Assembly: GCA_023511725.1 (NCBI GenBank)
Contig: JAIMAY010000011.1
Location: 1-64,000 of the forward strand
Length of the DNA stretch: 64,000 nt
Direction of reading: 5' to 3'
Origin: Alicyclobacillus sp.
GTDB lineage: Bacteria > Bacillota > Bacilli > Alicyclobacillales > Alicyclobacillaceae
How positions within the stretch are numbered: position 1 is the first letter of the stretch; every line of letters starts with the position of its first letter. Under the pieces are notes generated by a model. It searched no databases, had not been told where the DNA came from, and was given only the letters and a program-made list of their open reading frames with translations. Made by a program: the position numbers and the translations under genes. Shown one piece after another: positions 1-64,000 of the stretch.

Positions 1-50
1 GCCAAACCTCTCTACGACAATACACCAGCCTAAGTGGGGGCTCGTCCCTA

Positions 51-371
51 CTAACTTATGAGTCTTGATATGTATGTCGGCGGATACCCCAATACTGGAT
101 CGTTGAGAATGGCGTCGAGAATTTGATGGCATTCATGAAGCACGTGGAGCCGGTTGGCATCAGTAGTAAATCGGGAGGGAGGGAATTGTTTCGTTTCTGC
201 GTGTCGCTGTGCAAGTCTGGCGTAGACATCCAAAGCACAATGTTTCGCTGGATTTTTGCCCACCTGTACGGTTACGAGGCAGCGAAACGGTGGACCGTCT
301 GGGTCAAGGCCGAAGCTGCGGAGATGCAACGTACGACCCATTATGCGAGGCATTACAGGAAATGGGTGCAA
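51..371 (-). pseudogene. Possible remnant of a cargo or transposition gene, 106 codons
   Basis: An open frame of 106 codons reads inward from the transposon end. Its composition looks protein-like (for example QVGKNPAKHCALDVYARLAQ, with balanced residues and no low-complexity runs). It begins just after an in-frame stop, has no clear ribosome binding site, and the upstream DNA continues open in another frame. This is what a frameshifted or decayed gene would look like. No domain was recognised. It is not obviously TnsA, TnsB, TnsC or TniQ. The overlapping plus-strand frame at 123-518 is an alternative, so confidence is low. Confidence 0.25.
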
Positions 372-618
372 TCAGGACCGTATCCCGTATGTGCATTCGT
401 GCGAGTATCTCCGGAAGACCCCAGTTCTTGTGCAATTTGGTTCCCCGAGTATCCGTGTGTCTCCTCGACTTTGAAGACCGAGAACCCGCATTACATCCAG
501 CATACAGGAACATATTAACTTAACTTAACTATTGCATGCTTGTATTCTCTTGCATGCTCTACGACGTACTGACTGTCTTGTCCGAAGGTCCAAAACTTTT
601 TCCAGTTGTCCGCGAGAA
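372..618. other. Non-coding stretch inside the transposon end
   Basis: No convincing gene is seen here. A degenerate relative of the terminal repeats may sit at about 590-610 (CCAAAAC then TTTTTCCAGTTGTC), which would be a sixth, weaker transposase site. Confidence 0.3.
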
Positions 619-810
619 AGCCGATATTTTGTTGTCGTTTCTCTTCGATTATGCCGATACTCTGTTGTCCAGAAAAATGGTGGCTGTGGTATCATGAAGG
701 CGATTTTCTGCACACTATGCCGATACTTTGTTGTCTAAAAATCGTGGCGATCGCCCCAAAAGGCGATAAAGCCGATACTTTGTTGTCCTGAAAACCGATA
801 CTTTTTTGTC
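619..810 (+). repeat. Five ~18-bp direct repeats (transposase-binding-type sites)
   Basis: Copies sit at 619-636, 652-669, 718-735, 770-787 and 793-810. The consensus is GCCGATACTTTGTTGTC with one to three differences per copy. All are in the same orientation, with start-to-start spacing of 33, 66, 52 and 23 bp. Spacing this irregular, with no spacer unit length, fits the sparsely spaced TnsB sites of a Tn7-like left end rather than a CRISPR or a tandem repeat. The outermost copy lies next to the TGT/ACA terminus. Confidence 0.85.
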
Positions 811-818
811 CTTGGACA

Positions 819-957
819 TGATCGAACGATCCAGGTTCTCTGTCTACGAGTCTGTCTCTGTCCATAACGTCCGATAATATATATTATGTTAACTGATAAC
901 GATCGCCGGTCATAGATTCGCATTTGGCCATTCGGCCCCGGTTCAGGAGTGACACGC
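819..957. other. AT-rich intergenic region between transposon end and DUF4031 gene
   Basis: The stretch contains an AT palindrome (TAATATATATTA, about 873-884) and several TATAAT-like words upstream of the DUF4031 gene. No single promoter could be fixed. It begins at the presumed transposon insertion point. Confidence 0.4.
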
Positions 958-1200
958 TTGATCTACACCGACGGTATTCACCTTATCTCCTCCGACAGCC
1001 TCGAAGAGCTCCACGCGTTCGCACGGCGCATCGGTTTGCCGGCGCGCTGGCTTCACGCGTCCCCGCGGCATCCGCACTACGACCTGCTTCAGCCATGGGC
1101 ACTCGATAGGGCCTTGGCCGCCGGCGCCCGGTATGCGAGTTCACGCGAGTTGGTTTGCGTGCTGAGGCGAGCCCCGTATCTGCGTTCAACGTCTCACTAG
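958..1200 (+). CDS. DUF4031 domain protein
   Basis: A small cytosolic protein of 80 residues. It matches the DUF4031 pattern: a start like MIYTDG, then a SLEELHAFARRIGLP segment, an HxHYDL motif and a closing region resembling ASSRELV. Proteins of this family are short and their function is unknown. The TTG at 958 was chosen over the GTG at 949 because AGGAG at 945-949 is correctly spaced for 958 and overlaps the GTG. It also gives the usual family N-terminus. The gene stands alone just downstream of the transposon end, and its stop codon falls within a 16-bp tandem repeat. Confidence 0.72.
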   Translation: MIYTDGIHLISSDSLEELHAFARRIGLPARWLHASPRHPHYDLLQPWALDRALAAGARYASSRELVCVLRRAPYLRSTSH

Positions 1201-1238
1201 GAAGGCGTCTCACAAGGAAGGCGTCTCACAAGGAAGGT
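1191..1238 (+). repeat. Three tandem 16-bp repeats
   Basis: The unit GTCTCACAAGGAAGGC occurs three times head to tail (1191-1206, 1207-1222, 1223-1238). The first copy differs by one base and the last by one. The first copy contains the stop codon of the DUF4031 gene, so the array probably arose by slippage in its 3' end. Confidence 0.85.
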
Positions 1239-1255
1239 GCCCGGCCCCGGTCGGG

Positions 1256-1294
1256 AGAGCCCTTCGCGTGCGGAAGCTGCACGTGAGGGGCTCT
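1256..1294. terminator. Strong hairpin between convergent genes
   Basis: AGAGCCC (1256-1262) pairs with GGGCTCT (1288-1294). The inner arms also pair almost fully, leaving a loop of about 7 nt. Neither side has a long T-tract. It lies between the convergent DUF4031 gene and the FAD oxidoreductase gene and probably ends transcription from either side. Confidence 0.55.
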
Positions 1295-1344
1295 ACACCG
1301 ACGAAAAGAGGCGGTGGCCCGTAGACCGGCAAGGTCGGCGGGAC

Positions 1345-1926
1345 TCAGCCTTCCTTGGGCAGGATGTCGTGATCGACCCAGCGTTCACCGTTCATCTCGG
1401 TGAGGAGGTTGACGGCGACGCGGGCCCCATCCCCGGCAGTGATGATGGTGTGGACGCTGACACCAGCGACGGTGCCGGCCGCCCAGATGCCAGGAATGTT
1501 GGTGCGGCCCTGCGCATCCACCTCAATCACCGTCTTAATGCGCGGTTCCGTGGCTGGCTTGGTGACAAGACCAATCTTTTCGGCGAGATCCGTCCACAGG
1601 CCGGTGGCGAAGATCACGTAGCGCGCCTGATAGGTTTCGCCGTTTTCACCGGAGAGCACAAACCCATCCTGCTGCTTCTCGATATTCGTGATCTTGGTCT
1701 CCACCAACTGGGCACCGGCGTCTTGCGCCTGCTGCTTTCCAATGTCGACCATCTTCGGACCCTCAATCGACGGTGCGGCATAGTGGTTGTGGATGAGAGC
1801 ACGCCGTGTCACGCTCTGTCCGGAGTCGAAGAACACCACGCGCTTTCCCGCGCGCGCGATGAAGATGGCTGCGCTGGCACCGGCGGGCCCAGCGCCGAGA
1901 ATGGCGACATCGAACGTTTCCGCCAT
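1345..1926 (-). CDS. Short thioredoxin reductase-like FAD protein
   Basis: The 193-residue protein opens with an FAD/ADP-binding Rossmann motif (GAGPAGASAAIFIARAGK, residues about 11-28). It ends with the family's second FAD motif (IPGIWAAGTVAG followed by ITAGDGARVAVNLL). Thioredoxin reductases are usually about 310 residues. Here the inserted NAD(P)H-binding domain and the redox CxxC are missing. Similar short flavoproteins occur in Firmicutes, and their partner and substrate are unclear. The ribosome binding site GGAGGCGG precedes the ATG. The gene follows namA on the same strand after about 96 bp, so the two flavoproteins probably share a transcript. What is seen is a truncated domain layout; a redox role is inferred. 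Confidence 0.7.
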   Translation of the reverse strand: MAETFDVAILGAGPAGASAAIFIARAGKRVVFFDSGQSVTRRALIHNHYAAPSIEGPKMVDIGKQQAQDAGAQLVETKITNIEKQQDGFVLSGENGETYQARYVIFATGLWTDLAEKIGLVTKPATEPRIKTVIEVDAQGRTNIPGIWAAGTVAGVSVHTIITAGDGARVAVNLLTEMNGERWVDHDILPKEG

Positions 1927-2022
1927 CCTGATCCGCCTCCTCTGTTCATCATCTTTGGCAGCCGCCAGATTCCCAGGCGGCGGCTCGTTCGCGCCTTCCG
2001 CGGTTGCGATCTTCGCTCGCTG

Positions 2023-3045
2023 TTAGAAGGCGCGCAGGTACTGCTTCGGCACCTCGGGTTGCACACCGAGCGCCTGTGCCGCGTGGATGGGCCAGTACGG
2101 ATCACGCAGCAGACCCCGTGCAATCGCGATGAGGTCAGCGTCACCGTTGCCGATCACGCTCTCCGCCAGCCCCGGATCATCCAACATCCCCACCGCAATC
2201 ACCGGCGTGCCCAGGGTATCCTTGAAGGCTCGAGCGAATGGCACCTGATAGCCCGGGTAATTCCCCGGCTTGCGCCTGCCCGCGGGTCCCTCGCCTCCAG
2301 AACTCACGTGGAAGATGTCGACGCCGGCTTCCTTGTAGCGAGCGCACACCTGGAGGATGTGCTCCAGGTCATAGCCACCGTCTGCATACTCCACGGCGGA
2401 TACCCGCATCAACAGCGGCATCGCGGCGGGCAGCTGGGCCTTCACCGCTTCGATGACCTCGCATCCGAAGCGAGCCAGGTCCCGACCGTACTCGTCGTCG
2501 CGCTGGTTTGTGAGTGGCGAGTGGAATTGGTGGATCAGGTACCCGTGCGCGCCGTGGAGTTCAACGACGTCTACCCCCGCCTCGACCGCGCGCCGAGCCG
2601 CATCGGCGAACTTCTGCACCATCGCACGCACTTCCTCCGTCGTAAGTGCGCGCGGTGTCTTGTAGCGTGAACCTTCGTAGCGAATGGGCGACGGTGCCAC
2701 GGGGACCGCCGCGTCTTCGGCCTTGCGGCCCGCATGAGCGATTTGGATCCCCACCTTCGCGCCATGGGCGTGGCAGGCATCGACAATGCGGCGGAAGGCC
2801 GGGATGTGCTCATCGGACCATAGGCCGAGATCAAAATCCGTGATCCGCCCATCCGGTTCCACATCCGTCATCTCGATGATGATCAGGGCTGCACCGCCCA
2901 CGGCCCGGCTCGTATAATGCGTGAAGTGCCAGTCATTCGGCTTGCCATCCTTGGCTGTGACCGAATACTGGCACATCGGAGCCATCACGATCCGGTTTTT
3001 GAGTTCGAGGCCTTTGTACGCAAACGGTGTGAACAGATGCGCCAT
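2023..3045 (-). CDS. namA: NADPH dehydrogenase, Old Yellow Enzyme family (NamA/YqjM)
   Basis: An FMN-dependent ene-reductase that reduces activated C=C bonds of enones and nitro compounds with NADPH. At 340 residues it matches the YqjM subfamily (about 338). It carries that subfamily's MAPMCQYS motif, whose Cys (about residue 25) tunes the flavin. The substrate-binding HGAHGYLIHQF motif holds the two His residues, and SPLTNQRDDEYG follows. The C-terminal phosphate-binding part reads GDADLIAIARGLLRDP. A strong GGGGAGGGG ribosome binding site precedes the ATG. It is the first gene of a probable two-gene unit with the FAD protein at 1345. The enzyme is cytosolic. Confidence 0.93.
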   Translation of the reverse strand: MAHLFTPFAYKGLELKNRIVMAPMCQYSVTAKDGKPNDWHFTHYTSRAVGGAALIIIEMTDVEPDGRITDFDLGLWSDEHIPAFRRIVDACHAHGAKVGIQIAHAGRKAEDAAVPVAPSPIRYEGSRYKTPRALTTEEVRAMVQKFADAARRAVEAGVDVVELHGAHGYLIHQFHSPLTNQRDDEYGRDLARFGCEVIEAVKAQLPAAMPLLMRVSAVEYADGGYDLEHILQVCARYKEAGVDIFHVSSGGEGPAGRRKPGNYPGYQVPFARAFKDTLGTPVIAVGMLDDPGLAESVIGNGDADLIAIARGLLRDPYWPIHAAQALGVQPEVPKQYLRAF

Positions 3046-3135
3046 GGCCTTTCCCCTCCCCTCGTCTTATCGTCTTAGGCATGAACGCCGCCGAGGTCCA
3101 TGATAGAAGAACGCATTTTCAAATTCAAACGCAGC

Positions 3136-3163
3136 GGCGCCGATCCCGCTCGGGATCGGCGCC
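3136..3163 (-). terminator. Perfect 12-bp hairpin
   Basis: GGCGCCGATCCC (3136-3147) pairs perfectly with GGGATCGGCGCC (3152-3163) across a GCTC loop. It lies downstream of the small gene at 3242-3406 and upstream of namA. No long T-tract follows, so termination strength is uncertain. Confidence 0.6.
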
Positions 3164-3241
3164 CTCCGTCCAAACGTCTCTTACCATGACACACCTCGCC
3201 GATATGCGCCTTGGTTCTAGGTTCTGGTTGTACTGCTGCGT

Positions 3242-3406
3242 TCAACCGCGGCTCGCGTGGTAGTAATCGAGCAAGCATGTGCGGATCCAAGCCTCGTTGC
3301 CATGCTCATCGACATCCTTTCGATGCTCTGGCGCCTGCGACATGCGCGCGTCACTGGGCGCATAGGTCTGGGTGCTCGCCGTGGTACCGTGCATCTTCTG
3401 GGTCAT
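3242..3406 (-). CDS. Small hypothetical protein, 54 aa
   Basis: A 54-codon ORF beginning MTQKMHG and ending DYYHASRG. It is preceded by a clear purine-rich ribosome binding site (GGAGAGAGGAA, about 5 nt before the ATG). It is hydrophilic, rich in H, D, E and R, with no signal peptide or membrane segment. No family is recognised. It is followed by a perfect hairpin and is divergent from the small ORF at 3611. Support comes from the start signal and flanking terminator, not from homology. Confidence 0.5.
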   Translation of the reverse strand: MTQKMHGTTASTQTYAPSDARMSQAPEHRKDVDEHGNEAWIRTCLLDYYHASRG

Positions 3407-3610
3407 GGTGTTCCTCTCTCCTCTCCCGCACCGGGTCCCGTACTGATATATAACAGGTGCTTCTTGATTGCTATTGTATATAACACAGCGAAAAAGTCCA
3501 TACCCTTCGGCGGATTTGGAGATTCGAAATTCTGATGCTTTCACATTTTCTTCATCGATATGGGAACGATATCGTCGGATGATCCTCATACGTGAGGAGG
3601 GGTACCTGAC
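3407..3610. promoter_or_regulatory. Divergent intergenic region between two small ORFs
   Basis: AT-rich DNA with two TATATAAC words (3446-3453 and 3477-3484) and several TATCG and CGATAT repeats. It must hold promoters for both divergent small ORFs. Neither could be assigned with both a -35 and a -10. Confidence 0.35.
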
Positions 3611-3757
3611 ATGCAGTGGCCATGGCAGCGGGAACAGCGGGAAAACCGTGACCTGCAGCGTCAGTTCGAGCAGTGGCTGGACGAACTCACGGCAGACGGG
3701 GCACCGTGGACCGACGCGGCGCCTCCCGATGCCGCGGACGCGGCGGATACGCCATAG
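3611..3757 (+). CDS. Small hypothetical acidic protein, 48 aa
   Basis: A 48-codon ORF starting MQWPWQREQRENRD. It has an excellent ribosome binding site (GAGGAGGGG, about 8 nt before the ATG) and a bidirectional hairpin terminator 34 bp after its stop. The N-terminal half is likely helical and charged. The C-terminal half is Ala/Asp/Pro-rich (DAADAADTP). No family is recognised. The isolated transcription unit with both start and stop signals argues that it is real. Confidence 0.55.
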   Translation: MQWPWQREQRENRDLQRQFEQWLDELTADGAPWTDAAPPDAADAADTP

Positions 3758-3790
3758 GTATGAGACTGAGCGGCTGACGCCTGTCGGAGG

Positions 3791-3835
3791 CAACAGCGCA
3801 GGCCGGTGTCCGTGGGGGCGCCGGCCTGCGCGTTG
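3791..3835. terminator. Bidirectional hairpin terminator
   Basis: GCGCAGGCCGG (3796-3806) pairs with CCGGCCTGCGC (3821-3831). The stem extends through CAAC/GTTG with one bulged base. It separates the small plus-strand ORF from the convergent alcohol dehydrogenase gene. Confidence 0.7.
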
Positions 3836-3844
3836 TACAGAAGG

Positions 3845-5038
3845 TCAGCCTGCCACTTCGCGTGTGACGCGCTGGATCACCGCATCGGGGATACGGAACA
3901 CCACGCCCGAAGGATCCGCGTGCACAGCGTCCACCATGCCGCCCAGAGCGCCTTTGTCGAGATGGAACTCGGCAAACGTGCTGGGCAGCCCGACTTCCTC
4001 ACGCAGGCGTCGCACGTATTGAATGAAGTAGTCGAGGCAGGCGCGGGGCTCGGCAGGCGCTTCCGTCAGACCCAACGCCGATGTGAAGGCGTGGATGCGC
4101 GGCAGGTAGAAATCCGGCAGTGCTGCCATCACATTCGGCAGCAGCACGGCATTGGCGAGCCCGTGTGGTATGCCGAACTTCGCGCCAAATGCGTGCGCCA
4201 TGTTGTGCACGGGGATGGCGTTCAGGGACAGGCTGAAGGCCGTGATCGCCATCGTGCTCGCAATCAGCATGTTGGACCTGGCATGCAGGTTGCGACCGTC
4301 CCGCACAACCGTTGGCAGGTGCTCGACAATCATCCGCGCCGATTGAACGGCATAGGCGTCGGTCATCGGGTTCGCTTGGGGCGAGAAGAATCCCTCGATG
4401 GCGTGCGTGAGGGCGTCGAACCCGGTGAACGCGGTGATACGCGGCGGCAGTCCCACGGTCAGTTCGGGATCCAGCAGGGCGATGTCCGCATTCACGAAGG
4501 GGTTGATGAGATTCACCTTCACCTTCAGATCATCGTGGAACACGACGGCGATGGGCGATACTTCAGCACCTGTACCCGCGGTGGTCGGCAGCGCCACGTG
4601 GGGGATGGGAATGTATTGCGCGTTGGGCCAGTATTCGAGCACGTTGCCCAACAGACCTTCGCGGATGTCCGTGAGTCCCCGGTGGACCATCCACTTGACG
4701 CCCTTCACCGTATCCAGAACGCTGCCGCCGCCGAGGGCAATCAGGCTGTCGGCGCCACTCTCCTTGAACAATCGCGCCGCCCGGTTGATGATGGTGGCCT
4801 TCGCGTCCTGTTCCACCTCGTCAAACACAGCTGCCAGCTTGACCTCGCCCGGCATGATCTGAAACAATTCGGTCACCTTGTCGGTGATGCCCGCCTGCGT
4901 GAGTCCCTTGTCGGTCACGAGCAGTGCCCGCCTACCGCCGAGGCCTCGCACTGTCTCGGGCAGAAGGACGCGCGAACCCGCCCCACTGGTGACGGTGGTT
5001 CGGGCCGAGAATTGAAACAGCGATTGAACCATCGGCAT
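3845..5038 (-). CDS. Iron-containing alcohol dehydrogenase (group III)
   Basis: An NAD(P)-dependent alcohol dehydrogenase of about 397 residues. It has the family's glycine motif (ALGGGSVLDTVKGVKW), the PTTAGTGAEVSP motif, and metal-ligand segments GFDALTHAIEGF and HNMAHAFGAKFGIPHGLANA, with the expected Asp and His residues. It probably interconverts an alcohol and an aldehyde in the cytosol. It is the third gene of an operon after R2lox and aldehyde dehydrogenase, which suggests a shared alcohol-aldehyde-acid pathway. The start is uncertain: GTG at 5074, ATG at 5047 and ATG at 5038 are in frame. 5038 has the best spacing from AAGGGTGGG. The substrate cannot be told from sequence. Confidence 0.88.
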   Translation of the reverse strand: MPMVQSLFQFSARTTVTSGAGSRVLLPETVRGLGGRRALLVTDKGLTQAGITDKVTELFQIMPGEVKLAAVFDEVEQDAKATIINRAARLFKESGADSLIALGGGSVLDTVKGVKWMVHRGLTDIREGLLGNVLEYWPNAQYIPIPHVALPTTAGTGAEVSPIAVVFHDDLKVKVNLINPFVNADIALLDPELTVGLPPRITAFTGFDALTHAIEGFFSPQANPMTDAYAVQSARMIVEHLPTVVRDGRNLHARSNMLIASTMAITAFSLSLNAIPVHNMAHAFGAKFGIPHGLANAVLLPNVMAALPDFYLPRIHAFTSALGLTEAPAEPRACLDYFIQYVRRLREEVGLPSTFAEFHLDKGALGGMVDAVHADPSGVVFRIPDAVIQRVTREVAG

Positions 5039-5083
5039 GCTTATCATCACCCACCCTTCGAAGCGATTGGTCACGTGGGTCCA

Positions 5084-6604
5084 TCACGGGAACAGGATGG
5101 TATACCACGGACGATTCGAGACCTCATGCACCAGCGACGCGTGCACATGCTTCAGTTGGGTGTATTCGTCGAGCGCATACTTCCCGATTTCGCGCCCAAA
5201 CCCACTCTGCTTGTAGCCGCCGAACGGCGCATCGCTGCGGAACATGTGCCAATCGTTGATCCAGATGGTGCCCGCCTTCAAATCCCGCGCCAAACGATAG
5301 GCGGTGTTGAGGTCTCCTGTCCAAATTCCTGCCGCCAGGCCGTAGATGGTATCATTGGCGATGGCCACCGCTTCTTCGGTGCTCTTGGCGCGGATCACGG
5401 ACAGCACCGGACCGAAGATCTCTTCCTGGGCAATCTTCATTCGGTTGTCCACATCGGCGAAGATGGTGGGCTCGACAAAGTACCCCATATCCAGCGGTCC
5501 CCCGCGCGCGCGCTGACCGCCGCAGACGAGCCGTGCGCCCTCCTGCCTGCCCGATTCCACGTAGCCGAGGATGGTCTCGAGTTGGGACTGCGAGATCACC
5601 GGTCCCATACCCACGGTTTCATCCAGCGGGTTGCCCAACTTGATCCGGGACGCCATGTCTGCAAGCCGTTCCACGACCTCATCGTAGATGGCCTCGTGCA
5701 CGATGACCCGCGTGCCGCATTCACAGACCTGACCGGAATGCAGAAACACGCCGAACAGGATGCCGGGTATCGCCAATTCCAAGTTGGCATCCGGCAACAC
5801 AATGGCAGGCGATTTGCCGCCCAACTCGAGCGTCACCCGCTTGACGCCGGTGGCCGCGAGTTGCATAATCCGACGCCCGACATCCGTGGAGCCTGTGAAC
5901 GCAATCTTATCCACCATCGGATGGGTGACCAGCGTTTCGCCCACGCTCGATCCCGGCCCAGTGACGACGTTAAACACTCCCGCAGGCACACCCGCTTCCG
6001 CGGCCAACTCGGCGAGTTTTAGGGTGGACAACGGCGTGCTCGAAGCCGGCTTCATGACGATGGAGTTACCCATGGCCAGGGCCGGGGCTAGTTTCCACAT
6101 CGCCAGGATGAGCGGGAAGTTCCATGCGGTGATGGCCGCGCACACGCCGACCGGCTCACGCCACACCTGATTGTGACTGGGTCCCGGGAATGGTTGCACC
6201 GGAAGCGTCTCCACATACTTGTACTCCAGCGCGAACTTGGCCGTCTGCTGGAGCAAGTCGACAATCTGAAGCAGATCTGCGCCGGCAACGCGCCGTACCG
6301 TGGCGCCCGACGCGATGATCTCGAGAAATGCCAACTCCTGGGCGTGCTCCATGATCTTCTGTGAGAAGCGAATCAAGACCTTCGCGCGTTCTTCGGGTGT
6401 AGCGCGTGACCAAACGCCGCTGTCAAACGCACGTCGAGCCGATTCCACAGCGCGGTTGACATCCTCCGGCCCCGCCTTTGCGACGCGGGCGCACGGCATG
6501 CCCATGGCGGGATTGATCACCTCAAAAAACTCGCCGCTTGTCGCTGGGGTGTATTGCCCGTCGATGAACAGGCCGAACTCGGGCAGCGATGGGGCAACCG
6601 ACAT
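5084..6604 (-). CDS. NAD(P)-dependent aldehyde dehydrogenase
   Basis: A 506-residue enzyme of the classical ALDH superfamily that oxidises an aldehyde to the acid. Motifs present: the Asn of TAWNFPL, the catalytic Glu in LELGGKSP, the catalytic Cys in GQVCECGTR (usual GQxC context), EEIFGPVLSV, and the closing PFGGYKQSGFGRE. A GAGGAGGG ribosome binding site precedes the ATG. It lies 46 nt after the R2lox gene and just before the alcohol dehydrogenase, all on one strand, so co-transcription is likely. Substrate specificity cannot be assigned. Confidence 0.93.
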   Translation of the reverse strand: MSVAPSLPEFGLFIDGQYTPATSGEFFEVINPAMGMPCARVAKAGPEDVNRAVESARRAFDSGVWSRATPEERAKVLIRFSQKIMEHAQELAFLEIIASGATVRRVAGADLLQIVDLLQQTAKFALEYKYVETLPVQPFPGPSHNQVWREPVGVCAAITAWNFPLILAMWKLAPALAMGNSIVMKPASSTPLSTLKLAELAAEAGVPAGVFNVVTGPGSSVGETLVTHPMVDKIAFTGSTDVGRRIMQLAATGVKRVTLELGGKSPAIVLPDANLELAIPGILFGVFLHSGQVCECGTRVIVHEAIYDEVVERLADMASRIKLGNPLDETVGMGPVISQSQLETILGYVESGRQEGARLVCGGQRARGGPLDMGYFVEPTIFADVDNRMKIAQEEIFGPVLSVIRAKSTEEAVAIANDTIYGLAAGIWTGDLNTAYRLARDLKAGTIWINDWHMFRSDAPFGGYKQSGFGREIGKYALDEYTQLKHVHASLVHEVSNRPWYTILFP

Positions 6605-6650
6605 GTGCTTCCCTCCTCGTATCGCGCTAGTGCGCCGCTGTGCAGCGCTT

Positions 6651-7550
6651 TCACAGGACGCCGAGCTGGTCCTCGGGGATGCGGTAAAGTTCGTCGAGTG
6701 ACCGGTCTTTGGCGCGCGCGATCTTCTCCAGGCGCAACTGCAGTTGCTTGGCGGAAAAGTTCATCAACTCCGTCTCATCCACGGCCAACGGGTCCGATGG
6801 ATCATCATCCGCAAGTCCCTCTTGATTGAGAGCCATGGCGAGCGGAGCGAGTTCCATCAGCTTGGCCTGGATACGGTCAAACAGGGCTGGGTTTTCTGCG
6901 ACGAGGCGCTGGAGCAGGAACGTGCCGTAACCGATGTGACGGGATTCGTCCTGTTTCAGGTAGGCGATGCCCTTCATCAATCCGGGCATCAGGCCGTTTT
7001 TTGCAAGGCTGTTATGGAAAGACCAATACCCGGTTTCCGCCAGTACACCTTCGACGAACATGTTGTACACCACCGAGGCGTCGGCCAAAGCCTCGGGGGA
7101 ATCATCGTGGAGCAGGCGCTGCATGGTCTCGGGCAGAATCTCGTAGAAGATGGTGCGGTACGTCGAGGAGTGGTACACGGACAGGTCATCCCTGACACCA
7201 AGGGCGTTGAGAACAAGGCGGAAGAATTCGGTGTGTTTCGCCTCCTCGAACAGAAACGTGGTGAGGTACATTTCCTCCTCCAGGCGTCCCTGCCTTGCAA
7301 TGGCCATCATCATGGGCAGCAGGTCAAGGGTGACCGCTTCCTCCCCCGCCTGGAACTGGGCTATCAAACGTACCGTGCCCTCCTGCTGGCGGGGCGTCAG
7401 CTTGGCCCAATCCTGCACGTCTTGAGACAGGTCGATGTCCCGGGGATCCCACACCCCGAGCTTCTTGGCCTTTTGGTAGAGACGAAATGGAAGGATGTCC
7501 TCGCGCAAACCTCGCGGACTGGTGGTGATCATCTGCTGGTGGTGCACCAC
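6651..7550 (-). CDS. R2-like ligand-binding oxidase (R2lox), Mn/Fe protein
   Basis: A ferritin-fold di-metal oxidase related to ribonucleotide reductase R2 but with no role in dNTP synthesis. Known R2lox proteins assemble a Mn/Fe centre, bind a fatty-acid-like ligand and form a Val-Tyr ether crosslink. In this 299-residue protein the six metal ligands are visible: GEEAVTLD (Glu ~70), FEEAKH (Glu ~103, His ~106), MFVEG (Glu ~167) and DESRH (Glu ~202, His ~205). So are the crosslink partners Val ~73 and Tyr ~162. Length matches the Geobacillus protein (about 302). A GTG at 7550, giving MVHHQQ, was preferred because AGGTGAGG is spaced correctly and family members begin MVHH. It heads the operon with ALDH and ADH. 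The physiological substrate of the family is unknown. Confidence 0.92.
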   Translation of the reverse strand: MVHHQQMITTSPRGLREDILPFRLYQKAKKLGVWDPRDIDLSQDVQDWAKLTPRQQEGTVRLIAQFQAGEEAVTLDLLPMMMAIARQGRLEEEMYLTTFLFEEAKHTEFFRLVLNALGVRDDLSVYHSSTYRTIFYEILPETMQRLLHDDSPEALADASVVYNMFVEGVLAETGYWSFHNSLAKNGLMPGLMKGIAYLKQDESRHIGYGTFLLQRLVAENPALFDRIQAKLMELAPLAMALNQEGLADDDPSDPLAVDETELMNFSAKQLQLRLEKIARAKDRSLDELYRIPEDQLGVL

Positions 7551-7580
7551 AACCACCTCACCTTCGCCAGGATAAGTGCC

Positions 7581-7603
7581 TGAGTGTACTGGTCAGTCGC
7601 TCA
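7581..7603. promoter_or_regulatory. Possible operator (TetR-type dyad) upstream of the R2lox operon
   Basis: The sequence TGAGTG...CGCTCA (7581-7603) has matching outer arms around a central ACTGRYCAGT-like dyad. This is the style of operators bound by TetR-family regulators of fatty-acid or stress genes. It lies in the R2lox 5' leader, about 30 nt before the start codon. The dyad is imperfect, and the regulator is not in the window. Confidence 0.35.
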
Positions 7604-7673
7604 AAGTATGAGATGGAGAACCGCCGCTGTGTAAGCCTCATCCCTCCCTTTCCACAGAATCTTGGGCACTCTC

Positions 7674-7702
7674 ATTATACGTGAGGATGAGACAATCGTC
7701 GA
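7674..7702 (-). promoter_or_regulatory. Probable sigma-A promoter of the R2lox-ALDH-ADH operon
   Basis: On the minus strand, TCGACG (-35, 7697-7702) is followed after exactly 17 nt by a consensus TATAAT (7674-7679). The leader to R2lox would be about 115 nt and would include the dyad at 7581-7603. Confidence 0.5.
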
Positions 7703-7723
7703 TACATTCCGGCGAACCTGCCG

Positions 7724-7758
7724 AAAAAACTGGCGCGCTGGCCCTGGGCCAGTGCGCC
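7724..7758 (-). terminator. Rho-independent terminator
   Basis: Arms GGCGCGCTGGCCC (7732-7744) and GGGCCAGTGCGCC (7746-7758) form a strong stem. On the minus strand this is followed by TTTTTT. It lies directly after the stop of the six-hairpin gene and ends the glycosyltransferase transcript. Confidence 0.85.
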
Positions 7759-7760
7759 GC

Positions 7761-8915
7761 TCAAGCCATGAGCAGTTCTTCGGCGGAAAGTTCCGGCTGT
7801 GGACCGAATGTGTAGGATGGCGTCTGTGCTACCACGTGAGCGTGGAAAATACTCGTCAGCAGATACGCAAGTGTAGACTCGGCCCCCTGATTGGGGTTCA
7901 CACCGTGCGCGGTCAATCCATCGCAGCATGCGCCATTGGCTTCATCCGCAACGGCCACCCCGAGGTCATTCTCGCCGAGATACCAGCGCATACAGCGGAG
8001 CACATGCTGCCGGTACGCGTCGTCACCGGTCGTATGCCAGGCAGCGGCGCAGGCGAGCGCGAGCTTCATGATCTCGAGCGGCTGTTGGTCCCATTTGCTC
8101 ACCGATGCCGGGGTGGCCCAACCCTGATTGCCAATGGGCCGAAGGTGACCTTCGGGGGCCGTCATGAGTTGTATCAGGAAAGCCAACGCCTCCAGCCCGA
8201 CGGTTTCGGCCTGTGCGTGACCGGTGACCTGACCCACATACAGCAAAGACCACGGCAGGACCCCATTGCCATACGTCATGGTCGGCTCAAACCAATGCCA
8301 TCCCTGTTTGCGGTGTTCTGCGTACAGGGTGAGCAGGCGAGCTTCCAATTCCAAGGTCCAGCGCTCCAAAAGCGGTTCCATGGACTGGAGGAAAGGATCC
8401 TGGCGGCCACTGCGCCGTTGCGTTGCCCACAGCAGCGCGCACGCTGCCGCGCTGTACGCGATGCCTCGCGCGTACCGAAGTCTTTCCACCACCGGCAGAC
8501 CACGCCGAAGGAGCTGTGCCACGGCGGCTCGCCGACCTGTATCGGGCAACAGCACATACGCCACTGCCAGCGCCCACAGCGCTCTGCCCTGACAATCATC
8601 GGAAGGCGTCTCGGGTTCGGGACGCCGGTCGTAACTAAAGTTGTTGTGAAAGCTCCCGTCATCGGTTTGTGCCCACGCGAGAAATGAGAGGTAGATGTCG
8701 GCGAGGTGCTGGAGGGTGCGTTTGGTTTCAGTATCGTCCAAGCGTGCCGCGGATGCGTGGCTCAGCGATTCAAGCACCAGCCATAGCGCCCGCGCATTGT
8801 CGTCTGTGGTGTACCCCTCGGAACGGCGCGGAATGGCCCCGAGGCCGTGCTCAATCAGACCTGTGTCATCCGTCATCCGCACGAGATGGCCAAAATTAAC
8901 GGGAAACGCCCGCAA
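7761..8915 (-). CDS. Six-hairpin glycosidase-like protein paired with a GT4 glycosyltransferase
   Basis: About 384 residues with alternating helices and conserved acidic or aromatic clusters typical of alpha/alpha-barrel carbohydrate enzymes. Examples are EGYTTDDNARALW, TDDGSFHNNFSYDR, DDCQGRALWAL, WHWFEPTMTYGNGVLPWSLL and SKWDQQPLEIMKLA. There is no signal peptide, so it is cytosolic. Proteins of this type often sit beside or fused to group 1 glycosyltransferases. The reaction (glycoside hydrolase, phosphorylase or helper) cannot be told. TTG at 8915 was chosen because AGGAGG lies 9 nt upstream, inside the end of the GT4 gene. The genes would then overlap by 20 nt, implying translational coupling. 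Confidence 0.62.
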   Translation of the reverse strand: MRAFPVNFGHLVRMTDDTGLIEHGLGAIPRRSEGYTTDDNARALWLVLESLSHASAARLDDTETKRTLQHLADIYLSFLAWAQTDDGSFHNNFSYDRRPEPETPSDDCQGRALWALAVAYVLLPDTGRRAAVAQLLRRGLPVVERLRYARGIAYSAAACALLWATQRRSGRQDPFLQSMEPLLERWTLELEARLLTLYAEHRKQGWHWFEPTMTYGNGVLPWSLLYVGQVTGHAQAETVGLEALAFLIQLMTAPEGHLRPIGNQGWATPASVSKWDQQPLEIMKLALACAAAWHTTGDDAYRQHVLRCMRWYLGENDLGVAVADEANGACCDGLTAHGVNPNQGAESTLAYLLTSIFHAHVVAQTPSYTFGPQPELSAEELLMA

Positions 8916-10086
8916 TGCCAGCCACCTCCTCCGCCTTGATGGTTCTAGCGAGCCGCGACAGGTGATCATACAACTCGGCGTGCACGCGTCCTACCTGCGG
9001 CCACCGCATCGATGCGCCGATGCTCGAAATTCGCCGCTGCCACAGGGCTCGCTCCTGGGCATCGGACAGCAATGCGGCCATGCGGTCTGCCCATCGCGAC
9101 ACGTCTCCATACGGAATCAGCAGCGGATCGCACCCGTCTAGCAGATCCCTGGCGTACGAGTACGGCGTGGTCAGCACGGGGCGGCCGAGCCCGACGGCGT
9201 ACGCCAGCGTGCCCGACGTCACCTGTTCCATGCCGGGGTAGGGCGTGACATAGACATCGCAGGCCATGAGATAATCCACCAGTTCATCCTCGTCCACGTA
9301 GCGGTCGATGAACATCACGTGGTTCTCCAGCTTGCGTTCGCGGATCATGGCCTGCAGTTGCTCACGATACGCTTCGCCTTCCGACTTCTTGATCTCCGGG
9401 TGGGTCTGCCCAATGACGCAATACAACACCTCGGGCACCCGCTGAACAACGGTGGGCAGGGCTTCGATGATCAGTTCGATACCCTTGTTGCGGCTGAGCA
9501 AACCGAAGGTCATCAACACCCGCCTGTCTGTCCAGCCCAGACGTTGCCGGATCAGCGTGCGCTGCTCCGGTTTGGGCACGGGCGTACCGTGAGGAACGAA
9601 AAGAATCTTGTGCTCAGGGATACCGTACGCGTCGCGCAGATAACCGATGGCCGTCCGGTTCATGACAACCACTCTGTCGCTGCGCAAGGCGATCTCCCGC
9701 TGAATGCTGCGATGCGGTTCCGCAGGTTGTTTGAAGACCGTATGGAATGTGGTCACCAACGGTTTGCGCAGCCGTCGAACGAAATCCAGGATGTAGGCGC
9801 CGTGCTCGCCTCCGAAGATACCGAACTCGTGCTGCAGGGAAACGACCGACACGCCACTGCGGTTGATTCGTTCCGCCATCTCGGCATAGGCTGTCCGTTG
9901 CGCCTTGATGAGCGGCCATATGTCCCGGTCCACCGGAGCTTCGTCCAGCGAGTCCACCATCATGACCACGGTATCCCGGCCCGACCAATCGTCGAGCCCT
10001 CGGATACTCTGACGCAGATGGTGCGTATAGGTCGCCAAACCGCAGCGGCGGGGTACGTACGTGCTGACATAGGCCACCCAGGTCAT
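8896..10086 (-). CDS. Glycosyltransferase family 4 (group 1), GT-B fold
   Basis: A 396-residue retaining glycosyltransferase that transfers a sugar from a nucleotide donor. The acceptor-side domain begins with a typical YVPRRCGLATYTHHL loop. The C-terminal donor domain shows TFGLLSRNKGIELIIEALP, a phosphate-binding Arg/Lys region, and a TPYPGMEQVTSGTLAYAVGLGRPVLTTP block where the conserved E-x7-E motif sits. No signal peptide or membrane helix is seen. AAGGAG precedes the ATG. It is followed by the overlapping six-hairpin gene, and the pair probably builds or remodels one oligosaccharide. Donor and product are unknown. Confidence 0.85.
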   Translation of the reverse strand: MTWVAYVSTYVPRRCGLATYTHHLRQSIRGLDDWSGRDTVVMMVDSLDEAPVDRDIWPLIKAQRTAYAEMAERINRSGVSVVSLQHEFGIFGGEHGAYILDFVRRLRKPLVTTFHTVFKQPAEPHRSIQREIALRSDRVVVMNRTAIGYLRDAYGIPEHKILFVPHGTPVPKPEQRTLIRQRLGWTDRRVLMTFGLLSRNKGIELIIEALPTVVQRVPEVLYCVIGQTHPEIKKSEGEAYREQLQAMIRERKLENHVMFIDRYVDEDELVDYLMACDVYVTPYPGMEQVTSGTLAYAVGLGRPVLTTPYSYARDLLDGCDPLLIPYGDVSRWADRMAALLSDAQERALWQRRISSIGASMRWPQVGRVHAELYDHLSRLARTIKAEEVAGIAGVSR

Positions 10087-10345
10087 TGGTTCGCGCTCCT
10101 TCCTGACATCGGTCGCGCCGGCGCGTCTCCTGTCGGCACAAGACCGGCATTCCTCACCGGTGTTGATGGGAGAAAAAAAGAGAAGAAGTCCGCATGAGTC
10201 CTCTTCTTCGATCCAGCGGGATCCACCAGTGGTATTCCCCAGCCGTCCGGAAAAGTTTCATGTCAGCGCTTCTTCTCTTGGCTGCTCTTGGCCGTGGAAA
10301 CTAGCAGGTTTATTAGCACTCGCAAACCGCGGCTGCTACGTCCAG
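10087..10345 (-). promoter_or_regulatory. Long leader of the glycosyltransferase pair
   Basis: About 260 nt separate the NlpC/P60 terminator from the GT4 start. The stretch has no convincing gene. A short frame starting MKLFRTAGEYHWW has a poor ribosome binding site. It contains the hairpin plus T-tract at 10172-10209. No known riboswitch consensus was recognised. Confidence 0.35.
10172..10209 (-). terminator. Weak attenuator-like hairpin with T-tract in the GT4 leader
   Basis: On the minus strand, GAAGAAG and CTTCTTC (7 bp) enclose a 14-nt loop and are followed by TCTTTTTTTCT. It sits about 90 nt before the GT4 start, so it would end transcription before the gene. The stem is short, and only the T-tract makes it notable. 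Confidence 0.3.
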
Positions 10346-10380
10346 TATAAAAAGCCCCGCCGGTTTTTGCAACCGGCGGG
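10346..10380 (-). terminator. Rho-independent terminator of the NlpC/P60 gene
   Basis: CCCGCCGGTT and AACCGGCGGG form a 10-bp stem around a TTTGC loop. On the minus strand it is followed by GGCTTTTTAT. It lies 46 nt after the stop of the peptidoglycan hydrolase gene. Confidence 0.9.
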
Positions 10381-10425
10381 CGCATCGGGGACGAACGAAT
10401 GACGGGATGACCCTCTGAATGAACG

Positions 10426-11643
10426 TCAGAGGATGCGGCGTGCGCCGATGTAGCGGGCAGCCCAGTAGCTGTTGTGGATGCTCGCGATGGTGACGCCCTC
10501 GTCCTGCGCGTCAATCATTTGTCCGTTCCCGATATAGATACCGACGTGTGTCGCACCCGGCGCGTAGGTGCTGAAAAACACGAGATCTCCGGGTTCGAGG
10601 TCCGCCATTGACACAGGCATCCCTTCCCCGAATTGATCCAAGGCCGTGCGTCCGAGTCCGATGCCGAAATGTCGGAACACGTATTGCGTGAAACCTGAAC
10701 AGTCGAATCCGGTCTGAGGCGATGTTCCACCCCACGCGTACGGAATGCCGATAAAATCCTCGGCGTACGCGATGATCTGCGATGCGGTCGCGTTGGCGCC
10801 TGCACCCGGGAGCGATACGCCGCCGGACCGCGAAGCCATGGACCCCGACTGTGTGGCCATCCTCTGCTGAATCGCGCGCGTCTGCTCCTCTATCGCCTGC
10901 ATCTGGGCCTGGGTCAGGTGAATCTGGCTTTCCAACACCGCCTGGCGCTGCTGTTCCTGCTGCACCTGCGTCTTAGCCTGTTGCAGCGCGCTTTGCTTAC
11001 GCGCGAGCAGCGTCTGGTACGTACGCTGCGTGGCCTGCAGGTCGGCCTGCTGCTTGTCCAATTGCGCCAAGGTCGCCTGCCGAAGCTTCTGCTGCTCAGC
11101 TATCTGCGTTCGCAGGTCCAGCAACTGCTGAGCCAGCTTCCGGTTCGACTGCGCCACGGTGGCTATCGCATACAGGCGGTTGAGAAAGTCGTCAAAGCTT
11201 GTCGCTCCGAGCAGGACCTCCAGATACGGGATGCCGCCTGTCTCGTACATGGCACGAAGTTGTGTCTCGAACTGTTCTTGCGTGTCCGTCAGGCGTTGCT
11301 GGGTGTCCGTCAGCGTCTGTTGCAGCGTGGCCAACTCATGCTGCGTTGAGGCAATCTGCGCCTGATTCTGTTGCATTGCAGACTGTAAGGACGCGAGCGC
11401 CGTTTGGTAGGCGGCGACGCTCTGTTGCAGGCTCTGAACCTGCTGCTTATCGGCCTGCATCTGGTTCTGATTCTGTGCGGCCTCGGCCTGCAGGGCCGCG
11501 AGCTTTTGCCGCTGCGCGGAGAGAGAGTCCGCCTGCGCCGCCGGAACCCATCCGGCCATCAGCGCCAGTGCCGCGGCCCATGCGGAGGCCGTGCGACTCG
11601 TGCGTGGTTTAAAAATGAACCCACTCCCCCTCTCTGGCTTCAT
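10426..11643 (-). CDS. Secreted NlpC/P60 peptidoglycan endopeptidase with coiled coil (CwlO-like)
   Basis: A cell-wall hydrolase predicted to cut peptide bonds in the stem peptide. It has an N-terminal signal peptide (hydrophobic ASAWAAALALMAGW, then an AQA-type cleavage site near residue 38). A long Gln/Ala-rich coiled coil follows (about 40-265), as in CwlO/PcsB-like proteins activated by FtsEX. A Ser/Gly linker leads to a C-terminal NlpC/P60 domain (about 285-405). The catalytic Cys is in FDCSGF (~315) and the His in THVGIYIG (~366). The third polar residue, usually His, is Asp (~378). The ribosome binding site is weak, so the start is less sure than the domain calls. It forms a single-gene unit with its own terminator. 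Confidence 0.88.
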   Translation of the reverse strand: MKPERGSGFIFKPRTSRTASAWAAALALMAGWVPAAQADSLSAQRQKLAALQAEAAQNQNQMQADKQQVQSLQQSVAAYQTALASLQSAMQQNQAQIASTQHELATLQQTLTDTQQRLTDTQEQFETQLRAMYETGGIPYLEVLLGATSFDDFLNRLYAIATVAQSNRKLAQQLLDLRTQIAEQQKLRQATLAQLDKQQADLQATQRTYQTLLARKQSALQQAKTQVQQEQQRQAVLESQIHLTQAQMQAIEEQTRAIQQRMATQSGSMASRSGGVSLPGAGANATASQIIAYAEDFIGIPYAWGGTSPQTGFDCSGFTQYVFRHFGIGLGRTALDQFGEGMPVSMADLEPGDLVFFSTYAPGATHVGIYIGNGQMIDAQDEGVTIASIHNSYWAARYIGARRIL

Positions 11644-11720
11644 GTCATGCGTGAGGATCTCGGCGCTTGTACGCCGTCTCCTCTACGCTAGTTCGACACC
11701 CTTCGCTGATCTCCTCCCCC

Positions 11721-13121
11721 TCACACCGAGGGAGTCATACCATCGGTGAGGCACTGCACGATCCGCTCGAACGCCATCGCCCGGGACGCCTTCACCAAGA
11801 CCACGGCTCGTTCGGGTACCAACGCTTGCAACTCGGACAGGAGCCTCTCCACATCGGCAAACCACAGCACCCGCGTGGACGACGCCTTCGCCGCTGCGGA
11901 GCGTTCCGCGGCTTGCGCGATGTGGCGGGCTCGGGGGCCGACCGCAATCAGCGTCGTCACGCCCGCTTCGACGGCGGCGCAGCCCACGTCTTCGTGCCCT
12001 TCCTGCTCGTAGGCACCCAATTCCAACATGTCTCCCAGGATGGCCACCGACGGACGGTCGTCCGCGAGGGTTCGCAACACGCGAAGGCTTTCCTTGACTG
12101 ACGCGGGACTGGCGTTGTAGGCATCGTCTAAGATTCGGCGATCCGCCGATCCCTCGCGCAGGTTGAGCCTCCCAGCCACAGGCGCTATCGTTCGCAGCGC
12201 TTCCGCGCCTAGGGACAGTGGCACGCCGTGCACAGCGCCCATCAACAGCGCCGCCAGCGCGTTGCGAACGTTGTGAGCGCCGTGCAAGGGAAGAAACACA
12301 CGTGCCGTGTGGCCCAACACGGTGGCTTGGAATGTGGTACCCTCCCACCGGACCTCGATGTCGCGGGCCTGGGCGTGCGGGGCATCCATACCGTACCACA
12401 GGACGCGGGCCCGGGAGCGGGATGCCATGCGCTGCAGCCAGGGGTCTTCGTACCACAACACCGCTGTGCCGTCCGCGGGCAATGCGTCCAACAACTCGGC
12501 CTTCGCATCGGCGATGGCCGCCTGACTACCGAGCAGCTCGATGTGGCTATGGCCGATGTTCGTGATCACGCCCGCCGAGGGTTTGGCGATGGCGCAGAGT
12601 GCAGCAATCTGTCCTTTTCCGCGCATGCCCATCTCGAGCACCATCGAGCGATGGGCAGGGGTCCTGCGCAGAATTGTCAGCGGCAGCCCGAGTTCATTGT
12701 TGTAGTTGCCTTCCGTGGCCAGACAAGGTCCGAGGACGGAGAACACGCTCGCCAACAGGTGCTTGGTCGTGGTTTTCCCATTGCTCCCCGTCACGCCGAT
12801 GACAGGACCGGTGAAGGCTTGTCGTTCTGCGGTCGCGAGACGTTGCAGGGCGGCCAGCGGATCATCGACCTGGATGACGGCACCGCCAGACGGCATCGCT
12901 GCTGGCCGCACTTGAACGAGTGCCGCCGCAGCCCCGCGCGCAAAAGCGTCCGCCACAAAGTGGTGGCCATCGACGTGTTCCCCGCGAAATGCCACAAACA
13001 CGTCGCCGGCCGCCACGCGCCGACTGTCGATGGACACGCCGGTCACGCGTGCCTGTGCATCGCCGTGCACCAGCGTCCCGCCGGTTCGCTCGCAGAGAGT
13101 TTGGACCGAAATCGGCTCCAC
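11721..13121 (-). CDS. murF: UDP-N-acetylmuramoyl-tripeptide--D-alanyl-D-alanine ligase MurF
   Basis: It adds D-Ala-D-Ala to the UDP-MurNAc-tripeptide, the last cytoplasmic step of peptidoglycan precursor synthesis. At 466 residues it shows the N-terminal substrate domain (GVSIDSRRVAAGDVFVAF), the ATP-binding GVTGSNGKTTTK loop, the EGNYNNELGLPLT and NIGHSHIELLGS motifs, and DDAYNASP in the C-terminal ligase domain. GTG at 13121 is preferred because AAGGAGGGAG lies 5 nt upstream; longer in-frame starts lack a ribosome binding site. A TACAAT -10 word (13150-13155) lies upstream. It is divergent from ddl, which makes its substrate D-Ala-D-Ala. Confidence 0.95.
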   Translation of the reverse strand: MEPISVQTLCERTGGTLVHGDAQARVTGVSIDSRRVAAGDVFVAFRGEHVDGHHFVADAFARGAAAALVQVRPAAMPSGGAVIQVDDPLAALQRLATAERQAFTGPVIGVTGSNGKTTTKHLLASVFSVLGPCLATEGNYNNELGLPLTILRRTPAHRSMVLEMGMRGKGQIAALCAIAKPSAGVITNIGHSHIELLGSQAAIADAKAELLDALPADGTAVLWYEDPWLQRMASRSRARVLWYGMDAPHAQARDIEVRWEGTTFQATVLGHTARVFLPLHGAHNVRNALAALLMGAVHGVPLSLGAEALRTIAPVAGRLNLREGSADRRILDDAYNASPASVKESLRVLRTLADDRPSVAILGDMLELGAYEQEGHEDVGCAAVEAGVTTLIAVGPRARHIAQAAERSAAAKASSTRVLWFADVERLLSELQALVPERAVVLVKASRAMAFERIVQCLTDGMTPSV

Positions 13122-13203
13122 GTCGGCTCCCTCCTTCTGTCGCCTCCTGATTGTAGCATAGGCGTTTTTGTCCACGGCATGGACTCATCGCACCTAAAGC
13201 ACC

Positions 13204-13231
13204 TTGTGTTTCACAGGTACGTAGATATAAT
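13204..13231 (+). promoter_or_regulatory. Probable promoter of ddl
   Basis: TTGTGT (13204-13209), 16 nt, then consensus TATAAT (13226-13231). It lies about 30 nt before the ddl start codon and downstream of the divergent murF start. Confidence 0.55.
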
Positions 13232-13260
13232 CAAAGGGAATTCGCAAAGGGGATGACATT

Positions 13261-14427
13261 GTGGCCAGTGCCAGAAAACTGCGTGTGGTGGTCTTGTTCG
13301 GGGGCCGTTCAGGCGAACACGAGGTGTCGATTCAATCCGCCAAATCCATCATTCGAGCCTTGGATAGAAATAAATACGATGTGATGCCCGTCGGAATCAC
13401 GCGGGATGGGCGATGGTTGGCCGGCTATGAGGCCATTCCTGCGCTGGAGGCCGCGGCTCAGGTGGCGCTCGGGACGGCTGACGACGGAGCGCGGATGGGT
13501 GGCGAGATCGGCAGCCCCAGTGTGGTCCCGGATGGTGGCACCGTATCGCGCGACGTCGTGCCCCTGGCGTGGGACACATGGCCCCAAACTGTGGACGTGG
13601 TCATCCCGGTTCTGCACGGTTCGTATGGAGAGGATGGAACCATTCAGGGCTTGCTGGAGACGCTCGGCGTTCCCTATGTCGGTGCCGGGGTTCTCGCGTC
13701 CGCCGTGGGTATGGACAAAGTGGTGATGAAGACGCTGTTTGCGGCGGCCGGACTCCCCCAGGTCCGCTACATCGCGTGCTTGCGCAGCGACGTCGAGCGG
13801 GATCTGGACCGTGTCGTGGACGATGTGGAGGCTGAACTTGGTTACCCCTGCTTTGTCAAGCCGGCCAATCTCGGTTCCAGTGTCGGGATCAGCAAGGTCA
13901 AGCGCCGGGAGGACCTCCCAGCGGCACTGCGTCTCGCGGCACGCTACGACCGCAAGCTGATCATCGAACAAGGCGTGGATGCGCGCGAGATTGAGGTGGC
14001 CGTCCTCGGGAATGATCAGCCCATCGCTTCGGTGCCTGGCGAGGTGGTTCCGGCCCATGAGTTCTACGACTACGAAAGCAAATACATGGATGGGCAGACC
14101 ACGCTCATCATTCCAGCGTCGCTGCCGGAGAGCACAGCCCGGACCATCCGAGAACTGGCGTTGCGCGCCTTCCGCGCCATCGACTGCAGCGGGCTCGCCC
14201 GCGTCGATTTCTTCCTCGAGCGCGGGACGGATCGGGTGCTGATCAATGAGATCAATACGATGCCAGGGTTCACCCAGTTCAGCATGTATCCGAAGCTGTG
14301 GGAAGCCAGCGGCATCCCGTATGCGGAGTTGCTGGACCGGCTGATTGCACTCGCTTTGGAGCGCCACGAGGAGCGACGTCGGTCCGATGTGGCGCTGCAC
14401 CTCTGCCCTCCTGCCAACCACAACTGA
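13261..14427 (+). CDS. ddl: D-alanine--D-alanine ligase
   Basis: An ATP-grasp enzyme that joins two D-alanines for peptidoglycan. At 388 residues it has the family motifs [16 protein letters not shown] (N-terminus), [30 protein letters not shown] (ATP-grasp), and the metal/ATP region [17 protein letters not shown]. The Tyr of [11 protein letters not shown] suggests ordinary D-Ala-D-Ala specificity. GTG start with AAAGGGG 8 nt upstream. A bidirectional hairpin follows, shared with the convergent YjcZ-like gene. Confidence 0.95.
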
Positions 14428-14452
14428 ATTTCGGGACCCGATGGACTTCGCC

Positions 14453-14484
14453 GAGGCAACGGAAGGCCCACCTCCCGTTGCCTC
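14453..14484. terminator. Bidirectional hairpin terminator
   Basis: GAGGCAACGG (14453-14462) pairs with CCGTTGCCTC (14475-14484), a perfect 10-bp stem. It lies between ddl (plus) and the YjcZ-like gene (minus). Confidence 0.7.
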
Positions 14485-14512
14485 GTTTCGCAGCGAAGGC
14501 TTCCCGCCCCGC

Positions 14513-14635
14513 TCAGACCACAGTCGTGGTCGTGCAGGTGGTCGTGGTGTAGGCTGGGACCAGCAGGAAGAACAGTACGAAGATGATCAGGAACACGACG
14601 GCCCACCGGGTGTAGCCACCGAACACTCCGTACAT
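14513..14635 (-). CDS. Small YjcZ-like sporulation-type membrane protein, 40 aa
   Basis: A 40-residue protein: a short Gly/Tyr N-terminus (MYGVFGGYTRW), one strong transmembrane helix (AVVFLIIFVLFFLLV) and a Thr-rich tail (YTTTTCTTTTVV). The layout matches the tiny YjcZ/SscA family that is abundant in spore-formers and associated with spore assembly. The ribosome binding site AAAGGAGGG is near perfect and well spaced. The Thr-rich tail with a single Cys is unusual for that family. Naming is by architecture only. Confidence 0.65.
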   Translation of the reverse strand: MYGVFGGYTRWAVVFLIIFVLFFLLVPAYTTTTCTTTTVV

Positions 14636-14673
14636 TCTTCATCCCTCCTTTGTGCTGGTTGCTACAGCCTACG

Positions 14674-15171
14674 TCAACGGTTGTCGTCTCGCGCGGGCGA
14701 GTGTCCTTCCTGTGCGCCCATTCCCGGCGCCGGTGAAGTCCCCTGAAAAGTCCGACATGCACAGGAGCCTGTCTCACACATCGCGTGGCGCGGACGAATC
14801 CGTGCGAACCCTCGGTAGCCTCGCCTCAAAACGGGCCGTACGCCGGGGATGCGCCAGACCCATCGTAGCCAACGCCAGCCAGGAAGCTGGAGGAGCGCCA
14901 CCAGGACGGCATCTGCTCCTCGCCACACATGCCCCTGGGCATCCACCGTATGGAGTTCCGTCAGCGCATCCTCCAGGTGGATGCCCCTCGACGCGAGCGC
15001 GCCAGGGGTCTGCAGCGGCGTGAGCTCAAGCTGCCGCTGTCCGTCGCGTGCCTCGAGCCAAGATGCGAACCGGCAGCAGACAGGGCATGCTGCATCGTAC
15101 AACACGACCACCGGCCGATCCGTTCTTCGCGTCGCTTCCTCTGTCACCCACGCTACCCCTTTTCGCGGCAT
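14674..15171 (-). CDS. DCC-family thiol-disulfide oxidoreductase-like protein (YuxK type)
   Basis: A 165-residue protein with the DxxCxxC signature (LYDAACPVCCRF, about residues 26-37) and a thioredoxin-like fold. The middle of the protein contains the typical DALTELHTVDAQGHVWRGADAVL block. Family members (DUF393) are thought to have redox functions, but substrates are unknown. ATG at 15171 overlaps the stop of the small upstream gene as TGATG, indicating translational coupling. A GTG at 15147 with AAAGGGG upstream is the alternative start. The C-terminal tail after the domain is Arg/Cys-rich. Confidence 0.75.
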   Translation of the reverse strand: MPRKGVAWVTEEATRRTDRPVVVLYDAACPVCCRFASWLEARDGQRQLELTPLQTPGALASRGIHLEDALTELHTVDAQGHVWRGADAVLVALLQLPGWRWLRWVWRIPGVRPVLRRGYRGFARIRPRHAMCETGSCACRTFQGTSPAPGMGAQEGHSPARDDNR

Positions 15172-15320
15172 CACCGCGGCCAGCGCACGGGGACCGGCAG
15201 CCTGATCACAGGCCGCGGGTAGGATGGCGTCGGCGGCCGTGGGACGGGTCGCAAAATGTGCGGTAGGCCGCAGTATGCCAAGACCACATCGACTGCATAC
15301 GGTTGATTCATTGTGGACAT
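15171..15320 (-). CDS. Small proline-rich hypothetical protein, 49 aa
   Basis: A 49-codon ORF beginning MSTMNQPYAVDVVLAY. It has a good ribosome binding site (GGAGGG, 6 nt before the ATG). The second half is very rich in Pro and Arg (RPVPRPPTPSYPRPV). Its stop overlaps the ATG of the DCC protein gene (TGATG), so both are probably translated from one message. No family is recognised. Confidence 0.55.
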   Translation of the reverse strand: MSTMNQPYAVDVVLAYCGLPHILRPVPRPPTPSYPRPVIRLPVPVRWPR

Positions 15321-15407
15321 GAGAATCCCTCCGCTCCAGTGGATGCACATCCCTGGACGGAGGACACGGCGCTTGTCCCGCGCCCCTCCCGCGTAGGCGA
15401 GAGGCGG

Positions 15408-16157
15408 TCAAGCATCGGGAAACAGGTCGTAAAACGCTTTGTATCGTTCGTCGCGTGCCGGGGCGGACGCCTCTCCCTTGGTGCGAGCCCCCGTGGAACG
15501 TGCGCGCGAATCGGGATCCGTGGCCCCTCCCCGCTTAGCCCGGTACTGTTGGCGGTATTGTTCCAACTCCTGACGCGTGCGAATGCGGTGCCGCTGCCAC
15601 TCGTAGAGAATCCGATCAATGTAACGAAAGCTGAACTTGTTCGCCAGTACCGCTTCCCGCAGAGCTTCGGTGATTAGCCACTCTGGATAGGCGTCATCGT
15701 CCAGCCAGCGCCGGATTTGTTCACACTCCAATGCGGATAGCGGCCGACCGAACTCCTCCTCAAAGAGCGTCACCGGGTCTTTGCGCCACTCACCAGCATA
15801 TGGCTGCTGTGGATCGCGACCGCGAAGCCGTTGCCACAGCGGCTTCAGGTCAAAATAATTGCTGCGCGTGCCGTCATCGTCCAAGCGTTCGCCGATGGCG
15901 AGAAGTCCGCGCGCAACCAGCCGGCCGATGATTTCCGAGATGACCGTCGGAGAGGTGCTGCACAGCACGCTCAGGTCGTACGGTGATAAAAATTCCTTGC
16001 CCTCCAGCTGCTGCGCGCTGAGAATCTGCAGCAGCACCACGAAGTCCTCGGCGGATATCCCGAGTTCGGGGAACTGGTCCAAAAGCGCGCGTGGAACGCT
16101 CACGAAGCCGCGGGTGAGGAAATCGGCCCCTCCGCCCTCTCTCTCGGCGGGACGCAT
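15408..16157 (-). CDS. dnaD: Primosomal protein DnaD
   Basis: A component of the Bacillus-type replication restart and initiation machinery, working with DnaB and DnaI to load helicase. The 249-residue protein has an N-terminal winged helix (about 20-110, SPYDLSVLCSTSPTVISEIIGRLVARGLL). A C-terminal DnaD/DnaB2 domain follows (about 130-200, LFEEEFGRPLSALECEQIRRWLDDDAYPEWLITEALREAVLAN region with FSFRYIDRILYEW), then a basic tail. It directly follows asnS, as in Bacillus, which supports the name. Confidence 0.92.
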   Translation of the reverse strand: MRPAEREGGGADFLTRGFVSVPRALLDQFPELGISAEDFVVLLQILSAQQLEGKEFLSPYDLSVLCSTSPTVISEIIGRLVARGLLAIGERLDDDGTRSNYFDLKPLWQRLRGRDPQQPYAGEWRKDPVTLFEEEFGRPLSALECEQIRRWLDDDAYPEWLITEALREAVLANKFSFRYIDRILYEWQRHRIRTRQELEQYRQQYRAKRGGATDPDSRARSTGARTKGEASAPARDERYKAFYDLFPDA

Positions 16158-16195
16158 GCGTCCCCCTCCCTCAATGAGCCCAGATACCTACAAGA

Positions 16196-17491
16196 TTAAG
16201 GATACAGCCGATACAGCATCCTCGGGAACGGGATGGCCTCGCGCACGTGCTCCAAGCCGCAGATCCATGCCACGGTCCGCTCCAGCCCAATACCGAACCC
16301 GGAATGCGGAACGGAGCCATACTTGCGGAGATCCAGATACCAGCCGTAAGCCTCTTCCGGGAGTTGATGTTCTTCAAACCGGCGCTTCAGGAGATAGTAA
16401 TCATGGATGCGCTCACTGCCGCCGACGATCTCGCCATAGCCTTCCGGTGCGAGCATGTCCGCACACAGCACCACCTCTGGCCGATCCGGGTCCGGCTGCA
16501 TGTAGAATGCCTTGAGGTGTGTGGGATAGCGCTCGATGAACACAGGCTTGTCGAACTGCTCCGCGATGGCCGTCTCATGCGGCGCGCCGAAGTCGTCGCC
16601 CCACTTCAGGTCATGACCGTGCTGGTTCAGCCACGCCACGGCCTCGTCATAGGTCATGCGCGGGAACGGCGGGACGACCTTGCTCAGCTTATCCACATCT
16701 CGCCCGAGTGTACGAAGTTCCGGCTCGCAGTTGTCCAACACATGTTTCACCACGAAGCTCACGAACTCCTCCTGCAGGCGGAGGTTATCCTCATGCCGGA
16801 AGAAGGCCATCTCCGGTTCGATCATCCAGAACTCGATCAGGTGCCGCCGCGTTTTCGATTTTTCCGCGCGGAACGCCGGCCCCATGGAATACACCTTGCC
16901 TAGCGCCATGGCGGCCGCTTCCAGGTACAACTGGCCGCTCTGCGTGAGGTAGGCGTCCTCATCGAAATAGCGTGTGTGAAACAGCTCTGTGGTTCCCTCG
17001 CAGGCGGCGGGCGTGAGGATGGGCGGATCCACACGCGTGAACCCATGACCATCCAGGTACAGGCTCATCGCCCGCATCACCTCAGCGCGGATCTTGAGAA
17101 TGGCGCGTTGGCGCGGTGTACGAATCCAGAGATGACGATGGTCGAGCAGAAAATCGACGCCATGCTCCTTGAGGGTGATGGGATAGTCATGCGAAGGACC
17201 GATGAGGTTCACGTCGGTCACGGTCAATTCGTAGCCCGACGGCGCACGTTCGTCCGCTCGCACCACGCCGTCGACCGTCAGTGAACACTCCTGCGTGAGT
17301 TTGTCACAGCGAGCAAAGATCTCGTCACCCACTTCCGAGCGGACCACGACGCATTGGATCAGCCCGGTACCGTCTCGCACCTGAAGAAATTGGATCTTAC
17401 CACTGGAACGCTTGTTGTATAGCCAGCCCTGCAGCCGGACCGTCTGGCCCACCCAGCGGCCGATCTCGCGAATCGTCACCACCGGCGTCAC
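16196..17491 (-). CDS. asnS: Asparaginyl-tRNA synthetase
   Basis: A class II synthetase that charges tRNA-Asn. At 431 residues it has an N-terminal OB-fold anticodon-binding domain ([18 protein letters not shown]). The catalytic core has motif 2 ([22 protein letters not shown]) and motif 3 ([21 protein letters not shown]). GTG at 17491 was preferred over the ATG at 17497 because GGAGGG lies 6 nt before it and touches the ATG. A TATAAT (17540-17545, minus strand) lies upstream, so it is transcribed separately from the protease gene, whose terminator precedes it. No T-box elements were seen. Confidence 0.95.
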
Positions 17492-17571
17492 ATGCATCCC
17501 TCCGTCGTCGGCGCGTCTTCGATGAACAATGCCATCCGGATTATAGCATGTCCCGCTGCGGTCCGCGGAGC

Positions 17572-17609
17572 AAAAAAAAAAGACCAGCCTACCTCAGGGG
17601 CAGGCTGGT
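17572..17609 (-). terminator. Rho-independent terminator overlapping the FtsH-like stop codon
   Basis: ACCAGCCT (17583-17590) pairs with AGGCTGGT (17602-17609). On the minus strand it is followed by a run of nine or more T. The upstream arm covers the final codons, and the stop codon (17594-17596) lies in the loop region. Confidence 0.9.
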
Positions 17610-19102
17610 TCCAGTGCCGGCGCCGCTTGTCCGTCCGTTCGCACACTTCGCAACCAACGCCGGAATTCGTCTCCTCCAATGCTCTCCTGCTCTACCACAC
17701 GCTGGGCAAAGGCTTCAATGGCCCTGGCGTACGGTCGCAGAAGTTCTCGCGTGATCTTCTCCTGCTCTGCAAGGATGTGCCGGACCTCGGCGTCGAGCAC
17801 GCTCTCGGGCAGATGCTCTTCATCCACGATGCCGATCCGGGACAGGCCGCACGTCACAATCGTCCGCGCCAGTTGGGATGCCTGCATGAAGTCGTTCTGG
17901 GCACCCGTACTACGGTTGCCATAGTGGAGTTCCTCTGCCAGGCACCCGGCCAACGCGACATTGATCTGCTGCTGAAGTTGCTCCAGGGTGTACAGATACC
18001 GGTCGTGCTCTGGGATCTGTCGCACGAAGCCCAGCGCTTTGCCGCGCGGCGCAATGGTGATGTGGGAGACCGTGCCCGGGCGCATCAACTCGCTGATGAT
18101 GGCATGCCCGAGTTCATGGACCGCCACCCGCTGCAACTCTTCCTCCGTGGGTTTGCGGCCGGTGCGTTCACCCATCAGAACCTTGTCCACGGCGTCCCGG
18201 AACATGGTTTGGGTGATCTCCTGCTCGCCCTGCCGCAGCGCGATGATGGCCGCCTCATTCACCAGCGCCTCGAGCTGTGCGCCGGAGAAACCATACGTCT
18301 CCCGCGCGATGTGCTCCAGGTCCACCCCTTCGGCCAACGGTTTGCCCTTGGTGAGGATGCGAAGGATGTGAAGTCGTCCTTCTTTATCGGGCAAATCCAC
18401 CCGAATCTGGCGGTCGAACCGGCCCGGTCGAAGCAAAGCGGGATCCAGCATATCCGGACGGTTGGTGGCCGCAATCACGAGGATGAACGGCGACTGCGTT
18501 GTGCTCATGCCGTCCATCTCCGTCAGGAGCTGGTTCAGGGTTTGATCGTATTCCTGATGGCTGTGCTGGCCACGCCGTGCACCAACGACATCAATCTCGT
18601 CGATGAAGATGATGGCGCTGTCCTTATTTTCCCGCTTGGCCAGTGCGCGGGCGCGCCGGAAGAGATCCCGTACGCGTTGTGCGCCAACACCGACGTACAT
18701 CTCCACAAACTCACTGCCGGAAGCCGCGAGGAACACGGAATCCGTGTACGTGGCGGCCGCTTTCGCCATCAACGTCTTGCCCGTTCCGGGGGGCCCCGTC
18801 AGTAGGATCCCCTTCAGTGGCCGAATGCCAAGCGCCTTGATCCGGTCGCGATAGCGAAGAAAATCCAGCGCTTCCATCAACTCGCGCTTGGCCGTCTCCT
18901 GCCCGCCAATCTCATCGAAGGACACGCGATGCTGCATCTGGTTATCGCGGATCCCCGCCGGTACCACCTGACGTCGGTCCATCAATAACCACAGCGTTCC
19001 AGCCACGGCAGCCAGGAACAGGAGCGGCAGAATGTTCACGCCAAGCACGGCGAGAAAGATCACCACCGCGATGCCGATACCGAGCAGTGCCTCTCGAATC
19101 AT
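17594..19102 (-). CDS. FtsH-like membrane AAA+ zinc protease, compact form
   Basis: A 502-residue membrane protein. Two adjacent N-terminal transmembrane segments (about 5-22 and 24-41) lack the roughly 70-residue external domain of classical FtsH. An AAA+ module follows, with Walker A GPPGTGKT (103-110), Walker B IIFIDEID and the GRFDRQI arginine-finger region. An M41 protease domain then carries zinc-binding HELGH (329-333) and a downstream Asp in TGAQNDF (~404). All catalytic residues are present, so an active ATP-dependent protease is predicted. It overlaps by 4 nt the single-pass protein gene upstream and is inserted in the tseB-asnS neighbourhood. Housekeeping ftsH normally sits elsewhere, so this is probably a second, specialised copy. 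Confidence 0.88.
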   Translation of the reverse strand: MIREALLGIGIAVVIFLAVLGVNILPLLFLAAVAGTLWLLMDRRQVVPAGIRDNQMQHRVSFDEIGGQETAKRELMEALDFLRYRDRIKALGIRPLKGILLTGPPGTGKTLMAKAAATYTDSVFLAASGSEFVEMYVGVGAQRVRDLFRRARALAKRENKDSAIIFIDEIDVVGARRGQHSHQEYDQTLNQLLTEMDGMSTTQSPFILVIAATNRPDMLDPALLRPGRFDRQIRVDLPDKEGRLHILRILTKGKPLAEGVDLEHIARETYGFSGAQLEALVNEAAIIALRQGEQEITQTMFRDAVDKVLMGERTGRKPTEEELQRVAVHELGHAIISELMRPGTVSHITIAPRGKALGFVRQIPEHDRYLYTLEQLQQQINVALAGCLAEELHYGNRSTGAQNDFMQASQLARTIVTCGLSRIGIVDEEHLPESVLDAEVRHILAEQEKITRELLRPYARAIEAFAQRVVEQESIGGDEFRRWLRSVRTDGQAAPALEPACP

Positions 19103-19620
19103 GATGCGCCACCCCCTTGGCGGAGCGCGTACGGCAGCACATGGTACAGCTCGTGGTCTCCGGATCTCAGTTCGATGTAGAGATTGTGCTCATCCATGGT
19201 GATCTGGGCGTCCATGCCCATTTTTTGCGCTCGTTGTCGAACCGTGTCTATCATATCGGCATAGTGCCCCTCGGCTACGCCCTGCAAGATGTAGGGCAGG
19301 AGCGACTCGTAGGCGTTTTGGAGCGCCCCGTCAGCATTGTCGACCAGGACCACGTTGGCGCCATCGCCCAGGGCATCTTGGACCACCTTGGTGACATCGT
19401 CGTAGGTGGTCTGCAGATCATGTACCGCACCCAGTTGGACGCGTACGGTTGCCGGATGTCCAGGAGACACCTGAACACTCTCGACGCCGGGAATGGCGCG
19501 GAGTTGATCCGCAACCGGGTCTATCACATAAAAGCGCTGATAGGCTTGATAGCCACCGATAAGCAGGGCCAGGCTGATGATGGCGATCACCACCAGCGGC
19601 ACAGGACGAACCCGCTGCAT
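19099..19620 (-). CDS. Single-pass membrane protein partnered with the FtsH-like protease
   Basis: A 173-residue protein with one N-terminal transmembrane helix (VPLVVIAIISLALLIGG, about 8-24) and an extracellular domain of about 145 residues. That domain includes a SPGHPATVRVQLG stretch and an ATVRVQL-type beta region suggestive of a small ferredoxin-like fold. No family is recognised. AAGGAGG precedes the ATG. Its stop overlaps the start of the FtsH-like gene by 4 nt, so the two are translationally coupled. The protease lacks the usual external domain, so this protein may supply a sensing or adaptor domain. That is inference from context. Confidence 0.65.
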   Translation of the reverse strand: MQRVRPVPLVVIAIISLALLIGGYQAYQRFYVIDPVADQLRAIPGVESVQVSPGHPATVRVQLGAVHDLQTTYDDVTKVVQDALGDGANVVLVDNADGALQNAYESLLPYILQGVAEGHYADMIDTVRQRAQKMGMDAQITMDEHNLYIELRSGDHELYHVLPYALRQGGGAS

Positions 19621-19683
19621 GACGACGCCTCCTTCTACACTTCTGGCTCTGTGCGTGCCCTCAGTATAGCACGCAGGACGGCA

Positions 19684-20193
19684 TCAAGTTGACAAAAGAT
19701 ATTTCCATAGCCACTGGCCCGTTTTCGCGTCCACCAGCGCGTACCACGTCTGCCCCTTGGCATCCAGTGCGTGCACCTCGTACACCACCTGCGTCTGGGC
19801 GTGGAGATCAGCCACCAAGGTGGCATTCAGCCAGCCGGGCACGCAGGAGAGGACCTCGTAGCCATGCCCGCGCGCCTGACGTTCCACCGTCTGCTCGGAA
19901 ACGAGATCGCCCGTCTTCACTGCATGCCATGTCCAGGGAGGGCCGCTGACGAAGACGGTCCAACGGTTCCCCCATGCGTCCTGCCCGGCAAAGACCTGCT
20001 CCACGCCGTCCGCGGTGAACACCTGGTGCTGCTCAATATGCTGCAGCGGCGAATGGTCCAATGCGAATTGAGCCGCGGAGGTCTCCACTTCCCATTCCGG
20101 CTCGAGGTGAAACCACAGCGAGGTTCCGGCTGCGACGCCTGCGACGACAAGCAGCCCCAGCACAGTGGTGGTCGCCCACTGCCATGTTTTCAT
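19684..20193 (-). CDS. tseB: TseB/YpmB-like cell wall elongation regulator
   Basis: A 169-residue protein with an N-terminal membrane anchor (TTTVLGLLVVAGVAAG, about 9-24) and an extracellular region with two PepSY-like halves. The ending (GQTWYALVDAKTGQWLWKY) is the typical strand pattern. In Bacillus, YpmB/TseB modulates the penicillin-binding protein PBP2A. Gene order (ypmA, this gene, then asnS and dnaD) agrees with Bacillus apart from the inserted protease pair and missing aspB. ATG at 20193 has GAGGCGG upstream. Confidence 0.78.
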   Translation of the reverse strand: MKTWQWATTTVLGLLVVAGVAAGTSLWFHLEPEWEVETSAAQFALDHSPLQHIEQHQVFTADGVEQVFAGQDAWGNRWTVFVSGPPWTWHAVKTGDLVSEQTVERQARGHGYEVLSCVPGWLNATLVADLHAQTQVVYEVHALDAKGQTWYALVDAKTGQWLWKYLLST

Positions 20194-20203
20194 AGCCACC
20201 GCC

Positions 20204-20377
20204 TCAGGAACGATACAGCGTCAGCGTCATTTTGTTCGGGTGATCCGGAGACTTTGCCAAACCGAACACGACGCCTTTATCTTTCAGGTTGCGATTCAGA
20301 AAGTCCACAAGCAGATACAGGTCCTCGGTGGCGGTGATCTCCAACGTGCCCAGAATCTGCAGTCCCTCGCGCTGCAT
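20204..20377 (-). CDS. ypmA: YpmA family protein (DUF4264)
   Basis: A 57-residue protein starting MQREGLQILGTLEIT and ending NKMTLTLYRS. This is the size and pattern of YpmA, a conserved Bacillales protein of unknown function encoded before ypmB. It starts 4 nt after the surE stop. ATG at 20377 is preferred over 20389, where GAAAGG touches the start codon. Confidence 0.75.
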   Translation of the reverse strand: MQREGLQILGTLEITATEDLYLLVDFLNRNLKDKGVVFGLAKSPDHPNKMTLTLYRS

Positions 20378-20381
20378 GCCT

Positions 20382-21164
20382 TCACCCATCCTTTCGCGCC
20401 GCGGTATCCTCGAGTTGCGTCTTCAGTGTGCTGAGCCAGTCGTCCGCGGTGAAATGGTAGCGCAGCGGGGTGATGGCCACGCCGCCTTGACGCACCACGC
20501 TGACATCCGATGCCTCGTTCCCGTCGTCGATCAACGCTTCTCCGGCATAGCGCCATACCGCCGTTTCGTCATCTCCGGCAATGCGGCGAAATTTGTCCTT
20601 GTACTTTCGTGCGCCAAGCGGAACGACGCGCCACGCGGCGGTATGCGGATGGGAACCGGGCAGATTGACGTTGACGAAGGTGTCGGGTGGGAAGTTCAAC
20701 CGGCTGACCGCCTGGACGATCCGCACCGCAGCGAGCGCGGCATCCTCAAACGGGAACGGCGGTCCCGCGAGCGATAGCGCAACGGCGCGCAAGCCTTGCA
20801 GTGCAGCTTCCCCGGCCGCCGCGACGGTACCCGAATACAGCACATCCGTCGCGAGATTGGGACCTTCGTTGATACCGGACACCATCAGATCGCACGGCTT
20901 CCCCCCGACCGCCTCGCACACCGCCCATTTGACGCAGTCGACGGGCGTGCCGTGGATGCGGTAGGCCGTGATCGATCCGGGGCCAGGCCACGACACTCGC
21001 TCCACGGTGAGCGGGCGGAACAAGCCGATGCTGTGACTGGACGCGCTTCTTTGGCTGTCCGGCGCTGCCACGATGATCTCTTCGCACAATGGCGCAAGGG
21101 CATTCACCAAGGCGTGAATACCCGGGGCATCGATACCGTCGTCGTTGCTGACCAAAATTCGCAA
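20382..21164 (-). CDS. surE: 5'/3'-nucleotidase SurE
   Basis: A metal-dependent nucleoside monophosphatase. At 260 residues it has the family signature ILVSNDDGIDAPGI at the N-terminus (paired Asp metal ligands), the SASSHSIG loop, HGTPVDCVKWAV, and the SGINEGPNLATDVLYSGTVAAA block. TTG at 21164 was chosen because a perfect AAAGGAGG lies just upstream and LRILVSNDDG is the usual start. It is the first gene of the surE-ypmA-tseB-protease run on the minus strand. Confidence 0.93.
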   Translation of the reverse strand: MRILVSNDDGIDAPGIHALVNALAPLCEEIIVAAPDSQRSASSHSIGLFRPLTVERVSWPGPGSITAYRIHGTPVDCVKWAVCEAVGGKPCDLMVSGINEGPNLATDVLYSGTVAAAGEAALQGLRAVALSLAGPPFPFEDAALAAVRIVQAVSRLNFPPDTFVNVNLPGSHPHTAAWRVVPLGARKYKDKFRRIAGDDETAVWRYAGEALIDDGNEASDVSVVRQGGVAITPLRYHFTADDWLSTLKTQLEDTAARKDG

Positions 21165-21319
21165 GCGGTTACCTCCTTTAAACAGGGCACGATGCCTGTG
21201 ACCCCGCATTCCGCCTCCTCTGCCACCATTGCTGCATCATACGGGCTCGGCGGTCGTCCATACTACGGATACCCGGCGCCCGGCCTTGGTCGATGGGCCG
21301 ACGATGGGAGGTGCAGGCG

Positions 21320-21487
21320 ATGCGTGAGAAGCCAAAACCGTCCACGGTGGAAGATGTGCGAACACGCGCAGTCGCCGGCACCGTTCGGCGCGCCGTGCTC
21401 GACATGTGGCTGGACGCTCTGGAAATGCAACCAGCCGTCGATAGTCCCGCGTGGCGCTCGCCTCTACACAGCATGCGGTGTCTGTAA
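21320..21487 (+). CDS. Small hypothetical protein, 55 aa
   Basis: A 55-codon ORF starting MREKPKPSTVEDVRTRAV, with GGGAGGT 7 nt before the ATG. It has a charged N-terminus, a central amphipathic helix (TVRRAVLDMWLDALEMQ) and a single Cys near the end. It is divergent from surE and convergent with mtaD, with a small hairpin at its end. No family is recognised. Confidence 0.5.
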   Translation: MREKPKPSTVEDVRTRAVAGTVRRAVLDMWLDALEMQPAVDSPAWRSPLHSMRCL

Positions 21488-21503
21488 AGCCCGTCACACG
21501 GGC
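21486..21503 (-). terminator. Small hairpin at the mtaD 3' end
   Basis: GCCCG (21489-21493) and CGGGC (21499-21503) form a 5-bp stem with a TTT run on the minus-strand side. It overlaps the last codons of mtaD and the end of the convergent small gene. Confidence 0.4.
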
Positions 21504-22801
21504 GCCGGGGCTCTCAATTGCTTGACCAACCGGCGAACTTCAAAACGAATGCGCTCCGTGTCCAAGGTGGTCAATTCACCTCGGGACATCAGCGCACGCC
21601 CGCCGACGAATACGTCCGTCACCTGTGCCGCGCTCGCGCTGTACACGATGTTGGAGATGAGGTTGTGGATCGGCAGCAGGACGGGGCTGTCCAGGTCCAG
21701 CAGCACGATGTCGGCGGGAGCACCGACCTGAAGCCGGCCATGACCGGGCTCCAAGAAGACCGCTTTGGCGCCCTCGCTGGTGGCCATGGCCAACGCCTCC
21801 GATGCCGTCACCGCGGTGGCATCCAATCCGACGCCTTTGTGAAGCGTGGCGGCCAAACGCATCTCTTCGAACATATCGAGGTTGTTGTTGCTGGCGGCGC
21901 CGTCCGTGCCCAGCCCGACCGTGATTCCGGCCCGCAACAGGCGCGGCACGGGGGCAATGCCGGAACCGAGTTTGAGGTTGCTCTGTGGGTTGTGCGCCAC
22001 ATGCACATTGTGCTGGGCCAAGATGGCGATATCATCCTCCGAAAGGTGCACGCAGTGCGCGGCGAGGACAGGGCGCGCGAACAGGCCGAGATCGCGCATC
22101 AACGCAATCGGTGAGCGGCCGTGCTCGCGAACACAATCCTCCACTTCACCTGCCGTTTCCGAGAGGTGGATCTGAATGGGAAGATCCAGCTCTGCGGACA
22201 GCTCCGCCACTTGCTCCAGATAGCGTGGCGGGCACGTATACGGCGCATGCGGTCCCAGCGTGACGCGGATGCGGCCGTCCGCGGCACCGTGCCATGTCCG
22301 AGCGAACTGGCGAGTCCGGGCCAAACCTTGGCGACCTGCTTCCTCCTGCAGTCCGACCAAACCCACGGACAGCACGCCGCGAATCCCGGCCTCGGCGACG
22401 GCGCGCGCCGCATCGTCCATAAAGAAATACATATCCGTGAAGCAGGTGGTGCCGCTCGCAATCATCTCCCAGCAGGCGAGAAGGGTACCCCAATACACCG
22501 CATCCGCGGTCAGCTTGGCCTCCAGTGGGAAGATCCTATCGTGGAGCCACCGCATCAGCGGCATATCATCACCGGCGCCGCGCAAGAGGGTCATCGCCGC
22601 ATGACCGTGGCAGTTGATGAGACCGGGTATGGCCACGGACGTCGGACGTTCGTATACGTCCATGTCTTCTGTCGATCTCGGATAGCGGCCGCTGCCGATC
22701 TCGCGAATTCTCCCGTTTTCCATCACGATGTACGTTGGCGCCTCGTCCACATGGTCCGCGTCGCGTACCACGGCGCCAACGTGAAGCAGGGTTGGCTTCA
22801 A
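21494..22801 (-). CDS. mtaD: 5-methylthioadenosine/S-adenosylhomocysteine deaminase-type amidohydrolase
   Basis: A zinc amidohydrolase that deaminates methylthioadenosine or S-adenosylhomocysteine. At 435 residues it shows HxH in PGLINCHGHAAMTLLRG, GPHAPYTCPP, the zinc His in IQIHLSET, AAHCVHLS and the catalytic Asp in GLGTDGAASNNNLDM. TTG at 22801 has GGGAGGAGG upstream and overlaps the mtnA stop by 4 nt. It forms one transcript with mtnP and mtnA, which supports a role in methylthioadenosine recycling rather than generic deamination. Confidence 0.9.
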   Translation of the reverse strand: MKPTLLHVGAVVRDADHVDEAPTYIVMENGRIREIGSGRYPRSTEDMDVYERPTSVAIPGLINCHGHAAMTLLRGAGDDMPLMRWLHDRIFPLEAKLTADAVYWGTLLACWEMIASGTTCFTDMYFFMDDAARAVAEAGIRGVLSVGLVGLQEEAGRQGLARTRQFARTWHGAADGRIRVTLGPHAPYTCPPRYLEQVAELSAELDLPIQIHLSETAGEVEDCVREHGRSPIALMRDLGLFARPVLAAHCVHLSEDDIAILAQHNVHVAHNPQSNLKLGSGIAPVPRLLRAGITVGLGTDGAASNNNLDMFEEMRLAATLHKGVGLDATAVTASEALAMATSEGAKAVFLEPGHGRLQVGAPADIVLLDLDSPVLLPIHNLISNIVYSASAAQVTDVFVGGRALMSRGELTTLDTERIRFEVRRLVKQLRAPAPV

Positions 22802-23868
22802 GGCATGGCCTCCTCCCTGGCCGCATGTGCCTGTACAAAGCTCGGTACACTTTGTGGATTGGGGCGGTGGATGATCCCGCACTCCGTGATGATGGCCGTA
22901 ATCAAGTCGTGCGGCGTAACATCGAACGCCAAATGCAGCGCTCGCGTCTCCTTGGGGGCGATGCGCTGTCCCAACACGTGGGTGACCTCACGCTCGTCCC
23001 GTTCCTCAATGGGAATGTTGGAACCGGAGGATGTGGTGAGGTCGAAACTGCTGAGCGGCGCCGCCACGTAGAAGGGCACGCCGTGGTACCGGCACAAGAC
23101 GGCCAGTGTATATGTACCAATTTTGTTTGCCGTGTCTCCGTTGGCTGCAATCCGATCCGCCCCGACCACGACGGCATCCACCAAGCCCCGCTGCATGAGT
23201 ACACCCGCGGTGCTGTCTGTGATGAGTGTATGGGGGATCTGCTCCACCGCCAGTTCATAGGCCGTAAGGCGTGCCCCCTGCAGATAAGGGCGTGTCTCGT
23301 CGACGTAGACATGCAGCAGTCGCCCTTCTTCATGCAGGCGACGGATCACACCGAGTGCGGTGCCATATTCCACGGTGGCCAGGGAGCCCGTGTTGCAATG
23401 CGTTAAAAGGCGCACCGGCCGGGTGAACAGCGCCGCGCCGTGGCTGCCGATCCGGCGATTGATGGACCGGTCCTCATCGGAGATGCGCTGCGCTTCCGAG
23501 ATCAGCGCTTCCGTGAGGGGTTGGCCCTGAGCGCTTGCCCGTTGAGCCGCGCGACGCATCCTCTTCACGCCCCAGCGCAAGTTGACCGCCGTGGGTCTGG
23601 CGTGCTCGAGGAGCTGAAGTGCGGGTTCCAAACTATCCACGGTCGGCGTCTGCCCTGCCGCTTGCTGCCGAAGCGCCTCCAGGACCACGCCCCAGCTTGC
23701 TGCGGCGGCGATGGCGGGCGCTCCGCGGACGACCATGTCCCGGATGGCCTGCGCGACCTGCGCGGCGTCACGGAGTTCCACCCATTCGGAGGTGTCCGGC
23801 AAACGACGCTGGTCCAAGAGCCGAAGGGAATGCCCCGTCCACTGCATGGCGGAGAGCGCAGCGTTCAT
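22798..23868 (-). CDS. mtnA: S-methyl-5-thioribose-1-phosphate isomerase
   Basis: It converts methylthioribose-1-phosphate to methylthioribulose-1-phosphate in methionine salvage. At 356 residues it has RGAPAIAAAASWGV, the catalytic Cys in LLTHCNTGSLATVEYGTALG, ETRPYLQGARLTAYEL, and the catalytic Asp in VVGADRIAANGDTANKIGTY. ATG at 23868 has AAGGGGG 7 nt upstream and overlaps the mtnP stop by 4 nt. Confidence 0.95.
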   Translation of the reverse strand: MNAALSAMQWTGHSLRLLDQRRLPDTSEWVELRDAAQVAQAIRDMVVRGAPAIAAAASWGVVLEALRQQAAGQTPTVDSLEPALQLLEHARPTAVNLRWGVKRMRRAAQRASAQGQPLTEALISEAQRISDEDRSINRRIGSHGAALFTRPVRLLTHCNTGSLATVEYGTALGVIRRLHEEGRLLHVYVDETRPYLQGARLTAYELAVEQIPHTLITDSTAGVLMQRGLVDAVVVGADRIAANGDTANKIGTYTLAVLCRYHGVPFYVAAPLSSFDLTTSSGSNIPIEERDEREVTHVLGQRIAPKETRALHLAFDVTPHDLITAIITECGIIHRPNPQSVPSFVQAHAAREEAMP

Positions 23869-24674
23869 GATGGATCCCCCTTCATGCCGAGCGTCGACTG
23901 TCCACCCACCGCGTGAGGGCAGCGGCAATCGCGTATGCCGTCCATGTGAAGAAACGTCTCGAAGAACAATTCCCGCACCCGATGGACGTTGGCGCGCATC
24001 TGCTCCACGACCTCCTCGTGCGTGAGAGGCGCAGGGCTGATGCCCGCGGCATAGTTGGTCACAATGCACACAGTGGCGTAGCACATCTCCAGTTCCTTGG
24101 CCAACACGACCTCAGGCACACTGGTCATGCCCACCACCGAGCCACCCAAGCGCTGGTACAAACGGATCTCCGCCTTTGTTTCGAACCGGGGACCCTCCGT
24201 ACAAACGTAGACGCCGCCCTCCCGCAACGGGATGCCGAGCCTGTCCCCTGTCGCCCGCAGGTGCTGGCGGAGACGGTGACAGTACGGATCGGACATGTCC
24301 ACGTGAACGATGGTGCCCTCGTCATAGAACGAACACGGTCGGCTCTTGGTGAAATCGAGGAAATCGTCAACAAGAACCAGCGTCCCCGGCGCAATCTCCG
24401 GGTCCAGTGATCCGACCGCAGCTGTCGCCAACACCTGAGTGACGCCGAGTTGTCTGAGCGCCCACAGGTTGCCGCGATAGTTCACCCGATGTGGAGCCCA
24501 CTGATGATGAGGTCCATGGCGCGGAACGAAAGCCACAGGCTTGCTTTCGTACGCGCCGATGATGACTTCGACCGCGCCGTAGGGTGTATCCAACGTGATC
24601 GTCTCGGCGTTTTTGAGCAGGGCCGGGTCATACACCCCCGTGCCGCCGATGATGGCATACTCGGCGATGGACAT
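23865..24674 (-). CDS. mtnP: S-methyl-5'-thioadenosine phosphorylase
   Basis: It phosphorolyses methylthioadenosine to adenine and methylthioribose-1-phosphate, feeding MtnA. At 269 residues it has IIGGTGVYDP, VPRHGPHHQWAPHRVNYRGNLWAL, and the substrate pocket TEGPRFETKAEIRLYQ followed by GGSVVGMTSVPEVVLAKELEM. These are the MtnP signatures within the purine nucleoside phosphorylase family. GGGAGGG precedes the ATG. It is the first gene of the mtnP-mtnA-mtaD operon. No SAM riboswitch fits in the 63-bp gap upstream. Confidence 0.94.
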   Translation of the reverse strand: MSIAEYAIIGGTGVYDPALLKNAETITLDTPYGAVEVIIGAYESKPVAFVPRHGPHHQWAPHRVNYRGNLWALRQLGVTQVLATAAVGSLDPEIAPGTLVLVDDFLDFTKSRPCSFYDEGTIVHVDMSDPYCHRLRQHLRATGDRLGIPLREGGVYVCTEGPRFETKAEIRLYQRLGGSVVGMTSVPEVVLAKELEMCYATVCIVTNYAAGISPAPLTHEEVVEQMRANVHRVRELFFETFLHMDGIRDCRCPHAVGGQSTLGMKGDPS

Positions 24675-24737
24675 CGATTTCCCTCCCGAACACCCCGATT
24701 ATACTGTACCGGCCCTGCGGTTGCATCGCGAACAGGC

Positions 24738-25640
24738 TCAGGTCGGCACCGGGACGCTTTGAAAAAAGGTTACGATGGGGGTGGGATCGAGCGGGGTGAG
24801 TTGCCTCAACAGGTCGCCTATCCGATGCACCCGATCCGGCACGTTACGAATGGTGAAGTCCTCCGGGACGGCGCCAGCCTCCAGCTCGTCCCACCGCAGC
24901 GGTACAGCCACTGTCGCGTGGCGTGTGGCCCGCGCGCTGTAGGGAGCGATCAAGGTGCGATGAGCGCCGTGCTGGGGATAGTCGACGTACACCTTATCGC
25001 CCCGGTCTCGCTTCAGTCGCTCCAGCGTCACGCGCCTTGGCAGACGTTCCTTCACGCAACCCGCGACCATACGTGTGAATGGCTTCCATGCCGCAAAATT
25101 CGCGTTGGGCACGACAGGGATCAGCACCTGTACACCGGTCGCGCCGGACAGTTTGGGAATGGACGGGACACCGAGCTCATCCAGGACATCCCGCACGGCC
25201 AGTGCCACCTCGCGTACGGGTTCGAAGCCGGGCACCGAAGGGTCGAGATCGAAGGCGACCCAGTCGGGGTTCGCCGGATGGTTCAAGCGGGAAAAACCTG
25301 TATGCAGTTCCAACGCGGCGAGGTTACCCAGCCACAACAACGTGGCCACCGAGTCGGCTAGGACATAGTGTATGTCGGCGCCGCGCTCCTTGGACCAGAT
25401 GGCGGCTGTTCGCACCCATGACGGCCGGTGTTCCGGAGCATCCTTTTGATAAAAAAAGCTCCCACCTACGCCGTCCGGCCACCGGATCAGCGTCAATGGC
25501 CTGTCCCGCAGATGCGGGAGCATGATCGGCGCCATCTTGGCCAAATACTCTAGGTAGTCGATTTTTCGAATCCCCGCCTCTGGCCACAGCAGCTTGTGTG
25601 GATGAGTGATTTCCACAGGGTGCTCGGCGATGAGCTGCAC
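24738..25640 (-). CDS. ligD: LigD-type NHEJ primase-polymerase domain protein
   Basis: A stand-alone polymerase of the archaeo-eukaryotic primase superfamily that fills ends during non-homologous end joining. At 300 residues it contains THPHKLLWPEAGIRKIDYLEYL, the catalytic Asp pair in DWVAFDLDPS, the SGATGVQVLIPV nucleotide-binding motif, and APYSARATRHATVAVPL. Many LigD polymerases have His where this SGxxG motif has Gln. GTG start with GGAGGGG upstream. It is divergent from the ligase gene and near ku, so the usual LigD fusion is here split into separate genes. Confidence 0.88.
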   Translation of the reverse strand: MQLIAEHPVEITHPHKLLWPEAGIRKIDYLEYLAKMAPIMLPHLRDRPLTLIRWPDGVGGSFFYQKDAPEHRPSWVRTAAIWSKERGADIHYVLADSVATLLWLGNLAALELHTGFSRLNHPANPDWVAFDLDPSVPGFEPVREVALAVRDVLDELGVPSIPKLSGATGVQVLIPVVPNANFAAWKPFTRMVAGCVKERLPRRVTLERLKRDRGDKVYVDYPQHGAHRTLIAPYSARATRHATVAVPLRWDELEAGAVPEDFTIRNVPDRVHRIGDLLRQLTPLDPTPIVTFFQSVPVPT

Positions 25641-25708
25641 GGCGTTCCCCTCCCCTGCTCATGTTGTGTGCACGCACCTGGCACGTCATACGGGAAATGG
25701 AGAAGCGC

Positions 25709-26668
25709 ATGAAATTGGATCCGGTGATTCCGTTCGAGCCCGTTCGAACCGATCTGATTCCCGACGGTCCGTCCTGGACCGCGCAGATCAAGTGGGATGG
25801 TGTGCGCGTCCTGGTGTACTGGGACGGCGTCGATTGTCGGTTGTTCAATCGCCACCGTCGCGAGCGAACCCTACAGTACCCAGAACTCACCGAGGTGACC
25901 GCATTCGTGGATGCCAAGAGCGTCATTCTTGACGGTGAGGTGATTGCGCTGCGCGATGGGCGTCCGTCGTTCTACGAGGTGATGCGCCGCGACAGGGTTC
26001 GCACGATGGGCCAGGTTCAGCGTGCCTTGGCACGGACACCCATCTATTACATGGTGTTTGACATCCTCTACAAGGATGACCGCTGGCTGACCGCAGAACC
26101 GCTTCGGTGGCGCCAAGAGGCGCTGCAGGAGGTGCTTCGTGCACATCCGCGAGTGCTTCGCGTGGAAAACGAGCGCAACGGCATGGCGCTCTTCCGGGCC
26201 GCGGAGGCGCAGGGTCTCGAGGGCATTGTGATCAAAGACCTGGAGAGCACCTATCGCGTCGGCGGCAAGGATGGCCGATGGCGGAAGAAGAAGAGTTACC
26301 GGGATCGTTATGCCGTGATCGGCGGGTGCGTATTAAGGAATACGGAGCGCGCCGCCTCGGTGCTACTGGGGTTGTACGACGAAGACGGAAGACTTTGGTA
26401 CATTGGGCATGCGGGCACCGGCCGCCTTCCTGAAGAAGGCTGGGTTGAGTTGACGCGAGCGCTTCTGCGCCATACGCAACCCAGCTCGCCGTTCGTGAAC
26501 CTGACCCGCTATCCGGAGGCCACCTGGGTACAACCCACGGTCGTCGTTCGCGTGGCCTACATCGAGTGGCCGTCTGGGCATACACTGCGGCAGGCCAGCA
26601 TTCAGGGGGTCGTGGCCACACCACCTGGGACATGCCGGCTGGAACCTGGAGATCCACTTCCGCCGTGA
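25709..26668 (+). CDS. ligD: ATP-dependent DNA ligase (LigD ligase domain)
   Basis: It seals DNA ends in NHEJ. The 319-residue protein has the nucleotidyltransferase motif I AQIKWDGVR with catalytic Lys (~28). Motif III-like and IV regions follow (YYMVFDILY, EGIVIKDLESTYRVG), then a C-terminal OB fold with WRKKKSYRD and VRVAYIEW. ATG at 25709 has GGAG at proper spacing; 25697 and 25661 are alternatives. It lacks polymerase and nuclease domains, which lie in or outside neighbouring genes. It is convergent with ku. Confidence 0.9.
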   Translation: MKLDPVIPFEPVRTDLIPDGPSWTAQIKWDGVRVLVYWDGVDCRLFNRHRRERTLQYPELTEVTAFVDAKSVILDGEVIALRDGRPSFYEVMRRDRVRTMGQVQRALARTPIYYMVFDILYKDDRWLTAEPLRWRQEALQEVLRAHPRVLRVENERNGMALFRAAEAQGLEGIVIKDLESTYRVGGKDGRWRKKKSYRDRYAVIGGCVLRNTERAASVLLGLYDEDGRLWYIGHAGTGRLPEEGWVELTRALLRHTQPSSPFVNLTRYPEATWVQPTVVVRVAYIEWPSGHTLRQASIQGVVATPPGTCRLEPGDPLPP

Positions 26669-26676
26669 CGGGAGCG

Positions 26677-27489
26677 TCACGACGTCTTGCGCCGTCGTTT
26701 GGGACGCTGTGGTGCGTTTTCCGCCTGCGCGAGGCGAATGCTTTCTTTGAGCGCCTGCATGAGGTCCACGATGTTGTCCGGCTGCTCCGCGGGACGCACG
26801 ACCGCGGTGCCCTCTCCCGCAGCTTTCTTTTGGATCAGTTCCATCAGCGCTTCGCGGCGCGTATCCTTGTACTTCTCGGGCTGAAACGGGGCAGCCAGCT
26901 GGTTGATCAGCGTGACGGCCATCTCCAGTTCCTGCTCCTGCACCGCAGCCTCAGGGATGGCCGGCAGTTGCGTCACGGAACGCACCTCGTCCGGCCAGAA
27001 CAGGGTTTCCATCACCAATACATCCCCGTACACGCGCACACAGGCCAGGGTCTCCGCGCTGCGCAGCACGGTCTTCGCGATAGCAATCTTCGCTGTCTTC
27101 CGCATCGCCTCGGTCAGCAGGCGGTACGCCTTCGCGCTGCTCCCGTCGGGCGACAGGTAGTAGGTGCGGTCAAAGTAGATGGGGTCGATCTCGGCCAACT
27201 CCACGAAATCCTGGATGTCGATGGTGTGGGAGCGAGGCGTGTCGAGCTGACGCAGGTCCTCCTCATCCAACACCACGAACTCATTCGGCCGGATCTCATA
27301 TCCTCGCACAATCTCGTCCCATTCCACGGCCCGATTGCACACCGGGCAGGTTCGTGTGTACTGAATCGGGGTTCGACATTCCCGGTGGAGATAGCGCAGT
27401 TTCACGTCCTTGGACTCCGTGGCCGCATGCATGCGCACTGGGATGTTCACCAGACCGAAGCTCACCGCGCCTTTCCACACCGTGTGCAT
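26677..27489 (-). CDS. ku: Ku protein, bacterial NHEJ
   Basis: It binds DNA double-strand ends as a homodimer and recruits the ligase and polymerase. At 270 residues it begins with the typical WKGAVSFGLVNIPVRM. It has CPVCNRAVEWDEIVRGYE (a Cys pair common in the family), the Ku core with SPDGSSAKAYRLLTEAMRKT, MFWPDEVR-like and MELIQKKAAG regions, and a Lys/Arg-rich C-terminal tail (PKRRRKTS). GGGGGAG precedes the ATG. It lies next to the split LigD genes and dinG. Confidence 0.95.
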   Translation of the reverse strand: MHTVWKGAVSFGLVNIPVRMHAATESKDVKLRYLHRECRTPIQYTRTCPVCNRAVEWDEIVRGYEIRPNEFVVLDEEDLRQLDTPRSHTIDIQDFVELAEIDPIYFDRTYYLSPDGSSAKAYRLLTEAMRKTAKIAIAKTVLRSAETLACVRVYGDVLVMETLFWPDEVRSVTQLPAIPEAAVQEQELEMAVTLINQLAAPFQPEKYKDTRREALMELIQKKAAGEGTAVVRPAEQPDNIVDLMQALKESIRLAQAENAPQRPKRRRKTS

Positions 27490-27541
27490 ATCCGTCTCCC
27501 CCTCGTCCCGCTGTCATCTCCCCTAGTGTGACCGCGGGCCG

Positions 27542-30391
27542 TCAGTGGGATGCTGGATGCGTCTGCAAGAATGCGCGAACCCGATCCATCAGGGCGGCGT
27601 GGGTGTCGATCACGGGCCGAACCCCTGGCAGCGACTTCACAAACACGGCGCCATAGCGGGCGGTCATGATGCGCTTGTCGTACACGATGACCACACCGCG
27701 ATCATCCACCGTACGGATCAGGCGACCGAACCCCTGACGAAAGCGCACCACCGCCTCAGGCAGGCTCAGCGTCCAAAAGGCGTTCTGGCCAGAGCGTGTC
27801 ACCAACTCGGCGCGAGCCTGGGTCACCGGGTGTGTGGGCGGCGTGAAGGGTAGGCGGACAATCGCCAGGGCACGCAGTTGGTCACCGGGAAGGTCAATGC
27901 CTTCCCAGAACGATTGCGCACCCAGCAGCACCGAGCGGGGATGAGCGCGAAACGCACTGAGCAAACGGGATCTCTCGCCGTCCATGCCCTGCGCGTACAG
28001 GCGCATCCCCATGGCCCGCAGGCGACCGCGCAGGCTCGCCGCCACCGCCCGCAGCAGCGCATGGCTGGTGAACAGCACCAGCAGCCTGCCACCGCTGGCA
28101 TCGGCCAGGTCCGCCAAGGCCTCGGCCAGCCACGCTGCGGTGTCCCCAGCCTCCTGCGCGCTCAGATCAGGCACATCGTTGGGTACACACAGCATCGCCT
28201 GGCGCTCCAATGCAAACGGGGAGGCCACGGTGATGGTGTTCACGGGCTTGTCCAGCGCCGTGAGTCCCAGAGATTTCGTCACGTAACGGAATTCACCGCC
28301 CACCGACAGGGTGGCCGACGTAAGAATCACAGCGCGCTTCGTCGCAAACAGGCTGTCACGGAGAATTTCCGCGATATCCAGCGGAGCGCGCCGAATGGCC
28401 AAGGCGCGGAGGTCCGGGCCCGGCTGCTCTACCCACGCCACCCATGCGTCGCTTGGTTCCAAGGCGCGCACGAGGATGTCCACGTGATTGGAGACTTCAC
28501 GCAGGAGCCCGGCCGCGTCGAACACTCTGCCGTCGCTGGCGTCGTCATCGTCGCCCCAGCTGCCAAGGATGGACTCCAGGCGCTCCACCTCGGCCCGGAT
28601 GCGTTCGCCGTATATCGCCACCTTCTGGACGGCTTCCACGAACGCGGACCAAGCCGGGTCCATCGAGAGCTTCTCGTCGAAGCGGCGCGGTGTGCCATCC
28701 TTGGGCAGAAGCGCGTGGGCGCAGGCGAAGGCATGGTCCATGGCGGGCCGGAGTTCCGACACCGTTTGCCGCAACGTTTGAAGCACGGGCAGCAGTTTCA
28801 CCGCATCGCGGTGCCCGCTGAACACGGTCTCCATATCGGCCAGGAGACCTGGAGTGCGACCTTCTCTCACCAGACGCCCCAGAGTACTGTGCACGCGGGC
28901 AGCCTCCACGCTTTCCCCCAAATGATCCGTGGCAGCCTGCTCCAAGTGGTGCGCTTCATCCAAGATAAGTTGATCATACTTGGGCAGTACGCGGTGGTCC
29001 GCCCGGATGTCCGAGAGCACGAGCGAGTGGTTGGTGATGACGACGTCGGCGCTCTGCGCCTTCGCTCTCGCGCGAAAGTAGTAGCAAGGCTTGAAAAACG
29101 GGCACCTGCGGCCGATGCAAGTCTCAGATTCGCTCTGAATGCGTTGCCAGAGCGCGCTGGCCGCGCCACGCGGGGCCAACTCGTCACGAATCCCTTCGGC
29201 GGTGTCCACCAGCCAGCGCAGCACGGCCATGATGGCCTCCGCTTGTTCTGCCGAGGTGGTGAGGTCCACCTGATGAACTTCCGATTGCACTTTTCTCATG
29301 CACACATAATGATTGCGTCCTTTGAACAGCGCGATGGTGACGTCGTCACCCATCACCTGTTGCAGAACGGGAACATCTCTGTCACGCAGTTGATCCTGCA
29401 GAGCGATGGTGTGCGTGGCCACAACCACGCGCGTACCGGTCTGCTTGGCGTGCAGGGCTGCTGGGATCAGGTAGGCCAACGATTTGCCTGTACCTGTCCC
29501 CGCTTCCGCCACCAGGTGGTGCCCCTGCTGGAGGGCGTGCGCCACCGCGATGGCCATCTGCTGCTGACCAGGTCTGGACCGGTAGGACGGGATCACGCGG
29601 CGGATGGGGCTATCGTCACCGAAATACTGATCCACGAGGCGAAGCCACGCCTCCGCAGGCAACGCCTCGCTGGCATCGACCCGATGCTGCACTTCGTCCC
29701 GGGAAGGGGTAGGCTCGTCGGGTGCCCGGAAGACGATGGCGTCCACCCGCTGCGCGTGCGCGGGGAGCGCATCGCCATGGTGAAGCCGCCGGACGTCCGC
29801 CCGCTCCCTGAACCATGTGGCGGTGGCTGGGGAGATGCGAGCCCCGACGTGCGCCAGCTGCTCCAGCGTGTGAACCGGAAGCGTCTCTGCGATGACACCC
29901 AGCTTCTGCCACAGTTCGAGCAGGACCTGGACATCCGCCGCCGCCCGGTGCATTGGACGCGTGGGGAGCGCAAGATGGTGCGCCAGGGCTTCCAGGCTGT
30001 AGTCGGTCAGCCCTGGCAGGAGGATGCGGCTGAGCACCAGCGTATCCGCCGCATCGTCCAGCCGCAGGTCCCAAGCGTCCAGGTTCTCCGCGACGCGCCG
30101 GAGAAAGGCGAGATCGAACGATGCGTGATGCGCCACAAACGCCGCGTCCGCCGCAAACGCTCGAAACTCCGGCCAGATGTCGGCGAGCTTCGGTGCTGCG
30201 CGCAGATCATCGTCGGTCAACCCCGTGAGCTGCCGAATCTGCGGTGGCAACGCGTGGCGAGGTTTCACCAGCGATGAAAACCTCTGCTCCGCTGCGCCGT
30301 CGCGCCAACGGATGGCGCTGATCTCGATGATCTCATCCGTCCGGGGATCCAAACCCGTTGTCTCCACATCGACGAGCAACCAGTCCAACAC
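27542..30391 (-). CDS. dinG: DinG-type helicase with N-terminal DnaQ-like exonuclease
   Basis: A 949-residue fusion. Residues about 1-165 are a DEDDh exonuclease with DVETTG (Asp ~8, Glu ~10), SFDLAFL (Asp ~93) and MHRAAADV (His ~148, Asp ~153). The rest is a superfamily 2 XPD-like helicase with Walker A EAGTGTGKS (~296-304), DEAH (~478-481) and a final QGFGRLIRTVDDRG motif VI. Four Cys are placed as in Fe-S helicases (HYVCMRK ~364; CIGRRCPFFKPC ~425, 430, 436). An iron-sulphur cluster is therefore likely, unlike some exonuclease-fused DinG proteins of Firmicutes. TTG start with GGGAGG upstream. Confidence 0.92.
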   Translation of the reverse strand: MLDWLLVDVETTGLDPRTDEIIEISAIRWRDGAAEQRFSSLVKPRHALPPQIRQLTGLTDDDLRAAPKLADIWPEFRAFAADAAFVAHHASFDLAFLRRVAENLDAWDLRLDDAADTLVLSRILLPGLTDYSLEALAHHLALPTRPMHRAAADVQVLLELWQKLGVIAETLPVHTLEQLAHVGARISPATATWFRERADVRRLHHGDALPAHAQRVDAIVFRAPDEPTPSRDEVQHRVDASEALPAEAWLRLVDQYFGDDSPIRRVIPSYRSRPGQQQMAIAVAHALQQGHHLVAEAGTGTGKSLAYLIPAALHAKQTGTRVVVATHTIALQDQLRDRDVPVLQQVMGDDVTIALFKGRNHYVCMRKVQSEVHQVDLTTSAEQAEAIMAVLRWLVDTAEGIRDELAPRGAASALWQRIQSESETCIGRRCPFFKPCYYFRARAKAQSADVVITNHSLVLSDIRADHRVLPKYDQLILDEAHHLEQAATDHLGESVEAARVHSTLGRLVREGRTPGLLADMETVFSGHRDAVKLLPVLQTLRQTVSELRPAMDHAFACAHALLPKDGTPRRFDEKLSMDPAWSAFVEAVQKVAIYGERIRAEVERLESILGSWGDDDDASDGRVFDAAGLLREVSNHVDILVRALEPSDAWVAWVEQPGPDLRALAIRRAPLDIAEILRDSLFATKRAVILTSATLSVGGEFRYVTKSLGLTALDKPVNTITVASPFALERQAMLCVPNDVPDLSAQEAGDTAAWLAEALADLADASGGRLLVLFTSHALLRAVAASLRGRLRAMGMRLYAQGMDGERSRLLSAFRAHPRSVLLGAQSFWEGIDLPGDQLRALAIVRLPFTPPTHPVTQARAELVTRSGQNAFWTLSLPEAVVRFRQGFGRLIRTVDDRGVVIVYDKRIMTARYGAVFVKSLPGVRPVIDTHAALMDRVRAFLQTHPASH

Positions 30392-30431
30392 CCGTGCCTC
30401 CCGCCCTGTGCTGCCTTCATTCTAGCAGAGG

Positions 30432-31901
30432 TCAGCGGGACGTTTCACAGGATTCCGCTGGTTGCCCGGGGCGAGCCGCGGCTCGACGTGCGGCGTCGGC
30501 GCGCCCCATCCATTCCGCGATGGCGGCGTTGGCCGGGCCCAGCACTCTCGCGGCCTTGAAGTAACGTAGCGCCTCCTCCGCCTCCCCATTCTCCAACGCC
30601 AGTCTTCCGAGGTAGAACAGGCTCAGCCGCTTGACAGGGCGACGGGGGTCGCGCAACGCCTGAAGGAAATACGACCTGGCATCCTCTCGCTCCCCGCCGC
30701 CTGCCTGGATGGCTCCCAGCACCAGCATGGCGAGGGCCGGGTCAGCGCGGCATTCGAGCGCCCGCGAAACGGATGCCTCCGCCTTGTCGTACTCCCCGTC
30801 GAGGCACTGCAGAACCGACAGCGTCAGCCAGTCGGAGGCGTCCGCCAGGTGCAGCGCGATTCGCTTCTTCAGCCGAGCACGCGCCTCCTCTTCCCTGCTT
30901 GCGCGCAGCAGCAGACGAACGTACAAACGGTGCAGGGTGTCATCGTCAGGGTGCTGCCCGCACCAGCGGCGACAGTGCGACAGGGCTCGGTCGATCTCGC
31001 CCGCCGCCGCCAACGCACGCACATACGCGACGGCCAGCCCCGCATGCTGGGGCGCGTGGGGGAGGTAGGTATGGCAGACGCGGCATGCGGCGGAGGGATC
31101 TCCGCGCTCCACGTGCACCAATGCCAGCAGCGCAGCGGCATCCACGTCGCGCGGCTCCTGTTCCAAAGCGCGCATAGCGGCCTGTTCGGCCGCTGCCCCG
31201 TTGCCCAACTGTAGGTAACACAGTGCGAGGTTGTACCACGCGTCGCCGTACTCCGGTGTCCGGCGCACCACCGCTTCCAAGCAGGCCGCCGCTTGGTCAT
31301 AGGCGCGGACCTGCGCATGGTTCCACGCCTCCACCTCGTCGCACGCGTTGAGCAAAAGCGCATCCCGGGTGCGCGCGCGGACGGCTGCCAATTGGCTCAT
31401 GGACAGTCGCCGCCGCCCCTGCGCCGACAGCGCCGCCGCGAGATAGATGCGGGCCACCAGGTCGTCGCTGTCCTCGACCGCGGAGGCGAAGCTCTGGGCG
31501 GCCTCCGCATACATCTCCAGGTCGAGGTACCCCATTCCGCGACGAAACGCCAACTGCGTCGGATGCGGGGCGGCCATCACGAGCTGTTCGAGCGTCGGGT
31601 CGGCGTCCGCATGCTCGCCAGGGACAAACCATACCGTCAGCGGGGTGGGGGCGTCGCCAGGCATCTTCAGATCCACCGCCGGCTCCGCGTCCGTACTCGG
31701 ACCGGTGAGCTGAAACGTCTGCTTGAGTTCCTGGATCCGCTCATCGAGCAGCAGCCAGCGGTCCAGGATGCGTGTGCCCCATGCTTCGAGATCGTCCAAC
31801 TCCTCCGCGAGGTGCCGGCGGAGGTCCTCATCCGCGTATTCGAGTTGATCACGAATCCTATCCACGGCACGGTACAGGTGGGCGAAAAAAGTGTCCAACA
31901 T
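30432..31901 (-). CDS. TPR repeat protein
   Basis: A 489-residue protein. An N-terminal helical region of about 90 residues (YRAVDRIRDQLEYADEDLRRHLAEEL) is followed by about eight tetratricopeptide repeats. One example is YGDAWYNLALCYLQLGNGAAAEQAAMRALEQEPRD. The last repeat, GEAEEALRYFKAARVLGPANA, is near the C-terminus. There is no signal peptide. Such proteins are protein-interaction scaffolds, and the partner is unknown. ATG at 31901 has AAAGGGGG upstream. It precedes dinG on the same strand by 40 nt. Confidence 0.8.
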   Translation of the reverse strand: MLDTFFAHLYRAVDRIRDQLEYADEDLRRHLAEELDDLEAWGTRILDRWLLLDERIQELKQTFQLTGPSTDAEPAVDLKMPGDAPTPLTVWFVPGEHADADPTLEQLVMAAPHPTQLAFRRGMGYLDLEMYAEAAQSFASAVEDSDDLVARIYLAAALSAQGRRRLSMSQLAAVRARTRDALLLNACDEVEAWNHAQVRAYDQAAACLEAVVRRTPEYGDAWYNLALCYLQLGNGAAAEQAAMRALEQEPRDVDAAALLALVHVERGDPSAACRVCHTYLPHAPQHAGLAVAYVRALAAAGEIDRALSHCRRWCGQHPDDDTLHRLYVRLLLRASREEEARARLKKRIALHLADASDWLTLSVLQCLDGEYDKAEASVSRALECRADPALAMLVLGAIQAGGGEREDARSYFLQALRDPRRPVKRLSLFYLGRLALENGEAEEALRYFKAARVLGPANAAIAEWMGRADAARRAAARPGQPAESCETSR

Positions 31902-31986
31902 AAAAACGCGCCCCCTTTTCGCTGGGAACATGTGTAGCGTGTTCCGAAAGGGGACGCATCATGCAGCTTCAGCCATGGCGTGTGGC

Positions 31987-33000
31987 TCAGAAGAGCACTT
32001 CGCCGCTGGGGATGGAGAGGCGCTCACCCGTGTGTGTGCGGACCAGCAACCGACCGTCCGGAGAGATGTCGATGGCGAAACCTTCCACCAACCCTCCGGG
32101 CGTCTGCACCCGAATGTCTCGGCCCAGCGTGTGGCAGGCGCTTCGCCATTCGTCGATCACGGCCGCGAATCCAGCCCCCCCCATCGCCAACGCCTCGACC
32201 ATCGGCTCGAGTTCTCGCAGGACGTCGGCTGCGAGCTGCGTGCGGTGTACGGGCCGTCCACTCGCGGCGAGGATGGACGTGGCAATGTTCGCGAGTTCAT
32301 CCGGGAACGCCTCGTGAGGAACATTGGCATTGATGCCGATGCCCAGCACCACGTGCTGCACCTCTTCGCCGTCCGCTCGCAACTCGGCGAGAATGCCGCA
32401 CACCTTGCGTTCGTCCATCAGCAGGTCGTTGGGCCACTTGATCTGCACCGGGGCGTCCGTTTGGCGCAGAATGGCTCGACGCACGGCCACGCTGGCCAAC
32501 AAGGTGATCTCCGCCGCGCGGCTGAGCGGGATCTGACGCCGAATCAGCACCGAGAACCACAACCCGGTGTCGGGCGAGAACCAACTCCGGCCGCGCCGAC
32601 CGCGCCCCCCTGTTTGCGTTCCCGCCGCAAGCACGGTGCCATGCGGCAGTGCCGGAGACTGGGCGAGATGGGCCAACGTTGCATTCGTGGAACCGATGAC
32701 CGGCGCATACAGTACGCGTCGTCCAAGCGCGCATCCGGCGGGTAGCCGGCGGCGCAGCAATGGCTCCAGCACAATGTCGGGCACATGCGTCAGGCGATAG
32801 CCCCGGTGCCGCACGGCCTCCACCGTAAACCCGAGCTCCTCGAGTGTCTGGATGTGCTTCCACACGGCGGTCCGGCTGACGCCTGTGATGGCGCTGAGCT
32901 CCGCGCCGGACACCCAGTCGCCCTCCGCGTCCAGCAGACGTTCCAGAATTCTGTCGCGCAAATCCTGCGACTCCCACGTTGTCAGCGCGTGTTCCGCCAC
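31987..33000 (-). CDS. birA: Biotin--[acetyl-CoA-carboxylase] ligase and biotin repressor
   Basis: It activates biotin to biotinyl-AMP, attaches it to acetyl-CoA carboxylase, and can repress biotin genes. At 337 residues it has an N-terminal winged helix (WVSGAELSAITGVSRTAVWKHIQTL, about 30-54). The catalytic core has GSTNATLA and GGRGRRGRSW (biotin/ATP loop), followed by IKWPNDLL and KVCGILAEL, and a small C-terminal domain closes it. The DNA-binding domain marks it as a bifunctional group II BirA. GTG start, 8 nt after the cca stop, as in Bacillus. Confidence 0.95.
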   Translation of the reverse strand: MAEHALTTWESQDLRDRILERLLDAEGDWVSGAELSAITGVSRTAVWKHIQTLEELGFTVEAVRHRGYRLTHVPDIVLEPLLRRRLPAGCALGRRVLYAPVIGSTNATLAHLAQSPALPHGTVLAAGTQTGGRGRRGRSWFSPDTGLWFSVLIRRQIPLSRAAEITLLASVAVRRAILRQTDAPVQIKWPNDLLMDERKVCGILAELRADGEEVQHVVLGIGINANVPHEAFPDELANIATSILAASGRPVHRTQLAADVLRELEPMVEALAMGGAGFAAVIDEWRSACHTLGRDIRVQTPGGLVEGFAIDISPDGRLLVRTHTGERLSIPSGEVLF

Positions 33001-33008
33001 GATGTCCT

Positions 33009-34280
33009 CTATCCTTTCTTGGCAGCGTGTCGCTGTGCCTTCGCCAACAGTGCGTCCCGCTCGTTGGGCAGCCGTCCCATCAGGACCTCCTCCGCCAACT
33101 GGTTCAGCACCCTGCCAATCTCGGGACCCTGAATCTCTTTCGGGAGTTCATCTCCGCGCAGCGCCAGGTCACGCAGCGACCAGAGGGGTTGGCGCAGGGC
33201 GGCGCGGCGCGCTCGCCGCCACAGCGGCAGCGAGCGCTGACCGGCAATCGCATCCAGCAGACAGGACGCCATCTCGACGGGGCGGCGGCCATTGGCCCAG
33301 AACCACCTTGTCCAACTCTCTTGGTCATCCGCTGACCGGCCGGACATCGCGCACGCGGCCTGCGCCACCTGAGTGGCCAACCGCACTGTGGTTCTGGGCC
33401 ATGCAAGCAGTTGCCCCGCGCGGCGAACATCGCGGGCCGCCTGTCCAGCCCCGACACTCCATGCGCACAGTGCCAGTGCCGCGCGTTCGTCAGGGTCGCG
33501 CCACAGGCAGCGCATCCGTTGCCAGGCCGGACAAGGGCGACCGTGGGTGAAGGCGGATCGCCAACCAGGGAGGGGATGGGGCCAGAGGTCGAGCCAGGGT
33601 CCATCCGCCAACAGTCGGCTGATCCGCTCCCAGTCACTTTGGGCGATACGCAGCCACTCCTGGCCCACGCGTTCCAGGGCGACATGCCGGAGGACGGCCG
33701 CCAGCGCTTGCATGGCGGCTAGGGTCCGCGGCTCGAGGTCAAAGCCCAGCTGTGCGACAAACCGCAACGCGCGCAGAATGCGCAAGCCGTCCTCACGGAA
33801 TCGTTCCGCCGGGTCCCCCACGGTTCGGATCAGCCCGTGGGCGAGGTCGGCGCGGCCACCGAAGGGGTCCGTCAGCCTGCCTCGCATGTCCAGCGCCATC
33901 GCGTTGATGGTGAAGTCCCGCCGGGCCAAATCCTCCTCGAGTCGATCCGTAAACCGTATCGCATCCGGGCGGCGATGATCTGAGTAACCGATGTCCACCC
34001 GGTAGGTCGTGACCTCCACCCAGCAGTCGCCGGCCTTGACGCTGACCGTACCGTGCTTCAATCCTGTTGCCAACGTTTTGTCGAACAGCGCCATGACCCG
34101 CTCCGGCCTGGCGTCCGTGGCAATGTCGAAGTCGTGCACCGGCGCGCCGCGCAGTAGGTCGCGCACGCAGCCCCCGACGAGGTGGGCGCGGTGTCCATGC
34201 TGTTCCAATCGCCGCAGGACGTTCAGAACCGGTTCGGGCACACGTCCGGTCACATCCAGGATGGGGCTGTCATCCGCCAA
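33009..34280 (-). CDS. cca: CCA tRNA nucleotidyltransferase
   Basis: It adds or repairs the 3' CCA of tRNAs. The 423-residue class II enzyme has HLVGGCVRDLLRGAPVHDFDIATDA (GG and DxD catalytic motifs). RRDFTINAMALDMRGRLTDPFGG and the ERFREDGLRILRALRFVAQLGF motif follow, then helical body and tail domains. No HD phosphohydrolase domain was recognised. TTG start overlapping the end of bshA by 11 nt. The bshA-cca-birA order matches Bacillus. Confidence 0.94.
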   Translation of the reverse strand: MADDSPILDVTGRVPEPVLNVLRRLEQHGHRAHLVGGCVRDLLRGAPVHDFDIATDARPERVMALFDKTLATGLKHGTVSVKAGDCWVEVTTYRVDIGYSDHRRPDAIRFTDRLEEDLARRDFTINAMALDMRGRLTDPFGGRADLAHGLIRTVGDPAERFREDGLRILRALRFVAQLGFDLEPRTLAAMQALAAVLRHVALERVGQEWLRIAQSDWERISRLLADGPWLDLWPHPLPGWRSAFTHGRPCPAWQRMRCLWRDPDERAALALCAWSVGAGQAARDVRRAGQLLAWPRTTVRLATQVAQAACAMSGRSADDQESWTRWFWANGRRPVEMASCLLDAIAGQRSLPLWRRARRAALRQPLWSLRDLALRGDELPKEIQGPEIGRVLNQLAEEVLMGRLPNERDALLAKAQRHAAKKG

Positions 34281-35409
34281 GCGCCGTCACCTCGGCCACC
34301 GCCTGTTCGTAGACGCGCTCGTACTCGGCCACCTTATCCTCCACGTGGAACTGCAGCACGGCTCGCTCCCGCGCCGCCTCGGACATGCGGCGGTACAGCG
34401 CTTCGTCCGTGAGCAGGCGCACCGCTGCATCGGCCATCTGCGTCGTTGCGCCGACGTCCGCCAAGAACCCTGTCACACCGTCTTCCACGACCTCGGGGAT
34501 TCCTCCCGCTCGCGAGGCGATCACGGGCACACCCGAGGCCATCGCCTCCAACGCGACGAGACCGAAGCTTTCGCGCTCCGACGGTAGGAGAAACAGGTCT
34601 GCCGCCGCCATCAATTCGGCGACCTCGTCCTGTTTTCCGAGGAACAGCACCTGATCAGCAAGGCCCATCTCCATCGCCAGCCGGCGCGCGCGCGGCCATT
34701 CCGGACCTTCACCCACCATCAACAACTTGGCCGGCAGGTGATTCGCCACCTCGCGAAAGACGTCGAGCACATCCGGGATGCGCTTCACCGCGCGAAAGTT
34801 GGACGCATGGATTAAAAGCCGTTCATGACCTTCCACGAAGCAGCGGCGAACATGATCGTGCGTGCGGGGGCGGAACACCTCCGGATCCACGAAGTTGTGG
34901 ATCACCGTGACCGGGCGGCGCAGGGGGAACAACTCCCGCGTCTGAGCGGCCAGGTGGTGGCTGACGGCCGTGATGACATGGCTGCGCTCGAGCCCAAGCC
35001 GGATCACGCCGTACAGCGATCTGTCCTCCGCAAGCACCGTCACATCCGTGCCGTGCAGTGTCGTCACCACCGGGATTCGGCGGGGAGCCAGCAGTTCGTT
35101 GGCCAGCAGGGCGCAGATGGCGAAGGGCAGGGCATAGTGGACGTGCAGTACATCCAGCCCGTACTGTTGCGTGATGTCGGCCATCAGCGCGGCCAGCGCG
35201 AGATCATGCGGCGGCGTACGGAACACCGGGTAGGTCGGCGTCTGAAGCTCATGGACGTAGAGATTGCGGTAGAAGCTGCCCAGACGGAAGGGTACGTCGG
35301 TGACGATGAAGTGCACCTCATGCCCGCGCCGGGCCAGCGCCTTCCCGAGTTCGGTGGCGACGGCGCCGGAACCGCCCAGCGTCGGATAGCAACTGATCCC
35401 TATCTTCAT
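34270..35409 (-). CDS. bshA: N-acetyl-alpha-D-glucosaminyl L-malate synthase (bacillithiol step 1)
   Basis: A GT4 glycosyltransferase that joins GlcNAc from UDP-GlcNAc to L-malate, starting bacillithiol synthesis. The 379-residue protein begins [22 protein letters not shown], the BshA hallmark. It contains [19 protein letters not shown] and the donor-site [17 protein letters not shown], with [32 protein letters not shown] at 35409 overlaps the mgsA stop by 4 nt. No bshB is visible between mgsA and bshA, where Bacillus carries bshB1. Confidence 0.95.
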
Positions 35410-35816
35410 CGATCGAGCCCGCCATGCACTGTGGTTCGCCAATTGAAGTCCCCGCGCTCCAATGCCCGAATCAGCCCTTCCGCCGTCGCCAGGTTCGTTG
35501 CCACGGGCACATTGTGCACATCACACAGGCGCAGCAGCGCGCTGATGTCGGGTTCGTGAGGCTGCGGTGTAAGCGGATCACGAAGAAAGATCACCAAGTC
35601 CATCTGGTCTTCCGCAATCTTGGCGCCAATCTGCTGGTCGCCGCCGTAGGGCCCAGATTGCACCCGATGGACGGTGAGCCCGGTGGCGTCCTGGATGCGC
35701 AGACCGGTCGTGCCTGTGGCATACAGTTTGTGCTGCGCGAAGATGTGGCGGTAGGCAATGACGAAATCCACCAAGGCATCCTTCTGCCTGTCATGGGCTA
35801 TCAGGGCAATGTTCAT
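35406..35816 (-). CDS. mgsA: Methylglyoxal synthase
   Basis: It converts dihydroxyacetone phosphate to methylglyoxal and phosphate, a glycolytic overflow route. At 136 residues it has [31 protein letters not shown], the catalytic Asp in [15 protein letters not shown], and [15 protein letters not shown]. These are all conserved family blocks. It lies between dapB and bshA. Methylglyoxal is detoxified with bacillithiol, so the pairing is functional as well as syntenic. Confidence 0.95.
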
Positions 35817-35850
35817 ATCGGTATGTCTCCCCTATACTCGGATCCACGTC

Positions 35851-36654
35851 TCACCACAACAGGTGCTCCAGTCCGTACACCAAGCCTTGAAGGGACATCA
35901 CGCGTTCACAGGCCAGCAGGACACCAGGCATGAAGCTCGTGCGATGCAGGGAGTCGTGGCGGATGGTCAGGACCTCGCCCGTACCCCCGAAGATGACCTC
36001 TTGGTGCGCCACCAACCCAGGCAAGCGGACGCTGTGGATGCGCACCCCGTGTTCCGCCAAACCGCGCGCGGGCGAGTCGGTCTGCTCCGTGTGTTCCAGC
36101 ATGCTGGTCGCGGCTTGCGCTGCCGCATCGGCGCGTGCAGATGCGATGGTCTGGGCCGTCCTCCGAGCCGTTCCCGAGGGTGCATCCCGTTTCCCATCGT
36201 GGTGCAATTCGATGATCTCAACCTGCGGGTAAAACCGCGCGGCCTCGGCCGCAAACCGCATCATCAGCAGTGCGCCCAGCGCGAAGTTGGGGGCGGCAAC
36301 CCCGCCGAGCCCCGCGTCCCGGAGGGCGGCGTCCCAACGGGTCACATCCTCCAGGGTGTAGCCCGTGGCACCAATCACCGGCCGCACGCCGGCTGCGATG
36401 GCCGCATCCACGTGGCGCACGACGCTGCGTGCGTCCGTGAAATCGAGCCATACATCCGGCTTGACGCGTTCCATCAACGTGTGCGGATCTGTCTCCGCCA
36501 CCACACCCGCGTCCGGCTGCGAGGAGGGCGTCCGAAAGAGAACGCCGACCACATCAAACCGCTCATCGCCGCGCAGTGCACGCACCGCCTCGCTGCCCAT
36601 CTTCCCGTGTGCACCCGCCACGACCACACGGATCTTCTTGCCTAATTCCGTCAC
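35851..36654 (-). CDS. dapB: 4-hydroxy-tetrahydrodipicolinate reductase
   Basis: An NAD(P)H-dependent step of lysine, diaminopimelate and dipicolinate synthesis. At 267 residues it has the nucleotide-binding VVAGAHGKMGSEAV motif. It also has the substrate and catalytic signature ELHHDGKRDAPSGTA and the NFALGALLMMRFAAEAA stretch. GTG start overlapping the ypjD-like stop by 4 nt. Confidence 0.95.
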   Translation of the reverse strand: MTELGKKIRVVVAGAHGKMGSEAVRALRGDERFDVVGVLFRTPSSQPDAGVVAETDPHTLMERVKPDVWLDFTDARSVVRHVDAAIAAGVRPVIGATGYTLEDVTRWDAALRDAGLGGVAAPNFALGALLMMRFAAEAARFYPQVEIIELHHDGKRDAPSGTARRTAQTIASARADAAAQAATSMLEHTEQTDSPARGLAEHGVRIHSVRLPGLVAHQEVIFGGTGEVLTIRHDSLHRTSFMPGVLLACERVMSLQGLVYGLEHLLW

Positions 36655-37013
36655 GATTCCACCTCCCCCGGCCCTCGGCCTGACGATGTGATGCGCGTCC
36701 AGCGATGCTTATCACGGGTTTCGAACTTGTCCATCACCGCGTTGAACGCTTGCTCCAGGTCAATGTTGAGCCGGTTCGCCAAGCATGTGATGACGAACAA
36801 CAGGTCACCGAGTTCCATCGCGATACTGCCCTCGGGCTCGTCCGGCTTTTTCCGCTTCTCGCCGAACTCGTGGTTCACTTCCCTGGCCAGTTCACCAAGT
36901 TCCTCCGTCAAACGAACGACGAGGCTCATGGGCGGGAAGTAACCTTCTCTGAACTGCGAGATATACGCGTCCACGCGTTGCTGCATCTGCCGCAGCGTCA
37001 GATCATCCGGCAT
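36651..37013 (-). CDS. MazG-like nucleotide pyrophosphohydrolase (YpjD type)
   Basis: A 120-residue all-helical NTP pyrophosphohydrolase. The metal-binding acidic motif is in RLTEELGELAREVNHEF, and the partner Glu/Asp are in GSIAMELGDLLFVITCLANRL. It is likely to remove non-canonical or excess nucleotides. ATG at 37013 has AGGCGG upstream. A TATAAT word (37046-37051, minus strand) suggests that this gene starts the ypjD-dapB-mgsA-bshA-cca-birA transcript, the same order as Bacillus. Confidence 0.88.
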   Translation of the reverse strand: MPDDLTLRQMQQRVDAYISQFREGYFPPMSLVVRLTEELGELAREVNHEFGEKRKKPDEPEGSIAMELGDLLFVITCLANRLNIDLEQAFNAVMDKFETRDKHRWTRITSSGRGPGEVES

Positions 37014-37150
37014 CACTTGGGCCGCCTTTCCGCGAAGTCGTTTCTATTATAGCGGACAGGCTACCGCAAACATAAACGGACGACCATCCCAGTATGATGT
37101 ATTGTCCCGCGGACAGGCGATTCCGGGAACAGAAAGGGAGTGGCATGTGA

Positions 37151-38419
37151 TTGAGTGAGGTGCGCAGATCCAGGTGGTCCACCCTGTTGCTCGCCGCCAT
37201 GGTGGTCATCTTCACCATCGCGCTGGTGGTGTATCCGGAAGAGGGATTTCAGGCCGGGGTCGCCGGACTTAAGGTATTTCTCGATGTGGTCTTCCCCTCC
37301 CTGCTTCCGTTCTTCATCCTTTCCGAACTCATGCTGGGGTTTGGCGTGGTTCACGGGCTCGGGGTGCTCCTGGAACCATTGATGAAACCGTTGTTCAGCG
37401 TGCCGGGGTGCGGCGCATTCGCCCTCTCCATGGGGCTGGCGGCCGGTTATCCCATGGACGCCGTGATCACGGCCAGGTTTCGTGAGACGGGGATGTGCAC
37501 GCGCATCGAGGGCGAGCGGCTTCTGGCGTTTACCAACACGGCCGATCCGTTGTTCATGTTCGGGGCCGTTGCCGTCGGCATGTTCGAGTCGCCGGAGCTC
37601 GGGGTGCTGTTGGCCGTGGCGCACTATCTGTCCGCCTTCCTCGTCGGTGTGTCCTTCAAGCTCTGGGGACGGCGCCAGGAGGCGGGAACGCGGCGCAATG
37701 AACCCGCACCTGCCGTGCGCGGGATTTTTCGGAGAGCCTATCGCGAGATGATGAAGGCACGGCGGGAGGATGGGCGCACGTTTGGGCGCCTCTTGCATGA
37801 CGCCGTCACGGAATCCATCAACACCCTGCTGATGATCTGTGGGTTCATCATGTTTTTTGCAGTGCTGATCGAGATCCTGCGCGTTTCGGGGATCATCCGC
37901 GTCTTGGGCTGGCCCATCGCGCTCATCTACCACGTCTTCGGGATTCATCAGACGTTGGTCAATCCGACGCTCGCTGGCCTGCTTGAAATTGACATCGGCA
38001 CCGCGCAGACGGCGGCCGCGGTGGCACCGCTGCTGCAGAAGGTCGCCCTGGCCAGCGCCATCATCGCCTGGAGCGGATTGGCCGTTCACGCTCAGGTCGC
38101 TTCCGTGCTGACGCAGACGGACATTCGGATGTCGCCCTATTTTCTGGCCCGTTTCCTGCACGCGGTTCTTGCGGCCTTCTTCACCGTGGTGTTCTGGGGG
38201 CTTGGACTGGGTCGGCCCGTCGCACAGACGCTGGCCGCGGTGGCTCCCGCCTGGGCGGCATGGGCACAGGGCACGGGGCCGGTGCCGTGGTGGCTGATGC
38301 TGACATCCTCCATGCGCACGTGGATTTGGCTGGTGGTCGCGTTGGTCGCCGTGTCGTTGGTGTTCGCACTGGTGCGCCGCATTGGGTCCTCGCTACGCTA
38401 TGCACGTGCTCGCACCTGA
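37151..38419 (+). CDS. ylbJ: Sporulation integral membrane protein YlbJ
   Basis: A 422-residue multi-spanning protein (about 8 hydrophobic segments) with two Gate/nucleoside-recognition-type halves. Motifs include FPSLLPFFILSELMLGFGVVHGLG and LAAGYPMDAVITARFRETG. YlbJ is made in the mother cell under sigma-E and is needed for spore cortex formation. TTG start with GGGAG upstream. It is monocistronic, closed by the bidirectional terminator at 38434. No sigma-E promoter was confidently placed. Confidence 0.9.
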   Translation: MSEVRRSRWSTLLLAAMVVIFTIALVVYPEEGFQAGVAGLKVFLDVVFPSLLPFFILSELMLGFGVVHGLGVLLEPLMKPLFSVPGCGAFALSMGLAAGYPMDAVITARFRETGMCTRIEGERLLAFTNTADPLFMFGAVAVGMFESPELGVLLAVAHYLSAFLVGVSFKLWGRRQEAGTRRNEPAPAVRGIFRRAYREMMKARREDGRTFGRLLHDAVTESINTLLMICGFIMFFAVLIEILRVSGIIRVLGWPIALIYHVFGIHQTLVNPTLAGLLEIDIGTAQTAAAVAPLLQKVALASAIIAWSGLAVHAQVASVLTQTDIRMSPYFLARFLHAVLAAFFTVVFWGLGLGRPVAQTLAAVAPAWAAWAQGTGPVPWWLMLTSSMRTWIWLVVALVAVSLVFALVRRIGSSLRYARART

Positions 38420-38433
38420 GACGCGCATCGACC

Positions 38434-38476
38434 ACAAAGCCCCGCACCTCCTTCCATGGGGGATGCGGGGCTTTGT
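38434..38476. terminator. Bidirectional rho-independent terminator
   Basis: ACAAAGCCCCGCA (38434-38446) pairs with TGCGGGGCTTTGT (38464-38476), a 13-bp stem. It lies between ylbJ and the convergent uppP. Confidence 0.88.
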
Positions 38477-38529
38477 CATGTGGATATCGCACGTAGCAGC
38501 TCAGTGGAGTCGACTGTGACGAGGCCATC

Positions 38530-39336
38530 TCAGCCCCACAGCGGTGGGAACCACTGATGCCAGAAGATCTGATCTGCGAAGACGATGGCCGCCAGCGCCC
38601 AGGTATACAACGCAAAGATGCGCATGCGCGCGGTGCGGACCAACCACAGGGTGCCGCGCACGGCCAGATAGCCGGCGACCAATGCGGACAGCATCCCGAT
38701 CCACACCGCGTGACTGGAAAAGTCTGCCCAAAGCGCGGGATGCTCCCACAGTTCCTCAGCTTCGACGAGCGTGGCGCCAAGGATGGCCGGGATCGAAAGC
38801 AGGAAGGAAAAACGCGCGGCACCCTCCCGCGAGAGTCCACGCCACAATCCGCCGGCAATGGTGAGGCCCGAGCGGGAAAGGGCCGGAAGGATGGCTGCGC
38901 CCTGCAAGGCGCCAATCCACAGCGCATCCTTGTAGGACATGCTCCCTTCCGTCTTGGCGCCGGCCTGCACCTGGTCCATCCACCACAGGATGGCACCGGT
39001 CACCACGAACTCAAACCCAACCGTGATGCCGCTGGAGAATAGATTTTCAAAGAGGTCTTCGAACAGCGCTCCGATCAGTGCGGTGGGGACGAGTGCCACT
39101 AGGATGCGTTTGGCTTCTGGGCTGGCGGGATGGCGAATCAGCCAACCCACCTCGTCGCGAAAGGCCCAGATGACAGCGAGCAGGGTGCCCAGGTGCAGGA
39201 AGGTGATGAACCACAGCTGATCACCTGAGATGTGCCAGATCCGCTGCAGCAGGACGAGGTGGCCGGAACTGCTCACCGGCAGGAACTCGGTGATGCCCTG
39301 CACGATGCCAAGGATCATGGCTTGGACAGGGGTCAT
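38530..39336 (-). CDS. uppP: Undecaprenyl-diphosphatase UppP (BacA)
   Basis: A membrane phosphatase that recycles undecaprenyl pyrophosphate, the lipid carrier for cell-wall synthesis. At 268 residues with about 7-8 transmembrane segments it has the two inverted-repeat motifs QGITEFLPVSSSGHLVL (catalytic Glu and Ser) and ALSRSGLTIAGGLWRGL. GGAGGG precedes the ATG. It stands alone, divergent from the ykvI-like gene. Confidence 0.95.
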   Translation of the reverse strand: MTPVQAMILGIVQGITEFLPVSSSGHLVLLQRIWHISGDQLWFITFLHLGTLLAVIWAFRDEVGWLIRHPASPEAKRILVALVPTALIGALFEDLFENLFSSGITVGFEFVVTGAILWWMDQVQAGAKTEGSMSYKDALWIGALQGAAILPALSRSGLTIAGGLWRGLSREGAARFSFLLSIPAILGATLVEAEELWEHPALWADFSSHAVWIGMLSALVAGYLAVRGTLWLVRTARMRIFALYTWALAAIVFADQIFWHQWFPPLWG

Positions 39337-39471
39337 GGTATCCCTCCGATTCTGTTGTCAAGGTACACGGACAAGGTCCGGTTAGTTCATGTATATGGAC
39401 GGGCTCACAGGACATGCCGGTCTGGACATGAAGCGCCACCGTTGTCCATATGGTGAAGTGGAGGGATACGC
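39337..39471. promoter_or_regulatory. Divergent intergenic region between uppP and ykvI-like gene
   Basis: It contains TTGTCA (39356-39361) and a TATATGG word (39392-39398) on the plus strand and must carry two promoters. Repeated TGTCC/GGACA words occur (GGACAAGG, GGACGGG, GGACATG). No precise promoter pair is assigned. Confidence 0.35.
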
Positions 39472-40536
39472 GTGTGGCGCGGGTGGAATACCAGTGAAAC
39501 CGTATCGGCATTGGCTGTGGCCTGCACCTATGTGGGCACGGTGGTGGGCGCCGGGTTTGCTTCCGGGCAGGAGATTCAGCAGTTCTTTGGGCGGTTTCAG
39601 GGATTTGGATGGTTGGGGGTGGCTGCCGCCACTGCCCTCTTTGCATGGCTTGGCTACCGCCTGATGTGGTTGGGGTGGTACAGTCGTGCCGCATCGTACC
39701 GGCAGGTGAACGCCATGCTGTTCGGCCCCCGCATCGGTGGCTGGATTGACACAGCACTCAGCGTGATGCTGTTCGGTGTGATTGTCGTGATGCTGGCCGG
39801 CGCCGGCCAGTTGGCGGTGGAGCGATTGGGTTTGCCGTTCTGGGCCGGGGTATGGTGGACCGTGGCGTGCACCTGGCTGGCGTCCGCGTTTGGAATTGCC
39901 GGGGTGCTGCGCGCCAACAGCATCATTGTCCCAGTGATGCTGACGTTTGTCGTGTATGCGGCGTGGGCGACGCTGGGAGGGGCGGGATCGACCGCGGCCA
40001 GCGGCTGGCGCTTCCCCCCACATCCCGGTGCCGCGGTTGGTGCCGCCATATCCTGTCTGCTGTACGTGGCGTACAACCTGGGTTTGGCATCCGGGGTCCT
40101 CATCCCTGTTGGAGCCGCGATGTCGAAGCCGCGCACGCTTCGCGCGGGCGCCGTCGCCGGCGCCTTCATCCTCGGCGTCATGCTGACGCTCATTCTGTGG
40201 ATGCTGCATCGTCACGCGCCGGCAGCCTTGGGCTATGAGGTTCCGATGGGATATGTGGCAGAGCAACTGGGCTCCGTCGGATCCATGCTCTTCACGTTCG
40301 CCTTGTGGGGGGAGATCTTCTCGACACTGGTCGGGAACGTCTTCGCCCTGTGCGCACAGATTCGTGAGTATCTGCGCGTCCCCATGCCGTGGTTGACCGG
40401 CGCACTCCTGTGCCTGGCGCAGGTGTTTTCCTGGTTTGGTTTCGCCAAATTGGTCGCCTATGCGTACACCATCTTCGGCGGTATGGCGCTGGTGTTCCTC
40501 ATGGCCCTGGTCTGGGTGCGCCGCGATTTGTCCTGA
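39472..40536 (+). CDS. YkvI family membrane protein (APC/LeuT-like transporter fold)
   Basis: A 354-residue protein with about ten hydrophobic helices. The start region VACTYVGTVVGAGFASGQEIQQFF is the YkvI hallmark, an unwound first helix as in LeuT-fold transporters. Substrate is unknown. GTG start with GGAGGG 6 nt upstream. The stop lies within the promoter of the next gene, so the two plus-strand membrane genes may be partly independent. Confidence 0.82.
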   Translation: MWRGWNTSETVSALAVACTYVGTVVGAGFASGQEIQQFFGRFQGFGWLGVAAATALFAWLGYRLMWLGWYSRAASYRQVNAMLFGPRIGGWIDTALSVMLFGVIVVMLAGAGQLAVERLGLPFWAGVWWTVACTWLASAFGIAGVLRANSIIVPVMLTFVVYAAWATLGGAGSTAASGWRFPPHPGAAVGAAISCLLYVAYNLGLASGVLIPVGAAMSKPRTLRAGAVAGAFILGVMLTLILWMLHRHAPAALGYEVPMGYVAEQLGSVGSMLFTFALWGEIFSTLVGNVFALCAQIREYLRVPMPWLTGALLCLAQVFSWFGFAKLVAYAYTIFGGMALVFLMALVWVRRDLS

Positions 40537-40556
40537 GCGGATGCCATCGGTATAAT
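40528..40556 (+). promoter_or_regulatory. Sigma-A promoter of the yitT-like gene
   Basis: TTGTCC (40528-40533), exactly 17 nt, then TATAAT (40551-40556). It overlaps the stop codon of the ykvI-like gene and lies about 45 nt before the next start codon. Confidence 0.7.
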
Positions 40557-40601
40557 CAGCTTGCCTGCACGGAGTGTTCGACCTGTCAAGGGGCGTGGCG
40601 C

Positions 40602-41483
40602 ATGCGGCAGATGGTATGGAACTGGGGTCTCATCTTGGTCGGCGCACTGGTGTACGCCGTGGGACTCAATGCCTTCCTGGTGGCAGATCATTTGGCGGAG
40701 GGTGGCTTTGTCGGCATTTCGCTGCTGCTGCTGTACAAACTCGGAATCCCGGTGGGAGCCACCTTTCTTGTACTCAACATCCCTCTTCTCGTCATCGCCT
40801 GGCGTCTGTTTGGCCACGAGTTTGTGGCCAAAACGGCGCTGGGCGTCGCATCCGTCTCCCTGTTCAGCACCCTGACTGCACGCATCCAACTCCCAACGCA
40901 TGATCCGCTGTTGGCCGCGCTGTACGCCGGCGTGGTGACCGGATTCGGCCTTGGACTCATCTTCCGATCCGGAGCCACCACCGGCGGCTCTGACATCATC
41001 GCGCGTCTGGTGCGGCACTTTCGCGGGGTGCACATGGGACGCACACTGTTTGCCATCGACGTCATGGTGATCCTGCTGGTGGCCGTGATCATCGGCAGGG
41101 AGACGGCCATGTATTCGCTGGTGGCGCTGTTCGTGGCCAGCCGTGTGGTTGACTTTGTGATTGAAGGCGCGAGCCGTGCCAAATCGGTGATGGTCATCTC
41201 CGACAGGTACCAGGACATTGCCGACATCATTCACCACAAGCTAGGCCGAGGTACCACGCTCTTCGTCGCGAAAGGCGGTTACACGGGCCGATCCCGCCAC
41301 GTGGTCTATTGCGTTGTTTCTCGCGAAGAGGTACACCGCCTGCAGCAGTGGGTATCCGCGGTGGATCCGCGCGCATTTGTTGTGGTGGGCGATGTGCATG
41401 AGGTGCTGGGTGAGGGGTTCACATTCGATACAGATGACGCGGTGACTTCGCCTCCCGAAGGCGCGACCCGACCCGAGGGATGA
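40602..41483 (+). CDS. YitT family membrane protein (DUF161 and DUF2179)
   Basis: A 293-residue protein with five to six transmembrane helices (GLILVGALVYAVGLNAFLV, then GGFVGISLLLLYKLG). The conserved loop GLIFRSGATTGGSDIIARL is present. A cytosolic C-terminal DUF2179 ferredoxin-like domain follows (ISDRYQDIADIIHHKLGRGTTLFVAKGGYTG and VVYCVVSREEVHRLQQWV). The role of the family is unknown and it is often predicted to be a transporter. ATG at 40602 has AAGGGG 8 nt upstream. Confidence 0.85.
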   Translation: MRQMVWNWGLILVGALVYAVGLNAFLVADHLAEGGFVGISLLLLYKLGIPVGATFLVLNIPLLVIAWRLFGHEFVAKTALGVASVSLFSTLTARIQLPTHDPLLAALYAGVVTGFGLGLIFRSGATTGGSDIIARLVRHFRGVHMGRTLFAIDVMVILLVAVIIGRETAMYSLVALFVASRVVDFVIEGASRAKSVMVISDRYQDIADIIHHKLGRGTTLFVAKGGYTGRSRHVVYCVVSREEVHRLQQWVSAVDPRAFVVVGDVHEVLGEGFTFDTDDAVTSPPEGATRPEG

Positions 41484-41531
41484 TCGCTGACACCGGCGGA
41501 TAGCGCCGTATCCTGTCTTACGCCGAGCGCA

Positions 41532-41567
41532 GCAACGGGCAGGAGCGCTGGCACTCCCACCCGTTGC
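41532..41567. terminator. Hairpin between convergent yitT-like gene and qcrC
   Basis: GCAACGGG (41532-41539) pairs with CCCGTTGC (41560-41567), and a further GGAG/CTCC pair lies inside. There is no marked T-tract. Confidence 0.5.
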
Positions 41568-41598
41568 GGATGCCATGTCAACCCATTTCTTCGTGGTA

Positions 41599-42375
41599 TC
41601 AGGAACCCTTCTGCTGCGCGAGCCACTGAGCGACCTTCTCAACGTCACTTTCGCTCGACAGCCCACCTTTCGGCGGCATTTTCGGCGGGCTCCCTTGCGT
41701 GATGAACGACTTCAGCTTGTTCTCGTCCCAGTACTTGCCGATGGCATAGATGGGCGGTCCGAACCCACCCTCCGCCGACTTGCCGTGGCATCCCGAGCAG
41801 TTCTGCTCAAAAATCTGGTAGCCCGGCATGTCGGTCGCCGTGAGGTGAATCTGAGACGCCGGGATCTTGGGCAGAGACACCAATCCCGCACTCAATTGCC
41901 CCTGACCGCTTGCGGCGGCCACTTCAGCTCTGTGCTGAACCGCCGCTTCGTTGGTGAGCCAGATCACCAGAAATGTGGTGAGCACCATCGCACCGGTGGC
42001 GAGCGGACGCTTGTACGGATGGCGCGTTTTGCTGACGTCGAGCCACGGCGTGAACAACAGCAACAATGTGGCCACGAGCGGCACCAAGACGGTGCCAAAC
42101 ACGATGTACTGGCCCGGATAGTATTTCAGGATCTGATACAGGAACAGGAAGTACCAATCCGGGACAGGGATGAAACTCGTATCATCCGGGTTGGCACGTG
42201 GGCCGAGGTCCACCGGGTTGAACCAGACCCATAGAATGAATGCCAGGAGAAAGACGGCCCCCACAATCCACTCTTTCAAAAGAAAGTTGGGAAGAAAGGG
42301 TTCCGTACCCGGATTCCTCAACTGATGGTGCCGATACCGCGGCGTCCCCGGGATCCGCTCTCCTCCTGCAGCCAC
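41599..42375 (-). CDS. qcrC: Menaquinol:cytochrome c reductase, fused subunit IV/cytochrome c (QcrC)
   Basis: A membrane subunit of the bc complex. The 258-residue protein has an N-terminal part like subunit IV of b6f (PDDTSFIPVPDWYFLFLYQILKY, about 3 transmembrane helices). A C-terminal cytochrome c domain follows with one haem site CSGCH (about residue 200) and likely Met ligand in GSPPKMPPKGG. This fusion is the Bacillus QcrC layout. It follows qcrB by 52 nt and shares its promoter. GTG start chosen because no better start exists before the conserved helices. Confidence 0.92.
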   Translation of the reverse strand: MAAGGERIPGTPRYRHHQLRNPGTEPFLPNFLLKEWIVGAVFLLAFILWVWFNPVDLGPRANPDDTSFIPVPDWYFLFLYQILKYYPGQYIVFGTVLVPLVATLLLLFTPWLDVSKTRHPYKRPLATGAMVLTTFLVIWLTNEAAVQHRAEVAAASGQGQLSAGLVSLPKIPASQIHLTATDMPGYQIFEQNCSGCHGKSAEGGFGPPIYAIGKYWDENKLKSFITQGSPPKMPPKGGLSSESDVEKVAQWLAQQKGS

Positions 42376-42427
42376 GCTCCATTCAACCTCCCCTCATCGG
42401 ACACAAGCCTCGTGCGTGCCGCCGGAA

Positions 42428-43099
42428 TCACAGCGGACCCGCGATGTGTTGAGCGCGAATCATGATAAAGTGCAGTGCCAACAGCACGAGCAAGGCCGCC
42501 GGCAGGAAGAAGACATGAATGGCGAAGAATCGGGTCAGGGTGAGCGCACCCACCGTATGACTGCCCAGCAGCAGGGTCTGGATGTACGGCCCTATCCACG
42601 GAATGGAGCCGGCAATCTGCGAACCCACGGCCGTCGCCCAGTACGCCTTCTGGTCCCAGGGAAGTAGGTACCCGGTGAACCCAAAGGCCAGCACCACAAA
42701 GAAAATGAGGACGCCGACCACCCAATTGAGCTCTCGCGGTGCCTTGTACGCGCCGGTGAAGAACACGCGCAGCATGTGCAGGAACATCATGACGATGACC
42801 AAGCTTGCGCCCCAAAAGTGCATGCCGCGTACCACTTGCCCGAGCAGCACCTGGTCATCGATGTACTTCACACTGTACCAGGCATTGTTGATATCCGGCG
42901 TGTAGTACATCGCCAGAAACATGCCGGACAGGATCTGGGTGGTGATGACCAGGAATGTCAGCCCGCCAAAGCAATACACGAACGCGGACATCTTCACCGC
43001 CGGGTTGACATGTGCAGGTACCTCATGGTCCGCGACGTCACGCCACAGCGGAGTGACATTGAGGCGCTCATCAATCCAGTCGTACGCCTTCTTCAGCAT
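42428..43099 (-). CDS. qcrB: Menaquinol:cytochrome c reductase cytochrome b6 subunit (QcrB)
   Basis: The 223-residue cytochrome b6-type subunit carries four transmembrane helices and two b haems. The His ligands lie in RGMHFWGASLVIVMMFLHMLR and in IHVFFLPAALLVLLALHF. The Cys of FVYCFGG matches the residue that holds the extra covalent haem of b6-type proteins, and GYLLPWDQKAYWATAVGSQIA follows. It is the first gene after a promoter. The Rieske gene qcrA, which precedes qcrB in Bacillus, is absent here. Confidence 0.94.
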   Translation of the reverse strand: MLKKAYDWIDERLNVTPLWRDVADHEVPAHVNPAVKMSAFVYCFGGLTFLVITTQILSGMFLAMYYTPDINNAWYSVKYIDDQVLLGQVVRGMHFWGASLVIVMMFLHMLRVFFTGAYKAPRELNWVVGVLIFFVVLAFGFTGYLLPWDQKAYWATAVGSQIAGSIPWIGPYIQTLLLGSHTVGALTLTRFFAIHVFFLPAALLVLLALHFIMIRAQHIAGPL

Positions 43100-43243
43100 G
43101 CGTGTCGAATCACCTGCCCCGAGCGAAGATCAGTCTTGGCAGCGCTTGCACACCGGGCGAAAGACGCAGTGGCTCGATGCTATCACTGGCACGGCGGCAT
43201 TCGTTTCCCGAGCGCAACGTGATGCTGCACGCTACTCGCCATT

Positions 43244-43273
43244 ATCGTAACCTTCGCTCGTTTTGTGTGTCAA
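43244..43273 (-). promoter_or_regulatory. Probable promoter of qcrBC
   Basis: On the minus strand, a perfect TTGACA (43268-43273) is followed after 18 nt by TACGAT (43244-43249). It leaves a 140-nt leader before qcrB and lies just after the end of the ypiF-like gene. Confidence 0.6.
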
Positions 43274-43315
43274 GCAATGGCAGTCCCACGGGCAGCCTTG
43301 CGTCGCGTGGACGGG

Positions 43316-43915
43316 CTAAAGTTCGGAAAATGGTCGTATTTCCGACCACAGGGTCTGTAGCCTGTCCGCCCCGGCCTGTTCCATCCGCGACCACAGCCGA
43401 TGCCCTTCCGCTGCCGCTTGGTTCGTCCACGCCTCGGCCATGCCGAGGGCCGCATATTCGGGCGATAGCCGGTATGCGTCGATGCCGACGCAAAGTAAAA
43501 AGATGGCGTCCGTCAGTCTGTTTTCAGGCACGCGCCGGCGAAGCCATTGCCACCAGTCCCATCCGAGCCAGCGCACACGCTCTCGAGCAAGAATGGCGGT
43601 CTCGTCAAGCAACCTTCGCTCCGTGATCCACAGCCCGGCTTGGAGGTGGATGTCGCAGCTCGCCTCGGCGGCCTGGAGCAACCACATGGGATCCGCCGCA
43701 TGCGCAATCTCGCCACCATCCATCCATGCGGTGCGACCTCGGTACCTGTCTCGAAGCCGCCGTCCAAGTTCCGCGGAAATCCAGTACCCTGCCCCCCGCG
43801 GCACGGCGACGTCGAGAGGCGTCATGCTTCCCGTCGTGAGGATCAGTGTATCAAAGTAATCCGTCAGAGACTGGAACTGAAAGGGCGTGGCGACCTCGAA
43901 ACGAATGACGTTCAC
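43316..43915 (-). CDS. YpiF-like protein (DUF2487 type)
   Basis: A 199-residue protein with an N-terminal block (SLTDYFDTLILTTGSMTPLD) and WMDGGEIAHAADPMWLLQAAE. It is assigned to the YpiF/DUF2487 group from position: in Bacillus ypiB-ypiF immediately precede qcrABC, and this gene sits between a ypiB and qcrB. It is somewhat longer than Bacillus YpiF (about 150). No signal peptide. Function unknown. The similarity is weak by eye, so the name is mostly contextual. Confidence 0.55.
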   Translation of the reverse strand: MNVIRFEVATPFQFQSLTDYFDTLILTTGSMTPLDVAVPRGAGYWISAELGRRLRDRYRGRTAWMDGGEIAHAADPMWLLQAAEASCDIHLQAGLWITERRLLDETAILARERVRWLGWDWWQWLRRRVPENRLTDAIFLLCVGIDAYRLSPEYAALGMAEAWTNQAAAEGHRLWSRMEQAGADRLQTLWSEIRPFSEL

Positions 43916-43991
43916 CCTCTTCCCCGCGGCTGGTGCTGTTTCAAATGTCCATTATAGTTGTTTCGGACGCGTCCTGAAATGGACGCCGTAG

Positions 43992-44020
43992 ACAAAAGAA
44001 AGACCCGCCTCTGCGGCGGG
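43992..44020 (-). terminator. Rho-independent terminator after ypiB
   Basis: CCCGCC (44004-44009) and GGCGGG (44015-44020) form the stem. On the minus strand TCTTTCTTTTG follows. It lies about 107 nt after the ypiB stop and before the ypiF-like gene. Confidence 0.8.
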
Positions 44021-44126
44021 CAGTTCATGACGCGCGGGACGGCGGACGGTTCAGTCGGTCGGATACATGTGGACACATGCATGGCCTCGGCCGGTATCCC
44101 GCCGAGGCACGATGCTACGCCAGAAT

Positions 44127-44684
44127 TCAGCTTGTCAGAGAAGAGTCGAATTCAATCAGACGACGGCTCGCCTCCAAAAACGCTTGCCGGTCTCCCTTGT
44201 CCAACGCTTCATCCACGGCGGCCATGAGCTGATTGCGCTGATACTGGCGCAGTGCCTGTTCAATGACCCACTCCGCCTGCAGGGTGATCATCTCTCTCAC
44301 GGCCGGCTCCAATTCTTGTGGTGTGGTCTCCTCGAGCACGGAGGCGTACGCAGGACACGTGGCCCGGTCCTTGAAGAACAACCCGATGTAGATGTCCTCG
44401 TCGGGATGCTGGTACAGGTCGAGAAAAGCCTGTTCCACGTCCGTCGATACAGGCTTGTTCCGCCGATAGTAGCGGAACGGCGCCACGGGTACGCATGTCG
44501 TCGAAACGACGATCACGCGCGGAAGTTGGCGAAAGTTTTCGACGAAATGCAGACGGCGCAGGACGTTTTCCCTCGTCATAATGTACCGCAGCAGCATCTC
44601 GGCTTCTCTGCTCTGCAACTGGTAGTTGGCCAGAAACCAACGGAGGAAATGCTTTTTCTCGGCGACTGGAACCGTGCTACCCAT
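44127..44684 (-). CDS. ypiB: YpiB family protein (UPF0302)
   Basis: A 185-residue protein with the family pattern KKHFLRWFLANYQLQSREAEMLLRYIM near the N-terminus and VHFVENFRQLPRVIVVSTTCV-like text. The C-terminal helical IDEALDKGD-type segment (AAVDEALDKGDRQAFLEASRRL) is also present. Function is unknown. In Bacillus it is encoded upstream of ypiF-qcrABC, as here. ATG at 44684 has GGGAGGAG 6 nt upstream. Confidence 0.85.
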   Translation of the reverse strand: MGSTVPVAEKKHFLRWFLANYQLQSREAEMLLRYIMTRENVLRRLHFVENFRQLPRVIVVSTTCVPVAPFRYYRRNKPVSTDVEQAFLDLYQHPDEDIYIGLFFKDRATCPAYASVLEETTPQELEPAVREMITLQAEWVIEQALRQYQRNQLMAAVDEALDKGDRQAFLEASRRLIEFDSSLTS

Positions 44685-44847
44685 GGCCGTCTCCTCCCTG
44701 AGTGGCTGCATCCGATTGTCCACGAGGTTCCGACGTGCGACCGACAATAATACGAATGCTTTGTGTATTCTATTCGAGGACACCTTGGAGTTTTCCTGCC
44801 GACGCCACCCCCTGGACGCCCGAATTTTTGCAAAGAATACTTGTGAA

Positions 44848-44864
44848 CCCACCCAGGAGGTGGG
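44848..44864 (-). terminator. Short GC hairpin after the helicase-associated gene
   Basis: CCCACC (44848-44853) and GGTGGG (44859-44864) form a 6-bp stem with a 5-nt loop, 18 nt after the stop. Only a weak T-rich stretch follows on the minus strand. Confidence 0.4.
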
Positions 44865-44881
44865 ATCCCCGGCAGCACCCG

Positions 44882-46261
44882 TCACGACGACAGCACGCCA
44901 TGCGCTTCCCACCACCGTTTATCCCAATCCCGGAGTGCACGCTCGACGTTGCCAGGAATGGCCGTCTGAGCGTATGCATGCAGGAATTCCAGCCATTCCG
45001 ACAGCCGGTGACCGGCTTTCAGGCCGTCCTGCACACTCTCTTCTGTGATCCGGTAGATCCGCAGTGCTCCCCCTTGGTGCAGGGTGGCGAAGTGGGAGAG
45101 TTCATTGAGAATGAACGGTGTCTCTCCCGTCACGGCGATTTCGAAGTTGGGTTGCACGATGAGGATGCGCAGCGGTGCTCTGTCCTCGTCGCCCGTGCTC
45201 GGGAGCGCATCCGGTGTTATCAATTGTTGACCGAGTTTCGTGATTTGAAACCAGTCTCTTCCCGTTTCGTCGTGTCCCCGACGGATCAGTCCGAGGTGCA
45301 GCATCATTTTGAGGATGCGCGAGTTCCACACCTGCTCTCGCGTGTCATAATAATACGCATTCACCAGCGGTCCCAACGCCTGCAACATCGACGCGCTTTC
45401 CGTCCATCGGGTCCCGACATGGGCCAGCAGTTGGATAATCTGCGGCAAGCGAAGGATGGGCCGACGATACAGAGAGACATAAAACTTAAACAGCGCCCGC
45501 TGCTTTTCCACCGCGCCGAGCCGCATCCATTCCGCGGCTTCGTCGGTGACCGCCAGCCGGCCGTCATCCCGCTCTTCGATGTAACGCTGTGCATAGGCGA
45601 AGTCGTAGATCAGCGCAAGTCGGTCCGGGTAATCATGAAACCGACGACCGTATCCGAACCTCCAACCGCCTTCCAGCGGTGCCTCGCGGATCTCCAAAAG
45701 TTCCAGCAGCTGTTGCAGGTTCCGCTTGTACATCGCCCCATCGACGGTCAGCCGAACGTCGTGGTGCGCCGTGTATTCGAGGAGGACATCGAGATCGCGT
45801 GCCAGAGCATGCTCTTCGTCCTGAAAGACCACGGGCCCTTCGTCGCTGGTCACGACTTGCTGTGCAAAGTGGCCGATCACGCAGGCGCGCAGCCGCTGCT
45901 TCAGTTCCTCCGGGATGCAGTACTGCAACCGCCCGCGGAAGCGTGTGGTGGGAAACAACCATCCTTCCGAAACACAGTCACCAATGCTGTCTTCGCTCAG
46001 CCCGGATGCCCGGAATAAGCCCTGCAGTTCTTCAGCAGAAAACGCGGAGCGCGGATCCAAACACAACCGAATCAGGGCTTGTTCGCGTCGTTGGTGCCAG
46101 GCGCTCACCTGCGCGTCGAGGAACGGGCGAGACCGGAACGCGAAAAGGATCTCCTGCAGCAATGCCAGCTTCGAGTGCCGTGAGCCTGGAAGACCGTAGT
46201 GATCAGCAATCCGGCGCAGCGTAGTGATGTCCGCTGTGTTGAGACATTCGGCGAGTTTCAT
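44882..46261 (-). CDS. Helicase-associated domain protein encoded with XPB
   Basis: A 459-residue protein. Its body resembles the helicase-associated (XPB/Ssl2 N-terminal-like) family. It has an N-terminal helical part (TLRRIADHYGLPGSRHSKLALLQEIL, SAP/HeH-like), then winged-helix-like segments and a late RILIVQPNFEIAVTGETPFILNELSHFA block typical of the family. The catalytic helicase motifs are absent. The ATG overlaps the XPB stop by 4 nt and has AGGAGG upstream, so the two are made together. A DNA-binding partner role for the helicase is inferred. Confidence 0.78.
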   Translation of the reverse strand: MKLAECLNTADITTLRRIADHYGLPGSRHSKLALLQEILFAFRSRPFLDAQVSAWHQRREQALIRLCLDPRSAFSAEELQGLFRASGLSEDSIGDCVSEGWLFPTTRFRGRLQYCIPEELKQRLRACVIGHFAQQVVTSDEGPVVFQDEEHALARDLDVLLEYTAHHDVRLTVDGAMYKRNLQQLLELLEIREAPLEGGWRFGYGRRFHDYPDRLALIYDFAYAQRYIEERDDGRLAVTDEAAEWMRLGAVEKQRALFKFYVSLYRRPILRLPQIIQLLAHVGTRWTESASMLQALGPLVNAYYYDTREQVWNSRILKMMLHLGLIRRGHDETGRDWFQITKLGQQLITPDALPSTGDEDRAPLRILIVQPNFEIAVTGETPFILNELSHFATLHQGGALRIYRITEESVQDGLKAGHRLSEWLEFLHAYAQTAIPGNVERALRDWDKRWWEAHGVLSS

Positions 46262-47895
46262 GCCATGACCTCCTCGGGTGCAGTGATGTCGGTGACGGAT
46301 TCCGCGCCTTGAACCTCGTATTCGTACCCTTGTTCCGTCAAAAACATCTGTCGCCGGCGCGCCTGTCTCTCCTCGACGGTGTCGGCGGACACCAGCGTAT
46401 AAAAGGTCGCCATGGTGTCGCCTTGCGGACGCAGCAGGCGGCCCACACGCTGCGCTTCCTCCTGCCTTGACCCGAACAGGCCGGACAATTGAATCCCGAC
46501 CGAGGCAGAGGGCAGGTCCACAGCCACATTCCCGACACGGGACAGGATCAGCGTTCGCACAGCCCCGTCGCGAAACGCCTCGTACAGTTGTCGACGCTCG
46601 GACTGCGGCGTGTCGCCGCTCACCAGCGGCCATCCGGTGGCCGCGGACAGGCTGCGAAGTGGTTCCAGATAGTGGCCCAGGATGAGCACGCTCTGCCCAG
46701 CATGCCTTTGCACCAGACGCCTCGCCACCGCCAGCTTGTTTGGGTTGTGTGCTGCCAGCTTGTGGCGCTCGCGTGGGCTTGCGCGTTCGTAGCTCAGCCG
46801 TAGGTCTGGAGGAAGCGGAACCCGAAGCTCGATGCATTTCAGTTTGGCGAGGTAGCCGGCGGCCTCCAGTGATCGCCATGGCAACCCGTAGCATTTCGGT
46901 CCAATCAGCGTGAACACGTCCGCTTCCGCGCCATCCTCCCGCACCAGCGTCGCCGTAAGTCCGAGCCTGCGTACGCCCTGAAGTTCCGCGGCCAAGCGAA
47001 ACAGCGGGGCCGGGAGCATGTGCACCTCATCGTAGATGACGAGACCCCACCGCGACGCCGTGAAGCGGGAGAGGTGGACGTGATGACCGCGGCGGTCACG
47101 GGCTGCAATCCGGCTATAGGTGGTGATGGTGATTGGGGCGAGATCGCGCCCCCTGTATAGCTTGGCCGCATCGGGAGGAAGCTGGAGAAACCGCGTGATG
47201 GCGCTTAACCACTGCTGCCCCGCGGCTTCATTCGGAGCGACAATCAATGTCGACTGGCCAACCGCCACCATCGCGCCGAGTCCGACGAGCGTTTTGCCAG
47301 CGCCACACGGTAGCACCACGATGCCGCCTCCCCCACCACGTTGGAGAAAGCTATGCAGCGCATCCTGCTGATACGGGCGAAGCGGGTCACCATCCCGCCA
47401 CCCGATGAGGACTGCCGTCCCGTCGTCCATCCCCGCCTCGTCCATCACGGGCCAACCCCGACGCGCCAGCAGTTGCTTCACCGGGCCGCGCCATGCCAGG
47501 GGCATGCGCCGTCCGCGCAGGTCAAAACCGTTCTCAAGCAGGATCCGTTCGCTGGCGGCAAGCGCCTCGGAGTCTCCAACGAGCTGCACGCACTCGTCCA
47601 CACGCTGCAGCCGGAGTCTCCCCCATTTGCCCATCTCCCGCACCACGAGTTCTTGCACGCTCAGCGGCAAAGGGGGCTTTGCGCGGGCACGAAGCAACTG
47701 CAACACCTGCCGTGCCGTCCACCCAGAGGCTGCCGCCTGCCAAAGCGTCACCGGCCGGATACGGTATCGCAGCACGTGATCCTGCTCGCTCACAAGCTCG
47801 GCAAAGGCACCGACGCGCTCAGCGTCCGCCGTCAGGTCCGCGGCGGCATCCGCGGCTGGGATCCACACCGTTCCGTCTGCCTGCACGAACCACAC
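46258..47895 (-). CDS. Bacterial XPB-type DNA helicase
   Basis: A 545-residue superfamily 2 helicase of the XPB/Rad25 type. It has an N-terminal damage-recognition-like domain, Walker A GAGKT (198-202) in VLPCGAGKTLVGLGAMVAVG, DEVH (289-292), GLTATLVRED with the RED motif (319-321), and motif VI QEEAQRVGRLLRPQGD. Bacterial XPB unwinds damaged or branched DNA and may act in repair. GTG start with GGGGGTGAG upstream. It is followed by the overlapping helicase-associated gene. Confidence 0.92.
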   Translation of the reverse strand: MWFVQADGTVWIPAADAAADLTADAERVGAFAELVSEQDHVLRYRIRPVTLWQAAASGWTARQVLQLLRARAKPPLPLSVQELVVREMGKWGRLRLQRVDECVQLVGDSEALAASERILLENGFDLRGRRMPLAWRGPVKQLLARRGWPVMDEAGMDDGTAVLIGWRDGDPLRPYQQDALHSFLQRGGGGGIVVLPCGAGKTLVGLGAMVAVGQSTLIVAPNEAAGQQWLSAITRFLQLPPDAAKLYRGRDLAPITITTYSRIAARDRRGHHVHLSRFTASRWGLVIYDEVHMLPAPLFRLAAELQGVRRLGLTATLVREDGAEADVFTLIGPKCYGLPWRSLEAAGYLAKLKCIELRVPLPPDLRLSYERASPRERHKLAAHNPNKLAVARRLVQRHAGQSVLILGHYLEPLRSLSAATGWPLVSGDTPQSERRQLYEAFRDGAVRTLILSRVGNVAVDLPSASVGIQLSGLFGSRQEEAQRVGRLLRPQGDTMATFYTLVSADTVEERQARRRQMFLTEQGYEYEVQGAESVTDITAPEEVMA

Positions 47896-48100
47896 CGTTT
47901 GCTCTCACCCCCGAGCGGTTGGATTCCGCAAACGCCGACGCTAGCGGATCGCAGTTCGCCGTTTTTTCTTTGGTTGTTTTAGTATCACCGGTTGGACTGG
48001 GCATCTATACCGATGCAGGTACGCAGCGGAAATGAGTCCAGCGAGGGAACCATCCTGGGGAGACCGAGTTTGGTGAAGATGAGCGTGTGTGGAGCGGAAC
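47896..48100. other. Intergenic region upstream of the XPB operon
   Basis: No gene is seen. A pyrimidine-rich stretch (CGTTTTTTCTTTGGTTG, about 47961-47977) and a GTATCACC word lie here. A promoter for the XPB pair must be present but could not be fixed. Confidence 0.3.
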
Positions 48101-48136
48101 AAAAAAAGTGGGAATCCGCTTTCATCACGGATTCCC
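48101..48136 (-). terminator. Rho-independent terminator of the trp-tyrA operon
   Basis: GGGAATCCG (48110-48118) pairs with CGGATTCCC (48128-48136). On the minus strand ACTTTTTTT follows. It lies 130 nt after the tyrA stop and closes the aromatic operon. Confidence 0.9.
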
Positions 48137-48265
48137 CAAGGACGTTGCTAGGAGTGGAGAGAAATCAGAACACAACACCCTTCGTCTTCAAGAATAATCG
48201 GCCATGGAAGCGCTGTCAAGACAAAATTTTCTGCGACGCGCCCAATTTTTCAAGGCGGTCGCTGT

Positions 48266-49198
48266 TCATGATGGCGTCGGCTGCTCATTCGCCGGACGGG
48301 TCCAGCGTCGGTTCGCCTCCTGCGCTGCCTCGAGCTGCGCCGCGAGACCGTCCGCATCATCCTCCTGCAACACCTGTCGCCAGCGCTGAAGCACGGCCGT
48401 CAAGTGATCCAAGTATGCGACGACCGCCTGGCGGTTGGCGCGTAACGTGTCGGGCCAAAAGCCCGGTGGCGATGCGCTCAGCCGCGTCACATCGCGGAAC
48501 CCCGGTCCTATCCATGCGCGCCAACTATCAGCGCAAGCGCCCGCCAGGCGGTCGGAGGCGAGCATGGCGCTCAGCGACGCGAGGTGAATCCCGTGGCTGA
48601 CCGCCGCCATGGCCACATCATGTTCCTCCGCTGAGACCACGGGCACAGGCTGCGCCCCCAACGCTTGAATCACGGGCAGCACCTGCTGCACCGCCGGGTA
48701 GCCAGTGAGGGTAAGCCACGTACATCCCCTCCACAGCCCGGGATCCGCCGCCCGTGGCCCGCCTGCTGCCTTGCCCGTCATGGGGTGGGTGGGCGCGAAC
48801 ACGGCATCCAGCCCGGCATGGGACGCCGCCTGGCACAGGGGAGCCTTAACACTGCAGATATCCATGACGATCTCGGCATGGCGTGCCACCTGCGGCAGCA
48901 GGCGCGTGGCTGCAGCGACGGGAACCGCAAGCACCGCGAGTCCGAACCGGTGTTTCGCTTCTCCTGTCAACTCCGCCAGATCTTCCAGTACGGCGTCGAA
49001 GACCGCCATGTTCGCAAGCGCATCCCGATGAGCCTGATGGTTTTCCACGCCCACCAGATGAACATCGGGCCACACGCGTCGCAAACCGGCTGCGAGTGAG
49101 GTGCCCATCAGGCCACAACCAACGACCAGCACCCCGCCGCGAAGCAGCGGCGGGGTCTGGGCCGAGTCCCCTCGTATCTCAGCTCGGCTGTCCGGCAT
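48266..49198 (-). CDS. tyrA: Prephenate dehydrogenase
   Basis: It oxidises prephenate to 4-hydroxyphenylpyruvate for tyrosine. At 310 residues it has the NAD-binding [19 protein letters not shown], the [11 protein letters not shown] and [18 protein letters not shown] motifs (conserved catalytic His region), and [20 protein letters not shown]. Bacillus TyrA carries a C-terminal ACT domain. Here the protein ends after the helical dimerisation part, so that feedback site appears to be missing. ATG at 49198 overlaps aroF by 20 nt. Confidence 0.92.
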
Positions 49199-50219
49199 AC
49201 ACCGAACTCTCCACGGCGCCGAGCGCGCCTGACACGCGGCGCACTTCATGCACCATCTGTTCGAACTCCTCGAGGCGCAGTGACTGCTGACCGTCGGAGA
49301 GCGCCTCCGCAGGGTTGGGGTGAATTTCCACAATGAGACCGTGTGCGCCCGCGGCAATCGCGGCGCGCGCCATCGGCGTGACGTAACGGGCATTGCCGAC
49401 ACCGTGACTGGGATCCACGATGATGGGCAGATGGGACAGGTGCTGGATGACCGGCACCGCGTTCAGGTCCAGGGTGTTGCGCGTGTACGTCTCAAACGTA
49501 CGGATGCCGCGTTCGCACAGAATGACATTCGGGTTCCCTGCATCGAGGATGTATTCGGCGGACATCAGCCACTCCTCCATCGTCGCCGAGAGCCCGCGCT
49601 TGAGCAGCACCGGCTTGTTCGTTCGGCCAACGGCCTTGAGCAGCGGGTAGTTCTGCATATTGCGGGCGCCGATCTGCAGAACATCCACATACTCCAGCAT
49701 CATGGGCAGGGCTTCCGTCTCCATAACTTCCGAAACGACGGGCAAGCCCGTCTGTTCGCGTGCCTCGGCGAGGTACTTCAATCCCGTTTCACCCAGACCC
49801 TGGAAGGAGTACGGAGAAGAACGCGGCTTGAACGCACCACCGCGGAGCATGTGTCCTCCGACGCGCTTCACGAAGTGGGCCACTTCGAGGATTTGCTCGC
49901 GCGATTCCACCGAGCACGGCCCGGCGATGATCACCGGTTCACCGCTGCCAATCACGTGATTGCCGACCTGCACCACCGTATCCAGCGGATGGAAGGCGCG
50001 GCTCGCGAGCTTGAACGGGTTGCTCACCTTCATCACTTTTTCCACGCCAGGGAGCGACTCCAGCGGCAATTCCAGCACGCGTTCCTTCGGTCCAATCACG
50101 CCCACGATGGTCTTCTCCACCCCTTCGGAGATGTGCACGCGAAGCCCTTTTCCCTGCAGCAGCCGCACGACCTGGTCCAATTGTTCCGGCAATGCGCCTT
50201 CCTTCATCACGACGATCAT
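49179..50219 (-). CDS. aroF: 3-deoxy-7-phosphoheptulonate synthase, type I beta with N-terminal regulatory domain
   Basis: It condenses phosphoenolpyruvate and erythrose-4-phosphate, the entry to the shikimate pathway. The 346-residue protein has an N-terminal ferredoxin-like domain ([20 protein letters not shown], about 1-70), as in the feedback-controlled Thermotoga enzyme. The barrel has [52 protein letters not shown] and [12 protein letters not shown]. No chorismate mutase domain is present; AroH is separate. It overlaps the trpA stop by 4 nt. Confidence 0.95.
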
Positions 50220-51085
50220 CTCTCTCCCACTCCCTTGTCTGCATTTGCACCGGTGCCCGCGGATTCCGGCACGGCGTGTATCGCCTCAGCCAAGCTGGCT
50301 GCAAAGCGGTGAAGGGTGTTGATGGCCCTCTGACTTGGGTCGTCCGCGTTCGGTTCGGCCGACCGTAGCTGCTCTTCAAGTTTGCGGATAAAAGCGCTAC
50401 CGACAATGACGCCATCCGCGAACGACGCGATGTGACGCGCTTGCTCCGGGGTACCGACGCCGAATCCCACAGCCACAGGGACGGAAGCGTGGCGTCGAGC
50501 CGCCGCCACCAGTTCTTCCAACCTCTCCGAGAAGCGGGCCCGTTCCCCCGTCACGCCGAGGGAGGAGACGCAATACACGAAGCCACGCGCGCTGGCGCAG
50601 ATGGCGGCCACGCGTTCTTCATCCGAGGTAGGAGCCACCAGCGGGATCAGCGCCAGCCCGAACCGGTCTGCCGTCGCGCGCACAGCCTCGCTCTCCTCAA
50701 ACGGCAGGTCAGGGACGATGACGCCGTCCACGCCGGCGCTCTTCGCGTCGCGAAAGAAGCGCTCCGGCGTATACTGGAGGAGCGGATTGACATAGGTGAA
50801 CAGCACCAACGCTTTGTCGGTGTGCCGTCGAAGTTCCTCCGCCAGCTCAAAGGCTTTGGGTAGGCGGAACCCAGCGCTGAGCGCCCGCACGGCGGCGGCT
50901 TGGATCACGGGGCCGTCGGCCAACGGATCCGAGTACGGAATGCCAATTTCGACCACATCCGCCCCAGCCGCCAAGACCGCGCGAAATAGATCCAGGGAGA
51001 GGTCGAAGGTCGGATCGCCCGCCATCAGGAACGGGATCAGCGCTTTGCCGGTACCGGTGTGAAACGCATGCTCAATGCGTGTCAT
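50216..51085 (-). CDS. trpA: Tryptophan synthase alpha subunit
   Basis: It cleaves indole-3-glycerol phosphate to indole, which is channelled to TrpB. At 289 residues it has [19 protein letters not shown] with the catalytic Glu and Asp region, [30 protein letters not shown] and [13 protein letters not shown]. The C-terminus extends about 20 residues beyond the usual length. It overlaps trpB by 14 nt. Confidence 0.95.
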
Positions 51086-52292
51086 GGCGCGCTCCCCCTT
51101 CTGTCAACTCCGCCACCTGCTGTACGTCTTTGTCACCGCGTCCAGACAGGCAGATGACCAGAATCTCATCCTTGCCTCGCTGGCGAGCCTCCTTCATGGC
51201 CTGCGCCACGGCGTGCGCCGACTCGAGCGCAGGAATGATTCCCTCCAGCCGCGACAACAGGAAGAAGGCCTCCAGGGCTTCAGCATCTGTGATGGGCACA
51301 TAGCGCGCCCTGCCTGATTCATGCAGCCACGCGTGCTCCGGGCCTATGCCAGGATAATCAAGTCCGGCCGAAATGGAGTGTGCAGGTGTCACCTGCCCAA
51401 ACTCATCCTGCAGGAGATATGTCAGCGCGCCGTGCAGAACGCCATGCCGTCCGCGACCAATGCTGGCCGCATGCTGCTCGGTGTCCAGGCCCTTGCCTGC
51501 AGCCTCGACCCCAATCAACTCGACGCTCGTATCTTCGATGAACGGATAAAACATGCCCATCGCATTGCTGCCGCCGCCCACGCAGGCGATGACAGCGTCC
51601 GGGAGCTTGCCCTCCACCTCCAGCATCTGCCGCTTCGTCTCATCGCCGATGATGCGCTGAAAGTCACGAACAATGCGCGGATATGGGTGCGGGCCCACCA
51701 CCGAACCGATGATGTAATACGTATCTTCCACGTGCTCCACCCAGTGCCGGATGGCCTCGTTGGTGGCGTCCTTGAGCGTACGCGTCCCGGATGTCGCCGC
51801 AACCACATCCGCGCCAAGCATCCTCATGCGGAACACATTGAGCGCCTGGCGCCGCATGTCCTCTTCGCCCATGAACACCGTGCATTCCAAGCCGAACAAA
51901 GCAGCAACCGTTGCCGTGGCCACCCCATGCTGTCCGGCGCCCGTCTCCGCGATGACACGCTTCTTGCCTGTCTTCACCGCAAGCAGTGCCTGGCCAATGG
52001 TGTTGTTGATTTTGTGAGCACCCGTGTGGTTCAGGTCTTCGCGCTTGAGATAGATGCGCGGTCCGCCGAGATGTTCCGTCAAGCGGCGTGCAAAATAGAG
52101 CGGTGTTGGGCGTCCCGCGTACTGCCGAAGATAGTACGAGAGTTCGCTCTGAAATGCGGGATCCGCCGACAGCCGTTCATAGTCCGCCTCCAACTGGCGT
52201 AAGGCGGGCATCAGTGTCTCCGGAACGTAGCGGCCGCCGAAGGGGCCGAACCGCCCGTGACGGTCCGGGTAGTCATGAGCACGAGTTGTCAT
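51072..52292 (-). CDS. trpB: Tryptophan synthase beta subunit
   Basis: A PLP enzyme joining indole and serine to make tryptophan. At 406 residues it begins with the [17 protein letters not shown] motif. The PLP-binding Lys lies in [42 protein letters not shown] and [14 protein letters not shown] follow. This is the trpB1 form that pairs with TrpA. It overlaps trpF by 20 nt. Confidence 0.96.
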
Positions 52293-52947
52293 AGCTGTCC
52301 ATCACCTCAATCAGCGCCCGGATCTTGTCCGGAGATTTTCGCCCGTCCACCTCGACGCCGGATGAGACGTCCAGACCGGCAGGGCGTACGCATTGGAGCA
52401 ACTGGGCCGCGTTCTCGGGGCGGATACCGCCTGCCACCCAGACGGGCGCCGTTGGAGCCAGGGCTTCCAGGAGATGAGGCAAGCGCGTCCAGTTGAAGCT
52501 TTGCCCATGGCCGCCGGTGACCGTCGGGGCCGCATCCTTGGGCGGCGCGGCGTCAAGCAGGACGGCGTCGATCACGCCCGCATACCGCTTCGCCGCGTCG
52601 ATGACATTGCCGGGGGTCTCTTCCGCGACCGGCAAGGCCTTCCACACTTCCAATCCCGCCGTCTGCAACTGTCGGCATGTCGCCGGCGACTCGCTGCCGT
52701 GCAGTTGCACAGTGCGAAGCCCGCAGGTACGCGCGATGTCCAACACCTCGTCCGGGGGGAGGTCGACAAAGACGCCTGTAGCTCGCACCCTATCCGGGAG
52801 ATGTTGGATGATCAGACGCGCATCGGCCGGGGCCACGTAGCGACGGCTGGCCGGGACGAACACGAATCCGACATGCGTGACGCGCGGATGATCCGTGAAG
52901 CCAAGATCATCCCCCGGCCGGAGGCCGCACACCTTCAGCGCCGTCAT
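52273..52947 (-). CDS. trpF: Phosphoribosylanthranilate isomerase
   Basis: It converts phosphoribosylanthranilate to its ribulose form. The 224-residue barrel has LKVCGL at the start (catalytic Cys), [28 protein letters not shown], the catalytic Asp in [11 protein letters not shown], and [15 protein letters not shown]. It overlaps trpC by 4 nt. Confidence 0.94.
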
Positions 52948-53762
52948 GGGGCACCGCCTCGAACAGCCGCACCCAGCGGCACGCGGAGTGCTGACAGCCG
53001 CTGTTCCAGCAGTGGGGTATGTGCAACGCGCATCAGGGACTCACCCACCAGGATGGCGCGCGCGCCAGCTGCAGCCATCCGTGCCGCATCATCATGACCT
53101 TGGATCCCGCTCTCCGCAACCGCCAGGGTATCCGGCGGCAGTTGGGCCAAGACGCGCTCCGAGGTGGCCAGCGAGACCTCGAACGTGTGCAGGTTGCGGT
53201 TGTTGATGCCAATGACAGCCGGGGCCGCCGCCATCGCCGCCTCCGCCTCTTCCTCATCGTGGACTTCGACCAGCGCGGTCAGCCCGAGATCGCGCGCGTA
53301 CGCCGCCAGTTCGCGCAATCGCTGCGGCGTCAGCGCAGCGCAGATGAGCAGCACGGCATCCGCGCCGGCCAGCCGGGCCTCCTCGATTTGCACTTCATCG
53401 ATGATGAAGTCCTTGCGCAACACCGGCACCGAAACGGATGCGCGCACGGCCTTCAGGTCCTCCAGCGTGCCCCGGAAGAACGTCTGGTCCGTCAGTACCG
53501 AGATGGCCGCCGCACCGGCCGCTGCGTACCGCTGCGCCGTCCCCACAGGATCAAACGCCTCTGCAATCTGTCCCTTGGAGGGGCTGGCCTGTTTGACTTC
53601 GGCGATCACGTTCAGACTGTCACCGGCCGCAAGTGCTCCCGCAAAGTCACGACACGGGGGAAGCTGCTCCAGGCGCCGCCGCCAGCCTGCGTCGCGCTGT
53701 GTGCGAAGCGCATCCACCTCTTGCCGCTTCACTGCGAGGATGCGTTCCAAAAACGTGGTCAT
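52944..53762 (-). CDS. trpC: Indole-3-glycerol phosphate synthase
   Basis: It closes the indole ring. At 272 residues it has ILAVKRQEVDAL, VIAEVKQASPSKG (catalytic Lys context), VPVLRKDFIIDEVQIEEAR, GINNRNLHTFEV and AVAESGIQGHDD. It overlaps trpD by 4 nt. Confidence 0.95.
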   Translation of the reverse strand: MTTFLERILAVKRQEVDALRTQRDAGWRRRLEQLPPCRDFAGALAAGDSLNVIAEVKQASPSKGQIAEAFDPVGTAQRYAAAGAAAISVLTDQTFFRGTLEDLKAVRASVSVPVLRKDFIIDEVQIEEARLAGADAVLLICAALTPQRLRELAAYARDLGLTALVEVHDEEEAEAAMAAAPAVIGINNRNLHTFEVSLATSERVLAQLPPDTLAVAESGIQGHDDAARMAAAGARAILVGESLMRVAHTPLLEQRLSALRVPLGAAVRGGAP

Positions 53763-54841
53763 GGGGCCACCTCCGCAGGACGGAGCTGTTGGGTGAACGT
53801 GATGTAAGCCTCGAGGGTGCGCGCCGCGGAGCCATTGTCGATGTGCTCTGCCGCCAAGCGTACGCCGTCCGCCATCGACAAAGCCTTGCCGGCGGCAAAC
53901 AGCGCTGCACCCGCATTGAGCAGAACCGCGTCGCGCGCCGGTCCCCTCTGCCCAGAGAAGACGGCGCGGATGATGCGCGCGTTGTGGTCCGCGTCGCCGC
54001 CCTGCAGGGCCGTGACGGGTGCTGGCGTCAGCCCGAGTTGCTCCGGACGGACGGCGTAGTGACGAACCTCACCGCGCCGTACCTCCGCAACCTTGGTCTC
54101 CCCCGCGAGTGAGAGCTCATCCAACCCGCCGGCCCCATGCACCACCAGGGCGCATTCTGTGTCCAAGCGCGCGAGTGCCTGTGCGATCTTTCCCACCAGA
54201 TCTGGCTTGAAGACCCCCAGCACTTGATGGGATGCGCCTGCCGGATTGGTGAGCGGGCCAAGGATGTTGAACACGGTGCGGAAACCGAGTTGCCGACGCG
54301 TCTCCGCGGCGTGCTTCATCGCCGGATGATATACAGGCGCAAACAGGAAGCAGAAGCCCGTAGCCTCAAGGCATGCTTGGGCCTCGGCCACGCTTAAATC
54401 CACACGTGCACCCAGCGCCTGTAAAACGTCAGCACTGCCACTCTTGCTCGATACGGCGCGGTTGCCGTGTTTCGCCACGGGTACGCCGGCGGCCGCGCAC
54501 ACAAAGGCTGCTGCCGTGGAGATGTTGAACGTGTCCGCGCCATCTCCACCTGTCCCGCACGTGTCGAGTACGGGCCGCGAGGGGTGAAGGCGGATCGCAT
54601 GCTGGCGCATGGCCCGCGCGAAGCCCACGATTTCCTCCACAGTCTCGCCGCGAACCGCAATGGCGGCGAGGAGTCCAGCAACCTGAACTGGCGTCATCTG
54701 GCCGGACATCAACAGGTGCATCACCTGCTCCGCCGTGGCCTCGTCCAGGGTTTCACCCGTCGCGACGCGGCGCAGAATCGCGCTCACTTGAAGCGCTGGC
54801 TCATCGGCCGCCTGCTGGCGGTACAGTTGGGTGCTCTCCAT
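53759..54841 (-). CDS. trpD: Anthranilate phosphoribosyltransferase
   Basis: It joins anthranilate and PRPP. At 360 residues it has DTCGTGGDGADTFNISTAAAF (PRPP binding), VAKHGNRAVSSKSGSADVL, FLFAPVYHPAMKHAAE and FNILGPLTNPAG. It is the first gene after the trp leader; trpE and trpG are not present here. The four bases of overlap with trpC and the GAG-rich ribosome binding site suggest control at this start codon. Confidence 0.96.
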   Translation of the reverse strand: MESTQLYRQQAADEPALQVSAILRRVATGETLDEATAEQVMHLLMSGQMTPVQVAGLLAAIAVRGETVEEIVGFARAMRQHAIRLHPSRPVLDTCGTGGDGADTFNISTAAAFVCAAAGVPVAKHGNRAVSSKSGSADVLQALGARVDLSVAEAQACLEATGFCFLFAPVYHPAMKHAAETRRQLGFRTVFNILGPLTNPAGASHQVLGVFKPDLVGKIAQALARLDTECALVVHGAGGLDELSLAGETKVAEVRRGEVRHYAVRPEQLGLTPAPVTALQGGDADHNARIIRAVFSGQRGPARDAVLLNAGAALFAAGKALSMADGVRLAAEHIDNGSAARTLEAYITFTQQLRPAEVAP

Positions 54842-54859
54842 CTCTGCTCGTCTCCTCTC
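54842..54859 (-). promoter_or_regulatory. Four GAG triplets across the trpD ribosome binding site
   Basis: On the minus strand, GAG occurs at 54859, 54854, 54849 and 54844 with 2-nt spacers, directly before the trpD ATG (54841-54839). The GAGGAG-type Shine-Dalgarno lies within it. TRAP recognises (G/U)AG triplets with 2-3 nt spacers, so a second, short TRAP contact over the ribosome binding site is possible. Four triplets could also arise by chance in a purine-rich site. Confidence 0.45.
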
Positions 54860-55024
54860 TCATGCCTACTGTCTCCACTGGGAAGCTGGCGAGAACCGGT
54901 GCGCGGAGGCGTAGCCCTGAAGGTCCGGTGGATATAAAGAAATCCACACGTCAGAGCCGCCAAGAGCCGCTCCGACCTGCGGATTTCGCAACCATCCGAG
55001 GTCATGATTCCCCTGTTTACAGGA
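54860..55024 (-). promoter_or_regulatory. trp leader region with alternative pairing potential
   Basis: On the minus strand this part contains a hairpin with arms GACCT-CGGAT and ATCCG-C-AGGTC. It also holds two CGGCTC copies able to pair with GAGCCG inside the upstream GAG array, and a GTGGAT/ATCCAC hairpin. No classic T-tract terminator is present. These could form the switch part of a TRAP-controlled leader. No T-box motif was seen. Confidence 0.4.
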
Positions 55025-55072
55025 CTCAGCTCGGCTCAACTCTGCTGCACTCGTCTCGTCTCAGCTCATCTC
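55025..55072 (-). promoter_or_regulatory. TRAP (MtrB) binding site: ten triplets on a 5-nt period
   Basis: On the minus (transcribed) strand, GAG triplets end at plus coordinates 55025, 55030, 55035, 55040, 55050, 55055, 55060, 55065 and 55070. The remaining slot (55045) is CAG. Every spacer is exactly 2 nt. Bacillus TRAP is an 11-subunit ring that wraps RNA of 11 (G/U)AG triplets with 2-3 nt spacers in the trp leader. Position (between a promoter and trpD) and regular spacing make this assignment strong. The mtrB gene itself is not in the window. Confidence 0.8.
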
Positions 55073-55160
55073 GACCGACCACGCCATGAAAGCCTGGTCG
55101 CCACTCGCTCTCGCAGCGCTGGATCAAGGCTTGCTTGCGAGAGTCGTTGTAATTATCCCC

Positions 55161-55189
55161 ATGATACGTGCTCATCGCCGCCCCGTCAA
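55161..55189 (-). promoter_or_regulatory. Sigma-A promoter of the trp operon
   Basis: On the minus strand, TTGACG (55184-55189) is followed after exactly 17 nt by TATCAT (55161-55166). Transcription would start near 55154, giving a leader of about 310 nt that contains the GAG array. It lies directly after the aroH stop. Confidence 0.75.
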
Positions 55190-55199
55190 CCGCCAGTTG

Positions 55200-55568
55200 T
55201 CACGCATCCGCGATGTCAGGACGGAGTTGGACCGCATCCCCTAGGTACACGTGCACAAGTTCATCCTGCGCCTTGTCCGTATTCACATGGAGCAGCACGC
55301 GCACACAGCGCTCCAGCGCACCGGGTACATCCAGTTCGCGGGCGCACATCAGCGGTACCCATTGCCATCCTGGCAGGGAACGGACCGCCTTGGCTGGAAA
55401 GGCCGCGTTCAGGTCGGGCGTGAGCGTCAGGATCACGCTGGCGACGTCGTCCACGTCAATCGCGTTCGCCTCGACGATGCGCAGCATCAAATCACGCGTG
55501 GCTGTGTAGATGGCCTCGGGCGTGTTGGCGGGCACGGTGTTGGCCCCACGAATACCTCGAACGCGCAT
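55200..55568 (-). CDS. aroH: Chorismate mutase AroH
   Basis: It converts chorismate to prephenate. The 122-residue AroH-fold protein has VRGIRGANTV (Arg near residue 7), MCARELDVPGALERCVRVLLHVNT (Cys ~75 and Arg ~90) and VHVYLGDAV (Tyr ~108), matching the Bacillus active site. A second ATG at 55571 is possible; 55568 has better spacing from GGAGG. The start overlaps the aroB stop. Confidence 0.94.
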   Translation of the reverse strand: MRVRGIRGANTVPANTPEAIYTATRDLMLRIVEANAIDVDDVASVILTLTPDLNAAFPAKAVRSLPGWQWVPLMCARELDVPGALERCVRVLLHVNTDKAQDELVHVYLGDAVQLRPDIADA

Positions 55569-56674
55569 CATTCCGCCTCCTCGCCGGTGGTCGCGGCCTC
55601 CCACATCGCCGCCACCTCCTCCGGGGTCATGTCCCTCACCGTTTCCACCTGGCCGATGGCACGCGGCAGTACGAATGTCCAGCCTGTGCCACGGTGCTTC
55701 TTGTCCACCTGAATCGCCCGCGCCACGTCTTCCCAGGGTAAAGCCGGGGGCCGGGTGGGAAGAAGGTGCGCGTCCAGCACGTCCACTATCCGCTGTGCGT
55801 CCTGGGCTGGCAGCAGGCCGCGCTGGACGGCCAAACGCGCCTCCAATGCCAGTCCGATACTGACAGCTTCGCCGTGGTTGAGCGTATAGTGGGTCAACAG
55901 TTCCACGGCGTGACCGAGGGTGTGTCCCAGGTTGAGCCACATGCGTATGCCACTTTCCCGCTCGTCCGCCTCGACAATTCGCACCTTGACCGCAACGGCC
56001 CGCTCCAGCATGAACGTCACCACGCGGGAATCCTGCGGTGGTTCGGGCAGCGGACATTGTTCGAGGATGGAGAACAGTTCAGGGTCACCGATGATCCCAT
56101 GCTTGATCACTTCCGCCATGCCGCCGCGCCACTCCCGCGGGGGGAGTGTGACAAGCGTGTCGGTATCATACAGAACTGCCCGTGGTGGATAGAACGCCCC
56201 CACCAGATTCTTGCCGCGCGGAAGGTTGACCCCGACCTTGCCGCCGATGCTGCTGTCATGCGCGAGCAGCGTCGTCGGGACCTGTACCCAACGGATACCA
56301 CGTAGGTATGTGGCGGCGACGAATCCTGCAAGATCACCCACCATGCCTCCGCCCACCGCGACGATCACGCCATCCCGCCGCACGCCAGCATCAAGCAACG
56401 CGTTGTACAGACGCTCTGCCTGAGCCAGCGATTTGCTCTGGTCCCCCGGGGCCACACTGGCCAGTTCCGCATGCCATCCCGCGGCGGTTAGCACATGCGC
56501 CACGTGGTCCGCGTGGCCTAGGGAACGCACTGTATCGTCCGTAACGACGAGAACGCGGGCGTCGGGCTGTATCCCCGTGGCCTCCAGCACATCAGGCAGC
56601 CTGCGCCGGACACCGGGACCAATGTGCACATCATACCCGCCCAACTGAGACTGGACACGAAGGACGGTGGTCAT
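55568..56674 (-). CDS. aroB: 3-dehydroquinate synthase
   Basis: An NAD- and metal-dependent cyclisation of DAHP. At 368 residues it has [42 protein letters not shown], the metal ligands in GMAEVIKHG, and GHTLGHAVE with [13 protein letters not shown] at 56674 overlaps the aroC stop by 4 nt. Confidence 0.95.
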
Positions 56675-57828
56675 CGCTTCGCCACCCGGCGCAGGTAGGC
56701 CGCTAGGTTGTCCTCGATTTCGTCGACAGAATCTCCGCCAAATTTCTCGAGAAAGGCGTCGGCGATAACCCAAGCCACCACGTTTTCGGCCACCACCGAG
56801 GCGGCGGGCACGGCGCAGTAATCGGACCTTTCCACGGCGGCGGGTTCCGGCGTCTTCGTGGGCATATCGACGCTCATTAACGGCCGGTAGAGGGTGGAGA
56901 TGGGCTTCATCGCGCCGCGCACCACGACGACTTCCCCGTTGGTCATGCCGCCTTCGAGGCCGCCGGCGCTGTTGCGGGATCGGACATAGTGTTGGCCGTC
57001 ATGGGCAATGGGGTCGTGCACCTCTGAACCAAACCGGCGTGCCGCTTCAAAGCCTAGGCCGATCTCGACCCCCTTGATGGCGGGAATACTCATGACGGCG
57101 GCGGCCAAGCGCCCGTCCAGTTTGCGGTCCCAGTGCACATGGCTGCCCAGACCCGGCGGGCAGCCCTTGACCCGTACCTCAAACACGCCACCGACCGTAT
57201 CCCCCCGCTCGCGGGCCTCGTCGATGCGGGCCACCATCTGCGCCGACGCTTCCGGGTCCGCGCAGCGCACCGGCGAGGCGTCTGCCGCACTGATGCGCTT
57301 CGCCCAGTCATCGGGCAGGTGCTGCGCGTGAATACCGCCTATCTCCACCACGTCCGCGCTGACCTCCATGCCAAAGTGCGCCAGCAGCTGCCGCGCTAGT
57401 GCACCGGCCGCCACCTGGGTTGCTGTGTTGCGCGCACTGGCGCGCTCGAGGACATTGCGCAGATCCTCGTGGCCGTACTTGAGACCGCCCGCCAGGTCCG
57501 CATGCCCAGGGCGCGGTCGCGTCACGCGCTTGAGGTTTTCAGGTGGATTTCCAAAGACCGCCATGCGGTCTTGCCAATTTCGAAAATCACGATTGAGGAT
57601 GCGCATGGTGATGGGAGATCCAAGCGTTTCGCCGAAGCGCACGCCGCTGGTGATCTCGACCTCATCGGCTTCAATCTGCATGCGCCGGCCACGCCCATAG
57701 CCCTGCTGGCGGCGGCGAAGCTGCTCGTCAATCACCTGTTTCGACACGCGCAGGCCGCTCGGGAATCCTTCGATGATCACAGTCAACTCCGGACCGTGCG
57801 ACTCGCCCGCGGTCAGGTAACGAATCAC
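56671..57828 (-). CDS. aroC: Chorismate synthase
   Basis: An FMN-dependent final step of the shikimate pathway. At 385 residues it begins with [23 protein letters not shown]. It has [31 protein letters not shown]-type text, [14 protein letters not shown], and the [10 protein letters not shown] ending motif. GTG at 57828 has GGAGAG upstream. It is the first gene of the aroC-aroB-aroH unit; gene order resembles Bacillus aroF(C)-aroB-aroH. Confidence 0.95.
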
Positions 57829-57916
57829 GGGTGTCTCTCCTCTCCTCTTTCTCTCCACTCCCAGCTCGCGTCGGACGCTGTCAGGAAGGATCGCTCACCG
57901 GGTGAAATTTCTCTGT

Positions 57917-57944
57917 ATTATAGCATGTTTCGCTCGGCTGTCAG
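57917..57944 (-). promoter_or_regulatory. Probable promoter of aroCBH
   Basis: On the minus strand, CTGACA (57939-57944), 16 nt, then consensus TATAAT (57917-57922). It overlaps the last codons of the M42-like gene and lies about 85 nt before aroC. Confidence 0.65.
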
Positions 57945-58934
57945 GGTGTCGGCACGTTTGCCGAGAACTGCCACCAGCCTGGCTGTTTCGTCCACGTCCT
58001 CGAGTTGTACGCGAGCCGCATACGGAGACGCAGCAAGCACGGGCATACCCACGCCGATTACGGGCATCCTCGCTATCCTCAGCGCCGTCCCGGCGTCCGA
58101 GCCATCCTCCGTCAGCACCGCTCGTTGCAACCGCCGTCCCGCCTCGCTCGCCACCCGCTCGGCGAACTGTTGCAGGGCTTGCGGCAGCACGAGCAGCGGA
58201 TCCCGCAGCCGAAGGACCGGGCCACCGCCCAACCGCGGTTCGTCGCCGCCTGGACGGATGGGGATAGGCTCCACCACAATCGTCAAATCTGCCGCAGTGC
58301 TTTGGACCACCGTGCGGATGCCGCGGTGTCCGGTCTGACGTTGCACGACCAACGCCAAGGTCACGCGCTGACCCGCCTGCGCCAGTTCCGCGTACGCTGC
58401 CAGTGCTGCGGTGACCGCGGCGCGAGGGCCCACCGCACGTCCCGCGATGCTTCCCTCCCCCAACTCCACCGCATCCTCACCAATGACGCCCGCCAATCCC
58501 ACGCTCAGCTTCTGCGGTACGGACTCGCGAAGTCCGGCCGCCACGTCTACGCTGAACTGGGACGCTTCCCAGCGGTCCGCTGGCGCCTGTGGATCGCGAA
58601 GCAGGAGTCCGACCGTCCCGTCGACGAAGCGCACCAGCCGGCCCGCCCACTGCGCGGGCGCATCTGGACCGATGGGCGCCACACGTTCGTGCCCGTCCGC
58701 GTCTACGTCGAGCACCATCACACCCGGTTCGTCCACCGGCGCGCAGATCAGGACGTGAGGTCCTTGGCCATCCTTTTGCGCGTAGCCGTTGCCGAGCGCG
58801 TCGCTCCACGTGGCATCGGCCGTCGCCGCCGCATCCTGCAGCAATGCTTGCACCAATGCGTGCTCACTTCCCGAGGGCGCAATGAAGCGCGTCCACTTGA
58901 GCAGACTGTCCCGCCACACCGCCTGATTCGTCAT
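57918..58934 (-). CDS. M42 peptidase-like protein lacking metal ligands
   Basis: A 338-residue protein aligned by eye with its two neighbours. APVDEPGVMV replaces the AHMDEVG motif (His lost). GRAVGPRAAVTA replaces the GKxxDDRxG motif (Asp lost). QRQTGHRG replaces QEExGxRG (catalytic Glu lost). Overall length and the IAPSGSE start are kept, so it is a full-length but probably inactive paralogue. It starts within the stop of the active copy (4-nt overlap), which suggests a role as a partner subunit. M42 enzymes form large tetrahedral assemblies. Confidence 0.75.
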   Translation of the reverse strand: MTNQAVWRDSLLKWTRFIAPSGSEHALVQALLQDAAATADATWSDALGNGYAQKDGQGPHVLICAPVDEPGVMVLDVDADGHERVAPIGPDAPAQWAGRLVRFVDGTVGLLLRDPQAPADRWEASQFSVDVAAGLRESVPQKLSVGLAGVIGEDAVELGEGSIAGRAVGPRAAVTAALAAYAELAQAGQRVTLALVVQRQTGHRGIRTVVQSTAADLTIVVEPIPIRPGGDEPRLGGGPVLRLRDPLLVLPQALQQFAERVASEAGRRLQRAVLTEDGSDAGTALRIARMPVIGVGMPVLAASPYAARVQLEDVDETARLVAVLGKRADTLTAERNML

Positions 58935-59983
58935 GCCTTCATCCCTCCGCTTCCGGCGGGCGGTGTGAAACCGCCCTCGGCAATCTCTTGGAGCAGTGCC
59001 AGGACCATGCGCACGGTGGCATGGTAGTCGTCCATCGAGATGATCTGTACGGGTGCGTGGATGTAACGCACGGGCACGGAGATGGACCCACCCATCACGC
59101 CCCGCCCAGACACCTGGATGGCACCGAAATCGTTGGATCCACCCTTCACCCGTCGGAGTTGATACGGGATGTGATGCTTTTCGGCGACGCGGATCATAAA
59201 GTCGAGAAAACGCCGGTCCGCCACCGTCCGGCTGTCGTACACCGTGAACGCAGGGCCGCCTCCGAGTTTGGTGCCCTCACCGTAGCTCGGTGTACCCGCC
59301 ACGTCGTAGCAGACCGTTCCCTCGAGCGCGATGGCGATGTCCGGCTTCACGCGCTTTGCCGCCACCTCCGCGCCGCGCAGGCCAATCTCTTCCTGCACGG
59401 TGAACACAGCCGTGATCGGCAAGAGCGGCCGCGCCTTCAAGACCTCCAACAGCACCGCGCACCCCACCCGGTCGTCGAACGATTTCGCTTTTGCGCAGCC
59501 ATCGCCGAAAGGCTCAAAGGCGGTCGCGAACACCGCCACGTCGCCTGGCTGCACGACCTGGCGCGCCTCCCGATCGTCGCGGGCACCGATGTCGATGTAC
59601 AGGTCCTCGATGCCGGGCACTTTGGATCGCTCAGCCCGCGGCGTGAAGTGAACGGGCTTCCAGCCGATCACGCCCCACACCCTGTGGGGTCCCACCCGCA
59701 CGGGCTTGGAAAGCAGGACGCGCGGATCAATTCCGCCGATGGCTCGAAAGCGGAGCAGCCCATCGCCATCCACGCGCACGATCATCAGACCCACTTCGTC
59801 CATGTGCGCGTCGAGCATCACGCGGGGACCGGTATTCGCACCATGCACCTCGCAGTACAAGGAACCCAGGCTATCGGTGAAGATGTGATCCGCGTATCGA
59901 GTGGCATGCGTGCGAATGACATCGCGGATCTCATCCTCAAAGCCGGACGGACCCACGGCCTCGGTGAGTTCTTTCAAAAGCAT
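58931..59983 (-). CDS. M42 family metallo-aminopeptidase (active type)
   Basis: A 350-residue cytosolic two-metal aminopeptidase. The N-terminus is LTEAVGPSGFEDEIRDVI. Metal and catalytic motifs are complete: DAHMDEVGLMIV (His), KSFDDRVGCAV (bridging Asp), VQEEIGLRGAEVA (catalytic and ligand Glu) and VRYIHAPVQI (His). It trims peptides in the cytosol. ATG at 59983 has GGAGGG upstream. It overlaps the preceding copy by 10 nt and the following one by 4 nt. Confidence 0.92.
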   Translation of the reverse strand: MLLKELTEAVGPSGFEDEIRDVIRTHATRYADHIFTDSLGSLYCEVHGANTGPRVMLDAHMDEVGLMIVRVDGDGLLRFRAIGGIDPRVLLSKPVRVGPHRVWGVIGWKPVHFTPRAERSKVPGIEDLYIDIGARDDREARQVVQPGDVAVFATAFEPFGDGCAKAKSFDDRVGCAVLLEVLKARPLLPITAVFTVQEEIGLRGAEVAAKRVKPDIAIALEGTVCYDVAGTPSYGEGTKLGGGPAFTVYDSRTVADRRFLDFMIRVAEKHHIPYQLRRVKGGSNDFGAIQVSGRGVMGGSISVPVRYIHAPVQIISMDDYHATVRMVLALLQEIAEGGFTPPAGSGGMKA

Positions 59984-61041
59984 GTGAGTCCCTCCACTTC
60001 CTCGCGGCTCAGCCGAGCCAGATAGCGTGCAAGCAGGCGACCGCAATCCACCACGTCGCGGTAGTCGGCCACCTCGACCGAGGTATGCATATAGCGGATG
60101 GGCACACCCACCAGGCCGCATGGGATGCCCTCGGCTGCCAGTTGAATCACGCCAGCGTCCGTACCCGTGGTATCCTGGGTCGTCTCCAACTGCCACGGGA
60201 TACCGTGGGCTACCGCCGTGTCGCGGAGTGCTCGGAACACGCGCGGATGGATGTTGGGCCCCATAGTGATGGCCGGCCCACGGCCCAGTTCGAAACTCAT
60301 GTGGGGTGGGAGCCCCGGGGACGTGCCGAATGTCACGTCGATCACGATGGCCAGATCCGGCCGATACTTCTCCGCCACCGCGCGCGCCCCGGCACTCCCG
60401 AGCTCCTCCTGCACGGTGCAGGCCACCAGAATGTCGGCGGGATGGAGGCGAGATCGCAAATCCTCGAGGCATTCCAGGACAACCGCGAAGCTGATGCGGT
60501 TGTCGATGGCACGTCCCGCCAGCCTTTCGCCCAACAAGGGGATCGGTGACCTGCGCACGGTGATCCGATCGCCGACGCGGACAGCAGCACGCACCCGCTC
60601 CTCGGACATCCCCAGATCTACGAACAACTCCTCCAGCGCAGGCGCTGTGTCGCGTTCACCCGGAGCCATCAGATGGGGGGGCTTAGCGCCGATGACGCCG
60701 ACGAGTTCGTCCTTCCCGTGGACGGTGACTTCTTGACCAATCAACACGCGCGGGTCGAAGCCGCCGGCCTGCACCATGCGCAGAAAGCCGCCCGGCTCGA
60801 TGGCGGAAACAAACAGGGCAATCTCATCCATGTGCACCGCCAGCATCACCCGCGGGCGAGGATCCGGTCCTACGCCGCGTCGAAGCCCCACCACATTGCC
60901 GAGCCAGTCGGTGTCCATCTCGTGCACGTACGGGGCCAAGGCATGCTGCAGGCGCGGCCCCATATCCGCGGCCTCGCAGCCCGCACCGCCCCAACCTTCC
61001 AGCAGCGCCAACAGCGTCTGCCGGTGTCTACCGCTTGTCAA
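59974..61041 (-). CDS. M42 family metallo-aminopeptidase (second active-type copy)
   Basis: A 355-residue paralogue with AVHMDEIALFV, AGRAIDNRISFAV, VQEELGSAGARAV, IVIDVTFG and IRYMHTSVEV, so all metal ligands are kept. The region before the first motif diverges from the neighbour, so substrate range may differ. TTG at 61041 has AAGGGAGG 8 nt upstream and overlaps the pseudouridine synthase gene by 14 nt. Confidence 0.9.
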   Translation of the reverse strand: MTSGRHRQTLLALLEGWGGAGCEAADMGPRLQHALAPYVHEMDTDWLGNVVGLRRGVGPDPRPRVMLAVHMDEIALFVSAIEPGGFLRMVQAGGFDPRVLIGQEVTVHGKDELVGVIGAKPPHLMAPGERDTAPALEELFVDLGMSEERVRAAVRVGDRITVRRSPIPLLGERLAGRAIDNRISFAVVLECLEDLRSRLHPADILVACTVQEELGSAGARAVAEKYRPDLAIVIDVTFGTSPGLPPHMSFELGRGPAITMGPNIHPRVFRALRDTAVAHGIPWQLETTQDTTGTDAGVIQLAAEGIPCGLVGVPIRYMHTSVEVADYRDVVDCGRLLARYLARLSREEVEGLTCF

Positions 61042-62101
61042 CGGCGTCGCCTCCCTTGCGGATCCTCTCGAGATGTTCAAGAAATGCCTGCGCGTCGGAC
61101 GATTCGAGCATACGGGTGAAAGCTGCGTCGTCTCCCCCGATTTCTGTCCACAGGCGGCGGATGTCCTCCGGCGGTTCGGCGCGGGCCACGTGCTCCGCGC
61201 CCGTGACGGGATGTTTCCAGGCCAGCATCGCCGCATGAAGTGCTTGTCGCTGGATGGCGGAGCGCACCCATGCCTCTGCCGCCACGGCATCCACGGTGAC
61301 GGGCAGGGGCACGCGACTGTAGCCCCCGCCATACACGCGCTCGCCCACCAGAGGTTTGCCGATACTGGCCATATGCAGTCTGATCTGGTGCGTGCGACCG
61401 GTTTCGAGGACAAGCTGAACCCATTCGATGGCTACGTCGCCCTTGACAGGTTGGCGCGCCAAAATGCGGTAGTGTGTGACGGCGCGCTGACCATCGTCGG
61501 ACACCACGCGGCGCGAGGGATGGGCCGGATCGACCGCGATGGGGAGGTCAATGCATTCCCACGGCGATGGTCCATCCAGCGGCCGGCTGTCCCCTGACCA
61601 GACCCACGCCCAATACACGCGATGCAGATGGCCATGCTGCAATGCGAGGTCAAACAGATGATGCGCGTGGGCGTGCTTCGCGAACATGATGAGGCCCGAG
61701 GTATCTCGGTCGAGTCTATGGACCGAATGCGGTGTGAAGCCTTCGCCGAGATAGTACCGCACACCGGCGAGCAGGGATCCCTGCTTCTCCTTGGATGATG
61801 GGTGCGTGAGAACCCGCGCGGGCTTGTTAATGACGAGGATCTCGTCGTCCTCATAACGGATGTCCAGGTCCATCGGTTCCGGTTCGACATAGGACACCTC
61901 GTCGGGCAGGCGGACAGAGATCTGATCTCCAGTCTCGACCGGATCCTTTAACCGCGCCGGTTTGCCGTTCTTGAGTACACCGCCTGTCTGAATGAGTTGC
62001 CGAATCAGCCGTTGCGATGCTCTCAACTCGGTCTGAAGTACGGATCGCAGTGGCTTTCCCGCATCTTCTGCGGCAATGGTGAGTTCATACTCCAAGCGCA
62101 T
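61028..62101 (-). CDS. RluA/RluD-family pseudouridine synthase
   Basis: It isomerises uridine in rRNA or tRNA. The 357-residue protein has an S4-like N-terminal region (LRSVLQTELRASQRLIRQLIQTGGVLKNG). The core has VINKPARVLTHPS and the catalytic Asp in VHRLDRDTSGLIMFAK, with VLETGRTHQIRLHMASIGKPLVGERVYGG. The C-terminal 100 residues extend beyond typical RluD. Exact target is unknown. ATG at 62101; the Shine-Dalgarno GGGGATGG is close. Confidence 0.88.
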   Translation of the reverse strand: MRLEYELTIAAEDAGKPLRSVLQTELRASQRLIRQLIQTGGVLKNGKPARLKDPVETGDQISVRLPDEVSYVEPEPMDLDIRYEDDEILVINKPARVLTHPSSKEKQGSLLAGVRYYLGEGFTPHSVHRLDRDTSGLIMFAKHAHAHHLFDLALQHGHLHRVYWAWVWSGDSRPLDGPSPWECIDLPIAVDPAHPSRRVVSDDGQRAVTHYRILARQPVKGDVAIEWVQLVLETGRTHQIRLHMASIGKPLVGERVYGGGYSRVPLPVTVDAVAAEAWVRSAIQRQALHAAMLAWKHPVTGAEHVARAEPPEDIRRLWTEIGGDDAAFTRMLESSDAQAFLEHLERIRKGGDAVDKR

Positions 62102-62182
62102 CCATCCCCATGACGTACAAGCGTTCCAAGTCCACCTTCGATTATAGCGGTTACAGTCGTGGAAGCCGAAGATGAAGGGCAC

Positions 62183-62211
62183 TTGCATCAAGCTGCATTG
62201 GGGCATATAAT
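62183..62211 (+). promoter_or_regulatory. Promoter of tRNA-Gly
   Basis: TTGCAT (62183-62188), exactly 17 nt, then TATAAT (62206-62211), 27 nt before the mature tRNA 5' end. Confidence 0.75.
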
Positions 62212-62238
62212 GGACAGTGTCCAAGCCATCCGATGCAT

Positions 62239-62314
62239 GCGGACGTAGTTCAATTGGCAGAGCGTCAGCTTCCCAAGCTGAATGTTGCGGGTTCGAGTCC
62301 CGTCGTCCGCTCCA
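62239..62314 (+). tRNA. tRNA-Gly (anticodon CCC)
   Basis: A complete cloverleaf of 76 nt. Acceptor arms GCGGACG and CGTCCGC pair fully. The D-loop carries TTGGCAGAG. The anticodon stem TCAGC/GCTGA encloses TTCCCAA, giving anticodon CCC. The T-arm has GGTTCGAGTCC. The discriminator T is followed by an encoded CCA. A long hairpin terminator follows within 10 nt. The integrase gene begins 180 bp downstream, so the tRNA 3' end is a likely attachment site. Confidence 0.95.
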
Positions 62315-62323
62315 AGATGAAGG

Positions 62324-62392
62324 GGTATACCGCGCAGATGCCATATCCCGCAAGGGATTATCGAATTGGCATCTGAGGGGTATACCTTTTTT
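62324..62392 (+). terminator. Long nested hairpin terminator after tRNA-Gly
   Basis: Three nested arm pairs: GGTATACC (62324) with GGTATACC (62379-62386), AGATGCCA with TGGCATCT, and ATCCC with GGGAT. TTTTTT (62387-62392) follows. This is a strong terminator for the tRNA transcript. Confidence 0.9.
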
Positions 62393-62494
62393 GGTGCCCT
62401 CCCGCGCCGAAATGGCGAGGTTCAGCCTCCTTTGACACGAGTGTCAGCCTCCTCGTTGGTGCCGTTAAGAACACCGATTCGGGAGGTTGTTTCT
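62393..62494. other. Region upstream of the integrase with short repeats
   Basis: The words TCAGCCTCCT occur twice around a TGACAC-GA-GTGTCA dyad (about 62443-62456), and GGTGCC occurs twice. Such sites are common near attachment regions as recombinase or excisionase sites. No function is proven. Confidence 0.35.
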
Positions 62495-63595
62495 GTGTCG
62501 TATGCCACGGAATTAGCTCAAATCCTCTCCTCTGTCACGAAATCGTCACAAACCCCGATTCGTACTGTCGAGGACGGCATTTGTGCGTACGTCATTAACT
62601 ACGCTCGTCGTGGCTGTTCCATGCGGACCATAAGAAATGCCTATGTCGATTTGAAACGGTTCGCCGAAGATGTCGCGTACCATGAGAACGCAGGCCGTCC
62701 GGTATTGGTCACGGATGTCACACGTCATGTCATTGAGGCGCACTTGTCACGTCTCGCTATTGGCCAAGAAATTAAGTGTACACGAAAGCCAAGTCCTCAT
62801 ACAGTGGAGCGCCGCCGACGAGTCGTGAAGGCATTTATGCGTTGGCTTTATAGCGAGGAATACATCCCAACGGACCCGACGAAAAAGCTTTCGTCAGTGC
62901 CCCTTCGTGAACGCTTCCCGAGTGTCTGGACGCTAGATGACGTGGACCGTTTCTTACATACGTTTGATACCACCAGCATCTTGGGACATCGCGACTATGT
63001 GATTGCCGTACTTGCACTGAGCAGTGGGCTGCGTGCGGGCGAGTTGGCTCACCTGCGGCCCATTGATGTCGATTTAAAATCCAGAACGCTAAAAGTGAGT
63101 GACAAAGGCAAGACTGGCGCGAGGACTGCCGTGATGACGATTGACGCAGTAAAAGAATTGTCCCGTTGGCTACGCAGGCGACAGCGTGAGCTCAACCTCC
63201 CTGACGATGCTCCCCTCTTCCCCCGCATTGGTTCCAACGGGAACATGGTATGGGTAAATCATTTGGAGCCGATGCGGGCTTCGTCCATCAGTTACATTAT
63301 CGCTAAACATGCCGAGCAGGCCGGGATTCGTAATGCGAAGAAAGGTGCACATGCCCTTCGTCATACGGCTGCTACATTCCTAGCACAGAATGGAGCGTCA
63401 GCATTTGACATACAGCGATTCCTAGGACATTCGAGTATTGAGATGTCTCAACGGTATGTCACGATGTCAAACGAAACGGTTCAACGGAGAGTAGAAAAGG
63501 CCGGGGTTTTGGCGCAGTTAGAGAGGATTAGAAGAGAAAGAGTTGATTCAAACCAAACGGAAGTCCAACTGAAGAACATCCTTAGAAGCCGTTAA
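62495..63595 (+). CDS. Tyrosine recombinase/integrase
   Basis: A 366-residue phage-type integrase. The N-terminal SAM-like domain (about 15-110, CAYVINYARRGCSMRTIRNAYVDLKRF) binds core sites. The catalytic domain has Arg in LSSGLRAGELAHL, Lys in SDKGKTGARTAVM, HALRHTAA (HxxR), LGHSSIEMSQRY with the His and the nucleophilic Tyr. GTG at 62495 has GGGAGG 8 nt upstream. Codon use is more AT-rich than in neighbours, as expected for a transferred gene. It is oriented away from the tRNA. Confidence 0.92.
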   Translation: MSYATELAQILSSVTKSSQTPIRTVEDGICAYVINYARRGCSMRTIRNAYVDLKRFAEDVAYHENAGRPVLVTDVTRHVIEAHLSRLAIGQEIKCTRKPSPHTVERRRRVVKAFMRWLYSEEYIPTDPTKKLSSVPLRERFPSVWTLDDVDRFLHTFDTTSILGHRDYVIAVLALSSGLRAGELAHLRPIDVDLKSRTLKVSDKGKTGARTAVMTIDAVKELSRWLRRRQRELNLPDDAPLFPRIGSNGNMVWVNHLEPMRASSISYIIAKHAEQAGIRNAKKGAHALRHTAATFLAQNGASAFDIQRFLGHSSIEMSQRYVTMSNETVQRRVEKAGVLAQLERIRRERVDSNQTEVQLKNILRSR

Positions 63596-63734
63596 AGAGC
63601 GAACGAAATGTTGACTCGGCCCCAAAAAGGTGGCCGAGTCGATCAACATTAGAAATTGACAGCTTTGTCAGTACGAGAACACTGGAGGTTTTGCAGACCT
63701 TACAGTTGCGTTTTCGGCGTGTTTTCGAGTGTTA
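63596..63734. other. Intergenic region after the integrase with a long inverted repeat
   Basis: A long inverted repeat (63608-63650) has arms AATGTTGA + CTCGGCC and GGCCGAG + TCAACATT. It lies 12 nt after the integrase stop. It has no T-tract and may be a terminator or an attachment-related structure. Confidence 0.5.
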
Positions 63735-63772
63735 CCGCGTCCCCAAAAACCTTGATGGGACGCGGATTTTTT
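63735..63772 (+). terminator. Rho-independent terminator
   Basis: CCGCGTCCC (63735-63743) pairs with GGGACGCGG (63757-63765) and is followed by ATTTTTT. It terminates plus-strand transcription, probably of the integrase. Confidence 0.85.
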
Positions 63773-64000
63773 ATGTTTGAGTGTTACGCTGTACAACCGT
63801 GATACACAACGTATTTCAGGTTTTGATGCGCAAATTGATGCGCAGAAAACCGACTGCGCACGTAATTTGGTCGCCGAAGAACTGTGCTAGACACAGTAGA
63901 TGCGTCTTAATATGGCGTAATACCTATAGAAGACAAATACCCGATTGAGTCGTTCCAACGGGTTCGTCGAACAAATCTGTCGCCAATGCTCTCGCGGAGA
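63773..64000. other. No gene recognised at the right edge
   Basis: A moderately AT-rich stretch without a convincing start signal or recognisable frame. It belongs to the integrative element. A repeated GATGCGCA word occurs (about 63823-63830 and 63836-63843). Confidence 0.4.

Follow-up and report, generated by a model that had tools for sequence, protein, structure and literature searches.

In Bacillus subtilis, the trpEDCFBA operon is preceded by a long leader that carries a promoter, an array of (G/U)AG triplets separated by spacers of 2-3 nt and a terminator downstream of the array (PMC3913778). A direct action of TRAP on RNA polymerase has been proposed for this organism, and it is on weak attenuators that the prevailing idea of termination forced by TRAP itself is based (PMC3913778); the block of a ribosome-binding site by TRAP has been established in B. 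subtilis as well (PMC4347634). The control of a trp operon by TRAP is already known, and what is new in the locus described here is a division of the trp genes into trpGE and trpDCFBA with arrays on both, a GC-rich attenuator, and the occurrence of an attenuation array together with an array at the Shine-Dalgarno sequence. TRAP has so far been studied almost only in Bacillus, and the open-access literature yielded no paper in which TRAP and Alicyclobacillus are both named, most subscription papers lying outside that search; parts of the split-operon TRAP arrangement may already have been described in the literature.

The locus lies in a stretch of 64,000 nucleotides from an Alicyclobacillus sp. 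genome (contig JAIMAY010000011.1 of assembly GCA_023511725.1), which we refer to as the window. Its genes are arranged in the order aroC-aroB-aroH-[leader]-trpD-trpC-trpF-trpB-trpA-DAHP synthase (Table 1), and the trp genes of B. subtilis similarly adjoin aroC-aroB-aroH. Among named sequences, TrpD finds its best matches in Alicyclobacillus and in a MAG of the Alicyclobacillaceae. The leader of trpD measures ~313 nt and holds the promoter, a first triplet array (array 1), a terminator hairpin with its U-rich tail and a second array (array 2), all within that length. Upstream of aroC (57918-61413, minus strand), aminopeptidase-like ORFs, one recognized by a weak model match and the others by eye, occupy the place in which analogy with B. 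subtilis would put the genes that surround mtrB in the relatives, and synteny with the relatives seems to break at aroC.

Table 1. Features of the trp leader and its surroundings, given as positions in the window
Feature	Coordinates	Strand	Remarks
Weaker GAG-rich array over the aroC Shine-Dalgarno	57835..57867	-	six triplets; patchy in relatives
aroH, chorismate mutase	55200..55571	-	just upstream of the trpD promoter
Promoter TTGACG-N17-TATCAT	55161..55189	-	transcription start predicted near 55154
Possible 5' stem-loop (CUCUCGCA/UGCGAGAG)	55106..55146	-	upstream of array 1; z -0.9
Array 1, proposed main TRAP site	55025..55072	-	ten 5-nt-spaced slots, nine GAG and one CAG (slot 6)
Intrinsic terminator (attenuator)	54933..54986	-	hairpin 54986-54940 and U-rich tail UUUCUUUA
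Array 2	54836..54875	-	seven (G/T)AG triplets; last five spaced 5,5,5,6
trpD, anthranilate phosphoribosyltransferase	53759..54841	-	TIGR01245, 433 bits
trpC	52944..53762	-	
trpF	52273..52947	-	
trpB	51072..52292	-	
trpA	50216..51085	-	
DAHP synthase, Bacillus subtilis type	49179..50219	-	last gene of the cluster

When read directly from position 55072 down to 55025 on the minus strand, array 1 is GAGAT GAGCT GAGAC GAGAC GAGTG CAGCA GAGTT GAGCC GAGCT GAG, which bears out both the coordinates and the pattern of ten slots that an earlier note on this DNA had reported, along with the promoter that it placed upstream (55189-55161, minus strand) and the identity of the gene that follows, trpD. The spacers are 2 nt long and the period is exactly 5 nt, without an insertion or deletion across the ten slots, so that the array has the composition by which TRAP-regulated trp leaders are recognized (about 9-11 (G/U)AG triplets with 2-3 nt spacers in an untranslated leader). 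One strand of the leader is rich in purines, as would suit an array produced by chance or a purely compositional tandem repeat, but this explanation is refuted by simulations and shuffles that never came near array 1, and we assign it a negligible probability. The pattern was matched by none of 100 dinucleotide shuffles; the chain score, which accepts GAG/TAG triplets at steps of mostly 5-6 nt, is 8.4 for array 1, whereas 150 order-2 Markov simulations of 64 kb, scored on both strands, reached no more than 4.1; and the expectation from base composition for at least nine GAG in ten slots is ~6e-10 per window. Tandem Repeats Finder also reports no array at the site, as is expected where spacers vary, and homologous arrays with different spacers stand before trpD in other genomes.

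Behind array 1 lies a feature that the earlier note overlooked, a GC-rich terminator hairpin (AAAUCCGCAGGUCGGAGC...GCUCUGACGUGUGGAUUU) with an energy of -32.6 kcal/mol (z -6.7). An automatic terminator scan of the leader returned no match, being blind to this structure because its long stem has a mismatch and its U-tract is interrupted. Homologous hairpins are found in most leaders of the family, and in an alignment of 18 of them 89% of the cells are paired, versus 31-43% when it is slid; in five pairs both partners have changed. The promoter is nearly invariant in the relatives, and one of the TTGACG-N17/18 type lies upstream in all of those that bear a terminator. The stem-loop drawn at the 5' end of the leader is tentative, its stability being no greater than that of shuffled sequences. 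In other Gram-positive bacteria, trp leaders with terminators often work through a T-box or through a leader peptide that contains tandem Trp codons, and either device might in principle control this leader too; yet a search for Rfam T-boxes found none at the gathering score in the window and none at E values up to 5 in the leader, and none of 30 leaders, that of the window included, has a leader ORF with adjacent Trp codons, which makes such control highly improbable.

Array 2 (GAGACAGTAGGCATGAGAGAGGAGACGAGCAGAGATGGAG), also overlooked in the earlier note, spans the Shine-Dalgarno sequence (54859-54852) and the start codon of trpD. The mean array-scan value at 30 trpD starts is 3.88, compared with 1.13 at 77 other ORF starts in the loci of the family, an enrichment with p about 1e-14 that is uncorrected for relatedness among genomes that are not independent of each other. 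In many leaders the Shine-Dalgarno sequence is itself in phase with the triplets (GAG-AG-GAG-NN-GAG). Array 2 is short, with five to seven triplets versus 9-11 in proven TRAP sites; nine triplets over the Shine-Dalgarno were seen among the family leaders only in L134 (genome G011), and the second array is poor in leaders L119, L131 and L136.

A scan for arrays at the trpD loci of named genomes was positive for 38 of 39 Bacilli and for none of 36 non-Bacilli. The arrays of Paenibacillus and Brevibacillus are mostly located about 1.7-2 kb upstream of trpD, that is, before trpE, and those of Alicyclobacillus and Tumebacillus directly before trpD. The earlier note had described the position directly before trpD as a peculiarity of this array; the position is correct, but it is not peculiar to the genome, since an array stands before trpD across the family (among relatives that include no same-genus companion of the window's genome), and it is a family trait because trpGE has split off as a separate operon located elsewhere. 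The spacers differ between the homologous arrays, which in some relatives are short, with 4-5 consecutive triplets. Among trpG leaders, 14 of 20 loci have an array and 10 also have a terminator (for example CCACAGCCATGCTGTGGCTTTTTT), the latter count coming from a crude automatic call that includes a few doubtful cases and misses some that are recognizable by eye. The trpD leaders of the sister genus g5 and of G011 have no terminator and carry arrays only at the Shine-Dalgarno; in the g5 leaders L135, L137-L138 and L140-L144 a short hairpin of variable sequence interrupts the array, the second half of which lies over the Shine-Dalgarno, and a terminator-less, hairpin-split array of the same kind is seen at trpG of G032 (L174). 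We know of no TRAP design in the literature in which a hairpin over the Shine-Dalgarno divides a single array. In a Bacillota MAG (L027), 15 triplets (1001-1079) precede trpD by a distance compatible with an intervening trpE, and 8 more (2817-2857) form a second array directly before trpD.

The arrays of the relatives are conserved together with mtrB, the gene for TRAP, which scores above the family cut-off in 55 of 60 related genomes. When the TRAP sequences of relatives are aligned to that of B. subtilis, the positions of the RNA-binding residues K37, K56 and R58 are invariant, as is the T25/Q47/T49/T52 region of the tryptophan pocket. In phmmer searches the relatives' TRAP matched solved TRAP structures at 1e-58. 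The sole complete member of the class that lacks mtrB, G058, has no array at trpE. In G026, an otherwise complete g5 genome, the mtrB match (C1:1761989-1762141) covers profile positions 19-69 only and has an in-frame TGA, possibly a pseudogene or a sequencing error.

The window's own assembly (76 contigs, rated 97.7% complete) contains no match to the Pfam TrpBP family, a result that might be read as a true loss of mtrB in the lineage, with array 1 left behind as an inactive relic. In the relatives, mtrB belongs to a conserved block, which in L109 reads der-plsY-gpsA-gcvH-spoIVA-mtrB-hepS-menG-hepT-ndk. Neither gpsA nor spoIVA has a match in the window's assembly, der and menG have distant matches only (those of der being paralogues), and hepT is absent, the single polyprenyl synthetase there being possibly ispA. 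Almost all bacteria require Der and GpsA for viability. Because der, gpsA, spoIVA, menG and hepT are absent together, the absence of mtrB is best regarded as an assembly gap of little weight, and the whole block that bears it appears to be unassembled rather than mtrB lost, the more so as menF and menD are present in the genome (men genes, named from sequence, are on contigs C73 and C50). An array of ten slots free of insertions and deletions would, moreover, not last without selection, and we regard the relic as very unlikely. The earlier note had asked for a search of the genome for mtrB, which failed in the assembly along with the flanking genes; the joint lack of mtrB and of conservation, at which that note would have abandoned its reading, is not what was found, given that the arrays before trpD are conserved across the family.

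The assembly likewise yielded neither trpE nor trpG. The trpG-trpE pair of several relatives lies behind a tRNA stretch, and such stretches are typical sites of assembly breaks. Two Chorismate_bind matches in the genome were considered for trpE and rejected, since they lie in men clusters and are without an Anth_synt_I_N domain. The genome (G000) has two separate menF-like/men clusters, on contigs C50 (L113) and C73 (L112), which represent either a duplication or slight contamination.

The family-wide arrays and the mtrB genes of nearly all relatives support the interpretation of array 1 as a TRAP site outside the genus Bacillus, which is clearly the preferred one. Based on the sequence comparisons, we consider it highly probable that array 1 is the main TRAP site of the trpDCFBA leader and that TRAP, the binding of which is deduced here, would both terminate transcription and block the translation of trpD. 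From the analogy with B. subtilis (PMC3913778; PMC4347634), we infer TRAP binding, its dependence on tryptophan and the following order of events in the leader. With ample tryptophan, the TRAP ring would wrap around array 1 while the RNA is being made, transcription would stop at the terminator, and on any read-through transcripts TRAP bound to array 2 would deny ribosomes access to trpD; with tryptophan in short supply, TRAP would be released and trpDCFBA expressed. With the array and terminator that the trpGE operon of several relatives has of its own, both halves of the pathway might answer to TRAP.

Folding of the leader with array 1 free and sequestered, as proposed in the earlier note, gave no clear-cut switch. 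The terminator prevails in both states, with P 0.99 in constrained folds of this leader whether the array is free or blocked, and nascent-RNA folds of 21 terminator-bearing leaders, this one included, show no consistent opening of its 5' arm upon blocking of the array (in the leader of the window the arm is 0.75 paired in the free state and 0.88 in the bound one). No clean antiterminator overlapping the array and the terminator appeared in the folds of this leader or of the 21, where the signs were mixed. A hairpin noticed by eye (GACCUCGGAU...AUCCGCAGGUC) that would sequester the 5' arm of the terminator has no counterpart in the relatives that were read and was set aside. The switch might come about either through an antiterminator that forms kinetically or through an action of TRAP directly on the polymerase. 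The logic of the switch could in principle also be inverted, but we know of no precedent for this.

Control might also be exerted at one level, either chiefly or solely on translation, with TRAP at array 2, or solely on transcription, with TRAP at array 1. The terminator-less g5 and G011 leaders with their Shine-Dalgarno arrays indicate that translation-only control exists in the family, and the poor second arrays of L119, L131 and L136 point to the converse; the leader in the window, on the other hand, has both a terminator and array 2, each standing above its controls, and we judge control at a single level here to be possible but the less probable case. The array over the aroC Shine-Dalgarno, which was missed in the earlier note, is a possible third TRAP site candidate, and similar arrays at aroC occur in some other genera of the family (L188, L195, L191, L196 and L187). 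We suggest only tentatively that one TRAP might gate a split supra-operon of aromatic and tryptophan genes at three RNA sites, namely the translation of aroC, the transcription of trpDCFBA by way of array 1 and the terminator, and the translation of trpD.

In the Alicyclobacillaceae the leaders form a natural series, from those with an array and a terminator, through those with a Shine-Dalgarno array in addition, to those with a Shine-Dalgarno array only, sometimes split by a hairpin, and they show how the presumed TRAP control stays with the genes once the trp operon is divided into trpGE and trpDCFBA. The GC-rich attenuator of this leader is strong, in contrast to the weak ones on which the view of TRAP-forced termination rests (PMC3913778), and this makes the leader a good test case for that view.

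Among known systems, the Trp T-box leaders of other Firmicutes have in common with the model proposed for this leader the tryptophan-responsive attenuation of trp operons, and differ in the T-box, none having been found here. The trpEDCFBA leader of B. subtilis is the closer likeness, with its promoter, its array, a terminator downstream of the array and a long leader; it differs in that the array here precedes trpD rather than trpE, has ten slots rather than eleven, with all triplets but one GAG and a strict 5-nt spacing, is followed by a GC-rich terminator of far lower energy than the -12.6 kcal/mol reported there, and stands in a leader in which no clean antiterminator was found and the Shine-Dalgarno lies under a second array instead of a TRAP-induced hairpin. 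The triplet array over the ribosome-binding site is in turn like those of trpG and trpP (yhaG) of B. subtilis, where TRAP blocks translation directly (PMC4347634), with the differences that the Shine-Dalgarno array of trpD is shorter and shares its leader with an attenuation array and a terminator.
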